From positions 558,001-622,000 of the forward strand of contig NZ_CP047942.1 of the NCBI RefSeq assembly GCF_014279835.1: a DNA stretch of 64,000 bases. Reading direction: 5' to 3'. Shown here in pieces: positions 1 to 64,000 of this stretch. Within the stretch, counting starts at the first letter, position 1. The number at the start of each line of letters is the position of its first letter. Made by a program: the position numbers and the translations under genes. Source of the DNA: Synechococcus sp. MVIR-18-1 (lineage in GTDB: Bacteria > Cyanobacteriota > Cyanobacteriia > PCC-6307 > Cyanobiaceae). The notes beneath the pieces are model-generated. The model made no database searches. It was not told the DNA's origin and was given only the letters and a program-made list of their open reading frames with translations.

Positions 1-157
1 GCATTTGATGTATTTATTATCGCTTTACCTGGCTTTTTGTAGTTATTTTGTGTATTTAGTGATCGTTATATAGTGTTCTTGTTTTATTGGCCTGGTTATG
101 GCTTTTTGTAGTGTTGTTCCATGCTTTTCCTTCTTCTTTTGTGATTAGATTGCACGG
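1..157. other. AT-rich intergenic edge with a 14-nt direct repeat
   Basis: No coding region is visible. The stretch is AT-rich and carries the same 14-nt word (tggctttttgtagt) at 30-43 and 99-112. It lies downstream of the mutM stop, so it may hold a transcript end, but no clear stem-loop terminator is seen. Confidence 0.4.
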
Positions 158-1027
158 CTATGTCTGACAGCTAGAGCACCAGTGTGTACTGCGTCCTGCC
201 AGCTTGATTCGCTCGATTGCTTTCCCGCATCTTGGACACGGCTGTCCTGTTCGCCTATAAACCGCCGCTTGTCCTCCGTAATTGCCATTCACGCCTTCTA
301 GATCCCTGAAATCACTAAACGTGGTTCCTCCGGCGCCAATACTTAGCTCCAGGATCTTGATCAGGCATTCCCTGAGTTTGTCTAATTGTTTGCGATTGAG
401 TTGGCCAGCTGCGGTTTCCGGGCGAATGCCCGCAGCAAACAAACTTTCATCGGCATAGATGTTGCCCGTGCCTGCCACGATGGACTGATCCAACAACGCT
501 GCTTTAATGGAGCGTGTGGATCCTTTGAATCGCTCTTGTAAGTATTGCGTTTTGAAGTCTTGGCTAAAGGGTTCGGGTCCCAACTTTTTTAAGCCCGTGA
601 TAATCGACTCCACTGCAATATTGGGTGGGACCCACCACATTTCTGCGAAGCTTCTGAGGTCAACGAAGCGTAATTCTTGCCCCTTTGCATTCCAGAAGCG
701 CACCCGTGTGTGTTTGCAGGGTGGAGTGTCGTTCTCAATCCACTGAAATTGGCCTGTCATGCGTAAGTGGACTCCCCAGTATCCAGCGTTCTCTTCAGGA
801 GAATCTGGTTTGGATAATCCAGGACGATGCAGTTCTGCGTAGAGGTACTTTCCTCTTCTCGTCCAATCGCCAACGCGGCAATTGACGAGTCCTGACTCAA
901 AGCACTCTGGTCCGCCAGGACTTGCAATCGCCCTGTCCCGGCACACTTCAAGATCGCTGATGACGAATTGATCGAGACGATTCGCTAGTCCACGCCGAAC
1001 CGTCTCAACTTCTGGGAGTTCGGGCAA
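158..1027 (-). CDS. mutM: Formamidopyrimidine-DNA glycosylase (Fpg/MutM)
   Basis: Base-excision repair glycosylase/AP lyase that removes 8-oxoguanine and formamidopyrimidines. The protein has 289 residues, the usual family length. It begins MPELPEVETVRRG, so after Met removal Pro is the catalytic N-terminal nucleophile, followed by the conserved Glu. A basic hairpin (RRGKYLYAEL, about residues 57-66) holds the conserved Lys. The C-terminus carries a zinc finger with two CxxC pairs (CPRC and CSSC). The start codon is TTG at 1025-1027; it is fixed because the reactive Pro must be residue 2. Its start lies 5 nt after the psaE stop on the same strand, so psaE-mutM is probably co-transcribed, which is a common neighbourhood in marine Synechococcus. 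Confidence 0.95.
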   Translation of the reverse strand: MPELPEVETVRRGLANRLDQFVISDLEVCRDRAIASPGGPECFESGLVNCRVGDWTRRGKYLYAELHRPGLSKPDSPEENAGYWGVHLRMTGQFQWIENDTPPCKHTRVRFWNAKGQELRFVDLRSFAEMWWVPPNIAVESIITGLKKLGPEPFSQDFKTQYLQERFKGSTRSIKAALLDQSIVAGTGNIYADESLFAAGIRPETAAGQLNRKQLDKLRECLIKILELSIGAGGTTFSDFRDLEGVNGNYGGQAAVYRRTGQPCPRCGKAIERIKLAGRSTHWCSSCQT

Positions 1028-1032
1028 CGGCC

Positions 1033-1242
1033 TCAGGCCGGCTCGAGTTCCGCTTGAGCGAAATTATTGGTGTTGATTCCGCCTTCTGATCCGGAAATCC
1101 CGTTGTAGTTCACCTTTTCAAAGCGAACGACCACCGGGTAACGAATACCTGAGGTGTCGATGGACGCCACCGTGCCGACATCGTTGAACCAATAGGACTC
1201 AGGGCGCTTAATGCGCACCTTGTCACCGCGGGAAATAGCCAT
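1033..1242 (-). CDS. psaE: Photosystem I reaction centre subunit IV (PsaE)
   Basis: Peripheral stromal-side subunit of photosystem I that helps dock ferredoxin and supports cyclic electron flow. The 69-residue product starts [20 protein letters not shown] and has the SH3-like fold signature of PsaE ([26 protein letters not shown]). The reading frame is open for eight more codons upstream, but homologues begin at MAISRG, so ATG at 1240-1242 was chosen. It directly precedes mutM (5 nt gap) and is divergent from the hypothetical gene starting at 1350, so its promoter must lie in roughly 1243-1349. Confidence 0.96.
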
Positions 1243-1349
1243 CGCTGCGCAGAAACGTTGATGCAATCCGAGAGTATCGCTGCGTGGTCACAAGATGGAG
1301 AGAGCGTCACAGAATGTCGTTCGCGCCTTGCCAAGATCGCAGCAGCGCC

Positions 1350-2423
1350 ATGGCAGCATCCATCACCACCCCTTCAACTCCGCCTTTGACGAACCAGAGT
1401 CCCGAAGCACCCGCGTTCAATCTCGATCTTCCCGATCCAGAACGGGATGACATCAGCACGATGGAATTCCTGGCTCGTCTGGAGCAGGCTTGGGATGTGT
1501 GCGACAAATTTGATCTACAAACCGAAATTTGGCGTGGTCGCATCCTGAAATCGGTGCGCGATCGAGAAAAACGCGGCGGTGAAGGACGCGGTGCGGGCTT
1601 TTTGCAATGGCTTCGCGAACGGGAAATTAGTAAGACCAGGGCCTATGGATTGATTCAGTTAGCTGAATCGGAGCAAGGTTTGGTTGGTGACGGCTTGCTT
1701 GAACCATCAAGCGTGAACCAGTTTTCAAAACGGGCTTTTCTTGAAACCGCTTTGGCAGCTCCTGAAGTGCAGGTGATGATTGCGGAAGCTGCTAACGAGG
1801 GGCAGGAAATCACCCGCAAGCAGGTGCGCAGGCTTACGGATGATTTCACCTCTGCAACCAGTCCCTTGCTTCCGGATGAAATCCGTCAAAGGGCGCAAGA
1901 GAATTTGCTGCCATCCAAGGTTGTTGCGCCTCTCGTACGCGAATTGTCAAAGCTTCCAGAGCTTCAGCAGGAAGACTTCCGCAAGGTCCTACGCGATGAG
2001 CCGGAACTCGATCGGATCAAGGATGTGACCCATACGGCGCGCTGGATCACCAAAGCCACGGAATCAGGTGTTGCTGTTCGTGCTTTTCAACAGGGGGAAC
2101 TCGACCTGGAGAAAGCGATGCAGGAGGCTCAGCGTCTCGACGCTCTGGGCTTGCTCGCCGATGCCGTAGGCCAGGCGCAGACGCTTGAGGCCGCGGTTCT
2201 CAAGTTGCATACCTCTTGGAGGCGCTTAGGTGGTCTGCATGAACGGCTGTGGGTTGAAAGCGGAAGCAGCACCCCTTACTTACGCGATGTCTTAACAGCG
2301 CTACAAACCTTGAGTGGAGCCACGATGCGGGTGTCGCTTGGGGAACTTGCTGGGGGCAAAAAGGTGAGACTTCAACTTGTTGAGGAGGCTCCTGACCAAC
2401 TGGAGCCTCCGGCGATCCCCTAG
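1350..2423 (+). CDS. Conserved hypothetical protein, mostly helical
   Basis: A 357-residue protein I cannot assign to a named family. From the chosen ATG (MAASITTPSTPP) there is a Pro/Thr-rich N-terminal tail, then a charged helical region (FLARLEQAWDVCDKFDL, about residues 39-55), a segment with WLREREISKTRAYGLIQLAE that resembles a small DNA-binding helical bundle, and a long helical C-terminal half. No signal peptide or membrane segment is visible. The frame is open upstream to a GTG at 1284 and an ATG at 1314, but those residues look non-coding. The gene is divergent from psaE and is followed 50 nt later by recQ on the same strand. A DNA-related role is only a guess. Confidence 0.7.
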   Translation: MAASITTPSTPPLTNQSPEAPAFNLDLPDPERDDISTMEFLARLEQAWDVCDKFDLQTEIWRGRILKSVRDREKRGGEGRGAGFLQWLREREISKTRAYGLIQLAESEQGLVGDGLLEPSSVNQFSKRAFLETALAAPEVQVMIAEAANEGQEITRKQVRRLTDDFTSATSPLLPDEIRQRAQENLLPSKVVAPLVRELSKLPELQQEDFRKVLRDEPELDRIKDVTHTARWITKATESGVAVRAFQQGELDLEKAMQEAQRLDALGLLADAVGQAQTLEAAVLKLHTSWRRLGGLHERLWVESGSSTPYLRDVLTALQTLSGATMRVSLGELAGGKKVRLQLVEEAPDQLEPPAIP

Positions 2424-2473
2424 ATCTAGTGCTCGTTAAGGTGAAGGCACTATCTGTGGAGTGAGGGTGAGCG

Positions 2474-3964
2474 TTGGATCCACTCCTTAAAGCTCTCCAC
2501 AGGCATTACGGCTGGGACTCCTTTCGTTCCGGGCAACGTCCGGTGATCGAAGCCCTGTTAAATGGCCGCGATTGTTTAGCAGTGCTGCCAACAGGAGGCG
2601 GTAAATCACTCTGCTTTCAGCTCCCTGCCTTGGTGCGACAAGGGTTGGTCGTGGTGATTTCTCCACTTGTCGCTCTGATGGATGATCAGGTGTTGCAATT
2701 GCAGCGGCGAGGCATTGCTGCCGCCTGTTTGCACCGCGGGATTCAACCTGAACAACGACGCTTGATTCAGGAGCAGTTATCCGCTGGCTCGTTGCGTCTT
2801 CTCTACCTGGCCCCTGAGCGTCTTCAAGGTGAGGCGGCGAGGGACATGCTCTCTGCGCATGCAAGGGAAGGGCAGTTGGTGGCTTTGGCCGTGGATGAGG
2901 CCCATTGCATCAGCGCTTGGGGTCATGATTTTCGGCCCGATTACAGACGTCTTGGTCAGCTTCGGGCCCTGTGCCCGGGTGTTCCGCTCGTTGCCTTGAG
3001 TGCAACTGCAGCCCCAAGGGTGCGTGCCGACATTCTCCGTTTGCTTGGGTTATGCAAACCGCTCATCCAGGTGTCGTCGGCACAACGCAGCAACCTCCAC
3101 TACACGATGCGGCGGCGTCCGAGCGATCCACTCCCTGATGTTTTGGAGGCCCTGAAGCAGTCACGGGGTGCCACCTTGATCTATGCAAGGACCCGTCGTT
3201 CTGTGGAGCTCTGGGCAGAACGCTTGCAATCCCAGGGAATTCCGGCGATTACCTATCACGCGGGACTGGAGGTGGAGCGCCGTGAGGAGGCTCTAAGGCA
3301 TTTCTTGGAAGCTGATGCGCCGGTGTTGGTCGCCACGGTGGCGTTCGGGATGGGCGTTGACCGCTCGGACGTGGGGTTGGTGTTGCATTTGGATTTGCCT
3401 GCGACCCCGGAGGGGTACCTCCAGGAATCAGGTCGCGCTGGACGCGATGGCAGACCGGCCCATTGCCTTGTCTTGTTTTCGCCTGGAGACCGAACCAGCT
3501 TGGGCTGGGCGATGCAGTCCAGCTTGCGTCGCGCGGCTGAAGCCAAGGCGTCCGACGATGACGTTTGGCGTGTGGAGTTTTCACAGCAGCAATTGAGGCG
3601 GATGGAGGCCGTTGCTGAGGGAGAGAGTTGCCGTGAGCAAGCTTTGCTTCTCTCGGTGGGGGAGCTGACATCTCCTTGCGGCCGCTGTGATCGTTGCCTG
3701 GCTGATGTGCGTGCCAAGGATTGGTCAGATCGTGCCCAAGAATTACTGGAGGTGATCGATGCCGGACAGGGAGCAGACATCCGCAGCTTGACCGAAAGAT
3801 TGCGGAAGCTTGATGGCAGCGAAGAGCGTTGGGGTTGGCTTGCGCGCAGACTCGTGCAAGAGGAGCTCATTCGTGAGAGCAATGATGGAGCCCAACGCTT
3901 GTCGTTAAGGGATAGCGGCAGACAATTCCTGCATACCCCTTGGCCTTTGCATTACGCGGCTTGA
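2474..3964 (+). CDS. recQ: ATP-dependent DNA helicase RecQ family
   Basis: Superfamily 2 3'-5' helicase for recombination and fork repair. Of 496 residues, the N-terminal part has motif 0 (FRSGQRPVIEALL), Walker A (LPTGGGKS, near residue 40) and the DEAH box (AVDEAHCISAWGHDFRPDY). The second RecA lobe shows TLIYARTRR, ATVAFGMGVD and the arginine finger region QESGRAGRDG. A four-Cys RecQ zinc-binding site follows (CREQ, then CGRC and DRC). It is shorter than the E. coli enzyme, and I see no HRDC domain. A stop lies two codons upstream of TTG 2474, and no other Met precedes the catalytic motifs, so TTG is the start. It converges with the LysM gene at 3994. Confidence 0.92.
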   Translation: MDPLLKALHRHYGWDSFRSGQRPVIEALLNGRDCLAVLPTGGGKSLCFQLPALVRQGLVVVISPLVALMDDQVLQLQRRGIAAACLHRGIQPEQRRLIQEQLSAGSLRLLYLAPERLQGEAARDMLSAHAREGQLVALAVDEAHCISAWGHDFRPDYRRLGQLRALCPGVPLVALSATAAPRVRADILRLLGLCKPLIQVSSAQRSNLHYTMRRRPSDPLPDVLEALKQSRGATLIYARTRRSVELWAERLQSQGIPAITYHAGLEVERREEALRHFLEADAPVLVATVAFGMGVDRSDVGLVLHLDLPATPEGYLQESGRAGRDGRPAHCLVLFSPGDRTSLGWAMQSSLRRAAEAKASDDDVWRVEFSQQQLRRMEAVAEGESCREQALLLSVGELTSPCGRCDRCLADVRAKDWSDRAQELLEVIDAGQGADIRSLTERLRKLDGSEERWGWLARRLVQEELIRESNDGAQRLSLRDSGRQFLHTPWPLHYAA

Positions 3965-3993
3965 CCGCGGCTTCTGCAAAGCATCAGCTTGGC

Positions 3994-5052
3994 TTAGGCG
4001 GTTTTGATACAGCGATCCTTCACCAGGTCCTTCTCAAAATTGGTCTGCGGGGCGATCCAGCTTTTCCATGCACCATCAGAACTGGTGACATTGATTTTGC
4101 GTGCGGAGCAGTTCACCGCGACGTACAGAGGCTTGCCTTCGCTGTTCAAGGTTGGGGCCACCATGCTGCCGCCCATGGATTGCCAGTTGCTCCAGTCCAC
4201 TTGAAGTGGGCCGTACGTGCGCCATGCCGCGGGTTTGGCCGCCACTGCTTGGGTTGGAGTTGTCTTGGCTGGAGCCGCTTTTTTAGGAGCTGTCTTCGTG
4301 ACAGCCGTTTTGACCTGAACCGGCTTGGCCTGAACTGGCTTGGTTTGAACCGGCTTGGTTTGAACCGTCTTGGTCGGTTGGCTCGCCGTTGCAGTGAGAA
4401 CGGGCTTTGCTTCTGGTGTGCTGCTGGTTTGCAGCGATGTGCTGACCAATTCGGTGGAACTGGTATCCCGCAGCATCAACTTGGTCCCAATCGTCACCTT
4501 GTTGGGGTCATTGATGGTGTTGAGATCAATTAGAGAGGCCACGGGAACCTCATAGGCGCGAGCGATCTGGGTGAGGGTCTGACCTCTGGCCACGGTGTGA
4601 GAGGTGGCGCTTGGATTGGCTTTGATCGGCGTGGGCTTGGCCTTCGCTACTGGCTTTGGTTTGGGAAGCACGGCCGTGGTGGGCAGCTTCAACGTTTGGC
4701 CAAGCTCAACATGATCGGCGCTTTGAAGGCTATTGATGGCGATCAGATCCCTTGAACTGACGCGATATCGAGCTGCAATTCCACCGAGGGTGTCTCCCCC
4801 TTTTACGGTGTGACGTCCTTGGCCAGCGCTGACAACGCCCCTGGCACCACTGGGCAAACGCAACGTTTGCCCCACTTCCACATGGTTGGAATTACGGATT
4901 CCATTGGCTCTCATCAAGCGTTCAACCGAGACGCCGTAGCGATCAGCGAGCCCGGAGATGGTGTCTCCTGATTTGACTGTGATCGATGCCGCGCCCGCTT
5001 GAAGGGGCATCAATGCCGACAGGGTTAGGGCGGCGGCAACAATGCTTCGCAT
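3994..5052 (-). CDS. Secreted LysM-repeat peptidoglycan-binding protein
   Basis: Probable exported cell-wall protein of 352 residues. The start at ATG 5050-5052 gives a clear signal peptide (MRSIVAAALTLSALMPLQAGA). Three LysM modules follow, at about residues 23-66 (ITVKSGDTISGLADRYGV), 78-122 (HTVKGGDTLGGIAARYRV) and 150-195 (HTVARGQTLTQIARAYEV). A low-complexity Lys/Pro/Val/Thr linker contains five-residue repeats. The last 70 residues (from WRTYGPLQVDW) form a compact domain with two Cys that I do not recognise. The frame extends 35 codons upstream, but that extension would bury the signal peptide. No catalytic peptidase or amidase motif is seen, so it probably binds rather than cuts murein. 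Confidence 0.85.
   Translation of the reverse strand: MRSIVAAALTLSALMPLQAGAASITVKSGDTISGLADRYGVSVERLMRANGIRNSNHVEVGQTLRLPSGARGVVSAGQGRHTVKGGDTLGGIAARYRVSSRDLIAINSLQSADHVELGQTLKLPTTAVLPKPKPVAKAKPTPIKANPSATSHTVARGQTLTQIARAYEVPVASLIDLNTINDPNKVTIGTKLMLRDTSSTELVSTSLQTSSTPEAKPVLTATASQPTKTVQTKPVQTKPVQAKPVQVKTAVTKTAPKKAAPAKTTPTQAVAAKPAAWRTYGPLQVDWSNWQSMGGSMVAPTLNSEGKPLYVAVNCSARKINVTSSDGAWKSWIAPQTNFEKDLVKDRCIKTA
4315..4374 (-). repeat. 15-nt tandem repeats encoding KPVQx pentads
   Basis: About four copies of a 15-nt unit in the linker of the LysM gene, encoding KPVQT/KPVQA/KPVQV pentapeptides. Copies differ at a few bases. Such repeats can change linker length by slippage between strains. Confidence 0.75.
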
Positions 5053-5146
5053 GCTTCTTTCTGTGCTGGGCGAAAGATAAGGTGTCTGGCCCAACTCGCC
5101 AGTCCCTCGCGCGAATTCATTTGTATTGGTTGATTTGGAGCGATGT

Positions 5147-6547
5147 TCAGCCCACAAAACGGCGAAATATTGCAGGATTCAACGTGTAGGGCGGGTAGCG
5201 GTGACGAATGTCGAGAAAAAAGGGTCGGCTCAGCACTGAACGTGCGTGGGAGAAGGTTTGAAAGCCGGCTTCTGCTTGATAGCTGCCCATACCACTGGGC
5301 CCCACTCCACCGAATGGCAATTCCGGAACTCCCTTTTGCATCACCACGTCGTTGAAGCAAACCCCACCTGAACTGGTGCGCTTCAGAACCGCGCTTTGGT
5401 CGTTGTGATCCCCGCCAAAGAGATAAATGGCTAATGGTTTGTCTTGCTGTTGGATGCGTGTGATGGCCTCATCCAAGGTCTTCACTGTCATTAGTGGCAA
5501 TAAAGGGCCAAAGATTTCCGCTTCCATTAAGGGGTCTTGATCGCTTTGGACCTCAATCAGGGTGGGTGCGATCTTGCGGCGTTGGCGGCAGCATTCGCCT
5601 CCAAACAGGATCCGTCCCTCGGCTCGAGCAGTGGCTAGCAGGCCTTCAAGATGTTGAAAATGTCGATCGTGGATTAAGGAGCTGAGATCAGCAGAAGCGA
5701 GTGGTTCATCTCCATAAAGATTGCGGCGCTCCTCTTTCAATGCCTTTACGAGGCGATCTCGGATGCTGGTTTGAACCAGGAGGTGGTCAGGGGCGATGCA
5801 GGTTTGTCCTGCATTAATCCCCTTGCCCCAGATCAAGCGGCGGGCGGTGACGGCAAGGTCGGCACTATCGAGCACGACAGCAGGATTTTTGCCTCCAAGC
5901 TCCAGCGTGACAGGAGTGAGGTGACGGGCGGCACCGGCCAGCACCTTGGCTCCAATCGTTCCGCTACCGGTAAAGAAAATGTGGTCAAAGCCAAGGTCCA
6001 CGAGAGCTGCCGCGGTGGATCCATCCCCGTTCACCACTCTCACCACATCACTGGGGAATCCCTCTGTGATGAGGCGCGTGATCAGGGCTGCTGCGGCAGG
6101 GGCATGCTCCGAGGGTTTCAAGACAACGCTGTTTCCCGCCGCAAGGGCACTAATCAGGGGCTGGAGCGTGAGCATGAAGGGGTAGTTCCACGGCCCGATC
6201 ACGAGCACACAGCCCAAGGGCTCTCGGATGAGTTGGGCCCGCCCTGGCCGTTGCATGATCGGCACGGGGATGTGTCGAGGCCGCATCCAGGCCTTGAGTC
6301 GCCGCCGGGTGATTTTTAATTCTTGAAGCAAAGCCACGATTTCAAACATCCCCTCGAGCTCTGGCTTGGCGAGGTCGATACGAAGGGCTTGGAGAATGTC
6401 TGATTCATGGCGATCAAGCAGGTCGCTCAGACGTTTTAATTGCAAGCGCCGCCAAGCTTCCGGTCGGGTTTGACCCGAGACGACAGTGGCGCGAAGGGTC
6501 TTTAAATCAGCAGCTTGAAAGGCCTCGTTGGGGGAGGAGCTGACCAT
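5147..6547 (-). CDS. Aldehyde dehydrogenase, class-3/fatty-aldehyde type
   Basis: NAD(P)+-dependent aldehyde oxidation to the carboxylic acid. The protein has 466 residues, the short form typical of class-3 and fatty-aldehyde dehydrogenases. Visible motifs are the cofactor region (GPWNYPFMLTLQPLISALAA, LKPSEHAP), the Gly-rich FTGSGTIGAKV, the general base Glu in TLELGGKNPAVV and the nucleophile Cys in GINAGQTCIAPDHLL. The C-terminal NPFGGVGPSG-type loop appears as LPFGGVGPSGMGSY. Related cyanobacterial enzymes act on fatty aldehydes in alkane metabolism, but substrate cannot be read from sequence. It is divergent from the GH13 gene at 6660, with about 110 nt between the starts. Confidence 0.9.
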   Translation of the reverse strand: MVSSSPNEAFQAADLKTLRATVVSGQTRPEAWRRLQLKRLSDLLDRHESDILQALRIDLAKPELEGMFEIVALLQELKITRRRLKAWMRPRHIPVPIMQRPGRAQLIREPLGCVLVIGPWNYPFMLTLQPLISALAAGNSVVLKPSEHAPAAAALITRLITEGFPSDVVRVVNGDGSTAAALVDLGFDHIFFTGSGTIGAKVLAGAARHLTPVTLELGGKNPAVVLDSADLAVTARRLIWGKGINAGQTCIAPDHLLVQTSIRDRLVKALKEERRNLYGDEPLASADLSSLIHDRHFQHLEGLLATARAEGRILFGGECCRQRRKIAPTLIEVQSDQDPLMEAEIFGPLLPLMTVKTLDEAITRIQQQDKPLAIYLFGGDHNDQSAVLKRTSSGGVCFNDVVMQKGVPELPFGGVGPSGMGSYQAEAGFQTFSHARSVLSRPFFLDIRHRYPPYTLNPAIFRRFVG

Positions 6548-6659
6548 CAGAAGCTGTGGGATCTACGGCCATGCTCGCAGTCCTGATCGATGGATTGCGA
6601 AAGAGGGGATGACGTCGCGGCCGATCGGGGTTAGTACAAGTTGGAATGGTGCCGGCGTG

Positions 6660-8396
6660 ATGACTAAGCAGCAGCCGTGGTGGAACGGTGCCGTCATCTA
6701 TCAGCTGATCGTGCGCAGCTATGCCGATGGCAATGGTGATGGGATCGGTGACTTGCAGGGCCTGGCCAATCGCCTGCCCTATCTCCGTTGGTTGGGTGTG
6801 GAAGCGATTTGGCTCACACCGATTTATCCATCGCCACTGCAAGACGGTGGTTATGACATCACTGACTTCAAGTCCATTCACCCCGAGCTGGGGGATTTAG
6901 CGGCTTTTCATCGGGTCTTGATTGCTGCCCACTCTCAAGGCATCAAGGTGGTGATGGATCTGGTGCTGAATCACACCAGCACGCTCCATCCTTGGTTTCA
7001 ACGTGCCCGTTGGGCTCCAGAAGGTAGTCCGGAGCGGGATGTGTATGTCTGGAGCGATGACCCCAAGCGCTACGCAGATGCTCCAGTGCTGTTTCGCCAT
7101 TTCGAGTCTTCGAACTGGGAATGGGATGAGGTGGCGCAGCAGTACTACCTCCACCGTTTTTTACGCCATCAACCCGATCTCAATTACGACAGCCCACTCG
7201 TGCAAAAGGAGATGCTCGATGTGGTGGATTTTTGGATTGAGCGAGGCGTAGACGGTTTCCGTCTCGATGCGGTTCCCTTTCTTTTTGAAGCCGAGGGATC
7301 TCGTTGTGAGGGCTTGCCTGAAACCCATGAATTCCTCAAGCGCTTACGCGCAAGGGTGGATAGCCACGGCAAGGATGTGTTGCTCCTCGCGGAAGCGATT
7401 CAACCGGTGGAGGAGGCTGCTCCCTACCTCGCCGATGACGAACTGCATGGAGCTTTTAACTTCGCCCTAACGGCGCATTTGTTTGCCTCGATTGCCAGCG
7501 GAACGGTAGAGGCCTTGCGCGATTGCTTGCAGGCAGCTCAGAACGCTGTGGGTGGCTGTAGGTGGGCCTTGCCGCTACGCAATCACGATGAGCTTTGGCT
7601 TGGCGATGGCCATCTGGTTCCAGAGGATGTGATTCAAACGATCCGAGCCGGATTGCATCAGGGGCAGGGGCATTGGCTGAACTGGGGCATCAACCGGCGT
7701 CTTGCTCCTTTGCTCAATGGTGATCCTGGTTCCAACCGAGTGATGCATGCTCTGCTCTACAGCCTTCCAGGACTTCCGTGCCTCTATTACGGAGATGAGC
7801 TGGGAATGGGGGATTGGCCGGGTCTGCGCGACCGCGATCCGAACCGCACTCCGATGGCCTGGACGCCGGGACGGAATGGTGGGTTTTCGACCGCTCCCGA
7901 CCCTCTGTTGGTGTTGCCACCGATCACGGCTCCCGGATACGACTACCGGGTGGTGAACGTGGAGGTTCAGAAGCAACTGCCTGGTTCGCTTCTGAATTGG
8001 CATCGGCGCATGCTCACCTGCCGCAAGCTGCTTCCAGCCCTCCGCAATGGCGACTTTGAGCTATTGGACTGTGCCCACCCTGGGGTGATCGTGTACGTGC
8101 GCACGAACGCCACCATGACGGTGATGGTGGCTGCCAATCTCTCCGCCGCTGGGGCATCGTTTCGCCTCGATCTGAGCCGATGGTCTGGCGAACGCACCCG
8201 AGAGGTGCTGTGGGGGTGTGACTTCCCACCTGCCGATGTCGATTGGTTTGTGTACCTCGCCGCCCATGGGTTCAGCTGGTGGTTGATCGGCGAAGTGGAA
8301 GAAACAGACAGCAGCAGCGAGGACTCCGGGGTTCAGGAGGACAAGTTCAGTCCTGCTCCTTCTGGAGTCTTGGGATCTCCCACTCCCGCCTCTTGA
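6660..8396 (+). CDS. GH13 glycosyl hydrolase, trehalose-synthase/amylase-like
   Basis: A 578-residue alpha-glucan-active (beta/alpha)8 enzyme. Conserved GH13 regions are DLVLNHTS (region I, residues 100-107), GFRLDAVPF (region II, nucleophile Asp203), LLLAEAIQ (region III, acid/base Glu245) and LRNHDELW (region IV, Asp310). The N-terminal NGDGIGDLQGL and DGGYDITDF resemble trehalose synthase and oligo-1,6-glucosidase-like members; there is no fused maltokinase domain. The acidic tail after residue 560 is probably disordered. The frame is open upstream to TTG 6528, but similarity starts at WWNGAVIYQL, so ATG 6660 was chosen. Its 3' end overlaps the convergent glpD by 64 nt. The exact substrate (maltose/trehalose, sucrose or a glucoside such as glucosylglycerol) is not determined. 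Confidence 0.88.
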   Translation: MTKQQPWWNGAVIYQLIVRSYADGNGDGIGDLQGLANRLPYLRWLGVEAIWLTPIYPSPLQDGGYDITDFKSIHPELGDLAAFHRVLIAAHSQGIKVVMDLVLNHTSTLHPWFQRARWAPEGSPERDVYVWSDDPKRYADAPVLFRHFESSNWEWDEVAQQYYLHRFLRHQPDLNYDSPLVQKEMLDVVDFWIERGVDGFRLDAVPFLFEAEGSRCEGLPETHEFLKRLRARVDSHGKDVLLLAEAIQPVEEAAPYLADDELHGAFNFALTAHLFASIASGTVEALRDCLQAAQNAVGGCRWALPLRNHDELWLGDGHLVPEDVIQTIRAGLHQGQGHWLNWGINRRLAPLLNGDPGSNRVMHALLYSLPGLPCLYYGDELGMGDWPGLRDRDPNRTPMAWTPGRNGGFSTAPDPLLVLPPITAPGYDYRVVNVEVQKQLPGSLLNWHRRMLTCRKLLPALRNGDFELLDCAHPGVIVYVRTNATMTVMVAANLSAAGASFRLDLSRWSGERTREVLWGCDFPPADVDWFVYLAAHGFSWWLIGEVEETDSSSEDSGVQEDKFSPAPSGVLGSPTPAS

Positions 8397-9916
8397 AGAA
8401 GGGCTTGAACCTGCGGGAGCAGCCGCTCGGCCTCGTCTTGGTCCACCATCGCTAGGCGGCAGCGACGGGCGAGAACATCCGTTGCGGTGCAGGCATGTTC
8501 GGCGCTGATCGCATGGCGTAATTCACCACGGCAAACGGGGATGACGTCGCTCAGAGGCTCACGATCGCTTTCACTCCAGCTCGCTACAAGTGCAGCGGCT
8601 TCTAATCCGAAACTGGATTGGAGGTGGGCGCGTTGTTGATCACGTAGAGAGGTCTTCGGCAGCAGACGTTCCAGGGCGGGGATTTGCTCTTGCAGCAGTG
8701 CGGGAGTGCGTTTGGGGTCTTGATCTGCGCCGATCAGCGGCAACGCAGAAGGGACTGAAAGGGTGCTCCCCAATTGCGCTTCCACCGCCTGAAGGGTGTC
8801 GATCGCCATCGGCCTGCAAGTGGTCCATTTGCCCCCCATCACGCTGATAAGGCCACTGTCCAGCGTCTCAACCTCGTGCTCACGCACGACCCGGCTGCTG
8901 TTCACCTCGGCCCCGGCTGGCTTGAGCAGCGGTCGTCCGCCAGCCCAACAGCTCCCCACATCGGGATCGCCCAGATCGGGGAACCAGCGCTTCACATAAT
9001 CGAGCAGATAGGTTTTCTCGTCTTCCGATGGAGCGGCTGCACTCGCTTGTGTGCACTTGGTGTCTGTGGTGCCGACCAGGGTGCGACCAAAGAACGGCAA
9101 CATGAATAGAACACGGCCGTCATCGGTGGATGGCAACAGCAAACCAAGTCCTTCAGGACAGAGGTTGGCTCTTAACACCAGATGCACTCCCCTACTGGTG
9201 AGCATGCGCATGGAGCAGTTGGGGTCGGCCATCCGCCGAATGGCATCCGCATGGATGCCTGTGGCATTCACCACGGCCCTGGCTTCCCAGCGTTCTTGCT
9301 CTCCTTGGTTGTTTTCGCTGATGGCAGCGCAGATCTGCCCCTGGCTGTTGCGTTCCAGCTCCCGAACCTTGGTGCGGGTTCGAATCACAGCACCGGCCCG
9401 TTCAGCGGTAAGAGCTAGCAGCAGATTCAGGCGAGCATCATCGAATTGCCCGTCGCTGTAGGCCACACCGCGTTGAACATCAGGACGCAGAAGAGGGAGT
9501 GCTTGGTGGAGTTGCTTGGAGGACAGCATGCGGCTGCTGCCGATCCCGGCACGACCGGATAGGGCGTCATACAACCCAAGGCCGATGCGGTAGTAGGCCT
9601 GGCCAAGACGACAGTCGCTGGGCAGGGCCAGTTCAAGGCGTTGGGCTAAGAACGGAGCTTGTTCCAGCCAGTGGCCCCGTTCGAGCAGGGCTTCTCGGAC
9701 CAAGCGCAATTGGGCGAGGTCGGCTGTCTTAAAAGCAAGTTCGAGATAACGCACCCCTCCATGCAGGAGTTTGGTGCTGCGGCAGCTGGTGCCACTGCCG
9801 AGGTCATGGCCCTCGAGCAGAGCAACACGCAGGCCGCGGCGGACCGCTTCATAGGCCACGCTGCATCCACTGGCGCCACCGCCGATAACGACGAGGTCAA
9901 AACGTTGATCAGCCAT
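8333..9916 (-). CDS. glpD: FAD-dependent glycerol-3-phosphate dehydrogenase
   Basis: Membrane-associated oxidation of sn-glycerol-3-phosphate to dihydroxyacetone phosphate with electrons passed to quinone. The 527-residue protein starts with a dinucleotide-binding fold (DLVVIGGGASGCSVAYEA), then SGTSCRSTKLLHGGVRYLE, typical of GlpD. FAD-contact motifs AVVNATGIHAD and GTTDTKC, and the substrate-side MGGKWTTCRPMA are present; the C-terminal DAO domain follows. It overlaps glpK by 8 nt (ATG inside the end of glpK), so the two are translationally coupled in the order glpK-glpD. The 3' end overlaps the GH13 gene on the other strand by 64 nt. Confidence 0.94.
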   Translation of the reverse strand: MADQRFDLVVIGGGASGCSVAYEAVRRGLRVALLEGHDLGSGTSCRSTKLLHGGVRYLELAFKTADLAQLRLVREALLERGHWLEQAPFLAQRLELALPSDCRLGQAYYRIGLGLYDALSGRAGIGSSRMLSSKQLHQALPLLRPDVQRGVAYSDGQFDDARLNLLLALTAERAGAVIRTRTKVRELERNSQGQICAAISENNQGEQERWEARAVVNATGIHADAIRRMADPNCSMRMLTSRGVHLVLRANLCPEGLGLLLPSTDDGRVLFMLPFFGRTLVGTTDTKCTQASAAAPSEDEKTYLLDYVKRWFPDLGDPDVGSCWAGGRPLLKPAGAEVNSSRVVREHEVETLDSGLISVMGGKWTTCRPMAIDTLQAVEAQLGSTLSVPSALPLIGADQDPKRTPALLQEQIPALERLLPKTSLRDQQRAHLQSSFGLEAAALVASWSESDREPLSDVIPVCRGELRHAISAEHACTATDVLARRCRLAMVDQDEAERLLPQVQALLQEAGVGDPKTPEGAGLNLSS

Positions 9917-11420
9917 TCCAGTGAAGGCTCCTGCTCACAGCATCGTTCCAACGTTGGCGCCAGCGTTGGCGTTGCTCCAGGGTTTGTTGGGGCTCAAACA
10001 CGCTGGAGTCTTGGCTGCGATTTGGCACTAGGTCTTTGAGGTCTGCAATCACGCCCGCTTGCAAGCCAGCCAGCAGGGCCACACCGCGAGCGGTGCTTTC
10101 CAGATGAACAGGGCGGCGCACGCGCAAACCAGTGCTGTCGGCTTGGGCTTGCAGGAGAAGGTCAGAAGCTGCGGCTCCCCCATCCACGGCAAGCTCCCCG
10201 AGACTTTGCTCCATGGCTTGCTCTGCCAACTCCACAAGACTGGCAACGGAGAGAGCAATTCCTTCCAGGGCGGCTCGAGCGATATGCCCTCGGCGGGTGT
10301 CGCGGGTGATCCCGATTAACAAACCCCTGGCACTGGGGTCCCAGTGGGGTGTGCCCCATCCGGTGAAGGCTGGAACAAGCATCACCCCGGCGGCGTTCTC
10401 CACCTCTTGCGCGAGGGGATTGACTTCTTCGGCACTGCGAATGATGCCGAGGCCATCGCGCAGCCATTGCACCACCGTGCCCGCATTAAACAGACTCCCT
10501 TCTAAGCAGTAGGTGGGGGTGCCGTGCTCATCGGTCCAGCCCAGGGTGCTCAGCAGGCCAGCGTCGGAATGGCGGATGCTGGTGCCGGTGTTCACCACGA
10601 GAAAGGCGCCGGTGCCGTAAGTGCATTTGCCTTCGCCTGGTTGCAGGCAGAGTTGCCCCAGGGTGGCGGCCTGTTGGTCGCCAAGCAGGGCTTGAATGGG
10701 TACGCCAGCAAAGGGCAAACCCGCTTGGATTACTCCGAAATCGCCTCGGCAGGGCCTGAGCTCGGGGAGGGCCTGCTTGGGTAAGCCAATTTCAGCGCAG
10801 GCGTCATCGATCCATTGCCGCTGCTCAAGATCCATCAGCAGGGTGCGGCTGGCATTGCTCATGTCTGTGGCATGAATGGTGCCGCCACTGAGCTGCCATA
10901 GGAGCCAGCTCTCCACCGTTCCAAAGCAGAGATCACCCTGGGCCGCGGCACTGCTTGCGGCGGTTTCATGGTCGAGCAGCCAGCGAATTTTGCTCGCGCT
11001 GAAATAGGGGTCGAGCATCAGGCCGGTTTTGGCTCTCCAGCTCGTTTCAAGGCCGCTTGCCTTCCATTTCTCACAGAGATCGGCGGTGCGGCCGTCCTGC
11101 CAGACCAGGGCTGGGCCGCAGGGGCTGCCATCGCTGCGTTTCCAGAGCGTGGTGGTTTCGCGCTGATTGGTGATGCCGCAGCTGATCACGGCTTGCCGCT
11201 GCTCCGGAGTGATCGCCTGCTCAAGGCGGCTCATCGCCAGACGCTGGCTCTCCCAGATCGCCGTAGGACTTTGTTCTACCCAGCCATCGGCGGGGTATTG
11301 AATGTCAAGAGGTGCGGAAGCGCTGGCGACTGGGCGGCCATCCGTATCGAAGAGAGCAGCGCGTGAGCTGCTGGTGCCTTGATCTAGTGCGAGCAGGAGG
11401 GGCGGTGCTGCCATAGCCAT
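9909..11420 (-). CDS. glpK: Glycerol kinase
   Basis: ATP-dependent phosphorylation of glycerol, a FGGY-family sugar kinase of 503 residues. Visible are the phosphate-binding LALDQGTSSSRAALFD, the QRETTTLWKRSDGSPCGPALVWQDGRT-type region of glycerol kinases (seen as NQRETTTLW and VWQDGRT), GDQQAATLGQL, KCTYGTGAF and the C-terminal VDGGAAASDLLLQAQAD. The start ATG 11418-11420 is followed by a second Met two codons later; either is possible. It is first in a glpK-glpD unit and only about 20-45 nt from the divergent GH13 gene at 11442. The pairing with GlpD indicates glycerol assimilation rather than glycerol export. Confidence 0.95.
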   Translation of the reverse strand: MAMAAPPLLLALDQGTSSSRAALFDTDGRPVASASAPLDIQYPADGWVEQSPTAIWESQRLAMSRLEQAITPEQRQAVISCGITNQRETTTLWKRSDGSPCGPALVWQDGRTADLCEKWKASGLETSWRAKTGLMLDPYFSASKIRWLLDHETAASSAAAQGDLCFGTVESWLLWQLSGGTIHATDMSNASRTLLMDLEQRQWIDDACAEIGLPKQALPELRPCRGDFGVIQAGLPFAGVPIQALLGDQQAATLGQLCLQPGEGKCTYGTGAFLVVNTGTSIRHSDAGLLSTLGWTDEHGTPTYCLEGSLFNAGTVVQWLRDGLGIIRSAEEVNPLAQEVENAAGVMLVPAFTGWGTPHWDPSARGLLIGITRDTRRGHIARAALEGIALSVASLVELAEQAMEQSLGELAVDGGAAASDLLLQAQADSTGLRVRRPVHLESTARGVALLAGLQAGVIADLKDLVPNRSQDSSVFEPQQTLEQRQRWRQRWNDAVSRSLHWNG

Positions 11421-11441
11421 CTCGTTTCCTACTTGCTAGCG

Positions 11442-12899
11442 ATGGGACCAACGGCCTGCAAAGGAATGGCAGAGACATCACGCATTGGGCCGTTCCCCAC
11501 TTGGGTCGCTGAGGCGATGGTCTACCAAGTGTTTCCTGATCGTTTTCGCCGCAGCGGCCGGGTGGAAGCGCAGCAGGGGTTGGCGTTGCAGCCCTGGGGG
11601 ATCGACCCTGCCGAACAGGGGTTCCAGGGGGGTGATCTCTACGGAGTGATCGAGGCTCTGGACCACCTTCAGCAGCTGGGAGTGACCTGTCTGTACCTCA
11701 CCCCCGTTTTCAGTTCGGCCGCCAATCATCGCTATCACGCTTACGACTATCTCGAGGTGGATCCTTTATTGGGAGGGAATGCTGCGCTTGATGCCTTGAT
11801 TGCGGCGGTGCATCAACGGGGCATGCGTCTGATCCTCGATGGGGTGTTCAACCATTGCGGCCGCGGCTTTTGGGCGTTTCATCACCTGTTGGAAAACGGG
11901 GATCGCTCTCCCTATCGCGAGTGGTTCCATGTGCATCAGTGGCCGCTGCGGCCCTATCCGCGGAAGGGCCAAGACTGTGGTTACAGCTGCTGGTGGAATG
12001 ATCCGGCGCTGCCGAAGTTCAACCATGACCATGCTCCCGTGCAGGAGTACCTCTTAGCGGTTGGTAGGCATTGGTTAGAACGCGGCATCGACGGTTGGCG
12101 CTTAGATGTGCCCGATGAAGTGCCTGCTGCCTTTTGGGTGGACTTCCGGCGCATGGTGAAAGCGGTGAACCCCGAGGCCTGGATCGTGGGTGAAATTTGG
12201 GGAGATGCCAGGTCTTGGCTTCAGGGAGAGCATTTCGATGGCGTGATGAATTACCGCTTGGGCTGGAGCAGCCTTTGTTGGGTGGCGGGCGCGCGTTTGC
12301 GACGCAGCTACCGCAACCCGATGTACCCGTTGCGCCCCCTGGAGACGGAGGCCTTGCTGCAGATCTGGTCTGAGACGCAGGGTTGGTATGCGCCGGAGGT
12401 GAACCGCTGCCAACTCAATCTTTTAGATAGTCACGATGTGCCCCGGGCCTTGCACAGCCTCAAAGGAGATGTAGCTGCGTTGTCTTTGGCGTTGCTGCTG
12501 TTGATGCTTCAGCCTGGGGCTCCTTGCCTGTACTACGGAACGGAAGTGGGCCTTGAGGGCGGTCCTGAACCAGCCTGTCGCGAGGCGATGCCGTGGGAGG
12601 CCCCATGGCCCCACGATTTGCGCTCAATGATCGTGACTTTGACGAACATCCGCCACCAGGTTGTTGCTGTGAGCGAGCAAGGTCTGTCGTGGCAGGCCAG
12701 CACCTCCGACGGCCTCGTGGGACGCGCACCTGGGGTGGTGGTTGTTGTGAACCGCTCTCGGCGGAAAGCTTTGTCCCTGGAGGCTCACGACGTTGCCCAA
12801 GTTGGCTGGGAGACGGATGGTGCGTTGATTGGCACCTACCAGGTGCATCGCCATGTACTTGGTCCACAATCAGCGGTGTTGTTTAAGGCTCTGGAATAA
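11442..12899 (+). CDS. GH13 alpha-amylase family protein, neopullulanase/cyclomaltodextrinase-like
   Basis: A 485-residue GH13 enzyme. Region I is LILDGVFNHCG, region II GIDGWRLDVPDEV (nucleophile Asp), region III AWIVGEIWGDA (Glu) and region IV LLDSHDVPRAL (Asp). The fifth region is LPKFN, close to the MPKLN signature of the GH13 subfamily that contains neopullulanase, cyclomaltodextrinase and maltogenic amylase. The N-terminal domain of those enzymes is missing, so the protein is shorter than typical members. Start options are TTG 11433, ATG 11442 and ATG 11466; none has a clear ribosome binding site. It lies divergently next to glpK. The substrate is probably a maltodextrin, but an alpha-glucoside cannot be excluded. 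Confidence 0.85.
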   Translation: MGPTACKGMAETSRIGPFPTWVAEAMVYQVFPDRFRRSGRVEAQQGLALQPWGIDPAEQGFQGGDLYGVIEALDHLQQLGVTCLYLTPVFSSAANHRYHAYDYLEVDPLLGGNAALDALIAAVHQRGMRLILDGVFNHCGRGFWAFHHLLENGDRSPYREWFHVHQWPLRPYPRKGQDCGYSCWWNDPALPKFNHDHAPVQEYLLAVGRHWLERGIDGWRLDVPDEVPAAFWVDFRRMVKAVNPEAWIVGEIWGDARSWLQGEHFDGVMNYRLGWSSLCWVAGARLRRSYRNPMYPLRPLETEALLQIWSETQGWYAPEVNRCQLNLLDSHDVPRALHSLKGDVAALSLALLLLMLQPGAPCLYYGTEVGLEGGPEPACREAMPWEAPWPHDLRSMIVTLTNIRHQVVAVSEQGLSWQASTSDGLVGRAPGVVVVVNRSRRKALSLEAHDVAQVGWETDGALIGTYQVHRHVLGPQSAVLFKALE

Positions 12900-12927
12900 G
12901 CTTCGCTCCCTTGATTGGCTCGGCTGA

Positions 12928-13458
12928 TTAAGCCTGCTCGAGCGTGTTGATGAGGGCTAAAATGCGTTCTTGATTGGCATGTTCTTGCAGTAATACCACC
13001 CCAATCTCTCTCTTGGAATTGAGTTCAATTCTTTTCAGAAGTTCGGTCTCTACTGGAAGATCAGTGAGTGGAAAGAGGCAAAGGTCCACAATCCTTTGTT
13101 GTAAGCATTCAAGACTATGGAGATCGCTGAGATTATTGGCCGAACCTATAAGCCATCCAGGTGGTGGTGGATCGAAAAGAGAACTATCAAGCCATCGATT
13201 GGCATCAAGCCTCAAGTTTGATTTGCCCTGTAAGCGCGCTAATTGATGGACCTTTCGCTCTAATTGAAGTAAAAGAGAATCCTCCTGGGGTTGCCAACAG
13301 CTGCTTATTTTTTGGAGTTTGATCCCGAATACCTGAGCACATTTTTTTTGGTTTCGACTTATGGTTGTTTGGTGTTGATCAAAGAGAGCACCTACTTTCT
13401 TCCCAGACTGAAGCCATATCATTCCATCGAAACTAGACAGTAAATCTAAGCTGACCAT
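12928..13458 (-). CDS. Truncated LysR-like helix-turn-helix protein (copy A)
   Basis: A 176-residue protein. Residues 1-46 (QSGKKVGALFDQHQTTISRN is the recognition part) look like a winged HTH of LysR type. The rest is about 120 residues with a block LLLQLERKVHQLARLQGKS and a segment GWLIGSANNLSDL that recalls the first half of a LysR effector domain, so it is much shorter than a normal LysR regulator of about 300 residues. It is a clear paralogue of the 176-residue gene at 13784-14314, with the same length and matching blocks. DNA binding is inferred; target and ligand are unknown. The terminal two-gene arrangement and the nearby two-component genes suggest a regulatory locus. Confidence 0.75.
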   Translation of the reverse strand: MVSLDLLSSFDGMIWLQSGKKVGALFDQHQTTISRNQKKCAQVFGIKLQKISSCWQPQEDSLLLQLERKVHQLARLQGKSNLRLDANRWLDSSLFDPPPPGWLIGSANNLSDLHSLECLQQRIVDLCLFPLTDLPVETELLKRIELNSKREIGVVLLQEHANQERILALINTLEQA

Positions 13459-13783
13459 GATACTGGCGTTTTAATGAGATCCAGCCAAGAAGACTGCTCT
13501 TAAAGTAATTAGCTTTATCATGAAGCTTGTTTAGACGATCGGAGATAATGCGTGAAAGTCGTGCACTATTGGGATCATGGATGGCTTAATGGTTGTCTTT
13601 TGCTGCAATCAGCGTCATCTGAGTAAATGGATAGAAAGAGTTCTTTCCGTTTGGTTTTGATTTTTACTGCAATAACCAAGAGTTCGCTGGTCTCACCTGG
13701 CAATCCTCCATGTAATCAAGCTTGGGTTAGGAGGATATGAATTAGGAAAGATTGTTGACTTAAACTCCTTTGTAGCGTCTTTT
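13459..13783. other. Intergenic spacer between the two LysR-like copies
   Basis: About 325 nt without a convincing gene on either strand. It presumably holds the promoter of copy A. I see no strong hairpin or repeated operator in it. Confidence 0.4.
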
Positions 13784-14314
13784 TCATATCTGCTTTAGCT
13801 TGTCTCTTAGGTCTAGTATATGTTCTTGATATTCATTTTTCTGGAGCACTACTAAACCTGCCTCTGACGTGATATCGAGTGGAATCGTGGCGAGATCTTG
13901 CGATTCAACGGGTAGATCGGTGAGCGGGCATAGGCAAGCATCCACAATATGCTGTTTTAAGCATTGGATGCCATGAGGATCACTAAGTTTATTGGCTGAT
14001 CCTGCAATCCATCCTGAGGGAGGTGGGTTGAAATGTGGATTATCTAGCCATCCATTAACTTCAATCCTCAGACGTGATTTTCCTTGTAGACGGGCCACTT
14101 GATGCACTTGGCGTTCAAGCTGAAGCAGTATTAAATCTCCATGGGCATCCCACTTGTTTTTGTTTTTGCTAAGGGTAATCCCAAAGACTTGGGCACATTT
14201 TTTTTGATTGCGGCTCACCGTTGTTTGGTGTTGCTGAAACAATGCTCCTACTTTTGAACCTGATTGAAGCCATATCAGTCCATCAAGGCTTGCGAGTAGA
14301 TCTACGCTGACCAC
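13784..14314 (-). CDS. Truncated LysR-like helix-turn-helix protein (copy B)
   Basis: The second 176-residue copy. It begins MVSVDLLASLDGLIWLQSG, against MVSLDLLSSFDGMIWLQSG in copy A, and shares the HTH core (QHQTTVSRNQKKCAQVFGI) and the effector-like block (PPSGWIAGSANKLSDPHG). The middle and last 40 residues differ more, which suggests the copies have taken on different ligands or partners. It lies 80 nt after the histidine kinase stop on the same strand. Function is inferred only from the HTH; no family name below LysR-like is claimed. Confidence 0.75.
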   Translation of the reverse strand: MVSVDLLASLDGLIWLQSGSKVGALFQQHQTTVSRNQKKCAQVFGITLSKNKNKWDAHGDLILLQLERQVHQVARLQGKSRLRIEVNGWLDNPHFNPPPSGWIAGSANKLSDPHGIQCLKQHIVDACLCPLTDLPVESQDLATIPLDITSEAGLVVLQKNEYQEHILDLRDKLKQI

Positions 14315-14393
14315 ATCATTGATTGATGTACTTTATAAATTCTAAATTATGTTTATTGTGTAATCAATCCCCAGTATTGGGTAGGGAGTCTGT

Positions 14394-16475
14394 TCAGAGG
14401 TTTTTGGGCAGGCTTAGTCGAGCAAGAAGCCCACCGATCGAACCTTTGGAAAGTGAGAGTTGACCTTTATGGCTTTCCATTGCTGTGCGCACAATGAACA
14501 AACCCAAGCCTGTGCCATCAGGCTTGCTAGTTTCCATCAGTAATTCCTCATTAATTTCTGGCAAAAGACCGCCTCCATTATCTTCAATCTCTATGATCCA
14601 AAAATTCTCATTATCCTTCATTCTAATAAGGATTAATGGATCTGGATTGTTAGAGTCTCGCAAGGATTCGATGGAATTTTTTAAAATATTGATGAGGGCA
14701 ATTTGTAGTTGTACGGCATCTCCATTAATCATTGCACTTGAATCTGCAATCGAATGAACTTGCTGACTATTAATCCATCCGTAAATGTCTGGATTGTTTG
14801 AGTTGATATAGCGCAGACTACTTTCAATGACTTGCTTTAAATCGAGCTCAGAGAGCTCTGTCTGTGTATTGCGGAGAAGGGCTCGTACTTTGTTAGTGAT
14901 TAAAGCAATTCTCTCGGATTGGGAATTGATGGTTGAAAGCTGATGCTTTAGATCGGAGAAATTGTGGATTTTACTGGTGTCGTTAAGAGTATTAATCAGG
15001 GTCTGAGATGTAAGTTTTAGGATACTGAGAGGTTGGTTGATCTCGTGAGCAATGGAAATGGATCCGGCCTCGAGGCTTGTTTTTAATTTTTTGCTCATCA
15101 GTGACAGTGCTTGCTCATCTTTTTGTTGTTTGTCTTGAAAAAGTTCGATGATTTGTTTCTCTTTTTCTCTTAGGCTTTGAGTGAGATTGTTGAATGCTTT
15201 TACCATAGCCGTTATGGCTTGATGGAGATCGCTAAATTCTTTGGTTCCTGCTTTTTCGAGCTCGCAATTAAAGTTAAGAACCTCTGGCTGTTTGGCTATA
15301 TCTTTGATTTGATGTTCTGTGCTCTGGCTCGCAGAGGTTAAGGCACTTAGGGGAGTGAGTAAGGCATTGATCAGGCGGCGGTTGATCGCTAATGCCATGA
15401 GGAGTGCAGCAACGCTAATAAAAATCATCATTATCAAATTTCTCTCTGCCACGCTTACTTCTTGATCTGCAGATGTACCCGTGACTAAAAACCAATCGAG
15501 TCCAAATTCTCTACCCCAGGGGGTCGCTCTTAAAAAAAAGTGCTGTGAATCCAGGTTTGAGATCTGGACAAGTTCTTGGCCAAAGCTGTTCTGGTTGACA
15601 AGATATTTTCCATCTGTTTGTGATAAGTATTGCTTTGAAAGTGATTTCGCAATGGGAGACTCTAGCTCTTTGATATTAGCTCTCTGGACACTTTTTTCAG
15701 AGCGAACAAGAACTATTTCAGGATTTGAGCTGGCAACAATACTCCCATTTTTCTCGATAATAAGTGCTAATCCTGACCGGTCTTTCCATACTTCTTGAAG
15801 CCAGTTGCTAAGTTTGTCAATGATCATGTCAACGCCCACAACACCGATCAGTTTTGCCTCCTGATTGAAAATTGGTGCGTTGTAGGAAATTGAAAAAGTT
15901 TCTGGCTGGTCTTCCCAGGCATAAATTCTGCTCCACGTTGGTTTGCCAGCTTTAACGGTGTCGACATACCAAGCTTCTTGATGGTTTGTGCTCATCCCTG
16001 GGATGACATCTTCTTGCTGAAGACGTTCTCCTGTTGACGTCATGCTGTAAACAAACATTTTCCCCCGCCCTAATCGCGAGCTGTCTTCGTTGTGGAAAAA
16101 GCTTCCATCCTCGCCTTTTTCGATTCCCAGAAATGACCCATCTTCCGACCCATAGTTGATGTAATCAACAGGGAATGAGCGAAGCTGTCTCCAGAAACGC
16201 TTACTAAGCTTGTCGAAATCCTTGAGTAACGCTGGGTCGGCAGCGATCGCCTCTTCGTTGAGTTGATTGATAATTGTTGGGAAACTAATCTTGCTGCTTA
16301 ATCGCTCTGATACTTGTATGACTGGAAGATGTGCTCGATGGGATTCTTTCTGCTCGATTACATTGTTGCGACCAACACTAAATCCTAAAATGCTAAGAGA
16401 TCCTGCTACGAGAATCAATTGAAGCCCTGTCGTGCGAGTTAGCTTTTTTGCTAATGATTTGGCTTGGTTTTTCAT
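14394..16475 (-). CDS. Membrane sensor histidine kinase with extracytoplasmic Cache domain
   Basis: A 693-residue two-component sensor. A membrane helix at about residues 17-34 is followed by about 310 periplasmic residues with double-Cache features (NYGSEDGSFLGIEK, SISYNAPIFNQEAKLIGVVG VDMI-type), which usually bind small organic ligands. A second helix lies at about 346-365. The cytoplasmic part has a HAMP-like and coiled-coil stretch, the phospho-acceptor His477 in GSISIAHEINQP, an N-box (LINILKNSIESL), and G boxes EIEDNGGGLL and GTGLGLFIVRTAM. It starts at ATG 16473-16475, overlapping the response-regulator stop by 1 nt, so the pair is co-translated and very likely a cognate pair. The ligand is unknown. 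Base composition is AT-richer than in neighbouring housekeeping genes. Confidence 0.9.
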   Translation of the reverse strand: MKNQAKSLAKKLTRTTGLQLILVAGSLSILGFSVGRNNVIEQKESHRAHLPVIQVSERLSSKISFPTIINQLNEEAIAADPALLKDFDKLSKRFWRQLRSFPVDYINYGSEDGSFLGIEKGEDGSFFHNEDSSRLGRGKMFVYSMTSTGERLQQEDVIPGMSTNHQEAWYVDTVKAGKPTWSRIYAWEDQPETFSISYNAPIFNQEAKLIGVVGVDMIIDKLSNWLQEVWKDRSGLALIIEKNGSIVASSNPEIVLVRSEKSVQRANIKELESPIAKSLSKQYLSQTDGKYLVNQNSFGQELVQISNLDSQHFFLRATPWGREFGLDWFLVTGTSADQEVSVAERNLIMMIFISVAALLMALAINRRLINALLTPLSALTSASQSTEHQIKDIAKQPEVLNFNCELEKAGTKEFSDLHQAITAMVKAFNNLTQSLREKEKQIIELFQDKQQKDEQALSLMSKKLKTSLEAGSISIAHEINQPLSILKLTSQTLINTLNDTSKIHNFSDLKHQLSTINSQSERIALITNKVRALLRNTQTELSELDLKQVIESSLRYINSNNPDIYGWINSQQVHSIADSSAMINGDAVQLQIALINILKNSIESLRDSNNPDPLILIRMKDNENFWIIEIEDNGGGLLPEINEELLMETSKPDGTGLGLFIVRTAMESHKGQLSLSKGSIGGLLARLSLPKNL

Positions 16476-17041
16476 TAATTGATGCTTTGAATGGTACGAG
16501 TCAAAGCTGCTCTTCTGATGAGTTCAGCGCCGCTGACATTCAGTTTTTTGGCAATAGCTTTGCGATGTGTTTCTATCGTTGAATGAGCACTACCAAGCTC
16601 TTTGGCGATTTCCTTTGTGGTTTTTCCCTCTCCCATAAGACTGTAAATAATTTGCTGTTGCTGGGTTAACGCATGATGAGCAGGCTTTACGATTGCATTC
16701 AGGCAATGTCGTAAAGTATCGAAGGCATCGGTTTTGTCGATAATTCCATAAATTGCTTCTCTAAGGCTTTTGGGGCAAACAAACTCCTGTGCTGCGCCAG
16801 ACAGGATGATTATTTTGATGTTCTGATGTTGCGAGACCAAATGTTGTGCTAGGTCAAGACAGTGGCCATCAGGTAGATAGATATCCAGAATCGCGAGGTC
16901 AAGCTTGTGATCATCACAAATGTTGTTAGCAGCTTCGATGCTGTCTGCTTTGAAGACAGCTGATATCTCGTTGAAGCTCGCCAAGATGGAGCCAAGAAGG
17001 TCGAGAAGTATTTGCTGGTCTTCCAGCACGAGGCAGTTCAT
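16475..17041 (-). CDS. Response regulator, NarL/LuxR type
   Basis: A 188-residue DNA-binding response regulator. The receiver occupies residues 1-115, with acidic pair ED at 7-8, phospho-acceptor Asp53 (LAILDIYLPDG) and a switch Ser in IIILSGAAQ. A LuxR-type HTH covers about residues 124-185 (KTTKEIAKELGSAHSTIETH, then KLNVSGAELIRRA). It is the first gene of the regulator-kinase pair; its stop shares a base with the kinase ATG. An inverted repeat lies about 60 nt upstream of the start and could be an autoregulatory operator. Confidence 0.92.
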   Translation of the reverse strand: MNCLVLEDQQILLDLLGSILASFNEISAVFKADSIEAANNICDDHKLDLAILDIYLPDGHCLDLAQHLVSQHQNIKIIILSGAAQEFVCPKSLREAIYGIIDKTDAFDTLRHCLNAIVKPAHHALTQQQQIIYSLMGEGKTTKEIAKELGSAHSTIETHRKAIAKKLNVSGAELIRRAALTRTIQSIN

Positions 17042-17100
17042 GCAAATCGTGCAAATTTTGATGTTAGATCCGTTTGCTCCTTTTAGGGCAAGGAAGAGCG

Positions 17101-17121
17101 GCTATGCATTATTTGCATAGC
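17101..17121. promoter_or_regulatory. Inverted repeat upstream of the response regulator
   Basis: Perfect 8-bp arms GCTATGCA and TGCATAGC separated by 5 nt, centred about 70 nt upstream of the regulator start at 17041. Two further copies of tgcaaat lie at the gene start. The size and place fit a dimeric LuxR- or LysR-type operator; which protein binds is not known. Confidence 0.45.
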
Positions 17122-17197
17122 TTTAAGGGCGTGTATTGGATTTCGGGTAAGCAGCCCTGCAAGCTCCGCAACCCTGTTCTGAAAACTTGATCGAACT

Positions 17198-17311
17198 TTG
17201 GAACGTGATCTGGCCATGATTGCGGAGGTGCACGACCAAGGTTTCGTCAAAGCAGATGGGACGGTTCATCGCTGGCGCAACCTGATTTTTCCTAAAGGCA
17301 ATGTCTGCTGA
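17198..17311 (+). CDS. Possible 37-residue small protein or gene remnant
   Basis: A short open frame from TTG 17198 (or ATG 17216) to TGA 17309-17311 encodes a protein-like sequence containing DQGFVKADGTVHRWRNLIF. I do not recognise it. There is no good ribosome binding site. It sits between the response regulator promoter and the tRNA genes, where gene fragments are common, so it may be a remnant. Confidence 0.28.
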   Translation: MERDLAMIAEVHDQGFVKADGTVHRWRNLIFPKGNVC

Positions 17312-17429
17312 TAAATGAGCAATAGAAGGTGATCAGGTTTTGCTAATTCGCTTTATAGGCCAGAAGCGCATTGCTCTGAACCCCATCCCTCTTGGACCGG
17401 CTCAGCAACCAATTGTGGTGTGAGATTGA

Positions 17430-17501
<72 letters not shown>

Positions 17502-17511
17502 GTGTGGTGGA

Positions 17512-17593
17512 TGGGCCGGGTTGGATTTGAACCAACGTAGGCAGAGCCAGTGGATTTACAGTCCACCCCCATTAACCACTCGGGCACCGACCC
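17512..17593 (-). tRNA. tRNA-Tyr (anticodon GTA)
   Basis: An 82-nt class II tRNA on the minus strand with a long variable arm. The acceptor stem is GGGTCGG/CCGGCCC with one G-U pair, the anticodon stem is GTGGA/TCCAC, and the anticodon is GTA. T-arm GGTTCAAATCC is present. It lies 10 nt upstream of tRNA-Thr, so both are probably on one transcript. Confidence 0.93.
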
Positions 17594-17660
17594 GAACCAC
17601 ACCAAGAGAGGTTACCAGCAAGGCTGTCGATACGATCAACCAATGTTTACGAGTCGGGCC

Positions 17661-18116
17661 ATGCACCTATTGCTGCTCAACGGCCCCAACCTCAATCTGC
17701 TGGGTCAGCGGGAACCAGGCCTCTACGGACGTCAGACCCTGGATCAGATCGAGATAGCACTCGGTGAGCGGGCCAGCGCTGATGGCCTAACGCTGGAGTG
17801 TTTTCAGAGCAATTTTGAAGGAGCCCTGGTGGATCGCATCCATCAGGCGATGGGAAAGGTGGATGGGATCTTGATCAATGCAGGGGCTTATACCCACACC
17901 TCGATTGCGATCCGTGATGCCCTGCTGGGGACAGCCATCCCTTATGTGGAGCTGCACTTGAGCAACACCCATGCCCGTGAACCATTTCGGCATCGCTCAT
18001 TTCTTGCTGACCGAGCCGTTGGCGTGATTTGTGGTTTTGGACCCGTGAGTTACGAGTTGGCTCTTGATGGTTTGGTCCGCCACCTGCGGAACTCTGCGAG
18101 CGGAGTTGAGGGTTGA
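17661..18116 (+). CDS. aroQ: 3-dehydroquinate dehydratase, type II
   Basis: Third step of the shikimate pathway: reversible dehydration of 3-dehydroquinate to 3-dehydroshikimate. From ATG 17661 the product has 151 residues, near the usual 145-150 of the dodecameric type II enzyme. Motifs are [17 protein letters not shown] (anion-binding loop), catalytic Tyr in GLYG, the lid Arg region, [34 protein letters not shown] (catalytic His) and [15 protein letters not shown]. An ATG six codons upstream (17643) is an alternative. It overlaps miaE by 1 nt. Confidence 0.94.
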
Positions 18117-18742
18117 TGGTCTCAACGTCTGTGGCCAGCATCCGCTGGTTGGCTTCACCTACGAGTGCGTCTTGGGTGCAGCAAGCGATTTCGAGACCAA
18201 TGGAGGTCTTGATTGATCATGCCCACTGCGAGCGCAAAGCAGCGGGGTCGGCGGTGCAGCTGATGTTTCGTTACCTCTGCGAACCAGGTCTGGGGGAGGT
18301 GTTGAGTCCGTTGGCGCGCGAGGAGCTAGAGCATTTCGAGCAGGTGCTTGCCTTGTTAAAAGCGCGAGGACGCTATCTGGAGCCCTTGCCTTCTCCGGGA
18401 TATGGCGGCTTTCTTGCTAAGCACATTCGCAAAGGAGAACCGCTGCGGATGCTGGATTCATTTTTGGTGGCGGGTTTGATCGAAGCCCGCAGCCACGAAC
18501 GCATGGCGTTACTGGCGGAGCACAGCCCGGAGCAGGATTTAAAAGACCTCTATGGAAGCTTGTTGTTGAGTGAGGCACGTCACTTTGGTCTTTATTGGGT
18601 GCTGTGCGAACAGCGATGGGATCGGTCGGTGATCGTGCCCCGCTTGGAGGAACTTGCACAGGTTGAAGTGGAAGCCCTCACTGGCTTCCTGGAGAATCCT
18701 GAAGATGTGAGAATGCATTCTGTGGGCGTCGAATCTCGCTGA
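18116..18742 (+). CDS. miaE: tRNA-(ms2io6A37)-hydroxylase
   Basis: Carboxylate-bridged diiron oxygenase that hydroxylates the isoprenyl group of modified A37 in tRNA. The 208-residue protein shows the ligand pattern of the family: HAHCERKAAG, REELEHFEQV, IEARSHERMALLAE and SEARHFGLYW supply the Glu and His ligands in a ferritin-like bundle. ATG 18116 overlaps the aroQ TGA (TGATG), so the two are translationally coupled. Confidence 0.92.
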   Translation: MVSTSVASIRWLASPTSASWVQQAISRPMEVLIDHAHCERKAAGSAVQLMFRYLCEPGLGEVLSPLAREELEHFEQVLALLKARGRYLEPLPSPGYGGFLAKHIRKGEPLRMLDSFLVAGLIEARSHERMALLAEHSPEQDLKDLYGSLLLSEARHFGLYWVLCEQRWDRSVIVPRLEELAQVEVEALTGFLENPEDVRMHSVGVESR

Positions 18743-18778
18743 TTTGTGCCACACCCTCTGTCGTCCTGAGGCAGACGC

Positions 18779-19003
18779 TTGTATCAGCGAAAGCCGGATG
18801 CTGACTCGGTTTGGCAGTTCTTCTTACGGGCTGAAGGTGAGGGGCGGATTCGTCGCTCCACAAAAACAGGCATTTATGAGAAGCGACGAAGGTCGGGAAT
18901 AGCCCCTTGGAGATTGTCTGCCGCTACACCTTCATTGTTCAAAGCTCGGACGTGGTTCATCAAAACCATTGATCCCGATGCTCCTGAGAACGAAAGCGAC
19001 TGA
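18779..19003 (+). CDS. Small hypothetical basic protein
   Basis: A 74-residue open frame starting TTG 18779, with a GAGG ribosome binding site 7 nt upstream. It is rich in Arg/Lys (RIRRSTKTGIYEKRRRSG) and Trp. I do not recognise a family. It lies between miaE and another orphan gene in the same direction. A longer overlapping minus-strand frame looks less protein-like. Real status is moderate to low. Confidence 0.42.
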   Translation: MYQRKPDADSVWQFFLRAEGEGRIRRSTKTGIYEKRRRSGIAPWRLSAATPSLFKARTWFIKTIDPDAPENESD

Positions 19004-19045
19004 GGTAGGGGTTGAGCCGCGCCTCGATTTCCCTACGCTGTCCTT

Positions 19046-19552
19046 ATGAGCAAAGAGAGCGCAATTTCCGAGATTCTCGGCACAGTCAAAAAGCAACTGC
19101 TGGACTTGGGGCAACAGGTTCAACGGCGTGATGGGTGGGATCTCTCTCTTCCAGTGGCAATCGTTGATGCCAGAAAGGCAAAGGCAAAAACTTCAGCGCC
19201 AAAATTCCACGTGTCTCCCATCGGTACGATTGGGAACGTTCTCAGGATCTCAACGACTTGCGATCACCCACTGATGCGAAAGCTGTTTGAGCTCTATCAG
19301 GATCGTGGAGATGAGGAAGCTTTGAGTTTCATGATGAATGGCGAGGATGCCGAAGAATTCTCTGATTTGTTTTCTGAATATCAAAAAGAGAGAAAGAATG
19401 GTCAGATGATCTGGGGAGCTGCAGATGCCTCAGCTTTCGTAACTAAGTCGCGCGACTGTTTTGATGATCGTGAGATAGCAGTGGCGATTTTGCATACAGG
19501 GAGCAGTGGTCAGCACGAACTAACCACTTGCGGCGTCCCTTTCAGTTTTTGA
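19046..19552 (+). CDS. Hypothetical protein preceding a Nif11-like segment
   Basis: A 168-residue soluble protein with no family I recognise. The N-terminus (SKESAISEILGTVKKQLLDL) is helical, the middle is acidic (DRGDEEALSFMMNGEDAEEF) and there are four Cys spread over the last half. ATG 19046 has no strong ribosome binding site. Its TGA at 19550-19552 overlaps the TTG that can start the Nif11-like frame, so translation of the two could be coupled. Confidence 0.65.
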   Translation: MSKESAISEILGTVKKQLLDLGQQVQRRDGWDLSLPVAIVDARKAKAKTSAPKFHVSPIGTIGNVLRISTTCDHPLMRKLFELYQDRGDEEALSFMMNGEDAEEFSDLFSEYQKERKNGQMIWGAADASAFVTKSRDCFDDREIAVAILHTGSSGQHELTTCGVPFSF

Positions 19553-19707
19553 CCTCCACTCGGAATAGAGCACTTGCCTTTGCGAAGGAAGCAGGTTTCA
19601 CTATCTCTGCTGATGACATCACCCAAAGCCACTCTCAATACGAGCTTTCACATCAAGAGCTGGAACGCATGGTTGGGGGAGGAAAGAAGAACCCTTATAT
19701 CACTTAA
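19549..19707 (+). pseudogene. N-terminally shortened Nif11-like leader peptide
   Basis: A 52-residue frame from TTG 19549 to TAA 19705-19707. The segment LAFAKEAGFTISADDI followed by ELSHQELERMVGGG matches the second half of the Nif11-type (nitrile-hydratase-like) leader peptides that guide lanthipeptide or other RiPP export, ending in the Gly-Gly processing site. Only seven residues (KKNPYIT) follow the glycines. The first half of a normal leader is absent and the upstream in-frame sequence does not resemble it. It may be a remnant, a fusion relic, or a small expressed peptide coupled through the TTGA overlap with the previous gene. Confidence 0.6.
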
Positions 19708-19744
19708 ATCACTCTCCAATGCCGGATATTGATTAATGCTTAGT

Positions 19745-19766
19745 CCCGCCACCAGCGAGGCTTTTT
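19745..19766 (+). terminator. Weak terminator-like hairpin
   Basis: A short GC stem (CCGC..GCG-GG with a bulge) followed by five T. It resembles the sequence of the stronger hairpin at 21913-21935 and lies 38 nt after the Nif11-like stop. Confidence 0.42.
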
Positions 19767-19872
19767 ATTGCTTCACCTGTTTGGGTGAGTGAAAAGACCA
19801 GGGATTCCCCCGAATTGGGGAGGTGGATCCAGGAAAGTGGGCCTACTTTATGCATAGAAGTTTTATAAATAG

Positions 19873-20592
19873 ATGACAGAACAGCAGGGTTTCGTGCGGT
19901 CATCATTTTCCAAAGATGCAACAAAATTAGGCATTTCAATTCTGCAGACAGCAAAGCAACCTGACAAAATATTCCAACATGGTCGATATTTTGGTATTCC
20001 AGGCAACACCAAACTGCAGCAAGAGTGTATTGAAAGGATTATGGATACTCCAACGGTTCAGAATTTGCTTGCCAATCGACCTTCATCAATGTGGCCAGAT
20101 CTTGAGCAAATGGCCGCAATGCCCAAAGGGAGCCTTGGATGGTGCGTACAACTGCGATTGCAGAAGCTTGGACTTTCTTTTTTAGTGAATCAATCTCCGG
20201 TTCCAGAATCTCAAGAGGAGTTCGTGATAAGTAGATCCGTTCGCTTGCATGAAATTCACCATACGATTCTTGGTCTACCGATCACAGTTGCAGGTGAAGC
20301 TGCTGCGACGGCGTTTTATGCGAGTACCGGGTCTGAGCCTTTTGATATTGGAATTCTGTCTTCATGGATGTTGCGTGGTGCCTACGCACCGAGTGAGCGT
20401 AGATTGATCTGGGATGGTATTGGTTTTGGAATCGCAGTTGGTCAGACTGTGCCTGAACTTTTCTCTCCTCGTTGGGAAGATGGCTGGGAAAGATTGATCA
20501 TCGATTGGCAGAACGAACTGGGTATCACCCAGCTACTGAAGACGTCTCCGTTTAAAGACGACTTTGTAAACATCTATGGCTTAAGTCTCTGA
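19873..20592 (+). CDS. Coq4-family protein
   Basis: A 239-residue protein with the Coq4 hallmark: His126-Glu127, His130 and, eleven residues later, Glu142 (LHEIHHTILGLPITVAGEAA region), fitting H[DE]xxHx11E, a metal site at the active centre. The C-terminal helices (AYAPSERRLIWDGIGFGIAVG) also fit. In eukaryotes and proteobacteria Coq4 takes part in ubiquinone head-group formation. Cyanobacteria make plastoquinone, so the substrate here must differ or the protein is an acquired accessory. ATG 19873 was chosen. The neighbouring genes are orphans. Confidence 0.78.
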   Translation: MTEQQGFVRSSFSKDATKLGISILQTAKQPDKIFQHGRYFGIPGNTKLQQECIERIMDTPTVQNLLANRPSSMWPDLEQMAAMPKGSLGWCVQLRLQKLGLSFLVNQSPVPESQEEFVISRSVRLHEIHHTILGLPITVAGEAAATAFYASTGSEPFDIGILSSWMLRGAYAPSERRLIWDGIGFGIAVGQTVPELFSPRWEDGWERLIIDWQNELGITQLLKTSPFKDDFVNIYGLSL

Positions 20593-20652
20593 ATATGCCA
20601 ATTTACTGACGTTGACGATTCTCTAATAGGTCAAGCAAATATCAAGTATCGG

Positions 20653-20820
20653 ATGATGGGTTGCAATGATTTCCTAGAAAGCGCTGGTGATAGTAACTTC
20701 TCCAACAGCAATATGGGGAAAGATACTTTGATGTTGCGGGGCAGCTCTGCTGCAAGAGCTCAACGTAGATTAAGTACAATCATGATTTCATATGCCTTGA
20801 TCTGGATTGTGATCGGTTGA
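20653..20820 (+). CDS. Small membrane protein (55 residues)
   Basis: ATG 20653 to TGA 20818-20820 encodes 55 residues with a polar first half, a basic stretch (SSAARAQRRLSTI) and a C-terminal hydrophobic helix (MISYALIWIVIG). An internal ATG at 20713 would give 35 residues. This fills most of the 357-nt gap between the Coq4-like gene and the tautomerase. I do not recognise it. Confidence 0.42.
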   Translation: MMGCNDFLESAGDSNFSNSNMGKDTLMLRGSSAARAQRRLSTIMISYALIWIVIG

Positions 20821-20949
20821 GTGATAAAAGCCCTTTTCTTTGCGTAATTGGCTTTTACGTCACCATGCTAATGCCCCATTCAAATTGATCAAAGACACCA
20901 GCGTGACATGGTTCAATGGACAATAATATGTATCTATTGAATTACTAAA

Positions 20950-21288
20950 ATGCCTCTCATTAATCTCAGGACCAATGTTTCTGATGTCCAGGGTTCAGAT
21001 GCTCTTTTGAAAAAGCTGTCGGCTGCTCTTGCCAGTGCTACGGGAAAGCCCGAATCGTATGTAATGACACTTTTGGATTTCGGGGTTCCAATGACCTTCG
21101 CTGGTAGTAATGACCCCTGCGCTTATGTAGAAACTAAGTCCATTGGAGCATTGACTCCGCCGAAAATGTCAGATCGATTTTGTGAGTTGATCAAGGCATC
21201 TTTAGGTATCCCTAAAGATCGGATTTATATTGGATTTGATGATGTTAGTGCTTCGCACTGGGGGTGGAATGGGCGCACTTTTGACTAA
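20950..21288 (+). CDS. MIF-family tautomerase
   Basis: A 112-residue member of the macrophage migration inhibitory factor family of phenylpyruvate/dopachrome tautomerases. It starts MPLINLRTNV, placing the catalytic Pro at position 2, and contains the family segments GKPESYVM, FGVPMTFAGSNDPCAYVE, SIGALTP and the C-terminal YIGFDDVSASHWGWNGRTF. MIF proteins are trimers. A Prochlorococcus member has been studied and has tautomerase activity; the natural substrate in cyanobacteria is not known. It stands alone between small orphan genes, with an hli gene on the other strand. Confidence 0.9.
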   Translation: MPLINLRTNVSDVQGSDALLKKLSAALASATGKPESYVMTLLDFGVPMTFAGSNDPCAYVETKSIGALTPPKMSDRFCELIKASLGIPKDRIYIGFDDVSASHWGWNGRTFD

Positions 21289-21333
21289 ACATTCCATCAA
21301 TCCACTAATTAAAGTTGTCCGGTTAGATCCGTT

Positions 21334-21477
21334 TCAGAGACCTATTTGACTGAGGATTCCCTGGCCGGTTAGCAGCTCGGTGCCTAAGCCAATAACAAAG
21401 CCAAGCATCGCTAAACGACCATTCCATGTCTCAGCAAAGCTGCTGAAGCCGAATCGAGATTGAGTTGAGTTAGTCAT
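21334..21477 (-). CDS. hli: High-light-inducible protein (Hli/Scp)
   Basis: A 47-residue single-helix chlorophyll-binding protein, thylakoid-located, that protects photosystem assembly under excess light. From ATG 21475-21477 it has a short polar N-terminus (NSTQSRFGFSSFAETWNGRL) followed by the chlorophyll-binding helix ETWNGRLAMLGFVIGLGTEL, with the Glu-Asn-Arg ligand pattern (here E-x2-NGRxAM). The C-terminus TGQGILSQIGL is typical. The gene is short and easily missed by length cut-offs. It converges with the tautomerase gene. Confidence 0.92.
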   Translation of the reverse strand: MTNSTQSRFGFSSFAETWNGRLAMLGFVIGLGTELLTGQGILSQIGL

Positions 21478-21529
21478 GTTTTTGATTATGTGGAAGAGCC
21501 TCACATGAGTGAGGCATTGTTTTCTGTAA

Positions 21530-21700
21530 TCAGCCAGCTACAGCTGAAATGCTGTAGGGAGCTTCAGGGGAACTTGTGGGCATTGGGTCGAGCTTGCCTA
21601 ATGCCAACGCTTTCGCGCGGACGTACATCTCACTTGATGTGGCACCAGCAGCTTCCATTGCTTTGGCGACGACATCCCAATTACGAACTTCAGTAGACAT
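21530..21700 (-). CDS. Small conserved-looking protein
   Basis: A 56-residue product from ATG 21698-21700 (MSTEVRNWDVVAKAMEAAGA). The longer frame upstream (to 21898) looks non-coding. The sequence is helical with a Pro/Ser tail and no membrane helix. It lies upstream of hli on the same strand, 52 nt away, so both may be stress-responsive, but this is inference. I do not know a family. Confidence 0.5.
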   Translation of the reverse strand: MSTEVRNWDVVAKAMEAAGATSSEMYVRAKALALGKLDPMPTSSPEAPYSISAVAG

Positions 21701-21912
21701 ATGGGGCTGATTTGTGGGTGTGACAAGCATCGCCAGCCAAGTGACGTGGTCGTGACAGTGAAATCCGCCAAGGAACCGAACACGCGAAACGAGTCGCTTC
21801 TCGATAAGCCCCGCCTGGTGCTGCATGTTCACCTTGGGTTTCGAGTTGCCGGTATTGCAGATCCTGGCTGTGACGACGTTTGAGGCAAAGACAAGCAACG
21901 AACTACATCACC

Positions 21913-21935
21913 CCCCGCCACGAGTGGGTTTTTTT
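21913..21935 (+). terminator. Rho-independent terminator-like hairpin
   Basis: A short stem CCA/TGG extended by flanking C/G pairs around a CGAG loop, followed by seven T on the plus strand. No convincing plus-strand gene ends just before it, so it may mark the end of a lost gene. Confidence 0.45.
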
Positions 21936-22089
21936 ATTGCTTTCTTGGAATTGTGGTCAAAATCACAGCATCGCTTCATAGCGGTCACTGCTTCTTTGCT
22001 CGCTTTCGCATTCATGGCTCCTATTCCTGAGGATGCCCAGCTCGTTTGGTTTCGCTTCGCTAATACGGAAGCAATTGTCTCTTATGTTT

Positions 22090-22794
22090 TCAAATGTCCA
22101 CTTCAACCAATCCATGCGTTAAGGCGTAGACCGCTGCCTGTGTTCTGTCTCTTACTCCAAGCTTATGAATGGCTGTACTGACGTGGCTCTTAACTGTTTC
22201 AGCAGAAACAAATAGTGAATCAGCGATTTCTGTGTTCTTCATTCCCTGAATAATGCATTGAATAACCTCTAGCTCTCTTTCTGATAATGGGTCTACAAGG
22301 ATCGGTGCTGGTTTAACTTTTGCGGTTGCTGCTTCAAGTACAGCCCTCGGATAGTAAATACCCCCACTGTTGGTTGTGCGTAAAGCATGAATGAAGTCCC
22401 CATCCCCGGTGCCGATGGAAGAGACGAACATCACTCCGTCGGCCCCAGCCTCCATCGCTTCTTGAACCACCTCAGGTGTTTCGCGTGACAAGAAAATGAG
22501 AGCTTTGAGGCCTGGGGATTGTTGTTTTGCTTTTTCGACAAGTCTTATTCCATATCCTCTTTCTAGGTCTTCGCTCGTAATTAAGAGGTCTGGATTGCTT
22601 TCAAGTTGTATTTGCAGGGCCTCATCTTCCGTTGTCGCGCCCCCAATCAAAGATTGCAGGATTGGCTCAGCAAGGCTCACCGCGGTGAGCGTGAGCCGGT
22701 TTTTAGAACAAACCAAAACTCGCTTGTTTGCCAGCATTTGCTTGCAAGCATCAACTGCCTTCTGTAATGCGCCTTCAGATGGGTGAATCCTCAC
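22090..22794 (-). CDS. LuxR-family regulator with degenerate receiver
   Basis: A 234-residue protein. Residues 25-140 fold like a response-regulator receiver, but the phosphorylation site is lost: the segment NPDLLITSEDLERG has Ser74 where Asp is expected, and the upstream acidic pair is replaced by CSK (RVLVCSKNRL). A LuxR-type HTH occupies about residues 168-230 (LSERELEVIQCIIQGMKN, SLFVSAETVKSHVSTAIHKL). So it is probably a transcription factor controlled by something other than phosphotransfer. No kinase gene is adjacent. The start at ATG 22792-22794 is the only good candidate. It borders the orphan-rich region on the right. Confidence 0.88.
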   Translation of the reverse strand: MRIHPSEGALQKAVDACKQMLANKRVLVCSKNRLTLTAVSLAEPILQSLIGGATTEDEALQIQLESNPDLLITSEDLERGYGIRLVEKAKQQSPGLKALIFLSRETPEVVQEAMEAGADGVMFVSSIGTGDGDFIHALRTTNSGGIYYPRAVLEAATAKVKPAPILVDPLSERELEVIQCIIQGMKNTEIADSLFVSAETVKSHVSTAIHKLGVRDRTQAAVYALTHGLVEVDI

Positions 22795-23231
22795 CTGTTT
22801 TTGTGTAGATAGAAGAATAATGATACCGCTGTGATGTCCGTCTGCAAATCATTATCAACATTAAACTTTTATGTGTGATCAGCTCCTTTCGCTGATTGCC
22901 CTCAGCTCTATTGTTTTAGACCAATGTGATGTGATGTTGACTGGATTTTGTTTTCAATCAACTCATCGGTATTCGTGAAGGACTGGGTGTGTTGCTTAGA
23001 AGTCGTGGGCTCCTTCCTATTCGTTAAGTGGGTTCTCTTTCGGGTTCATAATTGTTGTTTCTGCATAAAAAAGCTGCTCCGATCAATGAGCAGCTCTGAG
23101 AATGTGCTTCTGGTTGTGAGGTGTTGACAGCTTTGGGTCAAGAAACCTCCCCTTTTGTGGATCAGGCAGGAAAATTACATTTTAATTTGCAACTGCTGAA
23201 CGCATGGGAATCATGCTTTTTCACGTGTTGA
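22795..23231. other. 437-nt intergenic region with one strong minus-strand terminator
   Basis: No protein-like frame on either strand. The only clear element is the stem-loop at 23066-23095. The part next to 22794 should hold the promoter of the LuxR-family regulator. Confidence 0.45.
23066..23095 (-). terminator. Rho-independent terminator
   Basis: Perfect 8-bp stem AGCTGCTC/GAGCAGCT with an 8-nt loop and six T on the minus strand. It ends a minus-strand transcript that starts to its right, most likely the one carrying the small hydrophobic peptide at 23232-23306 and perhaps mtnD. Confidence 0.72.
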
Positions 23232-23306
23232 TCAGTTTTTGTCAGTTAATGACTTGGACATTGCAGCTGCAAGAGCAACACAGCCAGCGACGATCAGATA
23301 GCCCAT
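23232..23306 (-). CDS. Possible 24-residue hydrophobic peptide
   Basis: ATG 23304-23306 to TGA encodes 24 residues, mostly one hydrophobic helix (YLIVAGCVALAAAMS) with a charged end (DKN). A terminator lies 137 nt downstream in the same direction, which supports transcription. No Shine-Dalgarno sequence is seen. It resembles the tiny single-helix subunits of photosynthetic complexes in size, but I cannot match it to one. Confidence 0.35.
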   Translation of the reverse strand: MGYLIVAGCVALAAAMSKSLTDKN

Positions 23307-23414
23307 GAGATTTGTTTAATGGCTCAAGCATCATTTGATTTGGAGGTGCCTGCTGACTGTCTCCTATGAGACCGAATCCTCAATCGATCAGTCTTTGGTT
23401 GTCTGTTCCTTTGC

Positions 23415-23957
23415 TCAAGGAAGGCCTGGATAGTGAGCGGCTATTGGATCATCGGTGAAGGTGGCGACCCATCCTGCTGAGTTTTTGAAAAAACGAAGCA
23501 CGCAATAGTTTGGGTTGGCGCCCATGTCGAACCAGTGCCGGGTTCCAGCTGGAATGGCGATCCAATCATTGGCTTCGCAGACCACTTGCAGCACCTCATC
23601 GTTGATGTGGAGTGAAAAGAGCCCGCAACCTTCCACGAAAAAGCGCACCTCATCTTCTGCATGCTGGTGTTCTTGCAGGAATGTTTGGCGCAAAGATGTG
23701 GTGTTGTGCTGATCGCCTCCAACGCGCATCACATCCACTGCTTGGTAGCCCTCGTTTTTTTGGACGGAAGAGATGAGTGACGCATAGGCCGCCAAAATTT
23801 GCTCTTGCATGGCCCCTCGCTCTAGCTCTGGCTTGCTTGGCCAACGCTGAAACTTGATCCCGCGCGTTTTGAGTTCTGCACTGATCTGTGCAGCATTGCT
23901 GGTGCTTAGGAGTGGCTCCGGCGCTGCCTGGGTTGCGTAGATCCTCAGCTCCGTCAT
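23415..23957 (-). CDS. mtnD: Acireductone dioxygenase (ARD)
   Basis: Cupin metalloenzyme of the methionine salvage pathway that oxidises the acireductone from methylthioribose. The protein has 180 residues, usual for the family. The metal ligands appear in EHQHAEDEVRFFVEG (His, His, Glu) and in IPAGTRHWFDMG (His). The N-terminal strand TELRIYATQAA and the RVGGDQHN region match too. No other mtn gene is in the window. It is divergent from cobI, 51 nt between starts. Confidence 0.92.
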   Translation of the reverse strand: MTELRIYATQAAPEPLLSTSNAAQISAELKTRGIKFQRWPSKPELERGAMQEQILAAYASLISSVQKNEGYQAVDVMRVGGDQHNTTSLRQTFLQEHQHAEDEVRFFVEGCGLFSLHINDEVLQVVCEANDWIAIPAGTRHWFDMGANPNYCVLRFFKNSAGWVATFTDDPIAAHYPGLP

Positions 23958-24008
23958 CAGCGCGGCGTTGTTTGAACCTCACCTCTTTAGCCCTGATGAA
24001 TCTTTGCC

Positions 24009-24809
24009 GTGGCGCTTGCTCCACCGGACGCTGTCATTGTTGACCTGTTGGTCGTGGATCCTGTGCCTCACGCTCTGCAATTGATCGGAGTGGGCCCTGG
24101 TGATCCAGAGCTTCTCACTATTGCCGCTGTTCGCGCGATTGAAACTGCCGATGTGGTGGCGTATCCCGTTGCTCGCGTCGATGCTGATGGGATGGCTTGG
24201 ACTATTGCTTCTCGCTGGACGCGCTCTAGTCAGCGCCGACTGCCTTTGGTGTTTCCGATGGTGGCGGAAGCCGAGCCAAGATTGAAAGCTTGGCGGCATG
24301 CCGCTGATGCGCTGGCATCTGAGTTGCGACGTGATTTATCGGTGGTTTTGCTCTGCGAAGGTGATGCCTCTCTTTTTGCTTCGAGCAGCTATGTGCAACT
24401 GGCGCTGCGTAAGCGGCATCCTGATCTCACGGTCAAGCTGATTCCAGGCGTTCCGGCGGTTTGTGCTGCAGCCGCTGCTGGCGCGGAGTTGGCGATTGAT
24501 TGGCCCCTGGCTTTGCAGCAAGACGGGGTTCTGATTCGTCCTTGCCCAGACCATGAATCAGATTTGGAGAGATTGCTTGAATTAGCTGGATCGAGCTCGA
24601 TGGTGCTGGCATTGATCAAGCTCGGTCAACGATGGCCATGGGTTCGGGCTTGCCTGGAAAGGCGTCAGCTGCTCGAGGCCTCCCTCTTTGCGCAACGGGT
24701 GGGTTGGCCTGATCAGGTCTTGGCGCGAGCGATCGATATTCCCGCTGAGTCGAAGCCTTATTTTTCCCTGCTGCTCATTCGGCAGACTTGGCCTGAGGTG
24801 TTGCCGTGA
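24009..24809 (+). CDS. cobI: Precorrin-2 C20-methyltransferase
   Basis: SAM-dependent methylation of precorrin-2 at C20 in cobalamin (pseudo-cobalamin) synthesis. The 266-residue protein has the tetrapyrrole methylase pattern: LQLIGVGPGDPELLTIAAVR, the ADVVAYPVA segment specific to CobI/CbiL, LCEGDASLFASSSYV and LIPGVPAVCAAAAA. The start is GTG 24009. The TGA overlaps the GTG of the next gene by 4 nt (GTGA), so a membrane DUF4079 protein is translationally coupled to it. Confidence 0.92.
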   Translation: MALAPPDAVIVDLLVVDPVPHALQLIGVGPGDPELLTIAAVRAIETADVVAYPVARVDADGMAWTIASRWTRSSQRRLPLVFPMVAEAEPRLKAWRHAADALASELRRDLSVVLLCEGDASLFASSSYVQLALRKRHPDLTVKLIPGVPAVCAAAAAGAELAIDWPLALQQDGVLIRPCPDHESDLERLLELAGSSSMVLALIKLGQRWPWVRACLERRQLLEASLFAQRVGWPDQVLARAIDIPAESKPYFSLLLIRQTWPEVLP

Positions 24810-25432
24810 CAGAAAGCGTTTCGTTGCTTACGTCTTTGAATTGGCTCGGGCTAGTTCATCCCATTTTGATGATTTTGTTTGTCTATCCGGTGGTGGGTGC
24901 CACGATTCGGTTGGGCATTTTGGCCCGAGAACGGCGGTTGGATCTCAATCCGATAGCGCCAACAGTGCCGGTAGAACACGCCGATCACGGTCGCTGGGTC
25001 ACCGGGGGAATGGTGTTGGCGGTGCTGGTGGCGCTGTTTCATAACGCCCTTGCTGGAGGGATGCAGGCTGATCAGATGTTGGGCTTCCTGCTGGCGGTTG
25101 TGGGTGCTGCAGCGGCTTATGTGGCGTTGTTAGGTGCGAAAGGCTTGATCGCAAAGATGTTGTGGGCAGCAGCCTGTTGGTTCACCCTGATTTTGATTGC
25201 CTCCCAGCCTGCGCTGCTGCAGTGGCGCCAGGCTTTCCCAACCGCGGTTTGGCAGTCGCATCTTTGGGGTGGTTCGGCATTAATCGCCCTGATGTTGACT
25301 GCGGTGGTGATGCAAAAGCAGATTGCGGGTCGGCTTTGGATGCGACGGCTGCATGTGTCGATGAATGTTGTTGTTGCTTTGTTGCTAGCGACGCAGGCCA
25401 TCACGGGGACGCGTGATTTATTGATGCATTGA
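24806..25432 (+). CDS. DUF4079 integral membrane protein (copy 1)
   Basis: A 208-residue membrane protein of the cyanobacterial/plastid DUF4079 family, with about five hydrophobic helices: VHPILMILFVYPVVGATIRL, a second near residue 66, then three more. The family signatures GRWVTGGMVLAV, WQSHLWGGSALI, RRLHVSMNVVVALLLATQAI and TGTRDLL are all present. Biochemical function is unknown. A second, 236-residue copy lies at 61711-62421. It starts with GTG overlapping cobI and its end overlaps the convergent glycosyltransferase by 15 nt. Confidence 0.85.
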   Translation: MTESVSLLTSLNWLGLVHPILMILFVYPVVGATIRLGILARERRLDLNPIAPTVPVEHADHGRWVTGGMVLAVLVALFHNALAGGMQADQMLGFLLAVVGAAAAYVALLGAKGLIAKMLWAAACWFTLILIASQPALLQWRQAFPTAVWQSHLWGGSALIALMLTAVVMQKQIAGRLWMRRLHVSMNVVVALLLATQAITGTRDLLMH

Positions 25433-27433
25433 GGCCTGGATTGTTGGCGGGTGCTGCGGGATCAGGCTCGGGTTGAGAGGCCCGCGTTTGGGTGGTGCAA
25501 TCAGTTGCCGGAGTAAGGCCAGCAAGGCACGACTTTCCTGAGGCGCCTGCCGGTCGATCCAGCATCCTGGTCGGCAAAAGAGCCAGCGGATCAGGGCGTA
25601 GCGCTCCTTCCGAGGCAAGTCTCCCCAGTGGAGAAGGACTTCTGTGTCGGTTTTGTTGGTCAAGATCACTGGCAATGCAGGCAGCTCTTGGCACCAGCGC
25701 AGCTTGGAACTGGCAACCCATGGAAGGGTCGAAGGAGAGCGGGTGATCCTGGCGCCGCTTTCGCTTAAAGCCGTGATGCAGCAGGGGTAGCGGTGCCCAC
25801 CGTTGTCTTCGATCCAGGCTTCCATTGTGAGCTTTTGCCACGGGGAGAGATCCGTCGCGGCAGGGTCCCAACAAGCACGAACCGCCACGATCAAGCTGAG
25901 CAGATTGATCACGCCCCACACCAAGCCGACCGGTCGGCCGGCGAGCACCTGGGCTGGCAGATCGCTGGCGTTTGAGAGCAGCCCGTGGAGGTTCACCAGA
26001 TTGAGCAGCACGAGGGCCAGGAGTGGCAGCAGCAGCTCCACGCTGCAGCTCCCTCGATCACGGCGCTGATGCTTGGGGGTCACCCGAAATCCACCGATGC
26101 GTCCAATCAGGTTGGACAGCACGGTCACGGTGAGAGGAACGGTGAGTACCCAGCCGGTGAGTTCGCTCAAAAAAGCGGTTCGTGACCCACGGTTTAACCA
26201 GCCCAGGGTCAACACTTGCAAGCCCCAAAGGGGTAAGAGCAAGGTCAATGCGGCTTGGCTATTGAGCAAGATTGGAATGATGCCCAGAAGGCCATAGCTA
26301 AGTGGCATCAGCATCAGCACCAGCCTTGGCACGTTGTTGAACCAATGCATCACGCCCTCGAGGTAGGCGATGCGCTGCCCAAGCGATAATCCCTTGGGAC
26401 GCAAGGGGCCGCTGCTGAGCCGAAGGCTTTGCAAGGTGCCAGAGGCCCAGCGTTGGCGTTGGTGCACGAAATCAGCCATGGTTTCGGCTGCCAAACCAGC
26501 GCTGAGTTTTTCCTGCAAATAGAGCAGTCGCCAGCGCTGACGGGTCAGGCTGATGCCGGTCACGAAATCCTCAGAGATGGCCTGTTCTACGAAGCCACCG
26601 ATTTGGTCGAGTGCTTTCCGTTTCACCACAAACGACGTGCCTGCACACACCACAGCCCCCCAGCCATCGCGGACCGGTTGAATCCAGCGGTAGAAACTCT
26701 CTTCATCAGAGAGAAGCCAGTTCTCCATCCCCAGATTGCGCATCACCGGGTCGGCGTTGATAAAGGTTTGAGGGGTCTGAATCAGTGCAACCTCAGGTTC
26801 GAGCAGAAATCCAATGCTGCGATCAAGAAAGGTGCGTTGGGGAATGAAGTCGGCGTCGAAGACGGCAACCAGCTCTCCTCGGCAGTGGCGCAAACCATGG
26901 TTGAGGTTGCCGGCCTTGGCATTGACGCGCTCCGGTCGGTGCAGGTATCGGCAGCCGAGCTCGGCAGCGAGCGCTTTTACCTCAGGGCGACCGCTGTCGT
27001 CGAGCACCCACACCTTGGTGTGGGGATAGGACAAGTTTGTGCAGCCAATCAGGGCTCGTTCGAGCACTTTGATCGGTTCGCCGTAGGTGGGAACCAGAAT
27101 GTCCACGTGGGGTTTCCAGCCGCTCTCTGCCCAGCGCTTTTGGCGGTCGTTGATCTCCAGGCGGCGATCGGGGAACCGCCGCCAAGCCAGCCAGAGAGGT
27201 ACTAAGCCAACGAGGAGCAGCCAGGCTTCAGCGAGCAGGAGCAAGATGCTGAGGGCGATCGATAAGCGGCTCTCGACGTTGAGGCTGGAGGTCACTCTCC
27301 AGACCAGATAGCGGAGGGTGAACAGGCTGATCAGCAGGATCAGGCTGCGGCGTCCCCAGATCGGGGTGTCTTGTTCGGGGCGACGGATCAGCCAGAGCGG
27401 CCAGATCAGCAGCAGAGGCAATAGCGCATTCAT
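25418..27433 (-). CDS. Cellulose-synthase-like family 2 glycosyltransferase (BcsA-like)
   Basis: A 671-residue processive polysaccharide synthase. Two or three helices cover residues 30-85, then a GT2 domain with VLDDSG (Asp145-146), VFDADFIPQ (193-195), AISEDF (catalytic base, Ser in place of the usual Thr of TED) and QRQRW (325-329). More membrane helices follow (about 355-530), then a C-terminal PilZ-like region (GHRYPCCITALSESGARI) that in BcsA binds c-di-GMP. Its start overlaps the dihydrouridine synthase stop by 4 nt. No bcsB, bcsZ or bcsC gene lies nearby, so product and export route are open. Confidence 0.85.
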   Translation of the reverse strand: MNALLPLLLIWPLWLIRRPEQDTPIWGRRSLILLISLFTLRYLVWRVTSSLNVESRLSIALSILLLLAEAWLLLVGLVPLWLAWRRFPDRRLEINDRQKRWAESGWKPHVDILVPTYGEPIKVLERALIGCTNLSYPHTKVWVLDDSGRPEVKALAAELGCRYLHRPERVNAKAGNLNHGLRHCRGELVAVFDADFIPQRTFLDRSIGFLLEPEVALIQTPQTFINADPVMRNLGMENWLLSDEESFYRWIQPVRDGWGAVVCAGTSFVVKRKALDQIGGFVEQAISEDFVTGISLTRQRWRLLYLQEKLSAGLAAETMADFVHQRQRWASGTLQSLRLSSGPLRPKGLSLGQRIAYLEGVMHWFNNVPRLVLMLMPLSYGLLGIIPILLNSQAALTLLLPLWGLQVLTLGWLNRGSRTAFLSELTGWVLTVPLTVTVLSNLIGRIGGFRVTPKHQRRDRGSCSVELLLPLLALVLLNLVNLHGLLSNASDLPAQVLAGRPVGLVWGVINLLSLIVAVRACWDPAATDLSPWQKLTMEAWIEDNGGHRYPCCITALSESGARITRSPSTLPWVASSKLRWCQELPALPVILTNKTDTEVLLHWGDLPRKERYALIRWLFCRPGCWIDRQAPQESRALLALLRQLIAPPKRGPLNPSLIPQHPPTIQASMHQ

Positions 27434-28425
27434 TCGATTTGCTGCATCTGTTGATCGAGCAAATCAAGGGCCGCGGCGGGCGTGGGCGCGCGCATCAGTT
27501 GTTGACGAAACTGGGATGCGCCGGGGAAGCCAGTGCAAGTCCAGCTCATGTGTTTTCGCGCAATCAGCAGGCCGTGATCTCCGCGTGCCTCGATTAGGGC
27601 CAGCAGTTGTTCTTTGGCGAGAGCTAAGCGTGCAGCTGGTGCGGGGGTGGCTGGAATCGGCAAGCCACTGAGTGCGGCATCGATTTGGCCCACAAGCCAC
27701 GGGGAACCCATGGTTCCGCGACCCACCATCACGCCATCGGCGCTGGTGATCCGCAGGCAACGCTGCGCTTCCTCAGGGCTGTTCACATCCCCATTGGCGA
27801 TCACAGGAATGCTGAGGGCTGCTTTGACAGCTGCAATCGCGTTCCAATCGGCAGTGCCGCTGAAGCGTTGCTCTCGCGTGCGGCCATGGAGCGTCAGCAT
27901 TCGCGCTCCCGCTTGCTCTAAGCGTTGGCACCAGTTCACAGCCGTCTCAACTCCCACGGCGTTGTGATCGCTGCACCAGCCAAGGCGCGTTTTCACCGTG
28001 ACGGGAAGCCCTACTGCAGCCACCACGGTCTCGACAATTCTGCAAGCCAGATCCGGGTCGCGAATCAGGCCGCTACCGCCTCCTTTTCGGGCGATCTTGC
28101 GAACAGGACAGCCCATATTGATGTCGATCAGAAAGGCTCCGGCATCAGCCGCACGACGCGCTGCATCCGCCATTGCGTCGGGATGGTGATCAAACAGCTG
28201 CACCCCGATGGGCCCTGTTTCCTCTTGCAGGCCATCCATTTTGAGCCGTCCGTGCCCCAGCTCCAGGCTGGTGGCATTCACCATTTCGGTGAACAGCAGT
28301 GCATCGGGAGCCCAGCGGCGCACCAGCTGCCTGAAGATCCGATCGCTGACGCCAGCTAGGGGGGATTGCAGGACGCGGCACCTGAGTTGTCGCTCTAACA
28401 GTCGACCCTGAATCTTCAGCGGCAT
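27430..28425 (-). CDS. dus: tRNA-dihydrouridine synthase
   Basis: FMN/NADPH-dependent reduction of uridine in tRNA D-loops. The 331-residue TIM barrel has LQSPLAGVSDRIFRQLVRR, IDINMGCPVRKIARKGGGSG (catalytic Cys in the GCP motif), VKTRLGW, TLHGRTREQRFSGTADW, PVIANGDVNSPEEA and GVMVGRGTMGSPWL. It looks nearest to DusB-type enzymes. It is first in a unit with the downstream BcsA-like gene, which it overlaps by 4 nt, a pairing without obvious functional logic. Confidence 0.93.
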   Translation of the reverse strand: MPLKIQGRLLERQLRCRVLQSPLAGVSDRIFRQLVRRWAPDALLFTEMVNATSLELGHGRLKMDGLQEETGPIGVQLFDHHPDAMADAARRAADAGAFLIDINMGCPVRKIARKGGGSGLIRDPDLACRIVETVVAAVGLPVTVKTRLGWCSDHNAVGVETAVNWCQRLEQAGARMLTLHGRTREQRFSGTADWNAIAAVKAALSIPVIANGDVNSPEEAQRCLRITSADGVMVGRGTMGSPWLVGQIDAALSGLPIPATPAPAARLALAKEQLLALIEARGDHGLLIARKHMSWTCTGFPGASQFRQQLMRAPTPAAALDLLDQQMQQIE

Positions 28426-28525
28426 GGCCTAAGGCCGAAGACATCCTCATTCTGCTGGTCAGGCCGTTGGGCTTGTCAAGGCAAGGCGATGGGGCGAAGG
28501 ATGGAGGTCTCCGGTCTCTGCTCGC

Positions 28526-28987
28526 ATGCCCCCTACCCCTTGGCCGCTGAGCCGTTTGTTGCTGAATCGAATCCTGGAAGACCGCATGAGCGATCGCTTT
28601 GTGGCGGAGCGGGTCTGGGAGCGCTTGGGGTACCAGCCTCAAGGCGAAGGGTTGATCTGGCTTGCTGGACCTGAGACGCCCTCGGCGTGGCGAGAGGCAT
28701 TCCCCCAGGCCCCCGAAGTGATCAGCATTCGCCCTGCTTCCGTGCAACTCACCCGCTCGATCCCCCGCGAGCACAAACAGCTGTTGAAAGAGCAGTTGAA
28801 GTTTGCGGGGTATCGGATCGGGGAGCTTTACCCACGGCGCACGCGTCGCGCTACTGCCGTGAATTGGCTGCTGGCCTGGCTTGCATCCCACGATCAGTTG
28901 CTGGCAGACGAGGGACCCCTGCCACCGCTACTGGATCCGCCACTCAATCCCGTGAGCGGCCATCCTGGTGATCTTCCTGTGCGTTGA
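28526..28987 (+). CDS. DUF1823 family protein
   Basis: A 153-residue cyanobacterial protein of unknown function. Segments matching the family include RFVAERVWERLGYQ, SAWREAFPQAPEVISIRPAS, VQLTRSIPREHKQLLK and RTRRATAVNWLLAWL. No signal peptide or membrane helix. An internal Met at residue 21 (MSDRFVAERVW) is a possible start. It stands alone, divergent from dus. Confidence 0.8.
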   Translation: MPPTPWPLSRLLLNRILEDRMSDRFVAERVWERLGYQPQGEGLIWLAGPETPSAWREAFPQAPEVISIRPASVQLTRSIPREHKQLLKEQLKFAGYRIGELYPRRTRRATAVNWLLAWLASHDQLLADEGPLPPLLDPPLNPVSGHPGDLPVR

Positions 28988-28998
28988 GCAGCAGGCAT

Positions 28999-29024
28999 AA
29001 AAAAGGAGGGCGTCTAACCCCTCC
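28999..29024 (-). terminator. Rho-independent terminator
   Basis: Perfect 6-bp stem GGAGGG/CCCTCC with an 8-nt loop and a six-T tail on the minus strand. It can end the L,D-transpeptidase transcript 178 nt upstream. Confidence 0.65.
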
Positions 29025-29201
29025 CGAAAAGGCTCTCCGTTCCACCGAAGCGTCCTGTTTACAAAATGTAATACTTTTGATTTTCAAGGAGAAGGGCGGT
29101 TCTCCTCCTCGCGAGCGGGGTAAGCGCTCAGCGGCAGATCTTTATTCACCCAAAGGGGATAGGCGTCATCCGCGATGGTGACCTGTTTGCAGGCTTAATC
29201 C

Positions 29202-29585
29202 TCAGGCTTGGATGATCACCTTGGTTCCTTTGGGTGTGTTTTCAAACAGCCAGCGCGCCTGCAGGGTTGGCATGCGCACGCAGCCGTGGCTTCTTGGCAC
29301 GCCAAAGGCATGGCCGGCATCCTCTTGCCAGGGAGCGGCGTGCATGCAAATGGCTTCATTGGCCGTGATGCACATCGCGTAGGGCACGCCAGGGGAAACA
29401 TAGGTGCGTCCGCGCATGGTGACCGAGCGGTATTTCGTGAGTACGGAGGCATGGCCCGTGGGTGTGGGGGATGAGGCTTTGCCTGTACTCACGGGAATGA
29501 CCCGAACGGTTTGTTCTTGCTCGTTGAGCACGGTGAGGGTCTGGTCGGAGAGGTCGACCACGAGCGTTGCAATGAGCTCAAGCAT
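29202..29585 (-). CDS. L,D-transpeptidase (YkuD domain)
   Basis: A minimal 127-residue YkuD domain that would form 3-3 cross-links or attach ligands to peptidoglycan. The active site is HAAPWQED..RSHGCVRM, with catalytic His and Cys, and the substrate-side STGKASSPTPTG. It begins directly with the domain (MLELIATLVVDLSDQTLTVL); there is no signal peptide, and an in-frame TAG lies 11 codons upstream, so no longer start exists. Such domains normally act outside the membrane, so export or a non-murein role is an open point. Confidence 0.87.
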   Translation of the reverse strand: MLELIATLVVDLSDQTLTVLNEQEQTVRVIPVSTGKASSPTPTGHASVLTKYRSVTMRGRTYVSPGVPYAMCITANEAICMHAAPWQEDAGHAFGVPRSHGCVRMPTLQARWLFENTPKGTKVIIQA

Positions 29586-29718
29586 GGTTGTGCCGCTGAC
29601 GTCGCTGTCACAGGCCTAGCTGTGTCGCATGCGTCTCACACGTCTCTTTCTGAATGTTTTCGTATTTCTGTGATGGGTCACCTCTGTACTGTCAAGAAAG
29701 TTTTTTTGGGCTCCTGTT

Positions 29719-31086
29719 TTGGCGCGTCCGGTCGTCGCAATCATCGGGCGTCCCAACGTCGGCAAGTCCACCTTGGTGAATCGTCTCTGTCGAAGTCGTG
29801 AGGCGATCGTTCACGACCAGCCAGGTGTGACGAGAGATCGCACCTATCAAGACGGCTATTGGGGCGATCGAGAATTCAAGGTGGTGGACACCGGAGGCTT
29901 GGTCTTCGATGACGACAGTGAGTTCCTTCCTGAGATTCGGGAGCAGGCCAGCCTCGCCCTCGCTGAAGCCAGCGTGGCATTGGTGATTGTGGATGGTCAG
30001 CAAGGACTTACGGCTGCAGATGAATCGATCGCGGAATGGCTGCGAACGCAGAACTGCAAGACCCTGTTGGCGGTGAATAAGTGTGAGTCTCCTGAGCAGG
30101 GATTGGGGATGGCCGCGGAGTTTTGGAGGCTCGGTCTTGGCGAACCCCATCCGATTTCCGCGATCCATGGTGCTGGCACCGCCGAGCTGCTCGATCAGGT
30201 GCTCACCTTCCTTCCTCCCAAGGATGAAGAGAGTGATGAAGAGGAGCCGATTCAGCTCGCGATCATTGGCCGCCCCAACGTGGGGAAGTCCAGCTTGCTC
30301 AACGCCATCTGTGGTGAAATGCGGGCGATTGTGAGTCCGATTCGTGGCACGACTCGCGACACGATTGATACGCGTATTGAACGGGAAAATCGTCCCTGGA
30401 GATTGATCGACACCGCAGGGATACGCCGGCGACGCAGCGTGAATTACGGGCCAGAATTTTTTGGGATTAACCGCAGTTTTAAGGCGATCGAACGCAGTGA
30501 TGTTTGCGTTTTAGTGATCGATGCTCTCGATGGTGTAACCGAGCAGGATCAACGCCTAGCAGGACGGATCGAAGAGGACGGTCGCGCTTGCGTGGTGGTG
30601 GTGAACAAGTGGGATGCGGTGGAAAAAGACAGCCACACCATGTCGGCGATGGAAAAGGAGCTGCGCGCCAAGATCTATTTCCTCGATTGGGCGCCGATGC
30701 TGTTTACCTCTGCGCTGACGGGGCAACGGGTCGACAGCATTTTCGCCTTGGCATCTCTGGCCGTGGAACAGCACCGCCGCCGGGTGAGCACGTCAGTTGT
30801 CAACGAAGTGCTCAAGGAAGCCCTCAGCTGGCGCAGTCCTCCCACCACCCGCGGTGGCCGGCAGGGCCGTTTGTACTACGGCACTCAGGTGGCGAGTCGT
30901 CCTCCAAGTTTCACGTTGTTTGTGAATGAGCCCAAGCTGTTTGGTGATACCTACCGCCGCTATGTGGAGCGTCAAATTCGTGAAGGCCTCGGCTTTGATG
31001 GCACTCCGGTGAAGTTGTTCTGGCGAGGCAAGCAACAGCGGGATGCGGAAAAGGAGCTGTCCCGTCAGCAGAACCGCCAAGGCTGA
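29719..31086 (+). CDS. der: Ribosome-assembly GTPase Der (EngA)
   Basis: Double-GTPase needed for 50S subunit maturation. The 455-residue protein has two G domains: first [25 protein letters not shown] and NKCE; second [23 protein letters not shown] and NKWD. A KH-like C-terminal domain follows (from about residue 360). The start is TTG 29719, directly before the conserved [12 protein letters not shown]. It leads a plus-strand run der-cbiQ-pipX-pipY-sepF-proC. Confidence 0.95.
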
Positions 31087-31092
31087 TCTCCC

Positions 31093-32007
31093 ATGGATTG
31101 GTTGCGACAGATTCCGATCGGGCAGTACGTCGATGGCAGCTCTGGTTGGCTGCGTCTGATCGACCCTCGTTTGAAGCTGGGCTGGGTCGTGATGTTTTTG
31201 CTGACCCCTGTTCTGGCTGGTCCGTTGTGGCGTCTGGGGCTCGTTCTGGCCTTGATGGGGATCACCGCCCTGAGTGGCTTGCCGGCCAGGTTGTGGTGGC
31301 GCTCCCTACTGCTGGTCTTTTGTCTCGGGGTTGGCTTTGGCCTCCTAGCGATGTTCTTGCCAACGGGAGACCCAGCAGCCACGCAGGCCATACGGCCTGT
31401 GCAGGAGTTGCAGGGTTTGTCCCTTCAATCGTCCAGCTGGGAGTTGTTGCGTCTGGGTCCTGTTCAGCTTGGGCCGCTCAACCTGGGTCCACTCTCGGTG
31501 GATCGGAGATCGGCTGAGCTCGGTCTCAACAGTGCAACGTTGATTGTCACCGTGGTGCACAGCGTGAATCTCATGCTGCTGTCCACACCAAGCGAAGATC
31601 TGATGTGGGCCCTGAATTGGTGTTTGTTTCCCCTGACGAAGCTTGGTTTGCCAGTGGATCGTCTTTGTTTTCAGTTGTTGTTGGCTCTCCGTTTTTTGCC
31701 CCTGGTGCAAGAGGAATTGCAGAATTTGGTGCGCTCAGTGGCGAGTCGAGCGGTCAATCTGCGTCAGCTGGGTTTCAAGGCGTCATTCGGATTGCTCCTT
31801 TCAGTGGGGGAGCGACTTCTTGCCAATATTTTGTTGCGGGCTGAGCAAGGAGCTGATGCCTTGATTGCCAGGGGAGGGCGTTGGCTGCCTGCGGATTGCT
31901 TTCGCCCGGTTCAGAACACGTCTGCACTGGCGCGTGGCTTGAACCTGCTGTCCTTTGTGGTTCTTCTCGCGGTGGTGGGATTGAGAGGCAAGTACGGTGC
32001 TCTCTAA
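31093..32007 (+). CDS. cbiQ: CbiQ/EcfT-type transporter transmembrane protein
   Basis: T component of an energy-coupling-factor (ECF) transporter for a vitamin or metal. The 304-residue membrane protein has the T-component layout: YVDGSSGWLRLIDPRLKLGW, several hydrophobic helices, and the coupling motifs near ARG (DALIARGGRW, about residue 260) that contact the ATPase. No ATPase or S component is adjacent, so the substrate is open; cobalt is only the family label. It lies 6 nt after der. Confidence 0.85.
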   Translation: MDWLRQIPIGQYVDGSSGWLRLIDPRLKLGWVVMFLLTPVLAGPLWRLGLVLALMGITALSGLPARLWWRSLLLVFCLGVGFGLLAMFLPTGDPAATQAIRPVQELQGLSLQSSSWELLRLGPVQLGPLNLGPLSVDRRSAELGLNSATLIVTVVHSVNLMLLSTPSEDLMWALNWCLFPLTKLGLPVDRLCFQLLLALRFLPLVQEELQNLVRSVASRAVNLRQLGFKASFGLLLSVGERLLANILLRAEQGADALIARGGRWLPADCFRPVQNTSALARGLNLLSFVVLLAVVGLRGKYGAL

Positions 32008-32025
32008 ATCTTGATGGACTGAATT

Positions 32026-32292
32026 GTGGGAGCGGAGCGTTATCTCAATCACCCCACCTTTGGAATGCTTTATCAGGTGTCGACCGCGGGCGAAGGACGG
32101 GACCTATACGCCACGCTTTATGCCCAGCGCATGTTTTTCCTGGTGACGCTGCAACCCAGAGGGGCTCAGTTTGAGGTGATTCCTTATCAGGACGCCCGGC
32201 ATCATGCAGAGCTTCACCTGGCGCGCTGTCGCCGTGATCGCGCTGACGATTTTGCCGATTGGAAGCAGCTGTTCGATCAAACCTTCATTTGA
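32026..32292 (+). CDS. pipX: NtcA co-activator PipX
   Basis: Small cyanobacterial regulator that swaps between the nitrogen sensor PII (GlnB) and the transcription factor NtcA according to 2-oxoglutarate. The 88-residue protein shows the Tudor-like N-terminal domain typical of PipX (ERYLNHPTFGMLYQV, LYATLYAQRMFFLVT) and two C-terminal helices (HHAELHLARCRRDRA). The start is GTG 32026. It overlaps pipY by 1 nt (TGATG), the classic cyanobacterial pair. Confidence 0.94.
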   Translation: MGAERYLNHPTFGMLYQVSTAGEGRDLYATLYAQRMFFLVTLQPRGAQFEVIPYQDARHHAELHLARCRRDRADDFADWKQLFDQTFI

Positions 32293-32966
32293 TGGCCTCC
32301 AGCAGCCCGGAATCTGAAACGATTCAGTCCCGCTGGCAGGCGATTCACGCTGATTGTCCAGACGCTGTCCATCTGCTGGCTGTCAGCAAAGGCCACCCGG
32401 CAATAGCGGTGCGTGAGCTGGCGGCCTTGGGGCAAGTTGATTTTGGTGAAAGCAGAGTGCAGGAAGCACTCCCGAAACAACAAGACTTAGATGACCTCAG
32501 CGGCTTGCGTTGGCATTTCATTGGACGCCTGCAGGCCAACAAAGTCCGGGCAGTCGTGCGGGCCTTTCCCGTCATTCATTCGATCGATTCTCAGGCACTC
32601 GCAGAGCGCACCTCAAGGATTGCGGTGGAGGAAAACCAAAATCCGGAGGTGTTTTTTCAGGTCAAACTTCGCGACGACCCGGCGAAGGGTGGCTGGGAGC
32701 CGGATGCCTTGCGTGAGGTTTGGCCACAGCTGCAATCGCTTCCAGGCTTAAAGCCCATTGGGCTGATGACCATGGCCCCCCTTGGCTTAGCGCCCGAAGA
32801 CCGCCATAGCCTCTTCTCCGACTGCAGAACCCTTGCGGATGAGCTCGATTTGCCCGATTGCTCGATGGGGATGAGCGGGGACTGGAAGCAGGCTGCTAAG
32901 GCAGGTGCTACCTGGGTTCGCGTGGGGTCTGGATTGTTTGGACCACGGCCAGAACGCTTGGTTTGA
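32292..32966 (+). CDS. pipY: PLP homeostasis protein PipY (YggS/PROSC family)
   Basis: Pyridoxal-phosphate-binding protein that keeps free PLP and amino/keto-acid pools in balance. From ATG 32292 it has 224 residues with AVSKGHPAIAVREL (PLP Lys), DFGESRVQEAL, WHFIGRLQANKVR, HSIDSQALAE, LMTMAPLG and the phosphate-binding SMGMSGDW, GATWVRVGSGLFG. It is coupled to pipX by a 1-nt overlap. An upstream in-frame start lies inside pipX and is unlikely. Confidence 0.94.
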   Translation: MASSSPESETIQSRWQAIHADCPDAVHLLAVSKGHPAIAVRELAALGQVDFGESRVQEALPKQQDLDDLSGLRWHFIGRLQANKVRAVVRAFPVIHSIDSQALAERTSRIAVEENQNPEVFFQVKLRDDPAKGGWEPDALREVWPQLQSLPGLKPIGLMTMAPLGLAPEDRHSLFSDCRTLADELDLPDCSMGMSGDWKQAAKAGATWVRVGSGLFGPRPERLV

Positions 32967-33074
32967 CCCCCACTTGTCAGGGCAGCCTGTTGTGAAGATG
33001 ATCAAATCGCCCAGTCACTCTTGCTCACAACTCTGTAGAGCGCTATTCAGGGTTCAGGTTTGATTTAGTTTCCG

Positions 33075-33650
33075 GTGTCGCTGATTTCTCGTCTTCGTGC
33101 TGTCGTTGCGGGTGATGATTACCTTGATGGTGATTATGACGACCTCGATTACGACACTGGCGAACAGGACGACGTCGAAGAAGGTCCTTCTCACTCCATG
33201 TCGAGTGCTTTGGCAACTCTTGAGTCGAGCAATCCCTTCGAAACTGAGCAATCCTTCACTGGATCGAATGTGATCGGGATGCCTGGCATCAGTACCGGAA
33301 CCGCAGAGGTCTCTTTGATGGAGCCTCGCAGTTTTGATGAAATGCCTGGAGCGATCCAAGCTCTGCGTGAGCGCAAAACGGTGATCCTCAATCTCACGAT
33401 GATGGAACCGGATCAAGCGCAACGCGCTGTGGACTTCGTGGCAGGCGGAACCTTTGCCATTGATGGTCATCAAGAGCGTGTGGGCGAAAGCATTTTTCTG
33501 TTCGCGCCCAGCTGCGTAACCGTTACCAACGCCACCCAGGACGAAACCTCCGTTCCGACCCACGTCTCTAAGGACGTTGAGCAAGCCTCTTCTGAGGCCA
33601 GCATTGCTCCGACTCCCGCCTGGAGTGCCACAAGCGCCACCGCCCTTTGA
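33075..33650 (+). CDS. sepF: Cell-division protein SepF (Cdv2)
   Basis: FtsZ-ring tethering protein. A 191-residue product from GTG 33075 has an N-terminal amphipathic membrane-binding stretch ([12 protein letters not shown]), an acidic linker, then the SepF dimer domain with [40 protein letters not shown] and [21 protein letters not shown] Ser/Thr-rich tail follows. In cyanobacteria it is essential for septation. It lies between pipY and proC. Confidence 0.92.
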
Positions 33651-33657
33651 ACCATCA

Positions 33658-34488
33658 GTGCCATTTGCCTTTGGTGTAATTGGTCTGGGCCGGATGGCTC
33701 AGGCCCTTGTGATCCCCCTGATTGAGCAGGGACTCATCCCCGCCGGTGAGGCGATCGCGGTTGTTGGCCGTCAGGACTCCGTTGCGACGGTGTCTGCGCG
33801 AGTGCCCTCCGACGTCAAGGTTGTTGCTGCCAGTGATCCTGCGGCAAAAGAAGCTTGGGGGGCATCGGTTCAACTTTTGGCTGTTAAGCCCCAGATGCTC
33901 GATGCTGTTGCGGCCTCTGCGCCACCTGCAACAGCCATGCCTGCGTCGGGTTCAAGCCTTTTGATCTCCGTGCTTGCAGGGGTTCCCTTGGCGCGGCTTC
34001 AAACATTATTTCCTGGCCGGATCTGTGTGCGTGCCGTGCCCAATACCCCCTGCCTGGTGGGTCAGGGACTCACGGGCTTGGCTTGGGGGAATGGCATCTC
34101 TGATCAACAGAAGAAGCAAGTGCGCTCTTTTTTTGAGCCGGTTAGTGAGGTTCTCGAGCTCCCCGAAGAACGGCTGGATGCATTTCTTGCGCTCACCTCC
34201 TCTGGTCCTGCCTATGTGGCTTTAATCGCAGAAGCGATGGCAGACGGTGCCGTTGCCGTGGGAATGCCTCGGGCCCAAGCCCATCATTTGGCCCATCGAA
34301 CCCTCGCTGGAACCGCGGCCTTACTGCAGGAACAAGAGCTGCATCCTGGCGAACTCAAAGATATGGTGGCCTCCCCTGGTGGCACCACCATGGCTGCGTT
34401 GCGTCATCTCGAAAAAGCGGGCTTGCGTTCAGCCTTGATCGAAGCTGTTGTTGCCGCTACGCAACATGGTCGGGGCATGGCGAAGTAG
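33658..34488 (+). CDS. proC: Pyrroline-5-carboxylate reductase
   Basis: Last step of proline synthesis, NADPH reduction of P5C. From GTG 33658 the protein has 276 residues and begins PFAFGVIGLGRMAQAL, the Rossmann dinucleotide site. Other family blocks are LLAVKPQMLDAV, RICVRAVPNTPCLVGQGLTGL, LTSSGPAYVALIAEAMADGA and the signature DMVASPGGTTMAALRHLEK. The frame opens 27 codons earlier inside sepF, but those residues do not fit the family. Confidence 0.93.
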   Translation: MPFAFGVIGLGRMAQALVIPLIEQGLIPAGEAIAVVGRQDSVATVSARVPSDVKVVAASDPAAKEAWGASVQLLAVKPQMLDAVAASAPPATAMPASGSSLLISVLAGVPLARLQTLFPGRICVRAVPNTPCLVGQGLTGLAWGNGISDQQKKQVRSFFEPVSEVLELPEERLDAFLALTSSGPAYVALIAEAMADGAVAVGMPRAQAHHLAHRTLAGTAALLQEQELHPGELKDMVASPGGTTMAALRHLEKAGLRSALIEAVVAATQHGRGMAK

Positions 34489-34495
34489 CTCTGCT

Positions 34496-35683
34496 TTAAG
34501 CGGCTAAGGCTTTCTTGGCGATAAGGGTCTCGTACAGCTCTTCCAGAGCATCGATGTTGGAGACCATCCGGTAGCGCTCCATGACCCGCTCCCGTGCTCG
34601 CCGTCCTAGTTCCTGGGTGAGCAGAGGTTGATCACGGAGAACGGGGAGCAGGGTGCGGAGCTGGGTGGTGACCCCTTGGGTGCTGAGAACGATGCCAGCC
34701 CCAGCTGCGAGCACTTCTCCATCAGCTCCTGCATCCGTCGCCACACAGGCGCATTGGCAGGCCATCGCTTCGAGCAGGGCGATGGAAAGCCCCTCTACCA
34801 GAGATGGCAGCACAAACACTTCAGCGCACTGGAGCAGGGCGATGCGCGTGTTGAGATTGGCTTCGTAGCCCCACCACAACAGATCCCCGATCCCGTTGCC
34901 GTACACGTTTTGCAGCGTGCTGCGCAGGGGCCCGTCACCCACGATCACCAGTCGGCATCCCGCTGGCTTGACGAGTCGCCAGGCCCGCAATAACGCTTCC
35001 ACATTCTTCTCGGTGGCGATCCGGCCCATGTATAGAAAAATGCGCTGATCACCAAGACGTGAGCGCACGTCGTGCAGCTCCTTGCTGATCGCGGCGGGAT
35101 GGTTTGGGGCGGGAGACCAGCGGTTTGGATCCACGCCGTTGGGAATGACGGCTAAGCGAGTTTCGTGGACCCCTAAACGGTTCAGAACATCCGCCTGAAG
35201 ATCGGAAAAGACGATGACGCGGTCGTATCGGGAGAGAGCAGGCGCATAGAGCTGATAGCTGAGCTGTTGGGTGCCCGCTGTGAGGTTGCGCAAGCCCGCG
35301 TCAAACGGAGGATGAAAGGTTGCGACAAGCGGAATGCCTAACGGCTGGCAAAGCTCCGGAAGCCTGAAGTCGAGGGGGGAAAGGGTGAGGCTGGCGTGCA
35401 CAACATCGGGCTGAAGCCTCTTCAAAGACTCACGCAACTCCCTCTGTGCCCGAGGGGAGGGAATCGTGTACACCTGAGACTTCAGCAAATAGGGCAGGCT
35501 CACATCTGGATCGTGTGCCAACAACGATGTGTTGCTGCTGCCAGGAGCGCCAGGGTTATCGAAATGAATAAAGCTGGTCTGATGGCCGCGTTTCTTTAGG
35601 GCCTCTGTGGTGCTCAGCCCGTAGGTGACATTGCCGCAGAACGGAGTTTTTTTGCCGAGCCAGGCAATGTGGGCCACTGGCAC
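34496..35683 (-). CDS. GT4-family glycosyltransferase
   Basis: A 395-residue GT-B fold retaining glycosyltransferase. The N-terminal domain has the nucleotide-independent acceptor side (AWLGKKTPFCGNVTYGLSTT), the C-terminal domain has IPNGVDPNRWSP, LYMGRIATEKNVEALLRAW, and the donor-binding ExxExxxE-type motif (VLPSLVEGLSIALLEAMACQ). The acceptor could be a lipid or polysaccharide; sequence does not say which. It follows an MFS gene on the same strand (22 nt), converging with proC. Confidence 0.87.
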   Translation of the reverse strand: MPVAHIAWLGKKTPFCGNVTYGLSTTEALKKRGHQTSFIHFDNPGAPGSSNTSLLAHDPDVSLPYLLKSQVYTIPSPRAQRELRESLKRLQPDVVHASLTLSPLDFRLPELCQPLGIPLVATFHPPFDAGLRNLTAGTQQLSYQLYAPALSRYDRVIVFSDLQADVLNRLGVHETRLAVIPNGVDPNRWSPAPNHPAAISKELHDVRSRLGDQRIFLYMGRIATEKNVEALLRAWRLVKPAGCRLVIVGDGPLRSTLQNVYGNGIGDLLWWGYEANLNTRIALLQCAEVFVLPSLVEGLSIALLEAMACQCACVATDAGADGEVLAAGAGIVLSTQGVTTQLRTLLPVLRDQPLLTQELGRRARERVMERYRMVSNIDALEELYETLIAKKALAA

Positions 35684-35705
35684 CGTCGCGAAGCCGAGTC
35701 TGAAG

Positions 35706-37121
35706 TTAGCAGCGCTCCCAAGGTCGCTCCCACAAAGCGGCAGCTAAAGACAGTGCCGCAAGCACCCAGAGCACCGGGATCAAGCCGATGCTGCTTACCA
35801 GGGCGCCGGCAAGAACCAGGGGCAGGCTGAGAGCAATATTGATCAGGTTGTTCTGAAGCCCGAAGACCCGACCTCGCTGGGACTCTGGAGTGTCTTCCTG
35901 AATCGTGGTCTGAGCCGGAATCGCGACGAGAGCTGCACCAATGCCGAGGATGCCGCACAACACCAAGGTGATGCTGAGATTTCCGCGCAGTTGTCCGAGC
36001 ATGATTAGACACCAGGTGATCGCGCCCAGTCCGGCTGCGGCGAGTCGCCGACGGCTAAAGCGATGGCCCATTTGAGCCACCAGCACAGCGCCAATGGCCA
36101 TCCCTAGGCCGCTCATCGCTAGCAGGGTGCCGAAGCCTGTTGGCCCAAGCCCTTGGATGGCTGATGCCAGGCTGATCGCCAGGACATATAGCGCTGCTAA
36201 GAGGCTGTAAAGCACCACGAGATGCACCATGGCTCCCCGGACGGAAGCCTGCTCTCGAAGCACCTGTATCCCCGCCACGATTTCTTTCCAAACCGAATCG
36301 CTGCTGTCTTTTCTCGGTGGTTCGTGCATCTGGATGGTGCTCAGACTGATGGCCGCCATGCCGTAACAGAACGGCAAAAGCAGAAATTCGCCACCGTTGA
36401 TGCCCACCATTTGAAGCAGGTGATTTAGTCCTCGCAGAATTGGATCGCCTAAGGCAAAGCCAACGATCGTGGCCCCCATGCTCGTGGCTTGATAGAGGGA
36501 ATTGGCGGCTAGAAGATGTTCTCTTGGTACCAGCAGTGGGATCGTCGCCTGTTCAGCGGGGGCGAAAAACTGGGTCAGAACCGACTCCAGAAAGGTCATG
36601 ACCAGCAGAGCCCAATATCCCCAGCTCAGACCAAACCAGTGAGGGCCAGGGATAAGGAATAGAGGGGTGCACAGCACAAGCAGGGCCCGCAGGCCATTGG
36701 AGGCCACCATCACCCTGCGTTTAGGCCAGCGGTCGACCCAGACACCGGCAACGGATCCGAGCACCATCGCTGGGATGGTGTTGGCCACGTAGATGCCGGT
36801 AGCCAGCAAGGTGATGCGTTGGGCTCGCGTCTCGAAATCCATGCGAATCGCAGAGGCGATTTCAGCAAGCGCGCCATTGCTGTCCGGTGTATTGGTCACC
36901 CAGTACTGGGCGATCAGATACACCATCAACACGATGTAGAACTTGTCCGCGAGTTGGGAGAAGATCTGTCCGACCCAAAGGCGTCGGAAGCCATCGAGAT
37001 GGATCACGGCTTGAAGGCCGCGGCGACCTTCTGGATTGGCGCTGGTGGGCAGGGCCGGGTCCGGGCTATTTAGGGGGGGACCGCTCAAAATGGGTTCATT
37101 CGCGGAATCATGATCGCCCAC
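35706..37121 (-). CDS. MFS permease
   Basis: A 471-residue major-facilitator protein with about 12 hydrophobic helices. It carries the DRWPKRRVMVASN loop (motif A type, after helix 2) and RGRVFGLQNN near the second half, as in drug or lysophospholipid exporters of the MFS_3/Enterobactin-exporter type. Substrate unknown. Its start overlaps the recO stop region by 14 nt and it leads into the GT4 gene, so an export role with that enzyme is possible but unproven. Confidence 0.85.
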   Translation of the reverse strand: MGDHDSANEPILSGPPLNSPDPALPTSANPEGRRGLQAVIHLDGFRRLWVGQIFSQLADKFYIVLMVYLIAQYWVTNTPDSNGALAEIASAIRMDFETRAQRITLLATGIYVANTIPAMVLGSVAGVWVDRWPKRRVMVASNGLRALLVLCTPLFLIPGPHWFGLSWGYWALLVMTFLESVLTQFFAPAEQATIPLLVPREHLLAANSLYQATSMGATIVGFALGDPILRGLNHLLQMVGINGGEFLLLPFCYGMAAISLSTIQMHEPPRKDSSDSVWKEIVAGIQVLREQASVRGAMVHLVVLYSLLAALYVLAISLASAIQGLGPTGFGTLLAMSGLGMAIGAVLVAQMGHRFSRRRLAAAGLGAITWCLIMLGQLRGNLSITLVLCGILGIGAALVAIPAQTTIQEDTPESQRGRVFGLQNNLINIALSLPLVLAGALVSSIGLIPVLWVLAALSLAAALWERPWERC

Positions 37122-37941
37122 CGCAGGCCGTAGCGTGAACAGCCTCTCTCACCATGGCAAACGAGCGCACGGGCCTTGGGAGATGCACGCGGCACCAGCA
37201 CTCCACAAGCGTGAATAGGCGGAGCCAAACCGGTCTGGGTCCCATCAATCCACCGTCTTGGCGTTGCGGTAATTCAAGCCGCGTTAACCGCTGAAGCAGA
37301 GCGAGTTCGGACGGGTTGATCTGAATGGCTGCTCCAGCTTGAGCCCCGATGGCCAGACCTTCCTCGGCCAGCAGGCTGCAGCGCCAGTCCCAATGTCCGA
37401 TCGGTGGAGCCAGGGCGGCTCCACTGCGGCAACAGGTTTGGAGTGGGAGGCCATAACCGCCGAGAGCGAGCAGATGAACGCAGGCCTGAACAAGGGTTGC
37501 CAAAGTTCGATCAACACGCTCGCCTTCAGCGCTTCCAAGCTCGGATTCACGCTGCCTTCGGGCCAGCAGCTCGAGACGCTCGAGATGCATCAAAACCGCA
37601 CTGAGCATCCCTGGTACGGGATCATCGCCAGCGACCAATGCGATCGAGAGCTCCGATAGGGCCTGGGCGGCTGCCAACGTTTCCAATCGCTGCCCCACCT
37701 TGCCGAAATTGTGTTGGACCCGAAGTTGGCGTACCCGAAGCAGGCCGCTGCGTCCTCCCACCTGCAGTTCCAGGGTGGTGAGAGGAACCGCCGCCGCCAG
37801 GCTGCTGCGTGGTTTACGTGCCCCTGGTACGGCCAGGCGAATCAGCCCTACGTCATCACTCAGCAGGGTGAGCAGCCTGTCGTGCTCTCCGAGGGGGCCA
37901 ACCTTTAAAGCCAATCCTTCGATCCGCCGTTCCGGGCTCAT
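37108..37941 (-). CDS. recO: DNA repair protein RecO
   Basis: Recombination mediator that loads RecA with RecF/RecR. The 277-residue protein begins SPERRIEGLALKVGPLGEHD with the OB fold (LLTLLSDDVGLIRLAVPGARKP) and continues with a helical domain that in many members binds zinc (LQTCCRSGAALAP region). ATG 37939-37941 overlaps the deoC TGA by 4 nt (ATGA). A 42-codon upstream extension was rejected because it runs inside deoC. Confidence 0.9.
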   Translation of the reverse strand: MSPERRIEGLALKVGPLGEHDRLLTLLSDDVGLIRLAVPGARKPRSSLAAAVPLTTLELQVGGRSGLLRVRQLRVQHNFGKVGQRLETLAAAQALSELSIALVAGDDPVPGMLSAVLMHLERLELLARRQRESELGSAEGERVDRTLATLVQACVHLLALGGYGLPLQTCCRSGAALAPPIGHWDWRCSLLAEEGLAIGAQAGAAIQINPSELALLQRLTRLELPQRQDGGLMGPRPVWLRLFTLVECWCRVHLPRPVRSFAMVREAVHATACGGRS

Positions 37942-38618
37942 TGCGGATGCCGGAGGGCCTGAATTAACGCTGGACCATGGCTGGTTCCCAGGGCCGTGGC
38001 GCCCTCTTCCACAAGGTCCAGCGCCGTTTCCAAGCGTTGAATCCCCCCGGCCGCTTTGATCGCGCAATTCCCCCTTGCAAGCTCTTTGAGCTTGCGCACT
38101 TGCAGCGGAGTGGTGGCCGCTCCAAATCCGTTGCCGGCTTGTAAGAACGCAGCACCGGCATCGATCGCGGCTTCTACCGCCAAGCTCAGGCGCTCTGGCT
38201 GCAAGCGGTTCACATCCAAAATCACCGTCACAGGTAGGCCGAGATCGCAGATCTGCGCGAGTTCTTCCGCATAGGCTTCCGCCCGCCCCGCCGTGATGGC
38301 AGCGAGATTGGGCACGACATCGAGGGCATCAGCCCCTCGGGCTGCGGCCCATTCCGCTTGCGCCCGTTTCAGCTCCGCTGGAATCGTTCCGAAGGGGAAG
38401 TCCACAACAGCAAACAAGCGAAGACGCCCGCTTGGTCCAATGCGGTTGCGCACCGCTTCTAGGTGGCAGAGGCTGGTGCAGAGCCCCCCGAAGCCGAGCA
38501 GTCGGGCTGCATCACAGATGTTGTGCAGAGCTTCTTCTTCTAGGAGTGGATCTAAAACGGCTTGATGAATCAAGGGCGGGAGCTCTGGAAGCTCCCGCTG
38601 ACGCGGCGACGCGGTCAT
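37938..38618 (-). CDS. deoC: DeoC-like aldolase lacking the Schiff-base lysine
   Basis: By overall similarity a deoxyribose-phosphate aldolase, 226 residues, TIM barrel. The early Asp is kept (ALDVVPNLAAI, Asp100, equal to E. coli Asp102) and the second Lys is kept (CAIKAAGGIQRLE, Lys188, equal to Lys201). But the Schiff-base Lys (E. coli Lys167, in FIKTSTG) is replaced by Gln160 (AFLQAGNGFG). Without it the normal aldolase mechanism cannot run, so it is either inactive or works differently. It is co-transcribed with recO by a 4-nt overlap and follows lrtA by 22 nt. Confidence 0.85.
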   Translation of the reverse strand: MTASPRQRELPELPPLIHQAVLDPLLEEEALHNICDAARLLGFGGLCTSLCHLEAVRNRIGPSGRLRLFAVVDFPFGTIPAELKRAQAEWAAARGADALDVVPNLAAITAGRAEAYAEELAQICDLGLPVTVILDVNRLQPERLSLAVEAAIDAGAAFLQAGNGFGAATTPLQVRKLKELARGNCAIKAAGGIQRLETALDLVEEGATALGTSHGPALIQALRHPQ

Positions 38619-38640
38619 CGTTGAGGGGCAAGCACTGGCC

Positions 38641-39216
38641 TTAGTTCCGCGCTTGGATCACGCCAAACCCACCGTGATTGCGGTGATAAATCACCTGGAG
38701 TTCACCGCTTTCCTCATCTCGAAACAGGTAGAAGTCGTGGTCGATCACTTCAAGCTGATGGCGCGCCTCTTCAAGGCTCATCGCTGGCATGGCGAAGTAT
38801 TTGCGCCGAACCCCTGGGCTGGGAAGCTGCGCTTCTTTGCCTTCGAGCAGTGAGTCTTCTGTAGCGCGTTCCGTGAGCAGCACATCATTCGCTGCTGTTG
38901 GGGTGGTCCGATGGCCATTGTCGCTGTGGCGTTCCTTGAACCGTCGCAGCTGCCGCGCCAACTTATTGGCGACCAGATCGATGCTGGCGTAGAGGTTTTC
39001 GCTTCTTTCCTGGGCGCGAATCACCGTGCCATTGGCAAACACAGTGACTTCTGCGGTTTGTTGCGGAACCCTGGGGTTCCGAGCCACTGACAGGTGCACG
39101 TCCGCTTCCTTGACGAGGTCGTCGAAGTGATGGATGGCCCGTTCCAGTTTTGTTTCGGTGTATTCCCGCAGTGCGGGCGTCACATCCAAATTGCGACCAT
39201 GGATCAGAAGCTTCAT
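38641..39216 (-). CDS. lrtA: Long-form ribosome hibernation promoting factor (LrtA/HPF)
   Basis: Binds the 30S decoding site and pairs ribosomes as 100S dimers in the dark or under starvation; known in cyanobacteria as light-repressed LrtA. The 191-residue protein has an N-terminal HPF/YfiA domain ([20 protein letters not shown] to [10 protein letters not shown]) and the C-terminal dimerisation domain ([40 protein letters not shown]). It is divergent from lipB. Confidence 0.94.
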
Positions 39217-39227
39217 GGCGGTCCCCT

Positions 39228-39950
39228 TTGCCTGGTTCTACCGGCAACCTACTAACTGCCTCAGGCGCAGGACAGCGGTCTGCGGCATTTCTTTTTGAGC
39301 CGGTTGCGCCCGTGCCGTTCTCCCAGGCCTGGGAGTGGCAACGTAAATGGCAGCAGCAATTACTCGCTGCGGAAGGCTCAGACCGAGAAGCGGTTTGGAT
39401 TCTTCAACATCCGTCTTGCTTCACCCTTGGTCGCGGAGCGACGGAAGATCACTTGCGCTTTGATCCCGAGAATGCGCCAGCTCCCCTGCATCGCATCGAC
39501 CGCGGCGGGGAGGTCACGCACCATGCCCCCGGGCAGTTAGTGGCCTACCCGGTGTTGGACCTTCGCCGGCGTGAACCAGACCTGCATTGGTATTTGCGCC
39601 AGCTCGAACAGGTGGTGATCGATGTGTTGGCGGCATTGGACTTGACGGGCGAACGCATCCCAGGGCTCACGGGGGTTTGGCTGGAGGGGCGAAAAGTGGC
39701 GGCCATCGGGGTGGGATGTCGTCGTTGGATCACGCAGCACGGCCTTGCTCTCAACGTGTCGTGTGACATGGAAGGGTTTGCGCAGGTGGTGCCCTGTGGA
39801 CTTTCTGATCGTCCGGTGGATCGTTTGCAGCGCTGGATCCCTGGTATCACACCTGACGTTGTGCAGCCACTCCTGCGGGATGCCTTGGCCCAGCGCCTGT
39901 CACTCAGCTGGTGCGACCTTGCTGGTCTTGATTCTGGGTGGTACTCCTAG
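39228..39950 (+). CDS. lipB: Octanoyl-[ACP]:protein octanoyltransferase
   Basis: First step of lipoyl synthesis: transfers octanoate from acyl carrier protein to lipoyl domains such as that of PdhC, encoded three genes downstream. Motifs are [38 protein letters not shown] (catalytic Lys/Cys region near), [23 protein letters not shown] and [12 protein letters not shown]-type ([13 protein letters not shown]). The exact start is uncertain. TTG 39228 gives 240 residues and avoids most overlap with lrtA; GTG 39312 would cut into the conserved N-terminus. Confidence 0.9.
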
Positions 39951-39970
39951 GCGCAAGCTGAAACAACGTT

Positions 39971-41917
39971 GTGGGTTCGTTTGCACAGGCCAGCTGGCGA
40001 CCAACGCCTTGGGAGTTGAAATCACTCGCCCGTCAGCAGCATGTGCAAAGCCTGGGGAGAGTGGATCAACTCTGGCCGTGGCTTGAGCAACGCCATGGTG
40101 CGCTCATGGCTGTGGATGCACCCCATGCCGCCCATCCGGAGCATTTCACCTACGCGGAGTTATCGCAACGGATCTCGACTGCGGCTGCAGGGTTTCGTTC
40201 CTTGGGGATTCGAGAGGGCGATGTGGTGGGACTGTTTGCCGAAAACAGTCCCCGCTGGCTGATGGCAGATCAAGGACTGATGCGCGCTGGTGCAGCGGAT
40301 GCGGTGCGTGGTGCTTCAGCTCCAGTAGAGGAGCTGCGTTACATCCTTGAGGACGCCAAGGCTGTAGCCCTGGTGGTTCAAAACGCGGACCTTTGGCAAC
40401 GTCTCCAATTACCTGCGCAGCTGCGCAGTCAGTTGCGCTTTGTGCTGCAGCTCGAAGGTGATGCTGTGGATCAAGGCGTGATCTCATGGGTTGATCTTTT
40501 GGCGGCTGGCGTCACGCAACAGGCTCCGGATCCAGATGCGGGTCGCGATGCGGCCAGCGCTGCCAGCACAACAGCAACCATCCTTTACACCTCAGGAACC
40601 ACCGGTCAGCCGAAGGGTGTTCCGCTCAGCCACGCCAACCTGTTGCATCAGATGCGCAGCCTGAGTTGCGTTGCTCGGCCAGAACCTGGCGCCCCTGTGC
40701 TCAGCGTGTTGCCGATCTGGCATGCCTATGAACGCAGTGCGGAGTACTACTTCTTTTCCTGCGCCTGTGCGCAGAGCTACACCACGATCAAACAGCTCAA
40801 ACGTGATCTCCCCAGGGTGAAACCTGTGGTGATGGTCACGGTGCCGCGCCTCTGGGAGGCGGTGCAAGCCGGGTTTGAGGATGTTTTGAAAACCTTTCCT
40901 GCATCCAGGCAGCGCCTGCTGCGTGCGGCACTCGCTAACAGCAGTGCCTATTGCTTGGCCCGGCGTCAGCGTCGCAATCTGATGCTGATGCCCTTGGGTC
41001 GCCGTCAACGCTTGGTGGCGCGCCTGAAATCTGCCGGGCGTTGGCCCGCCCATGCCCTGGCGTCCAAGCTGATCTGGCCAAAACTGAGGTTGCAGCTCAG
41101 TGGGGGTCAGCTGCGCTTTCCCATCAATGGAGGAGGAGCGATCGCTCCTCACGTGGATTCCTTTTTTGAGGCGGTAGGGATTGAGTTGTTGGTGGGCTAT
41201 GGCCTCACGGAAACCAGTCCGGTTGTGAGTTGCCGGCGTCCATGGCGCAACATTCGTGGAAGTTCAGGGCAACCCATGCCGGATACGGAGTTCCGGATCG
41301 TGGATGCTGAGACGCGTCAGCCCCTTGGCTTTCGAGATTGTGGCGTTGTCTTGGTGCGTGGCCCCCAGGTGATGGCTGGGTATTTGCGTCGCCCAGAAGC
41401 CACCACAAAAGTGCTGGACGGCGATGGCTGGTTTGATACCGGTGATCTGGGCATGCTCTTGCCCGATGGGTCAGTCGTGCTGACGGGTCGTGCCAAAGAC
41501 ACGATTGTGCTCAGCAGTGGTGAAAACATCGAGCCGGCACCTTTGGAGGAGGAGCTGGTGTCTAGCCCCTTGATCGAACAGGTGATGCTCGTTGGCCAGG
41601 ATCAACGCCAGTTGGCGGCCTTGGTTGTGCCGCGCCTCGAGGCGATGTTGGCCTGGGGCGTAGAGCAGGGCCTCAGCTTGCCGGCTGATCTCGGTGGGAC
41701 TCCAGGCGATCAAGACTTGCGGCGTTTGCTGCGCGGGGAACTGAATCGTCTGCTGAGTTTGCGCGTTGGTGCCCGTTCGGATGAACGGGTGATGGGTGTG
41801 GTGTTGGTGGCACCGTTCACAATCGAAAATGGCCTACTCACGCAGACCTTGAAGCAGCGTCGTGATCGGATCAGCGGACGTGATCGGGAGTCGATTCAGG
41901 CGCTTTATGGATGCTGA
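39971..41917 (+). CDS. aas: Acyl-ACP/acyl-CoA synthetase, AMP-forming
   Basis: Activates free fatty acids for recycling into lipids; cyanobacterial members usually charge acyl carrier protein. The 648-residue protein has the adenylation core: ILYTSGTTGQPKGVPLSHAN (P-loop), YGLTETSPVVSCR, GWFDTGDLGMLLPDG and GRAKDTIVLSSGENIEP. The start is GTG 39971, 21 nt after lipB. An insertion of about 80 residues precedes the YGLTE motif, usual in this long-chain subfamily. No membrane helix is clear. Confidence 0.9.
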   Translation: MGSFAQASWRPTPWELKSLARQQHVQSLGRVDQLWPWLEQRHGALMAVDAPHAAHPEHFTYAELSQRISTAAAGFRSLGIREGDVVGLFAENSPRWLMADQGLMRAGAADAVRGASAPVEELRYILEDAKAVALVVQNADLWQRLQLPAQLRSQLRFVLQLEGDAVDQGVISWVDLLAAGVTQQAPDPDAGRDAASAASTTATILYTSGTTGQPKGVPLSHANLLHQMRSLSCVARPEPGAPVLSVLPIWHAYERSAEYYFFSCACAQSYTTIKQLKRDLPRVKPVVMVTVPRLWEAVQAGFEDVLKTFPASRQRLLRAALANSSAYCLARRQRRNLMLMPLGRRQRLVARLKSAGRWPAHALASKLIWPKLRLQLSGGQLRFPINGGGAIAPHVDSFFEAVGIELLVGYGLTETSPVVSCRRPWRNIRGSSGQPMPDTEFRIVDAETRQPLGFRDCGVVLVRGPQVMAGYLRRPEATTKVLDGDGWFDTGDLGMLLPDGSVVLTGRAKDTIVLSSGENIEPAPLEEELVSSPLIEQVMLVGQDQRQLAALVVPRLEAMLAWGVEQGLSLPADLGGTPGDQDLRRLLRGELNRLLSLRVGARSDERVMGVVLVAPFTIENGLLTQTLKQRRDRISGRDRESIQALYGC

Positions 41918-42000
41918 ATTGATGCTGATACCTGCATCCCCTGATTTGGGTTGACCTGCAGCCACTGGACTGAGACGCTTGACATCACGTCATTAATTTC

Positions 42001-42444
42001 ATGTCGGAAGGAAACACCCTCACGATTAAACGCTCGATCACCATTCGTGCGGTGGTCACTCCCGCATGGAAGGAGGAGGCTGAACGCGAGTTGAGCAACG
42101 GCATCGCCACCTCGGATCAGCAGCTTGCCCAGCTGGAGCAAGAGGGACAGCAGGTGGTGGATCAGGTGCGTCGTCAGAGTGCGAATCCGCTCGACCCCCG
42201 TGTGCAGGATCAGGTGGCTCAAGTCCAGGAACAGGTGGCGGCAAAACGCTCTGAGTTAGAGGAGCAAAAGCGAAACCTGTTGCAGCAACAGGCTCAAGTA
42301 CGTGAACTAGAGATGGATCAGATCGTGGAACAGGGTCAACTCGATAGTTTTTGTGACATCAAAGTTGGCGATAATTTGGTCAGCAAGATGCAGGTGTCGG
42401 TCGTTGTGCGCGATGGCGTGATCGAGTCGATCGAGCAGGGCTAA
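42001..42444 (+). CDS. YlqD-family protein
   Basis: A 147-residue protein with a beta-rich N-terminus (TIKRSITIRAVVTPAWKEE), a long coiled coil (about residues 30-105, rich in Gln/Glu) and a C-terminal strand domain (CDIKVGDNLVSKMQVSVVVR). This matches YlqD, whose function is unknown. It lies 45 nt upstream of pdhC on the same strand. Confidence 0.78.
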   Translation: MSEGNTLTIKRSITIRAVVTPAWKEEAERELSNGIATSDQQLAQLEQEGQQVVDQVRRQSANPLDPRVQDQVAQVQEQVAAKRSELEEQKRNLLQQQAQVRELEMDQIVEQGQLDSFCDIKVGDNLVSKMQVSVVVRDGVIESIEQG

Positions 42445-42488
42445 CCCGGGCCGTAAAATCTCTCTGATTAGCTCTTCTGGAGACGGTT

Positions 42489-43844
42489 TTGGCAACCCAC
42501 GACATTTTTATGCCTGCCCTCAGCTCCACCATGACGGAGGGCAAAATCGTGGAGTGGCTCAAACAGCCCGGAGACAAGGTGGGGCGAGGCGAATCCGTTC
42601 TCGTTGTTGAATCAGATAAAGCCGATATGGATGTGGAGTCCTTTCAGGAGGGCTACCTGGCTGCTGTGTTGATGCCTGCGGGGAGCACGGCCCCCGTGGG
42701 TGAAACCATCGGCTTGATTGTGGAGACGGAAGCGGAAATTGCTGACGCGAAGGCCAAAGCCCCAACCGCAGCCCCTTCCGCCGCACCGACAGCCTCAGCC
42801 GCTGCAGCACCTGCTGCTCCAGCGCCCCCAGCTGCGCCTGTTGCCCCCGCTCCTGTGGCGGCCCCCGCTCCCGTCCCCGCTCCTGTGGCGGCCCCCGCTC
42901 CCGTCTCCGCTCCTGCTGCTGCACCCGTGAGCAACGGACGGTTGATCGTGAGCCCCCGTGCCCGCAAGTTGGCCTCCCAAATGGGTGTGGATCTTGCCCG
43001 TCTGCGCGGTACTGGCCCCAATGGTCGTATCCAGGCGGAAGACGTTGAAAAGGCGGCCGGTCGTCCGGTTACGCCACCAAGAGTGGGTGAAGGCACGTCG
43101 GCCGCTGCCGTGGCTGGTGCTGCTGGAGCGGCTTCACCGTCGGCTCCTGCTGGCAACAGTTTCGGTGCTCCTGGCGACACCGTGGCCTTCAACACCCTTC
43201 AGGCGGCCGTGAACCGCAATATGGAAGCGAGCTTGGCGGTGCCCTGCTTCCGCGTTGGATACACGATCACCACCGACAAGCTCGATGCGTTTTACAAGCA
43301 GGTGAAGCCCAAAGGCGTCACGATGACGGCTCTGCTTGCCAAAGCCGTGGCCGTGACTTTGGCCCGGCATCCCCAGGTGAATGCCGCCACCACGGCCTCT
43401 GGCATGAGCTATCCCGCTGAGGTGAATGTGGCTGTCGCTGTGGCGATGGAAGACGGCGGATTAATTACGCCTGTGTTGCGCAATGCCGATCGCACCGATC
43501 TGTATGAGTTGTCGCGTCAGTGGGGGGATCTGGTGAAGCGTTCCCGCAGTAAGCAGCTTCAGCCGGAGGAATACAGCACCGGCACGTTCACCCTCTCCAA
43601 CCTTGGAATGTTTGGAGTGGATCGCTTTGATGCCATCCTGCCCCCAGGCACCGGCGCGATCCTTGCTGTTGCTGCGTCTCGTCCCACTGTGGTGGCTGGC
43701 AAAGACGGCTCGATCGCTGTGAAACGGCAGATGCAGGTGAACCTCACCGCCGATCACCGCGTGATTTATGGCGCCGATGGTGCTGCCTTCCTGAAGGATC
43801 TGGCGGAGCTCATCGATACGCGTCCGGAGAGCTTGGCTCTGTAA
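42489..43844 (+). CDS. pdhC: Dihydrolipoamide acetyltransferase, E2 of pyruvate dehydrogenase
   Basis: Forms acetyl-CoA in the pyruvate dehydrogenase complex. The 451-residue protein starts TTG 42489 with a single lipoyl domain (lipoyl Lys in VVESDKADMDVES, about residue 44), an Ala/Pro-rich flexible linker (residues 82-145), a peripheral-subunit-binding domain (RLIVSPRARKLASQMGVDL), a second linker, and the catalytic domain with the LTADHRVIYGADGA active-site His. One lipoyl domain is the minimal form. LipB in the same direction supplies the lipoyl precursor. Confidence 0.95.
   Translation: MATHDIFMPALSSTMTEGKIVEWLKQPGDKVGRGESVLVVESDKADMDVESFQEGYLAAVLMPAGSTAPVGETIGLIVETEAEIADAKAKAPTAAPSAAPTASAAAAPAAPAPPAAPVAPAPVAAPAPVPAPVAAPAPVSAPAAAPVSNGRLIVSPRARKLASQMGVDLARLRGTGPNGRIQAEDVEKAAGRPVTPPRVGEGTSAAAVAGAAGAASPSAPAGNSFGAPGDTVAFNTLQAAVNRNMEASLAVPCFRVGYTITTDKLDAFYKQVKPKGVTMTALLAKAVAVTLARHPQVNAATTASGMSYPAEVNVAVAVAMEDGGLITPVLRNADRTDLYELSRQWGDLVKRSRSKQLQPEEYSTGTFTLSNLGMFGVDRFDAILPPGTGAILAVAASRPTVVAGKDGSIAVKRQMQVNLTADHRVIYGADGAAFLKDLAELIDTRPESLAL
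42849..42908 (+). repeat. 30-nt tandem repeat in the pdhC linker
   Basis: Two copies of a 30-nt unit, differing at one base, at 42849-42878 and 42879-42908, with a partial third. They encode APVAAPAPVP-like decapeptides in the swinging arm. Confidence 0.75.
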
Positions 43845-43853
43845 GTCGCAGCT

Positions 43854-45776
43854 GTGTTTGCTGCTGAGTTGTTTTCACGCCTGATCGGACGAGCATTGCC
43901 GCGGGCTCAAGCAGCCCACGAGCGACTTCCCAACCTGCAGGCTCTGCCGATCCTGTCGTCGGATGCACTCTCCTCCGTGGCCTATGCCACAGAGGCCTCC
44001 CTCGGTGTGCTCATCCTGGCGGGGAGTTCGGCCCTCAAGCAATCCCTCCCGATCACCCTGGCGATCATCGCTTTGATCGTGATTGTGGTGCTGTCGTACC
44101 GGCAGGCGATCTCCGCCTATCCCAATGGCGGCGGTTCTTATGTGGTGGCTCGAGAAAACTTGGGACGCAATGTGAGCCTCGTGGCCGCTGCAGCCCTTTT
44201 GATCGACTACACCCTGACGGCTGCCGTGAGCTTGATGGCTGGAACTCAGGCTCTGTCGTCTCTGCTGCCCTCCTTGCTGCCCCATGAGCTGTCGTTGTCA
44301 CTCCTGCTTCTGGCCCTGGTGGGTTGGGCCAACTTGCGCGGCATTCGTGAGGCGGGGAGAGTTTTTGCGATTCCCACCTACGTTTTTGTGGTGATGATCC
44401 TGCTGCTCACCCTTGTTGGGGTGGCCGATCTCAGCTTTCAACATGGCTGGACCCCTGAGCCGCCGCCTCTGGAGGCCGCTTTGCAGCCCCTAGGGCTGTT
44501 TTTGATCTTGCGGGCGTTCAGCTCTGGCTGTTCGGCGATGACAGGGATTGAGGCCATTTCCACTGGCGTGCAGGTGTTTCGTGAACCCGCGGCGCGCAAT
44601 GCTCGCGTGACGCTGCTTGTGATGGGTGGTTTGCTCGCAGCGATGCTCTTGGCCGTGACTGGCTTGGGCTTCATGTACGGCATTGCGCCGGATTCTCAAG
44701 TCACCGTTTTGGCCCAGATCGGCATTCGCGTGTTTGGCAGCGGCAGCATCCTGTTTTGGTTGCTCCAACTCTCCACCCTGTTGATTTTGGTGTTGGCCGC
44801 CAATACGGCCTTTGCAGGATTTCCTCTCCTTGCAGCGATGCTTGCCGAAGACCGGTGCCTGCCGCCGCAGATGCGTTGGTTGGGAGATCGCTTGGTGTAT
44901 CAGAACGGCATTGGCGTTTTGCTGGCTGTCTCGGCATTGATCATTTGGATCTGCCATGGAGACACCACCGTGGCGGTGAACTTGTATGCCCTTGGCGTGT
45001 TCACGGCGTTCACGCTGTCCCAGCTGGGATTGGTGCTGCATTGGTGGCGGTTGCGTGGACCGGGCTGGCAGGGGCGGATGGCTCTGAATGCCTTGGGTGC
45101 CCTCTCCACGTTCTTGGTGTTGTTGGTGATCATCGTGAGCAAGTTCACGGAAGGCGCCTGGACGGTGGTGATTGCACTGCCCCTGGTGGTGTGGGGTCTC
45201 GCCTTGATTCGCAGGCGCTTTCGGGAGGTGCAGCGTTTAATCGCGCCTGACCCGTGTATGGAGCCACTGTTTTTAGAGCCGAATGCAGCGTTGCCAAGCC
45301 ATCACGCCATCGTTTGGCTTGCTGGTCTTAACCAGCCGTCCTTTGAAGCCGTGCGTTACGCCTGTTCGATTGCCGATCAGGTCACGGCTGTGATGGTGGT
45401 GGTTGATCAAGATGAAGCTGGTCAACTCAGCCAGGAATGGGATCGTCTAGCGGGGTCTGATACCGGGGCCTTGGAGTTCAAATTGCTTGAGAGCCCATTT
45501 AGCTCGCTCCTGAAGCCCTTTTGTGATTTTGTTGTTGAGCATGAGCAGCTTCATCCTGAGCAGTGCACAACGGTTGTGATGCCATTCGCTATCCCGAGGG
45601 ATCACTTGGATCAAACCCTTCTTAACCAGAGGGCTTTCAACCTGTTTAGGGCTCTTTCAGATGGCAAAAGTCGAGTGTTTTCGATGGTGAGGTATTACAT
45701 CCCGACGGCTGGGGATCGAGCTGACTTCGTACCGGCAGCATGGGCTGATGTTGTGGTGGAGCCAGATCATGGCTGA
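43854..45776 (+). CDS. APC-superfamily transporter, KimA-like
   Basis: A 640-residue membrane protein with about 12 helices. [20 protein letters not shown] near the start and [20 protein letters not shown] match the KimA (YdaO) group of potassium transporters inside the amino-acid/polyamine superfamily; KimA is a high-affinity proton-coupled K+ importer. The C-terminal 170 residues are soluble ([20 protein letters not shown]), a regulatory USP-like fold that in KimA-type proteins binds c-di-AMP. The start is GTG 43854. Its end overlaps queA by 8 nt. Amino-acid substrate remains an alternative. Confidence 0.8.
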
Positions 45777-46890
45777 CTCACGCGATCTCCAGCTCAGCTC
45801 GTATGACTACCTTCTACCTGAAGAAAGGATTGCGCAGGCGCCGGTGGAGCCGCGGCACGATGCGCGCCTGTTGGTGGTGCCCCCTGCAGAGCGTTCCCTG
45901 TCCGAGCTGAGGCACCAACGCGTCTGGGACTGGCAGCAGGAGTTACAACCTGGCGATCTGTTGGTGGTGAATGACACCCGCGTCCTGAAGGCACGTCTTC
46001 GGGTGCGGCGCAGTGGCGGAGGTTTGGGTGAATTGCTCGTGCTCGAGCCCCGGGGCGAGGGGCGGTGGCTGTGTTTAGCGAGGCCTGCTAAACGCATGCA
46101 GCCTGGTGACCAGCTTTGGCTTGAGGCCTTGGAGCAAGAACCGCTGCCCTTAGCCGTGCTGGCGAGCGATGCGGCCAGCGGAGGTCGGATCGTGCAGTTC
46201 CCCGCGGAATGCGCGGATGCGCTTGCCCTGGAAGGACTGTTGGAGCGCTACGGAGAAGTGCCGCTTCCGCCTTACATCACACGGCATGACAGCTCTGATC
46301 AAGAGCGGTATCAAACCCGTTACGCCACGCGTCCAGGAGCGGTCGCCGCTCCGACGGCGGGACTGCATCTCAGCGATGCCTTGCTTGCAGCGATTGCAAA
46401 GCGAGGAGTTTCAATGGCTAATGTCACCCTGCATGTTGGCTTGGGCACGTTTCGGCCCGTGGAAACAGAAGATCTGACCGACCTCACCTTGCACAGTGAA
46501 TGGGTGGAGGTGCGCTCTGAGGTGGTGGAGGCGGTGTCGGCCTGTCGAGCGCGAGGCGGCCGGGTGATTGCGGTGGGTACAACAAGCGTGCGCGCACTGG
46601 AGGCTGCAGCTGCTGCGGGTGGAGGGAGTTTGCAGCCCTTGAAGGGCCCCGTGGACCTAGTGATTCAGCCCGGCTATCGCTTCCAGGTGGTGCAGGGTTT
46701 ACTCACGAACTTTCACTTGCCTAAGAGCTCCCTTTTGTTGCTCGTGAGTGCATTAATTGGTCGCGACCAGTTGCTCCAGATCTATGACGCAGCGATCGAG
46801 GAGATGTATCGCTTCTATTCCTATGGAGATGCCATGTGGATTGCTCCTGAGGCGGTGCTTTTTGATGCACGCCCTGAAGGAGCGGCCTAA
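45769..46890 (+). CDS. queA: S-adenosylmethionine:tRNA ribosyltransferase-isomerase
   Basis: Makes epoxyqueuosine in tRNA from 7-aminomethyl-7-deazaguanine tRNA. From ATG 45769 the product has 373 residues: [75 protein letters not shown] and [19 protein letters not shown]. It overlaps the transporter stop by 8 nt, so both share a transcript. Confidence 0.94.
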
Positions 46891-46913
46891 GGGAGCCCTT
46901 GAGCGGCCCCATC

Positions 46914-46938
46914 AAAAAGCCCCTTGCTCAGACGGGGC
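46914..46938 (-). terminator. Rho-independent terminator of cysK
   Basis: On the minus strand a 5-bp stem GCCCC/GGGGC with a 10-nt loop and five T, about 45 nt after the cysK stop. It may serve queA too in the opposite sense only weakly. Confidence 0.6.
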
Positions 46939-46982
46939 GGCACCACGCTCGTTCGCGAAGGTGTTGATCAGAAAGGTGGTGA

Positions 46983-47969
46983 TCAGGCAGGAACGGGCTG
47001 TTCGATGATGCCGGTGGGCACATCGGCGAACATCACTGAAGACAAATAGCGCTCGGCGAGGTCAGGCAGAACCACCACGATTGTTTTGCCAGCAAATTCA
47101 TCCAGCTTGGCGAGGCGAATGGCCGCTGCGGCCGCGGCGCCACAAGAAATTCCTACCAAAAGGCCTTCTTCCTGGGCCAGACGCAGGGCCATTTCGATCG
47201 ACTCCTCATTGGTGACTTGCTCCACGCGATCGACCACGGAGAGATCGAGATTCTTGGGAATGAAGCCAGCGCCGATGCCTTGAATTTTGTGTGGACCTGG
47301 CTTGAGAGACTCACCATTCATGGTTTGGGTGATCACAGGGCTGTGGCTTGGCTCAACGGCAACCGAGGTGATGGCCTTGCCCTTTTGCTGCTTGATGTAA
47401 CGCGAGACACCGGTGATGGTGCCACCGGTACCAACGCCGGCAACAAAGACATCGATCGCTCCATCGCAGTCATTCCAGATCTCAGGACCTGTGGTCTTCT
47501 CGTGGATCTCTGGGTTGGCGGGATTATCAAACTGCCCAGGCATGAAGTACTTGGCAGGATCGCTATCGGCAATTTCCTTGGCCTTAGCGATGGCGCCAGG
47601 CATGCCCTTGGCGGCTTCCGTGAGAATCAGTTCGGCGCCAAGCACGGCCATCACCCGTCGCCGTTCGATCGACATCGATTCCGGCATCGTGAGGATCAGC
47701 TTGTAACCACGAGCCGCGGCAGTGAAGGCCAGGGCAATGCCTGTGTTGCCTGAGGTGGGCTCCACGATGGTTTTCCCTTCGGAGAGAACGCCACGCTTTT
47801 CAGCGTCCCAAATCATGTTGGCGCCGATCCTGCACTTCACGCTGTAGGCGGGGTTGCGGCCTTCGATTTTGGCCAAAACGGTTGCCTTGCAACCCTTGGT
47901 GACGTGGTTGAGGCGAACGAGAGGGGTGTTGCCGATGGCTTGGCTGTTGTCGGCGTAGACGCGGGACAT
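46983..47969 (-). CDS. cysK: Cysteine synthase (O-acetylserine sulfhydrylase)
   Basis: PLP enzyme making L-cysteine from O-acetylserine and sulfide. The 328-residue product from ATG 47969 ([20 protein letters not shown]) has the PLP Lys in [19 protein letters not shown], the substrate loop [28 protein letters not shown] (phosphate cradle) and [16 protein letters not shown]. The frame is open 15 codons upstream, but that part is not conserved. It is downstream of two transsulfuration genes on the same strand. Confidence 0.95.
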
Positions 47970-48265
47970 GAGGCTGGAATTATTTTCTAGAAATTTAATT
48001 GCCATCACTGGCACTTCATTCCAGCTTCAGGCCTTATTAAGAGTTCGATGTCTGTTGATGTGGTTTTGGCTCAACCGATCCGATCATTTTTTGGCTTCCA
48101 ATCAACACTTGTGATCTGTCGCTTTTGACGTGCGCTTTGATCGCTTTCTCCCCGGCTGCTGTTTAGGCAGAGTCTGAAGAGCTGGATGTTGGCTCCAACC
48201 AGCCGCTGTGAGAATCCCTGTGAGCGAGAGGCTTGACCTTGACCAACGCAGGATCCGCTGCGTTT
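47970..48265. other. Intergenic region with a hairpin after the metB-like stop
   Basis: No gene seen. An exact 6-bp inverted repeat (ACGCAG/CTGCGT, 48246-48263) lies just after the metB-like stop; on the plus strand it is followed by T5, on the minus strand it has no T tail, so its role is unclear. The cysK promoter should lie near 47970-48050. Confidence 0.4.
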
Positions 48266-49759
48266 TTAGTGGCTTGACGGAGCGAGGGCGCGCTCAAACC
48301 GTTGCCAAAGCTCCTCAGGTTGTTCGAGTCCGACCGAGACGCGCAAGAGGTGAGAGGGCACCCCGCAGGCTTTGGCCCATGGCAGTTCGTCGTAGTGAGC
48401 CAACAGCACGTAGGGGCACACCAAGGTGAAGGGTGTACCCAGGCTTGGCCCTTTGCAGACCGCCAACCGGTCGTAGACGGCTTGGGCTTGATCGCTACCG
48501 CCCTTGAGCTCAAACGAAAGCAGGCAGCCATGTCCGCCGTTGGGGCGCAAGAGGTTGCGGAAATTGGCGCATTGATCTGGGTAATACACGCGAGCCACTG
48601 CCGGGTGGTTGCTGAGCTGTGCCGCCAGGGCTTGGGCATGGCGATTGAGTTGAGGAACCCGTGCTTGGACATCGCGGCTTCCTTGCTCCAAGGCCATCGC
48701 ATCGGCATCGCCAAGGCCAATACATCCTGCTCTTGAACGCTGATCTCGGAAGGTTTGCTCCCATGGGGAGGATGGACTTACAACCAGTGCTCCAGACAAC
48801 ACATCACCACGACCGGCAAAACTTTTCGTGAGTGAACTGAAGATCAGGTCTGCATAAGGCAGGGGATCGATGTTCAAGCAAGAGCCGATCGTGTCGTCTG
48901 CAATCACTGGAATCCCTCGGGCATGAGCCAAGCGGGAGAGGGTGGACAGATCCATGCATTGAAGGAGTGGATTGCTGGGTAGTTCCACAATCACGGCTGC
49001 TGGATCAATGCGATCAAGAGCGGTTTCTATGGCTGCGCTGCTGCTGTCGAGCAGCAGTTCGCTGCCGGCGAACACCACCTGAGGCAGCTTCAACACATCT
49101 ACATAAGGAAAGCCGATTTGCAGGGTGGGGCGTCCGGGGCGCAACGCCGTGACTGATTGAAGAGCTGTATGAAGAGCAGCCATCCCGGAGGGATGCAAGC
49201 TCAACTGCTGGGTGTCACATCCATAGATGGCGGCCAGTCGCTCGATCACAAGGGCCTTGGCCTGTTCAGCGCTCGCAGCCGCTGGTGCTGCTTCCTTGTT
49301 CAAGCTGATTGCAGCACGTCGAGACGAGGCCCCTAAACCAGCGTGTTGCCAGAACGCCTTGGCATGGGGGCTTGCGTCAGCGTTGGTAATCAAGACGGAG
49401 AGTCCGAGCTGATCCACGATTTGGGTGGAAGCACCAGGTGCTTGAGATTGGCAATGGTGTTGGGCGAGCTGGGCGGCAGCTGCGTTGGGGTAGGGCCAAG
49501 CACTCGATCCAGCCGAGCACATCCCAGTAGGGAGCATCGCTAAGGCTTGTTGCGCTACCTCCGCAACCAACGGATGGAGCGCAAAGCGTGGATAAAACGC
49601 TCGCAATTGCGACCGGCACTGCGGATCGTTGTCTTCGTAGGCGATCACATCGCGCCAGCGCGGTAGGGCCACAGACACGGCATGGGTGCTGTCAGGCAAC
49701 GGATGGCCGAGGTCCTCGCCTTGCCAGCAGGGATTGCGCAGCAGATCGCGGGGGCTCAC
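48266..49759 (-). CDS. metB: Cys/Met-metabolism PLP enzyme, cystathionine gamma-synthase-like with N-terminal extension
   Basis: A 497-residue PLP fold-type I enzyme. The catalytic half has SGMAALHTALQSV, VIVELPSNPLLQCMDLSTL, PVIADDTIGSCLN and the PLP Lys in SSLTKSFAGRGDVLSGA. About 150 residues come before the usual start of the domain (DPQCRSQLRAFYPRFALHPL), making it far longer than the 380-400 residues of bacterial MetB and closer to fungal cystathionine gamma-synthase layouts. Its ATG is overlapped by the upstream gene stop by 4 nt, so the two transsulfuration enzymes are coupled. Confidence 0.82.
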   Translation of the reverse strand: MSPRDLLRNPCWQGEDLGHPLPDSTHAVSVALPRWRDVIAYEDNDPQCRSQLRAFYPRFALHPLVAEVAQQALAMLPTGMCSAGSSAWPYPNAAAAQLAQHHCQSQAPGASTQIVDQLGLSVLITNADASPHAKAFWQHAGLGASSRRAAISLNKEAAPAAASAEQAKALVIERLAAIYGCDTQQLSLHPSGMAALHTALQSVTALRPGRPTLQIGFPYVDVLKLPQVVFAGSELLLDSSSAAIETALDRIDPAAVIVELPSNPLLQCMDLSTLSRLAHARGIPVIADDTIGSCLNIDPLPYADLIFSSLTKSFAGRGDVLSGALVVSPSSPWEQTFRDQRSRAGCIGLGDADAMALEQGSRDVQARVPQLNRHAQALAAQLSNHPAVARVYYPDQCANFRNLLRPNGGHGCLLSFELKGGSDQAQAVYDRLAVCKGPSLGTPFTLVCPYVLLAHYDELPWAKACGVPSHLLRVSVGLEQPEELWQRFERALAPSSH

Positions 49760-50946
49760 GGAAGCAGGGCGAGCGCGTGATCGAGATCGATCAAGAGGTC
49801 CGTGATGTCTTCACAGCCAAGGGAGAGACGGATCAATCCATCGCTGATTCCTAGGGCCTCTTTGATCTCCGCAGAAACGGCGGCGTGAGTCATGGTGGCT
49901 GGATGGCAGATCAAGCTCTCAACTCCGCCAAGGCTTTCGGCCATCGTGAACCAACGCAGGGCTTTGCATACGGCATAGGCCTGTTCACGGCTTGCATTTA
50001 ATCCAATCGTCACGATCGCTCCGCCTCCGTTCATTTGGCGCAAGGCCACAGCCCTCTGCGGATGATCGTCCCGTCCGGGGTAGCGCACCCACGACACGGA
50101 GGGATGGGATGCCAAATGATCCGCCACTGCAGCGGCATTCGCCATCTGTTGTTTGAGGCGCAGGGGCAGCGTTTTGATGCCCCGGGTGATCAGCCAACAG
50201 TCGAAGGGGGAGGGCATCAGCCCCAATGCTTTTTGGGCAAACACCATCTTTTGATGCCAGCTGGGCTCATCAGTGCAAACCACACCACCGAGGGCGTCGG
50301 AATGTCCGTTGATGTATTTCGTGGTGCTAGTGAGTGAGAGGGTGGCGCCGAGCTCCAGAGGACGTTGCACCAAGGCGGTGGCGAAGGTGTTGTCGACCAC
50401 TACGGGTACGCCGGCGGAGCGGGCAGCGCTGCAGACCGCACTGAGGTCAATCACCTTGAGCAGTGGATTGGTGGGACTCTCCAACCAGACCATCGCCGGC
50501 CGTTGTTTCTCGATGCGGGCCACAGCACTGGGATGGGTGAAATCAACCCATTCGGTGCGCACTCCGAACTTTGAAAACACCTGCTCGAATAAGCGCACGG
50601 TGCAGCCGTAGAGGTTCTCTTCGCAGAGCACCAGATCTCCCTGGCTCAGGGTGGAGGCAATTGCGGTGATCGCACTCACTCCCGAACCAAACACCGTGGC
50701 GTGGCTGCACGCCTCCACAGAGGCCAGAACGCCTTCAAGGATGCGGAAGTTGGGGTTGCCCGAGCGGGTGTAATCGAACCCGCCTGGGTTGCCATGCTCA
50801 AACGTGGATGTGGCATAGATGGGGGGCATCACCGTGCCGGTTTCGCTGGCGAAGCTTTCGCCGTGGTGAATGGCCCGGGTGGCTGTCGCCGGTTCTGGGA
50901 CAGGACGCTGCAAGGCGTTGATGCGATCTACTTCAAGGCTATTCAA
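49756..50946 (-). CDS. Trans-sulfuration PLP enzyme (cystathionine gamma-synthase/lyase type)
   Basis: A 396-residue Cys/Met-metabolism PLP enzyme of normal length. Key parts are PPIYATSTFEHGNPGGFDYT, the cofactor-binding YTRSGNPNFRILEG, FGSGVSAITAIASTL, ESPTNPLLKVIDL, VVVDNTFATALVQRPL and the PLP Lys in STTKYINGHSDALGG. Cystathionine gamma-synthase and gamma-lyase cannot be separated from sequence alone. It leads the two-gene unit with the metB-like gene; together they could make or break cystathionine. Confidence 0.88.
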   Translation of the reverse strand: MNSLEVDRINALQRPVPEPATATRAIHHGESFASETGTVMPPIYATSTFEHGNPGGFDYTRSGNPNFRILEGVLASVEACSHATVFGSGVSAITAIASTLSQGDLVLCEENLYGCTVRLFEQVFSKFGVRTEWVDFTHPSAVARIEKQRPAMVWLESPTNPLLKVIDLSAVCSAARSAGVPVVVDNTFATALVQRPLELGATLSLTSTTKYINGHSDALGGVVCTDEPSWHQKMVFAQKALGLMPSPFDCWLITRGIKTLPLRLKQQMANAAAVADHLASHPSVSWVRYPGRDDHPQRAVALRQMNGGGAIVTIGLNASREQAYAVCKALRWFTMAESLGGVESLICHPATMTHAAVSAEIKEALGISDGLIRLSLGCEDITDLLIDLDHALALLP

Positions 50947-51005
50947 TGACCCTTTGTCGAAGGGACTAACTGGCCTTCAGGATGGGGAACGGCAACGGAG
51001 TGTTG

Positions 51006-53003
51006 ATGGGCGCAACGAATACGAAAGATCTAAGGCAGTTGTTATTGCCTTTTTTCGTGAATGGCACGGATCGGCGCTCACTGCAGCTGTTTTTCGCTCT
51101 GATGAGCTCAGTGATTGCTGTGTCTCTTGGCTTATCGGCCTGGACTATCTTCACTGTGAATGGTCTGATCACTCATTTTCTTCCAGCTGACTTGATCGGT
51201 GGTTTGAGTGTGATGGTTGAATTTGCTGGCTGGCTTGTGAATAGCCGCGCCTTAGCTGTGCTCACGGTGTTGTCCGTTTTGGCGGGTTGTTTCGCTGCAT
51301 GGCCTCTTCGGGGGATGGACTCGCGTCGGCGTGTGGCTTGGTTGTATGTACTAGTTATTTTTTGGTTTTTATTAGTAGTAAGCGCACTCTCAGTTCTTAT
51401 AACTTACTTTTTTAGGGATCTGACCAATTCATTCGTAGCGAGAGATGTTGACGGCTCTCGTAGGGGATTGATTCAGATTTTTGTTTTGTTGTGTGTTTTT
51501 ATTCCAGCTATTTATGCTTATAGTTTTACTAAAGGTGCATTCGCTAATTTTTGGCGTGAAGCGATGACTCTACGTTTCTTTGGTGGTTATCTAGGTGGGA
51601 GGTTCTTTTATCAGATTAGCTCTACTGGTGTAGTTGATGGTGTTCCGATTGATAACCCTGATCAGAGAATTGCTCAGGATATTGATAAATTTACGGAGCA
51701 AAGCTCTGAGTTGTTTTTTGAGCTTGTTGACTCTTGCGTTTCGGCGGCAAGTTTCGCTGTTGTTTTGATTACTATTGATGCGCGGATTCTTCTTTATGTG
51801 GTTATATATGCGGTCTTCACGACTGGCCTTATCGCTTTTGTAGGCAAGAAATTAGTTCGACTGAATTATGTTCAACTGCGGCTAAATGCTGATTTCCGTT
51901 ATTCCTTGACGCGTGTTCGAGATAATGCTGAGTCGATTGCTTTCTATAGTGGCGAAAGAAGCGAGTGGGCGCGTGGTATTGATACATTATTCGGTGCAAT
52001 TAGAAATCAATACCGTGTAATTCGAGTCAGTTCTGTGGTGAAGTCTATTTCTATCGCTTTCAGGAATTTTACCTATCTGGCTCCTTATCTTTTGCTTTGG
52101 TCGATTTACTTCAAGGGCGAAATTGAGTTTGGTGTTTTCACTCAAGTATCAATGGCATTCGGGGCTGTAACGCGAGCTTTTAGCTTTGTTGTAGATAATT
52201 TCAATGATATCGCTAACTTGCTTTCCAATGGTCAACGCCTCACGGAAATTGGTCATGGTTTCGATCTGAGCGCAGGTGATCTCGAGACTGGCCCGTCATT
52301 GTCTGCATCGCATTCAGCTCCCGAAGCCAAATTGCTAGCTCCTGGGGTGATGATTCATGTGGAGTCTGCAACTCTGAAGATTCCATCCGGGGAGCGCACG
52401 TTGGTGCGCAACCTCAGCATCGATCTTGCTCAAGAGAGTCGTCTTCTTGTTGTGGGGCCATCGGGATGTGGAAAAACCTCGTTGCTTCGGATGTTCAGCG
52501 GCCTTTGGTCGTCCTCCTCTGGAGTGGTGGCATCACGGGGATTTCGGGAGGGGGTGATCTTTGTTCCGCAGAAGCCCTATGTGTTTTCAGGCTCCTTGCG
52601 CGAACAGCTGCTCTATCCAGATGTTGAGTTGGATCTCAACCAGGAGCGGATGTACTCACTGCTCGACTCGGTCTCCCTCACCTCCGTCCACCAGACCCTT
52701 GAGTCATCGGAAGCCTTCATTGATTGGCCAAGGGTGCTCTCTGTGGGAGAGCAGCAGAGAATTGCCTTTGCGAGGGTTTTGCTGGCTAAGGCGAAGTTTG
52801 TGCTTCTCGATGAATCCACGAGCGCGTTAGACATTCCAACGGAAAAAGCGGTGTATCAGCTCCTCCGTGATGCTGGCGCTGGATATGTGAGTGTGGGGCA
52901 CCGATCATCTTTGCTGCCCTTCCACGACTCTGTGCTGGAGCTGGATCGTGAAGGTGGTTGGACGTTGTTTGACGCCCATGACTATGCCTTCCCGCAGGCT
53001 TGA
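51006..53003 (+). CDS. ABC transporter, SbmA/BacA-like fused membrane and ATPase domains
   Basis: A 665-residue half transporter with the permease first (about six helices, residues 20-420) and the nucleotide-binding domain last. It is the type of YddA/ABCD and SbmA/BacA proteins. Motifs are Walker A GPSGCGKTSLL, Q-loop FVPQKPY, signature LSVGEQQRIAFARVLL, Walker B FVLLDEST and the H-loop VSVGHRSSLL. ATG 51006 has a GGAG 5 nt upstream; ATG 50982 is the longer option. The permease part (about 51340-52260) is much AT-richer than the ends, suggesting a mosaic gene. Substrate (fatty acyl, peptide or vitamin) is unknown. Confidence 0.87.
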   Translation: MGATNTKDLRQLLLPFFVNGTDRRSLQLFFALMSSVIAVSLGLSAWTIFTVNGLITHFLPADLIGGLSVMVEFAGWLVNSRALAVLTVLSVLAGCFAAWPLRGMDSRRRVAWLYVLVIFWFLLVVSALSVLITYFFRDLTNSFVARDVDGSRRGLIQIFVLLCVFIPAIYAYSFTKGAFANFWREAMTLRFFGGYLGGRFFYQISSTGVVDGVPIDNPDQRIAQDIDKFTEQSSELFFELVDSCVSAASFAVVLITIDARILLYVVIYAVFTTGLIAFVGKKLVRLNYVQLRLNADFRYSLTRVRDNAESIAFYSGERSEWARGIDTLFGAIRNQYRVIRVSSVVKSISIAFRNFTYLAPYLLLWSIYFKGEIEFGVFTQVSMAFGAVTRAFSFVVDNFNDIANLLSNGQRLTEIGHGFDLSAGDLETGPSLSASHSAPEAKLLAPGVMIHVESATLKIPSGERTLVRNLSIDLAQESRLLVVGPSGCGKTSLLRMFSGLWSSSSGVVASRGFREGVIFVPQKPYVFSGSLREQLLYPDVELDLNQERMYSLLDSVSLTSVHQTLESSEAFIDWPRVLSVGEQQRIAFARVLLAKAKFVLLDESTSALDIPTEKAVYQLLRDAGAGYVSVGHRSSLLPFHDSVLELDREGGWTLFDAHDYAFPQA

Positions 53004-53051
53004 TGGTTCGCCTCATGTCGTCTTAGCGTTGTCGAGTTGATGTGATGCGTT

Positions 53052-53309
53052 ATGAAGGAAAGCCAGGTGCAGCAAGGCGACAAAGACGAATGGCGCGATC
53101 ATGTGCTTCAGGAGATTGTTGACTTTTTAAGTAAGAACAAAGAAGAGATCCATGGGCGTTACCTCGATCAACGAAGCGGTCAACTTCCACGCGATTTCAT
53201 CGAGGAGAAGGGCCTGATGGATTTTGAATTGGCGATCACTTTTCTGGAAGATAAGCCTAAGGGTATGGGATTAGGTCTTGGTTTTTTCAAGGCAACGCTA
53301 ATTCGCTGA
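53052..53309 (+). CDS. Small hypothetical protein
   Basis: An 85-residue soluble protein, acidic/helical (DEWRDHVLQEIVDFLSKNKE), ending in MGLGLGFFKATLIR. ATG 53052 was chosen. It lies 48 nt after the ABC gene on the same strand. I do not recognise a family. Confidence 0.55.
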   Translation: MKESQVQQGDKDEWRDHVLQEIVDFLSKNKEEIHGRYLDQRSGQLPRDFIEEKGLMDFELAITFLEDKPKGMGLGLGFFKATLIR

Positions 53310-53379
53310 ACCTAAGGGAATCTCTTGATCTCACGGCTCAAGATGTTGAGCTATTCACGAGAAGCGGTGTAGTTAGGGC

Positions 53380-53781
53380 TTAAAATCCCAAACCGATGAA
53401 GAGTTCTTGATGCACCACATAGGTGTAATACAAGGTTGTGCCGGCATTGGGTGAAAGTTCGATCCCATCACTGTTGTAGGCGATATTGCAAATCAAGTTT
53501 CCTTTCCAGGCAATGTTGTCTTCGTTTTGTTCCGCTGACCATTGCATAACAGCACCGAAATGATCAGGGATGGTGGCACCAATCTTGTCGCAGATGTTTG
53601 AAAGTCTGCAGAGGGCAGGAGGCTTGGCCGGTAGGGATAACCCTTTTCTGAGGATCAATTCATCAATCACTCCTGTGTATCTCACGAACTCGATTAATTC
53701 TTCTTCATCATCTGTTAGTGATGCGCTGGATAGCGCCTGATCAAAGAGATCAGCTGTTAGGACTGGCCTGGATTTGGTCAT
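53380..53781 (-). CDS. Hypothetical protein
   Basis: A 133-residue protein from ATG 53781 (TKSRPVLTADLFDQALSSAS), with acidic helices (DDEEELIEFVRYTGVIDELI) and an aromatic C-terminus (GTTLYYTYVVHQELFIGLGF). Earlier in-frame ATGs at 53823 and 53850 would add a polar tail. No family recognised. It stands between two plus-strand orphans, which suggests accessory DNA. Confidence 0.55.
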   Translation of the reverse strand: MTKSRPVLTADLFDQALSSASLTDDEEELIEFVRYTGVIDELILRKGLSLPAKPPALCRLSNICDKIGATIPDHFGAVMQWSAEQNEDNIAWKGNLICNIAYNSDGIELSPNAGTTLYYTYVVHQELFIGLGF

Positions 53782-54027
53782 GTTGTGAATTGAATGATTT
53801 GTTTTGCGGCTAATTGTACTCATTAAAGTATGTTTTGGATGTTGATTCAAGGTGCCGTTCTTTTCGTGCTTAAAGGATTTGTTGGGCTAAGTGCATGAGG
53901 ACCTGAGCGGTGAACTCAGTCCACCGCTTTGTTGTTGGGCTAGCCAGCTGCACAAGCGAAAGGATTGTGTGTGATTGATTGCATGACCAGCAATTGGTTG
54001 CCAAAATACTTGTAAAGGGTCAATTCC

Positions 54028-54189
54028 ATGGGTTTGAGGAAATCACTTAAAAAAGCCATGGTTTATCTGCTTGGTGTTGTCGATGAATACTGGGCTATGC
54101 GAGAGCCTGGTCAGTATGGCGAAAAGGATCCAGAGTGCTCAATTCCTGCTGAGCGTCAGGGCTGTGTGAGCAAGAGTGTGCCCCATTGA
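54028..54189 (+). CDS. Possible 53-residue small protein
   Basis: ATG 54028, with AAGGG 9 nt upstream, to TGA 54187-54189. The basic amphipathic N-terminus (GLRKSLKKAMVYLLGVVDEY) is followed by a polar tail with two Cys. I do not recognise it. Coding status is moderate to low. Confidence 0.4.
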   Translation: MGLRKSLKKAMVYLLGVVDEYWAMREPGQYGEKDPECSIPAERQGCVSKSVPH

Positions 54190-54295
54190 AAGTATTAACG
54201 GCTGATTGATTATGCTTGTTATGGCTAAATAAATCAGAAATTTTGTTGCCTCTTATGTAGAGAGCGTTATAATTATAATGTGTTGAGAAACTCTC

Positions 54296-54559
54296 TTGAA
54301 TCAAGCTAGTATCCGCCGGTTTGTATTTACATTAATCACTGGCTATTTGGCGATTTTTGGTGTTCAACAGATTCCTTATGAGTTTCCGAATCAATGGGCT
54401 GTATTGATTCCGGTTTTAATTGTTGTTTATATCATCACTGTATGGCTTGATGGAGTCTTCTTTAAGGATGATGCATCCCCCGAAAAGCTTCCTGCTGGTG
54501 TGAAAAAGACAAAGAGCAAGAAATCATCGAAAAAATCAAATGGATTCGGTGATTCTTAG
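54296..54559 (+). CDS. Small membrane protein with basic tail
   Basis: An 87-residue protein from TTG 54296 with two hydrophobic helices (FVFTLITGYLAIFGV and AVLIPVLIVVYIITVWLDGV) and a Lys/Ser-rich tail (KKTKSKKSSKKS). No family recognised. The tail probably lies in the cytoplasm. It converges with rpsD. Confidence 0.6.
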   Translation: MNQASIRRFVFTLITGYLAIFGVQQIPYEFPNQWAVLIPVLIVVYIITVWLDGVFFKDDASPEKLPAGVKKTKSKKSSKKSNGFGDS

Positions 54560-54658
54560 AAACTTTTGCTTTGGTCTTTGCCTTGTTCGGGAGAGCTAAT
54601 CGCTTTTACAGGCGTGCAACCGTAACTGTTTACCCCTTTTCACGATCAGTCTGGGCAT

Positions 54659-54697
54659 AAAAAATCCTGCTGGCTTGATGTCCAAGGCCAACAGGAT
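54659..54697 (-). terminator. Rho-independent terminator of rpsD
   Basis: On the minus strand a 9-bp stem (one G-U pair) CCTGTTGGC/GCCAGCAGG with a 12-nt loop and a run of six T, 50 nt after the rpsD stop. Confidence 0.8.
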
Positions 54698-54744
54698 TTG
54701 AAATGGATTGAAAACAGTCCCAGACCGAAATCCGGGATTGAAGA

Positions 54745-55353
54745 TCAGACCTTTCTGGAGTAGTACTCCACCACCAGCAGTTCGTTGATCTCAAGGGCGA
54801 CCCACTCGCGTTCAGCGCGGCCAATCACTTTGGCGCTGAGCTTGGGTTTGTCGAGCTCAAGGTGGGGAGGCACATTGGCCAGACCTGGGAATTGCAGATT
54901 CGCTTCGGCAAGCAATTTGCTGCATTTGCGTTCGCGAATGGCGATCACATCACCAGATTTGCACTGATAACTGGCGATGTCGGTGACCCGTCCGTTCACG
55001 GTGACGTGACCGTGATTCACCAACTGACGTGCACCTGGAACGGTTGGGCCAAATCCAATGCGGAAACAAACATTGTCGAGACGATTCTCGAGCAGTTTGA
55101 GCAGGTTGGTTCCAGTTGAACCTTCCTGAGCGCGCGCTTTCTTCACGTAGCGCACAAGTTGACGTTCAGAGACGCCGTAATTGAAGCGAAGCTTTTGCTT
55201 TTCTTCTAAGCGGATTGCGTATTCGGAGCGCTTGCGACGGGCTTGGCCGTGCTGACCGGGTGGATAGGACCGTTTTGCGGCCTTCCGGGTGAGACCGGGT
55301 AGGTCTCCCAAGCGCCGCGTGATCCTCAGGCGAGGGCCGCGGTATCTGGACAT
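54745..55353 (-). CDS. rpsD: 30S ribosomal protein S4
   Basis: Primary 16S rRNA binding protein and translational repressor of its own operon in other bacteria. The 202-residue protein begins [20 protein letters not shown] and has [20 protein letters not shown], the S4 domain [20 protein letters not shown] and C-terminal [16 protein letters not shown]. Start ATG 55351-55353; the longer open frame reaches 55515 through the yidD region. It is monocistronic, ends at a terminator, and is divergent from yidD. Confidence 0.96.
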
Positions 55354-55432
55354 AAGAAAGAAGAGATGAAATGGGTTCGCGTTCAAGCGAGAATCCGTCA
55401 TGCTGGGTTTGTGGCCCGCACCGCGGAATCGC

Positions 55433-55699
55433 ATGCACGAATCAACCATCTTATCTGCCGGCAGCACAAATTCATTTAATCGGTTCATCAGCGCGTTGTT
55501 GCTTGCGCTGATCAACTTTTATCGCCGTTGGATTTCCCCCATGATCGGCCCTCGCTGTCGGTTCATTCCTACTTGCAGTGCCTACGGCCTCGAGGCAATT
55601 GAGCGCCATGGACCTTGGCGTGGCGGCTGGTTAACCCTGCGCCGCTTGCTGCGCTGCCATCCCTTCACCCCCTGCGGCTGTGACCCTGTTCCCGACTGA
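55433..55699 (+). CDS. yidD: Membrane-protein insertion efficiency factor YidD
   Basis: Small peripheral protein that assists YidC-dependent insertion. From ATG 55433 it has 88 residues: [20 protein letters not shown], the conserved [20 protein letters not shown] and [20 protein letters not shown]. The first 20 residues are a weakly hydrophobic extension. It overlaps the glutaredoxin-like gene by 20 nt. Confidence 0.92.
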
Positions 55700-55976
55700 T
55701 TCTCGGCGATTGTTGCTCTACAGCAGGGCAGGCTGTTGTCTTTGTGAGGGGTTGGAACAGCGCTTGCGAGATCTCAACTTGGAACAAGGCCTCCCCCCCT
55801 TGAAACTCGTTGTAGTTGATATCGATGCTCCCGAGTGTCCAGCGTCCTTGCGCGCGCGCTATGACCTCGAGGTACCTGTTTTGGTCTTGGAGGACACGGA
55901 GCTTCCTCGCGTGTCACCCAGGTTGAGTGGGGATGGATTGCGCCATTGGTTGCAGCGGGTTTGCGCCACTGTTTGA
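55680..55976 (+). CDS. Glutaredoxin-like protein (DUF836)
   Basis: A 98-residue thioredoxin-fold protein. [20 protein letters not shown] carries a CxxC pair at the usual place, and the cis-Pro segment is [15 protein letters not shown]. It starts at GTG 55680 inside yidD and is followed 61 nt later by murE. A disulfide reductase role is inferred from the fold. Confidence 0.82.
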
Positions 55977-56037
55977 GCGACTGTTTGCGCCAAGGAGCCA
56001 GGTTCGGATTAGAAAACCCATCTGTGTTGACCCAGCG

Positions 56038-57567
56038 ATGACCCAGACACTCCACGCCTTGCTGCATTCGGTGGGTTTGCCTGTGCCTCTTGGCTTGGCT
56101 GATGCCGTGATCGAATCGATCACCTGTGATTCACGGTGCGTGGCCCCTGGAAGTTTGTTCATCGGTCTTCCCGGGGGGCGTGTTGATGGAGGGAGCTTCT
56201 GGCCTAAGGCTGTTGCGGATGGGGCCGCAGCGGTCCTGATTGGCTCAGCAGCAGCAGCAGCAGCAGCTCAGCCTCCTGAACAGAGTGACGCTGTGCTGGT
56301 GGTGCCCGATCCCGTTGCGCGCTGGGCCGGAGAGTTGGCAGCAGCGTTTTGGAATCACCCCAGTGATCGCATCGGTTTGATTGGGGTGACTGGCACCAAC
56401 GGCAAAACCACCACCACCCATCTGATTGAACATTTGAGTTCGGCCTGTGGACGTCCGTCCGCCCTGTTTGGAACGCTTCTGAATCGCTGGCCTGGCCACA
56501 GCGTGACCGCAACACACACCACAGCCGTGGCAGACCGGCTCCAGGCTCAGCTTGCTGAGGCGTGTGCCGCTGGCGCGGAGTTAACGGCCATGGAGGTGAG
56601 CTCCCACGCGCTTGATCAGCATCGGGTGGCTGGATGCCGTTTTTCCGGCGCTGTGTTTACCAATCTCACCCAAGACCATCTCGACTACCACGAGACGATG
56701 GCGTCTTATTTCGAAGCCAAAGCGCGATTGTTTTCACCACCTTTGGTGGCTGACGATGGCGCTCGATTTGTGGTCAATGTGGATGATCCTTGGGGCCAAC
56801 AACTTGCGGAGCGCTTGGGCGATCGCTGCTGGCGGAGTTCGTTGTCTATGGGCTCAGCAGATGCAGAACTGACGATGTCAGATCTGGTGATGGGCTCTTC
56901 TGGGGTTGAAGGGCGCCTTTCCAGTCCTCTGGGTGAGGGGTCGTTCCACTCCCCATTGCTCGGTCGCTTCAATGTGATGAACCTGTTGCAGGCGGTTGGG
57001 GTCTTGCTTCAGCAAGGTCTCCCTCTGGAGTCGCTTCTCAAAGCCATCAGCACGTTCAGGGGCGTTCCTGGTCGGATGGAACGGGTTGTTGTGGACGCAA
57101 AGGGAAATGAGCTGCCCACGGTGTTGGTGGATTACGCCCACACTCCTGATGGCTTAAGCAGCGCCTTGAAGGCGTGTCGCCCCTTCGCGGGCGGCAAATT
57201 GATTTGTGTGTTTGGTTGTGGTGGTGATAGAGATCGAGGCAAGCGTCCGCAGATGGCTGCGATTGCAGCGGAGATTGCTGATGCTGTGGTGGTGACCTCT
57301 GATAATCCACGCACGGAAGACCCTCAGCAAATCCTGGATGATGTTGTGAAGGGGATTCCTAGCGGTACTGCCTTAAATGTGACCTTGGATCGCGCTGAAG
57401 CGATTGCTGCTGCGATTCAGGATGCTGGGGCTCAAGATCTTGTCCTCATTGCCGGGAAGGGGCATGAGGACTATCAGATCCTTGGAACCCAAAAAGTGCA
57501 TTTTGATGACCGTGAACAGGCTTTAAACGCACTTCAAGGCAAGCTGAATGATTCAGTCTCTAACTAG
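56038..57567 (+). CDS. murE: UDP-MurNAc-tripeptide synthetase MurE (meso-diaminopimelate-adding)
   Basis: Adds the third residue to the murein stem peptide. The 509-residue protein has [25 protein letters not shown] site [61 protein letters not shown] and [15 protein letters not shown]. The DNPR motif marks the meso-diaminopimelate-specific type. A short CAG run (about 56246-56268) encodes a stretch of alanines near residue 72. ATG 56038 was chosen; the frame is open from 55927. It overlaps the Ca2+/H+ antiporter gene at the 3' end by 8 nt. Confidence 0.94.
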
Positions 57568-58705
57568 GATAATAATAAAAAGCTGCTCCAAATATGGAGA
57601 ACATTCCTAGAAGTAATACACCTTCGAGCCAGTTGGATTTTGCATCCATATTCACAAGGTTCACGATTAAGACACTGAATATGAGTGCGATGACTTCAAA
57701 CGCTGTGAAGTCAAGATTCATGGGCTGACCGATCAGAGACCCAATAATGATCAGTGCTGGAGCGATCAAGAGGGCAACGAGCAAGCTAGATCCCATTGCT
57801 AACGAAATGGGCAGATCCATTTGATCTTTCCAAGCTCCTTTCACAGCGGGAACATATTCAGAAAAGCCACCAATGATTGGAATAATGATGATTCCTGTAA
57901 ACAATGCGCTAAGCCCAAGCTGTTCTGTTGCGGGCTCTAAAAAATGAACAAAGCTCTCGGACTGATAAGACAAAAGTGCAGTGCAAGCAATTAATTGGAT
58001 GATCCAGGGCAATAGATTGATGCTCTTTTCTTCCTCTTGGGATGACTCAGTCTCATCGTTTTTGATGTGTTGTGGATCAAAGAGATGGTTGTGTGTTGCC
58101 AGGGAAAAGATGAGGGTCAAGAAGTAAATGATGATCAGGATCACCGCAACGGTCATGGATAGGCCGTGGATCGCGACTTGATCATCAATCCCTGATGTGC
58201 TGATCAGGGATGCAGGCAGGGCCATCGCCATGACCGCCAGTGTCATAGCGGCACCATTGGTACGAACCATCGTTTCTTGAAAACTTTGTTCGCTATATTT
58301 CAAGCCTCCTACAAGCATTGCTATGCCTGTAACGAGCAGAAGGTCCGAGAGAATTGCTCCGGTAATACTCGCTTTCACAACATCAATAAGACCAAGTCTT
58401 AGTGCTGATAGGGCGATAATAAATTCCGCACAGTTGCCAAAAACTGCGGTGCAGATTGCCCCTATGGTTGGTCCACTATGGTCTGCAATTTCTTCAGTCG
58501 CATCGCTGAGGAGTAAGGCAATCGGAATGATCCCAGTTGCTGAAACAACGAAACAGATCAGGGTCGGCCAATCCTGCATCGAGGCCAACTGGGTTAGCCC
58601 CAGCATGATGAGCGCTGGAATAACCTTCCAGCGCCCAGATTTTATAAAGGAAGATGTAAATCTCTCAGGTATAGAATCACCGGCTTGATTAATGTTTGAT
58701 TGCAT
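57560..58705 (-). CDS. Ca2+/H+ antiporter (CAX family)
   Basis: A 381-residue membrane protein with about eleven helices in two halves. The first half has the c-1 motif [14 protein letters not shown], the second [12 protein letters not shown], in the positions of the CAX GNAAE cation-binding repeats; the second is divergent. An acidic loop ([12 protein letters not shown]) sits between the halves. It should export Ca2+ (or a heavier divalent cation) from the cytoplasm. It is AT-rich compared with murE next to it. Confidence 0.85.
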
Positions 58706-58958
58706 GTATTGTTAGATAGTGGGATTGGTTTAAGATCCTTAGCAAGATTAAAGCAATGGCTACCGTTGTTCTGCTCCTAAAGAAGTGAGCTCAATGCAGT
58801 CGCTTGTTTGCTTTTTAATTCTAACAAGTTTTAGCTCAAATTCTCCAAGGTCTGCTTTTTACTGTCTGTGGAACTTTCGATGATCTCTGGCCTCTTTCAA
58901 TGGTGCTGTTTTGCACTATTGCTGTTGTGACTGCCTGGGTCTTGATCCCTGCAGGTGC
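58706..58958. other. Intergenic region
   Basis: About 250 nt. A 20-residue hydrophobic frame (ATG 58900, ending VLIPAGA) overlaps the end of the next gene, but it has no ribosome binding site and is not called. No terminator is seen. Confidence 0.4.
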
Positions 58959-60209
58959 CTAATCATTGCGGCATGTCAGTTCTTCAAGAGCATCCACGAA
59001 TCGGCTGAGTTCGTGGGCTTCAGTGGTGATATGGGTGCAGGCTCTTAGGCAGATGGGCTCTTCCAGGTTGCGGATCCAGATCCCTTTGCTGCCAAGGATT
59101 TGAACGATTTCAGCAGGACTGTGCTCGGATCGATCGTTGGGTTGGAAGCTCACCAACCCTGCGGGCGGCTCCCCTTCGAGTAGGGGTGTGGTTCCTGGAA
59201 GCTCTTTGATTTGCCTCCAGAGCTCGCCGCTAAGGGACTGGATGGTTTGCAGACGCTCTTGTTCATTTCCCTCTTTGGCTAGCAAGCCCAACGATTGACG
59301 CAGGCCTGCCATCAGTGGCACACAGCTCGTTGCAATTTCAAAGCGTCGGCTGTCGTGGTGAAAGGGGTCTGGATCATTCATGACAGCCCGTGTTTCATCG
59401 CGCAAGCTGCGCCATCCAATCAGCGTTGGATTGGCTTGATTGAGGATCCTTTCTGACAAGGCCACGCCTCCGAGCCCCTCGGGTCCGCAGGTCCATTTGT
59501 GTCCAGTAAATGCATAAATATCAGCTGCCTGCGCTGCAGCTTCTATAGGAATTTGTCCCATGCTTTGGGCTGCATCGACGAGCAGAAATGGTTGCTGAGC
59601 ATGTTGATGAAGCTGGTCTGCTACCGCAGGGATTGGCATCAGCTGTCCGGTGTTCCAAAGCAGATGCGACAGCACCACCACTTTGGTGCGTGGTTGCAGA
59701 GAGTCCGCTAAGGCTTGAAGGACGCCGGCGTCGGTTTTGTGTTGCTCTTCACGTCCTTGTCTGAATTGTTGAACAGGGAGGTTGTCGACCTCAAGGTGCT
59801 CCCGTCTGGCAAGTTCATGGCAAGCGGCGACGACTCCTGGGTGCTCGCAATCACTGATTAGAAGGCGATCACCGGCTTTGAAGGGAAGTCCCCAAAGGGG
59901 CAAAACGCAACCGCTGGTGACGTTCTCGGTGAGCGCTAGGCGGTGTGGTGCCACACCACATAATCGACCGAGCAAGGCACGTGTTTTGTTTGTTTCCGCG
60001 CTGATATAGGGCCATACATCCGTGGTGAAGGGGCCCAGCTCTTGGATGCGCTTCCAGCTCGTGGTCATGGCCTCCAACGAAGGCGATGGCAACGGCCCTT
60101 GGCCGCCGTAGTTGAAATAAGTCTTGTTCCCCAGTGCTGGACAGTGATCGCGGAGGTTATTCCTGTGTGCGTGGGTCAAGGTCGTCGTCCGAAAGGTTCC
60201 TAGCGCCAT
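58959..60209 (-). CDS. Class-V aminotransferase fold, cystine lyase-like (C-DES type)
   Basis: A 416-residue PLP enzyme near the cyanobacterial L-cysteine/cystine C-S lyase (C-DES), which releases sulfide or persulfide for Fe-S cluster formation. Visible are KTYFNYGGQGPLPSPSLEAM, ALTENVTSGCVLPLWGLPF, SDCEHPGVVAACHELARRE, LSHLLWNTGQLMPI, VDAAQSMGQIPI and the PLP Lys in TGHKWTCGPEGLGG. It lacks the long Cys-loop of IscS or SufS desulfurases, so it fits the lyase branch better. A stem-loop lies 20 nt before its start. Confidence 0.82.
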   Translation of the reverse strand: MALGTFRTTTLTHAHRNNLRDHCPALGNKTYFNYGGQGPLPSPSLEAMTTSWKRIQELGPFTTDVWPYISAETNKTRALLGRLCGVAPHRLALTENVTSGCVLPLWGLPFKAGDRLLISDCEHPGVVAACHELARREHLEVDNLPVQQFRQGREEQHKTDAGVLQALADSLQPRTKVVVLSHLLWNTGQLMPIPAVADQLHQHAQQPFLLVDAAQSMGQIPIEAAAQAADIYAFTGHKWTCGPEGLGGVALSERILNQANPTLIGWRSLRDETRAVMNDPDPFHHDSRRFEIATSCVPLMAGLRQSLGLLAKEGNEQERLQTIQSLSGELWRQIKELPGTTPLLEGEPPAGLVSFQPNDRSEHSPAEIVQILGSKGIWIRNLEEPICLRACTHITTEAHELSRFVDALEELTCRND

Positions 60210-60228
60210 CGTTAAAGCACGTGCTGAT

Positions 60229-60248
60229 ACCCCACTGCAGCGTGGGGT
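60229..60248. promoter_or_regulatory. Perfect inverted repeat in the leader of the C-DES-like gene
   Basis: Arms ACCCCAC and GTGGGGT, 7 bp, around a 6-nt loop, without T tail, 20 nt upstream of the ATG at 60209. It could be an operator or an mRNA leader hairpin. Confidence 0.4.
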
Positions 60249-60722
60249 GCTTATCGATTGTCAATCTCACGTTGGCAAAGAAAAGCGGAAAGAGCCAGGC
60301 TGATGGCTTGCCCAAAATGATGAATCAGTTAATCCCGGACAGATCCTTGTCAAAAAGGAGATGCTGGAGCCGAATCCACAACAGCGGTACGCTTACATTA
60401 AGTGCATCACATAAGCCTTGATTGTCCCTGCTGGATCGGCTTGAAAGGATCTATAAATCATCTTTTCTCTCTTCAAAATGGATAGATTAATCGTTGCAAA
60501 TTATACCTATTGCATTCATCTAAGAGAGGTCTCTAGTGCGGCTTAAATGAGGGATAAGTATTCGATCTGAATCGGCGATTTGTGCGCTGACTCGAGCAAG
60601 CTAGAAACAGTTACTGTTAATTATCACAATACGCTGAATCAGGACCAATGCAGGAGATACACTGTTCCCTCAGGCACCGCGTACTGCGCTGGTGGCTTTT
60701 ACCTCGCTGAAGGTGCTCAAGC
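60249..60722. other. Intergenic region of about 470 nt
   Basis: Short open frames here have no ribosome binding site or protein-like composition. It should carry promoters for the two divergent genes, but no conserved box was recognised. Confidence 0.4.
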
Positions 60723-61079
60723 ATGATGAACCCCTACGTCTTGTATCTGTTCACCCTGCCCGTAGATGAGCCCGAAACCTGTACAAAGGTGAGAGATTTT
60801 GTCTTAACGCTTACGACGGCGCAGCAGGCAACCATTGAATATGTGGCACTACGCACTGACGATGGAGAGCTCACAGAGCTTGCTAAAAAGTTGAATGTTG
60901 ATAGTGCCCCGACCTTGGTCGTTACGCACGAAAGCGTTTCTTGTGAGCTTGATGCCGATGGTGATGAAGATTGTGACTATGTAGAAAAACCAGTTGAACG
61001 CTTCGTTGGAGCCCAAGCAATTACAGAGCATCTTGAAGTCACCATTGAAAGCTATACATACGCAAATCCACCTGAATAA
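60723..61079 (+). CDS. Hypothetical protein with thioredoxin-like fold features
   Basis: A 118-residue acidic protein. VLYLFTLPVDEPETCTKVRD starts the fold and a cis-Pro segment appears as DSAPTLVVTHE, as in thioredoxin-fold proteins, but there is no CxxC; the pattern is a single Cys. Two ATGs lie at 60723 and 60726. Function unknown. Confidence 0.6.
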   Translation: MMNPYVLYLFTLPVDEPETCTKVRDFVLTLTTAQQATIEYVALRTDDGELTELAKKLNVDSAPTLVVTHESVSCELDADGDEDCDYVEKPVERFVGAQAITEHLEVTIESYTYANPPE

Positions 61080-61108
61080 TCGACAACAGCATCGCTGATG
61101 TCATCAAC

Positions 61109-61378
61109 TTATTCGTCTGCTTCGTGGTCCGATACGTAGAAGGGCTCACTGATGCCTGGTTCTTCGTTGTCTAATACAAAAGCACGTATCAAGTCGTCGC
61201 TTTTGAAGGCCAAAAGCCCCCGCTCAGGATCAACTGATTCCATCTCGGGATGGTTGTTGACGAGAAGCCTATGGTCTTTCCAGCTTTTTCTAAGGCGAAT
61301 CGCTTTTTCCGATAGATGCACGAGCAAAGCAAGGTTGCCGAGCACAAGACCAAGACATACCAATGCCTGCATACACAT
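61109..61378 (-). CDS. Small membrane protein downstream of a Fur-type box
   Basis: An 89-residue protein with one N-terminal hydrophobic helix (QALVCLGLVLGNLALLVHLS) followed by a basic stretch and an acidic tail. ATG 61378 or 61372. A perfect 7-1-7 palindrome of Fur-box type lies 25 nt upstream, so it could respond to iron or another metal. No family recognised. Confidence 0.6.
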   Translation of the reverse strand: MCMQALVCLGLVLGNLALLVHLSEKAIRLRKSWKDHRLLVNNHPEMESVDPERGLLAFKSDDLIRAFVLDNEEPGISEPFYVSDHEADE

Positions 61379-61710
61379 CCAAGCCTCTTGGTAAAGCCTA
61401 GCCGAGAATGATTCTCGTTCTTGATCTCGTCTTGTTGGGCGACGGGGCCTTGTCTTGCTGTCGCATCAGTTCATGGCGAGTTTCTGTTTCTGCCTTGTTT
61501 GGGGTCTGTCCACGAGAACGTAGGCCAACGTCTTAGCGCTGTGTTGCTCGCCATTGTTGGATAGGTTTTGAAACTTGTTGCTTGAATCGCTCTCGCTAAG
61601 GATGCGATTGCTTGGCATTGATGTTGTGTCTTTGTTGATCCTTCCTCGGCTGGATTGTGCTCTCATTTTTTGGCTCCATGGCTACGTTTTGAGTAGACGC
61701 TTTCTTGGCC
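61379..61710. other. Intergenic region holding the Fur-like box
   Basis: Apart from the palindrome at 61403-61417 nothing coding is convincing. The right part should hold the promoter for the DUF4079 gene. Confidence 0.4.
61403..61417. promoter_or_regulatory. Fur-family-like operator
   Basis: A perfect 15-nt 7-1-7 palindrome, CGAGAATGATTCTCG, close to the Fur/Zur/PerR consensus TGATAATnATTATCA. It lies 25 nt upstream of the minus-strand gene at 61378 and about 300 nt before the plus-strand DUF4079 gene. Confidence 0.5.
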
Positions 61711-62421
61711 ATGGCCGGCGTGGATTGGTTGTGGATCCTGCATCCTTTTCTTGCAGTGGTGTTGATTTATCCACTGATTGGGGTGGTGGTGCGTTTGGCA
61801 GTGCAGACGCGTGCACGCCGGCTCCAGAAACAAAAGCTCCCCGTCACGGTGGGGCGTGATCACAGCGATCTGGGTCGTTGGCTTGCAGCAGCGGTGGTGG
61901 TGGTGGTTTTGATTGCGCTCTCAGTGGTGATTGGCACGAAGGCTCCACTGGTGCAGTTCGAAGGGGGGCTTGCGCGTGCGATCCAGTTGTTGCTTGTGTT
62001 GTTTGGAACGATTGTTAGCCTGCTCGCCCTTTGGCGGTGCAAGAGACCCGTGTTGAGGTTGGCTTTTTCTCTCATCACTTGGGCTGGAGTTCTGGGGCTT
62101 GGCGCCCAACCGGAGGTATGGCGGCTTTCCGATAACCCTTTTACGCCTGCGTTTTGGCAGTCCCATTACTGGGCTGGCGTTGGGGTGACGGGCTTGATGT
62201 TGTTTTCCCTTGGTGCTCGCGCCGAGATCCTGCGTGACATCCGGGTTCGCCGTTTGCATGTCACGGCCAATGTGCTTGCGGCCTTGCTGTTTTTGACGCA
62301 AGGCCTCACGGGTACCCGCGACCTGCTGGAGATTCCCCTCAGTTGGCAGAAATCCACGATCTATGCCTGTGACTTCAATGCCAAAACTTGTCCTTCTCGC
62401 GATCCCAATGCGCAGTCCTGA
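61711..62421 (+). CDS. DUF4079 integral membrane protein (copy 2)
   Basis: A 236-residue paralogue of the gene at 24806, with the same blocks: LHPFLAVVLIYPLIGVVVRL, GRWLAAAVVVVVLIALSVV, WQSHYWAGVGVTGLMLFSLG, RRLHVTANVLAALLFLTQGL and TGTRDLL. The C-terminus is 25 residues longer, with two Cys near the end (YACDFNAKTCPSRD). Function unknown. ATG 61711 was chosen over TTG 61705. It lies 43 nt before the hydrolase gene. Confidence 0.85.
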   Translation: MAGVDWLWILHPFLAVVLIYPLIGVVVRLAVQTRARRLQKQKLPVTVGRDHSDLGRWLAAAVVVVVLIALSVVIGTKAPLVQFEGGLARAIQLLLVLFGTIVSLLALWRCKRPVLRLAFSLITWAGVLGLGAQPEVWRLSDNPFTPAFWQSHYWAGVGVTGLMLFSLGARAEILRDIRVRRLHVTANVLAALLFLTQGLTGTRDLLEIPLSWQKSTIYACDFNAKTCPSRDPNAQS

Positions 62422-62463
62422 CTGACCCCTTTGGCTAAAGAGAGAGGGTTGTGGCTTCAACCT

Positions 62464-63363
62464 ATGGATTCTTCAGCGTTGAAGACACTGTTTTTGCAAC
62501 GTGTGAGCTTGGGGGGAAATGAGCTTGAGGCGATGTCGCAAGCTTTTTCTGCTCTCTATCGAAGCTTTCAGACCGATGTTGTAACGCGTGTTTGTTGTTC
62601 TCCTGTTGATGGCACGATTTATACATGGATTGATCCTCCCTCGGGCCGTAGCGAGCATGTGAGTTTGTTTTTCCATGGTGGCGGCTACACCATGGGATCG
62701 ACAGATGATCACTTGCAACTGATTGCTTCACTTGTTGAAGGCTCTGGCATCAGTGTTTTGGGTGTTGATTATCGTTTGTGCCCGGATGATTGTTTTCCTG
62801 CACCACTTGATGATGCAGAAGAGGCTTATCGCTGGTTGTTAGCGCAGGGCTATCGATCTGAGGTTATTGCTGTGGCGGGAATTTCTGCTGGTGCAACATT
62901 AGTGACGCAATTGCTGCATCGCTGTCAGAGCAAGGGCTTGTCGATGCCTTCGCTGGCATTGGTGATGGCAGGGGTCATGGACTTCAGCTACGGGAGAGAG
63001 TCTGTTGCTTTTAATGCCAGTGATGATCTTGTGTCGTTGCAGCGACTCGAGGCTGTCTCTTCCCATTATCTTCCGGGTGATGGTTCCTATGATTCCCGAG
63101 ATCTTTTTTGCATGCAGCAGGATTACGTGTCCTATCCCCGTACTTTGTTCCAGGTTGGTGATCGTGAAGTGCTGCTCAGTGATGCCATCGCTTGTTTCTC
63201 AACGTTGAAAACAGCAGGGCATGATGTGGCTTTGCATGTTGTGCCTGGAATGATTCATTGCGGGCAGCTCTTTGCACGTGACTTTTTACCTGGCCAACGC
63301 GCTACGGCTGATGCAGCCCTGTTCCTCCGCGAAGGATTCGCTGCCCTTAACGCACCTCAGTGA
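62464..63363 (+). CDS. Alpha/beta hydrolase, hormone-sensitive-lipase type
   Basis: A 299-residue esterase-like protein. It has the oxyanion-hole motif HGGGYTMGS, the nucleophile elbow GISAGATL (GxSxG), the acid near VGDREVLLSD and the catalytic His in VVPGMIHCGQ. It lacks a signal peptide. The substrate is not predictable. ATG 62464 is better than TTG 62431. It follows the DUF4079 gene and converges with the membrane protein at 63357. Confidence 0.87.
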   Translation: MDSSALKTLFLQRVSLGGNELEAMSQAFSALYRSFQTDVVTRVCCSPVDGTIYTWIDPPSGRSEHVSLFFHGGGYTMGSTDDHLQLIASLVEGSGISVLGVDYRLCPDDCFPAPLDDAEEAYRWLLAQGYRSEVIAVAGISAGATLVTQLLHRCQSKGLSMPSLALVMAGVMDFSYGRESVAFNASDDLVSLQRLEAVSSHYLPGDGSYDSRDLFCMQQDYVSYPRTLFQVGDREVLLSDAIACFSTLKTAGHDVALHVVPGMIHCGQLFARDFLPGQRATADAALFLREGFAALNAPQ

Positions 63364-64000
63364 GTGGCATGGGTGAGAGCAAGAAGCAAAAGACTGGTCA
63401 TTAATATGCTTCCAGCTACAAACCAACCAAGGCGCGTGCGATTCACGGCAGGAATTTCTTCTCGGAAGACGGCCATGAGCAGTCCCCCTCCTAGATATGC
63501 CGTGGCGATGGCGAGATGGAGATCGTCCAGTGGGTGGAAGAGTGCTGCGTGCAATAGGCCCAGGATTAGGGCTGCCGTTCCTACCCAGCGCAGGCGTGTG
63601 CGAAAGATTGCGGGATGCCGGGCGGCCATGGTCTGATCGGCCAGAAGGACATGGGCGCTGATGGCGATGGTGAACAAGATTCCATAGGCCAACCCGGTGC
63701 TGATCAGGGATGGAAGGGAATAGGCATAGAGGTAGCTGATCGCCGCAAAATGAAGAGTGTGCAGTGATCCCGCAATCCTTCCAGCCTGTCGCTCATGGCT
63801 GGCGAGCACGTCAATGCTGTACGTCACCATGATTCCAGCCAGGGCGATCAGAAATAGCAACGCCTCTGTGATGGGAGTAGGGGCGAAGGTTTCCATCCCA
63901 GGGGCTTTGGATAAGGCTTGTCCATGGCTGGCAAGTTCTGGCAGTAAATGCACAAATACGTAGGCGATTCCCGCCCCACCTCCAAAGGAGGCCCAGCGCA
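63357..64000 (-). CDS. Membrane protein, cut by the window edge
   Basis: The frame stays open to the right edge (GGGAGIAYVFVHLLPELASH in front of the GTG at 63953), so the N-terminus is outside the window. At least 198 residues with about six hydrophobic helices follow: ITEALLFLIALAGIMVTYSI, a second near residue 68, then four more. The family is not recognised with confidence. Its end overlaps the hydrolase stop by 7 nt. Confidence 0.72.
   Translation of the reverse strand, partial: RWASFGGGAGIAYVFVHLLPELASHGQALSKAPGMETFAPTPITEALLFLIALAGIMVTYSIDVLASHERQAGRIAGSLHTLHFAAISYLYAYSLPSLISTGLAYGILFTIAISAHVLLADQTMAARHPAIFRTRLRWVGTAALILGLLHAALFHPLDDLHLAIATAYLGGGLLMAVFREEIPAVNRTRLGWFVAGSILMTSLLLLALTHATH

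Follow-up and report, generated by a model that had tools for sequence, protein, structure and literature searches.

A DeoC homologue without the Schiff-base lysine beside recO in marine Synechococcus and Prochlorococcus

The window analysed here, a stretch of 64,000 nucleotides from Synechococcus sp. MVIR-18-1 (family Cyanobiaceae), contains a deoC homologue that lies between the genes for a ribosome hibernation factor and for RecO. The genes and the codons of the positions discussed below are as follows:

38641-39216, minus strand: lrtA/hpf ribosome hibernation factor (Pfam S30AE), ending 22 bp upstream of deoC
37938-38618, minus strand: open reading frame of the lysine-less (Gln-type) deoC homologue, 226 amino acids
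38565-38567, minus strand: His18 codon, aligned with D16 (Asp or Glu in all Lys types sampled)
38319-38321, minus strand: codon for Asp100, the Asp102 equivalent (Asp in 77/89 and Glu in 12 members of the Gln clade)
38139-38141, minus strand: codon CAA for Gln160, at the position of the Schiff-base Lys167 of E. coli DeoC
38130-38132, minus strand: Asn163 codon, aligned with T170 (86/89 Gln-clade members have Asn here, nearly all Lys types Ser or Thr)
38055-38057, minus strand: codon for Lys188, the Lys201 equivalent, kept in 86/89 of the Gln clade
37108-37941, minus strand: recO (Pfam RecO_N and RecO_C), with a likely ATG at 37941-37939, the choice of start being inferred

The deoC homologue starts with the ATG at 38618 and ends with the stop codon at 37938-37940, exactly the frame, strand and coordinates given by the first-pass annotation, and the Pfam domains identify its flanks as the recO and lrtA genes named there. 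The putative recO ATG overlaps the deoC stop codon as ATGA. With hpf, deoC and recO on one strand, a 22 bp gap between the first two and this overlap between the others, the genes are probably expressed as an operon.

In the class I deoxyribose-phosphate aldolase (DERA) of E. coli, Lys167 is the covalent residue and Asp102 and Lys201 act in proton transfer (PMC8403123). A profile alignment with E. coli K-12 DeoC pairs Q160 with K167, D100 with D102, K188 with K201, N163 with T170, H18 with D16 and C47 with C47, bearing out the first three equivalences as originally proposed. The proton-transfer pair is present as Asp100 and Lys188, and the Schiff-base lysine is absent, its position being taken by Gln160 within the motif GAAFLQAGNGFG. 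Further replacements add to the one first noticed: D16 is replaced by His, E141 by Asp and T170 by Asn, and the His at position 19 by Gln. The protein shares with class I DERA (DeoC, EC 4.1.2.4, TIGR00126) the fold, the Asp102 and Lys201 equivalents and, at the putative phosphate end, GG and GTS motifs, and differs from it in the replacements at Lys167, D16, T170 and E141, in a score below the equivalog cutoff and in its location outside any deo operon. Within the Gln clade, among the candidate counterparts of the phosphate-binding glycines and serine (G171, G204 and S238 region), G164, G191, G192, G211 and T212 are invariant and S213 occurs in 73/89 members, the C-terminal serines being matched by motif and not by the E. 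coli alignment.

The fold assignment is firm. The closest PDB sequence match is the Thermus thermophilus aldolase (1j2w/1ub3, 2.6e-27), which shares 36% identity over the structural alignment, and the AlphaFold2 model (pLDDT 94) is a DERA-type (beta/alpha)8 barrel whose best structural matches are DERAs, with a VIA Z of 33.2 and an rmsd of 1.5 over 215 residues against Bacillus halodurans DERA (6msw/6d33) and a Z of 32 against 1ub3. The structural matches also include the designed Kemp eliminase KE70 (3npu and relatives), a DERA barrel built on the E. coli scaffold and given another job; it is man-made, and its comparison with the Gln160 protein concerns the fold. The TIGR00126 score (111.5 bits) falls just below the cutoff of 117.3, which is itself no test of the lysine, since the lysine-less DeoC of S. 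elongatus (212 bits) and a Gln-type orthologue (L007, 127.5 bits) both pass it. Neither PF01791 nor TIGR00126 detected a second, Lys-bearing DeoC in the genome; PF01791 is insensitive here, missing the Gln160 protein and scoring a Lys-bearing sister at no more than 17.8 bits, and the negative result therefore depends mainly on TIGR00126.

An orthologue is present in 131/131 good-quality genomes of the family, strongly streamlined ones included. We compared 182 distinct DeoC sequences, SAG and MAG sequences among them: 89 with Gln, 56 with Lys and one with Ile within the family, six highly divergent ones with Gln, and 30 from high-scoring cyanobacteria outside the family, all with Lys. The first-pass annotation had asked whether Gln is fixed across Synechococcus and Prochlorococcus, and it is: at the Lys167 position it occurs in 89/89 distinct clade members (among the named records, Synechococcus WH7803 and many Prochlorococcus single-cell genomes) and in 6/6 highly divergent orthologues. 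The lone exception is the Ile (ATA) of one complete genome (L035 of G003). Lys is kept in 56/56 sister sequences, from Cyanobium, Vulcanococcus and Synechococcus WH 5701. A lysine in close relatives combined with a sequencing error had been named as what would undo the observation; relatives do have the lysine, yet the same Gln recurs in dozens of independently sequenced genomes and is encoded by both CAA and CAG. Sequence, profile and structure matches also concur on the residue, so that error or misalignment retains a negligible probability. No virus-borne copies of the deoC homologue were confirmed in IMG/VR. A picocyanobacterial deoC locus turned up in a record titled as a Bifidobacterium breve MAG (L197), a mislabelled or contaminated bin.

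In a family tree built without the trait columns, the Gln types, the divergent genus g18 and the Ile-bearing sequence form one clade (SH-aLRT 99, a support obtained from quick searches). The swap from Lys to Gln thus has one origin, at the base of the marine Synechococcus/Prochlorococcus clade. We take the Lys-type L083 to be RCC307; if this is right, the swap is later than the split of the RCC307 lineage. Positions conserved, or nearly so, in both groups with different residues are, from Lys to Gln type, H19Q, S50L, V72I, E135D, K160Q, S163N and A185C: the swap came together with the change of Ser/Thr170 to Asn and with other changes in the pocket. Asp at position 18 remains in 16/89 of the Gln clade, and its loss is therefore variable and probably later. 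Gln160 is among the 18 zero-entropy sites, and the pocket, a set defined from E. coli residues through a review and the alignment rather than measured on coordinates, has an entropy of 0.65 bits as compared with 1.65 bits elsewhere, a value as low being found in 0/20000 random site sets. The g18 sequences (L088-L093), from what are presumably high-light Prochlorococcus (MED4, MIT 9301), are very divergent (25-28% identity, branch length over 4); they have a FQFGDGFG motif and Ser at Cys47, and keep the hpf-deoC-recO order. In some Lys167-bearing members of the family the catalytic set is eroded further, Gln (L075, L190, L200) or Met (L073) standing in place of the Lys201 equivalent.

The lysine has also been lost in other cyanobacteria. 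Among 122 DeoC sequences from outside the family, a sample of deliberately picked lower-scoring cyanobacterial proteins plus diverse others, 112 have Lys, four Gln and six Met. The Gln sequences come from two S. elongatus-type genomes and from two genomes of genus g113, in which one other sampled member still has Lys; K167M is found in genus g62, in each of the six members sampled (L207, L240, L246, L249, L251 and L252), which presumably include Synechococcus JA-2-3B'a and JA-3-3Ab. The S. elongatus-type DeoC (L260, positions 1462-2253, and L219) combines K167Q with D102N and K201H, keeping Glu at the D16 position and T170; one of the genomes (G227) was identified as S. elongatus by its KaiA, identical to PDB 5n8y at 283/284 residues. 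Without any of the three catalytic residues, this protein still receives an automatic aldolase name from TIGR00126. The gene tree needs four losses of Lys. AU tests rejected a single origin of all Lys-less sequences (p 7.4e-6) and a grouping of the marine clade with S. elongatus (p 4.4e-4); a grouping of S. elongatus with the Met type was not rejected (p 0.28), although their differing residues (Gln versus Met) speak against it. It is safest to count three losses. At least two to three losses come on top of the one in the marine clade. The losses in S. elongatus and in g62 are each independent of that in the marine clade, and the DeoC proteins of both (L260, L246) resemble the marine form in combining a lost lysine with recO adjacency and strong selection.

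The protein could have become a new enzyme that acts on a phosphosugar without forming a Schiff base, by an isomerisation, elimination or lyase reaction, with Lys188 and Asp100 in acid-base roles and Gln160 and Asn163 as hydrogen-bonders of the ligand. This is the main rival to the reading that we favour, and we think it rather unlikely. The seven positions that are differently conserved, or nearly so, between the Gln and Lys groups speak for it, as do the presence of Lys188 in 86/89 and 6/6 divergent members and the fact that the pocket is the most conserved region; against it, Lys188 is replaced by Gln or Thr in three clade members, and S. elongatus has neither equivalent of the pair, which would therefore not be essential if the role is shared. 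The same residues bear on the idea that Lys188, on the next strand, took over as the Schiff-base lysine and that the protein is still an aldolase. KDPG aldolase would provide a precedent for such a relocation, a Lys-to-Gln change plus a new lysine, which our search of the open-licence literature did not recover. Lys188 and Asp100 are indeed largely conserved in the Gln clade; however, the explanation fails in the three members without Lys188 and is inapplicable to S. elongatus, and in E. coli DERA the covalent role is that of Lys167 and Lys201 transfers protons (PMC8403123). A relocated imine is thus improbable.

Pairwise NG86 estimates, which are crude, give dN/dS values of 0.196 for the Gln clade, 0.18 for g18 and 0.31 for the Lys-type sisters. 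The S. elongatus pair has 0.055, the Met genus g62 0.05-0.09 and the g113 pair 0.09, as compared with 0.03-0.10 in Lys-bearing controls. Lysine removal was thus not accompanied by relaxed selection, dN/dS being about that of Lys-bearing lineages. This bears on whether the gene is a jobless relic that is drifting away, as might be imagined from the higher divergence of the Gln clade, from the very long branch of the high-light-type Prochlorococcus and from the report that deoC, although conserved, is non-essential in S. elongatus PCC 7942 (PMC5464585). A relic would hardly be kept in all good-quality family genomes down to the streamlined ones, with Gln160 invariant, dN/dS far below 1 and no internal stop codon among the matches listed, and even a divergent member still folds confidently as a DERA-type barrel (pLDDT 91.8, Z 28). 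We consider decay very improbable.

Lys and Gln types share the order lipB-hpf-deoC-recO and, in most cases, the transporter gene downstream of it, so that we are dealing with the same gene and not with a paralogue or an import; the Lys-bearing orthologues thus identified (Cyanobium, WH 5701 and others) keep Lys167 and Ser/Thr170. Outside the family, within the fetched flanks, recO adjoins deoC on the same strand in 10/10 Lys-less genomes versus 67/109 Lys-bearing ones, counts that are not phylogenetically corrected and include five genomes with RecO confirmed by Pfam. The suggestion that the protein is linked to recO or lrtA is therefore strengthened in its first part, recO lying beside deoC in every Lys-less lineage examined, and unsupported in its second, because lrtA adjacency holds in the family for Lys and Gln types alike and is not specific to the loss. 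The persistent neighbour suggests a role in DNA repair or in the handling of deoxyribose fragments, although function is poorly predicted by gene neighbourhood and the Lys-less genomes do not count as independent of one another. The open-licence literature yielded no paper on what deoC does in cyanobacteria, on a DeoC lacking this lysine or on an operon of deoC with recO. The phosphopentomutase gene deoB was over the cutoff in 0/44 cyanobacteria, of Lys and Gln types alike; the canonical deoxynucleoside route is therefore absent and neither type of DeoC belongs to the classical deo route. Gain or loss of a nucleoside route was considered as a cause of the Lys loss and rejected: both types have the PNP_UDP_1 family and lack deoB, so the pathway does not distinguish them.

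The Gln160 protein is most probably neither a class I DERA nor the product of a decaying gene, and it is not a sequencing error. The loss of class I chemistry claimed in the first-pass annotation agrees with the published chemistry of Lys167, as a DeoC fold without the Schiff-base lysine cannot use this mechanism (PMC8403123); its description as a non-aldolase draws on the same chemistry, and the interpretation as a whole, which included a possible regulator, is partly supported. With the lysine lost, yet the protein and its recO adjacency kept by selection, the role is probably other than the name says. The protein is most likely a pseudo-aldolase whose phosphosugar-type pocket has been kept for a role that needs no Schiff base and may be tied to RecO. 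We put at somewhat better than even the chances that the recO-side cyanobacterial DeoC orthologue gave up class I aldolase chemistry while keeping its barrel, most of its phosphate-binding pocket and strong selection. Cyanobacterial DeoC would have a role that does not depend on the imine, most likely binding a phosphorylated sugar or a ligand derived from nucleotides, or acting on it by non-covalent chemistry of a very limited kind. On the simplest view this independence of the imine may be either original or acquired, the pocket remaining under selection. The lysine would have been lost where cleavage of deoxyribose 5-phosphate became dispensable, and in marine picocyanobacteria the pocket would then have been refitted with the Gln/Asn amide pair. 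Some pocket residues drift (D18, E135 and, in the divergent clade, C47), a pattern equally compatible with a changed and with a shared ligand. More tentatively, and on the unlikely side of our estimates, an undescribed Schiff-base-independent DeoC function partnered with RecO may be older than the Lys losses, the aldolase activity having been dispensable and given up on three or more occasions, and the marine form may be a dedicated ligand-binding or repair-associated protein.

Equivalog models name the S. elongatus form a deoxyribose-phosphate aldolase though its lysine, aspartate and second lysine are gone, and a metabolic model that relies on this name may therefore include a reaction that is absent from the cell. 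Recurrent loss of the lysine under undiminished selection offers a natural experiment on a function that outlasts the removal of a catalytic residue. Few phototrophs are as abundant as marine Synechococcus and Prochlorococcus, and since the deoC homologue is kept in every good-quality genome of the family searched, its real role would be part of their very small core metabolism.
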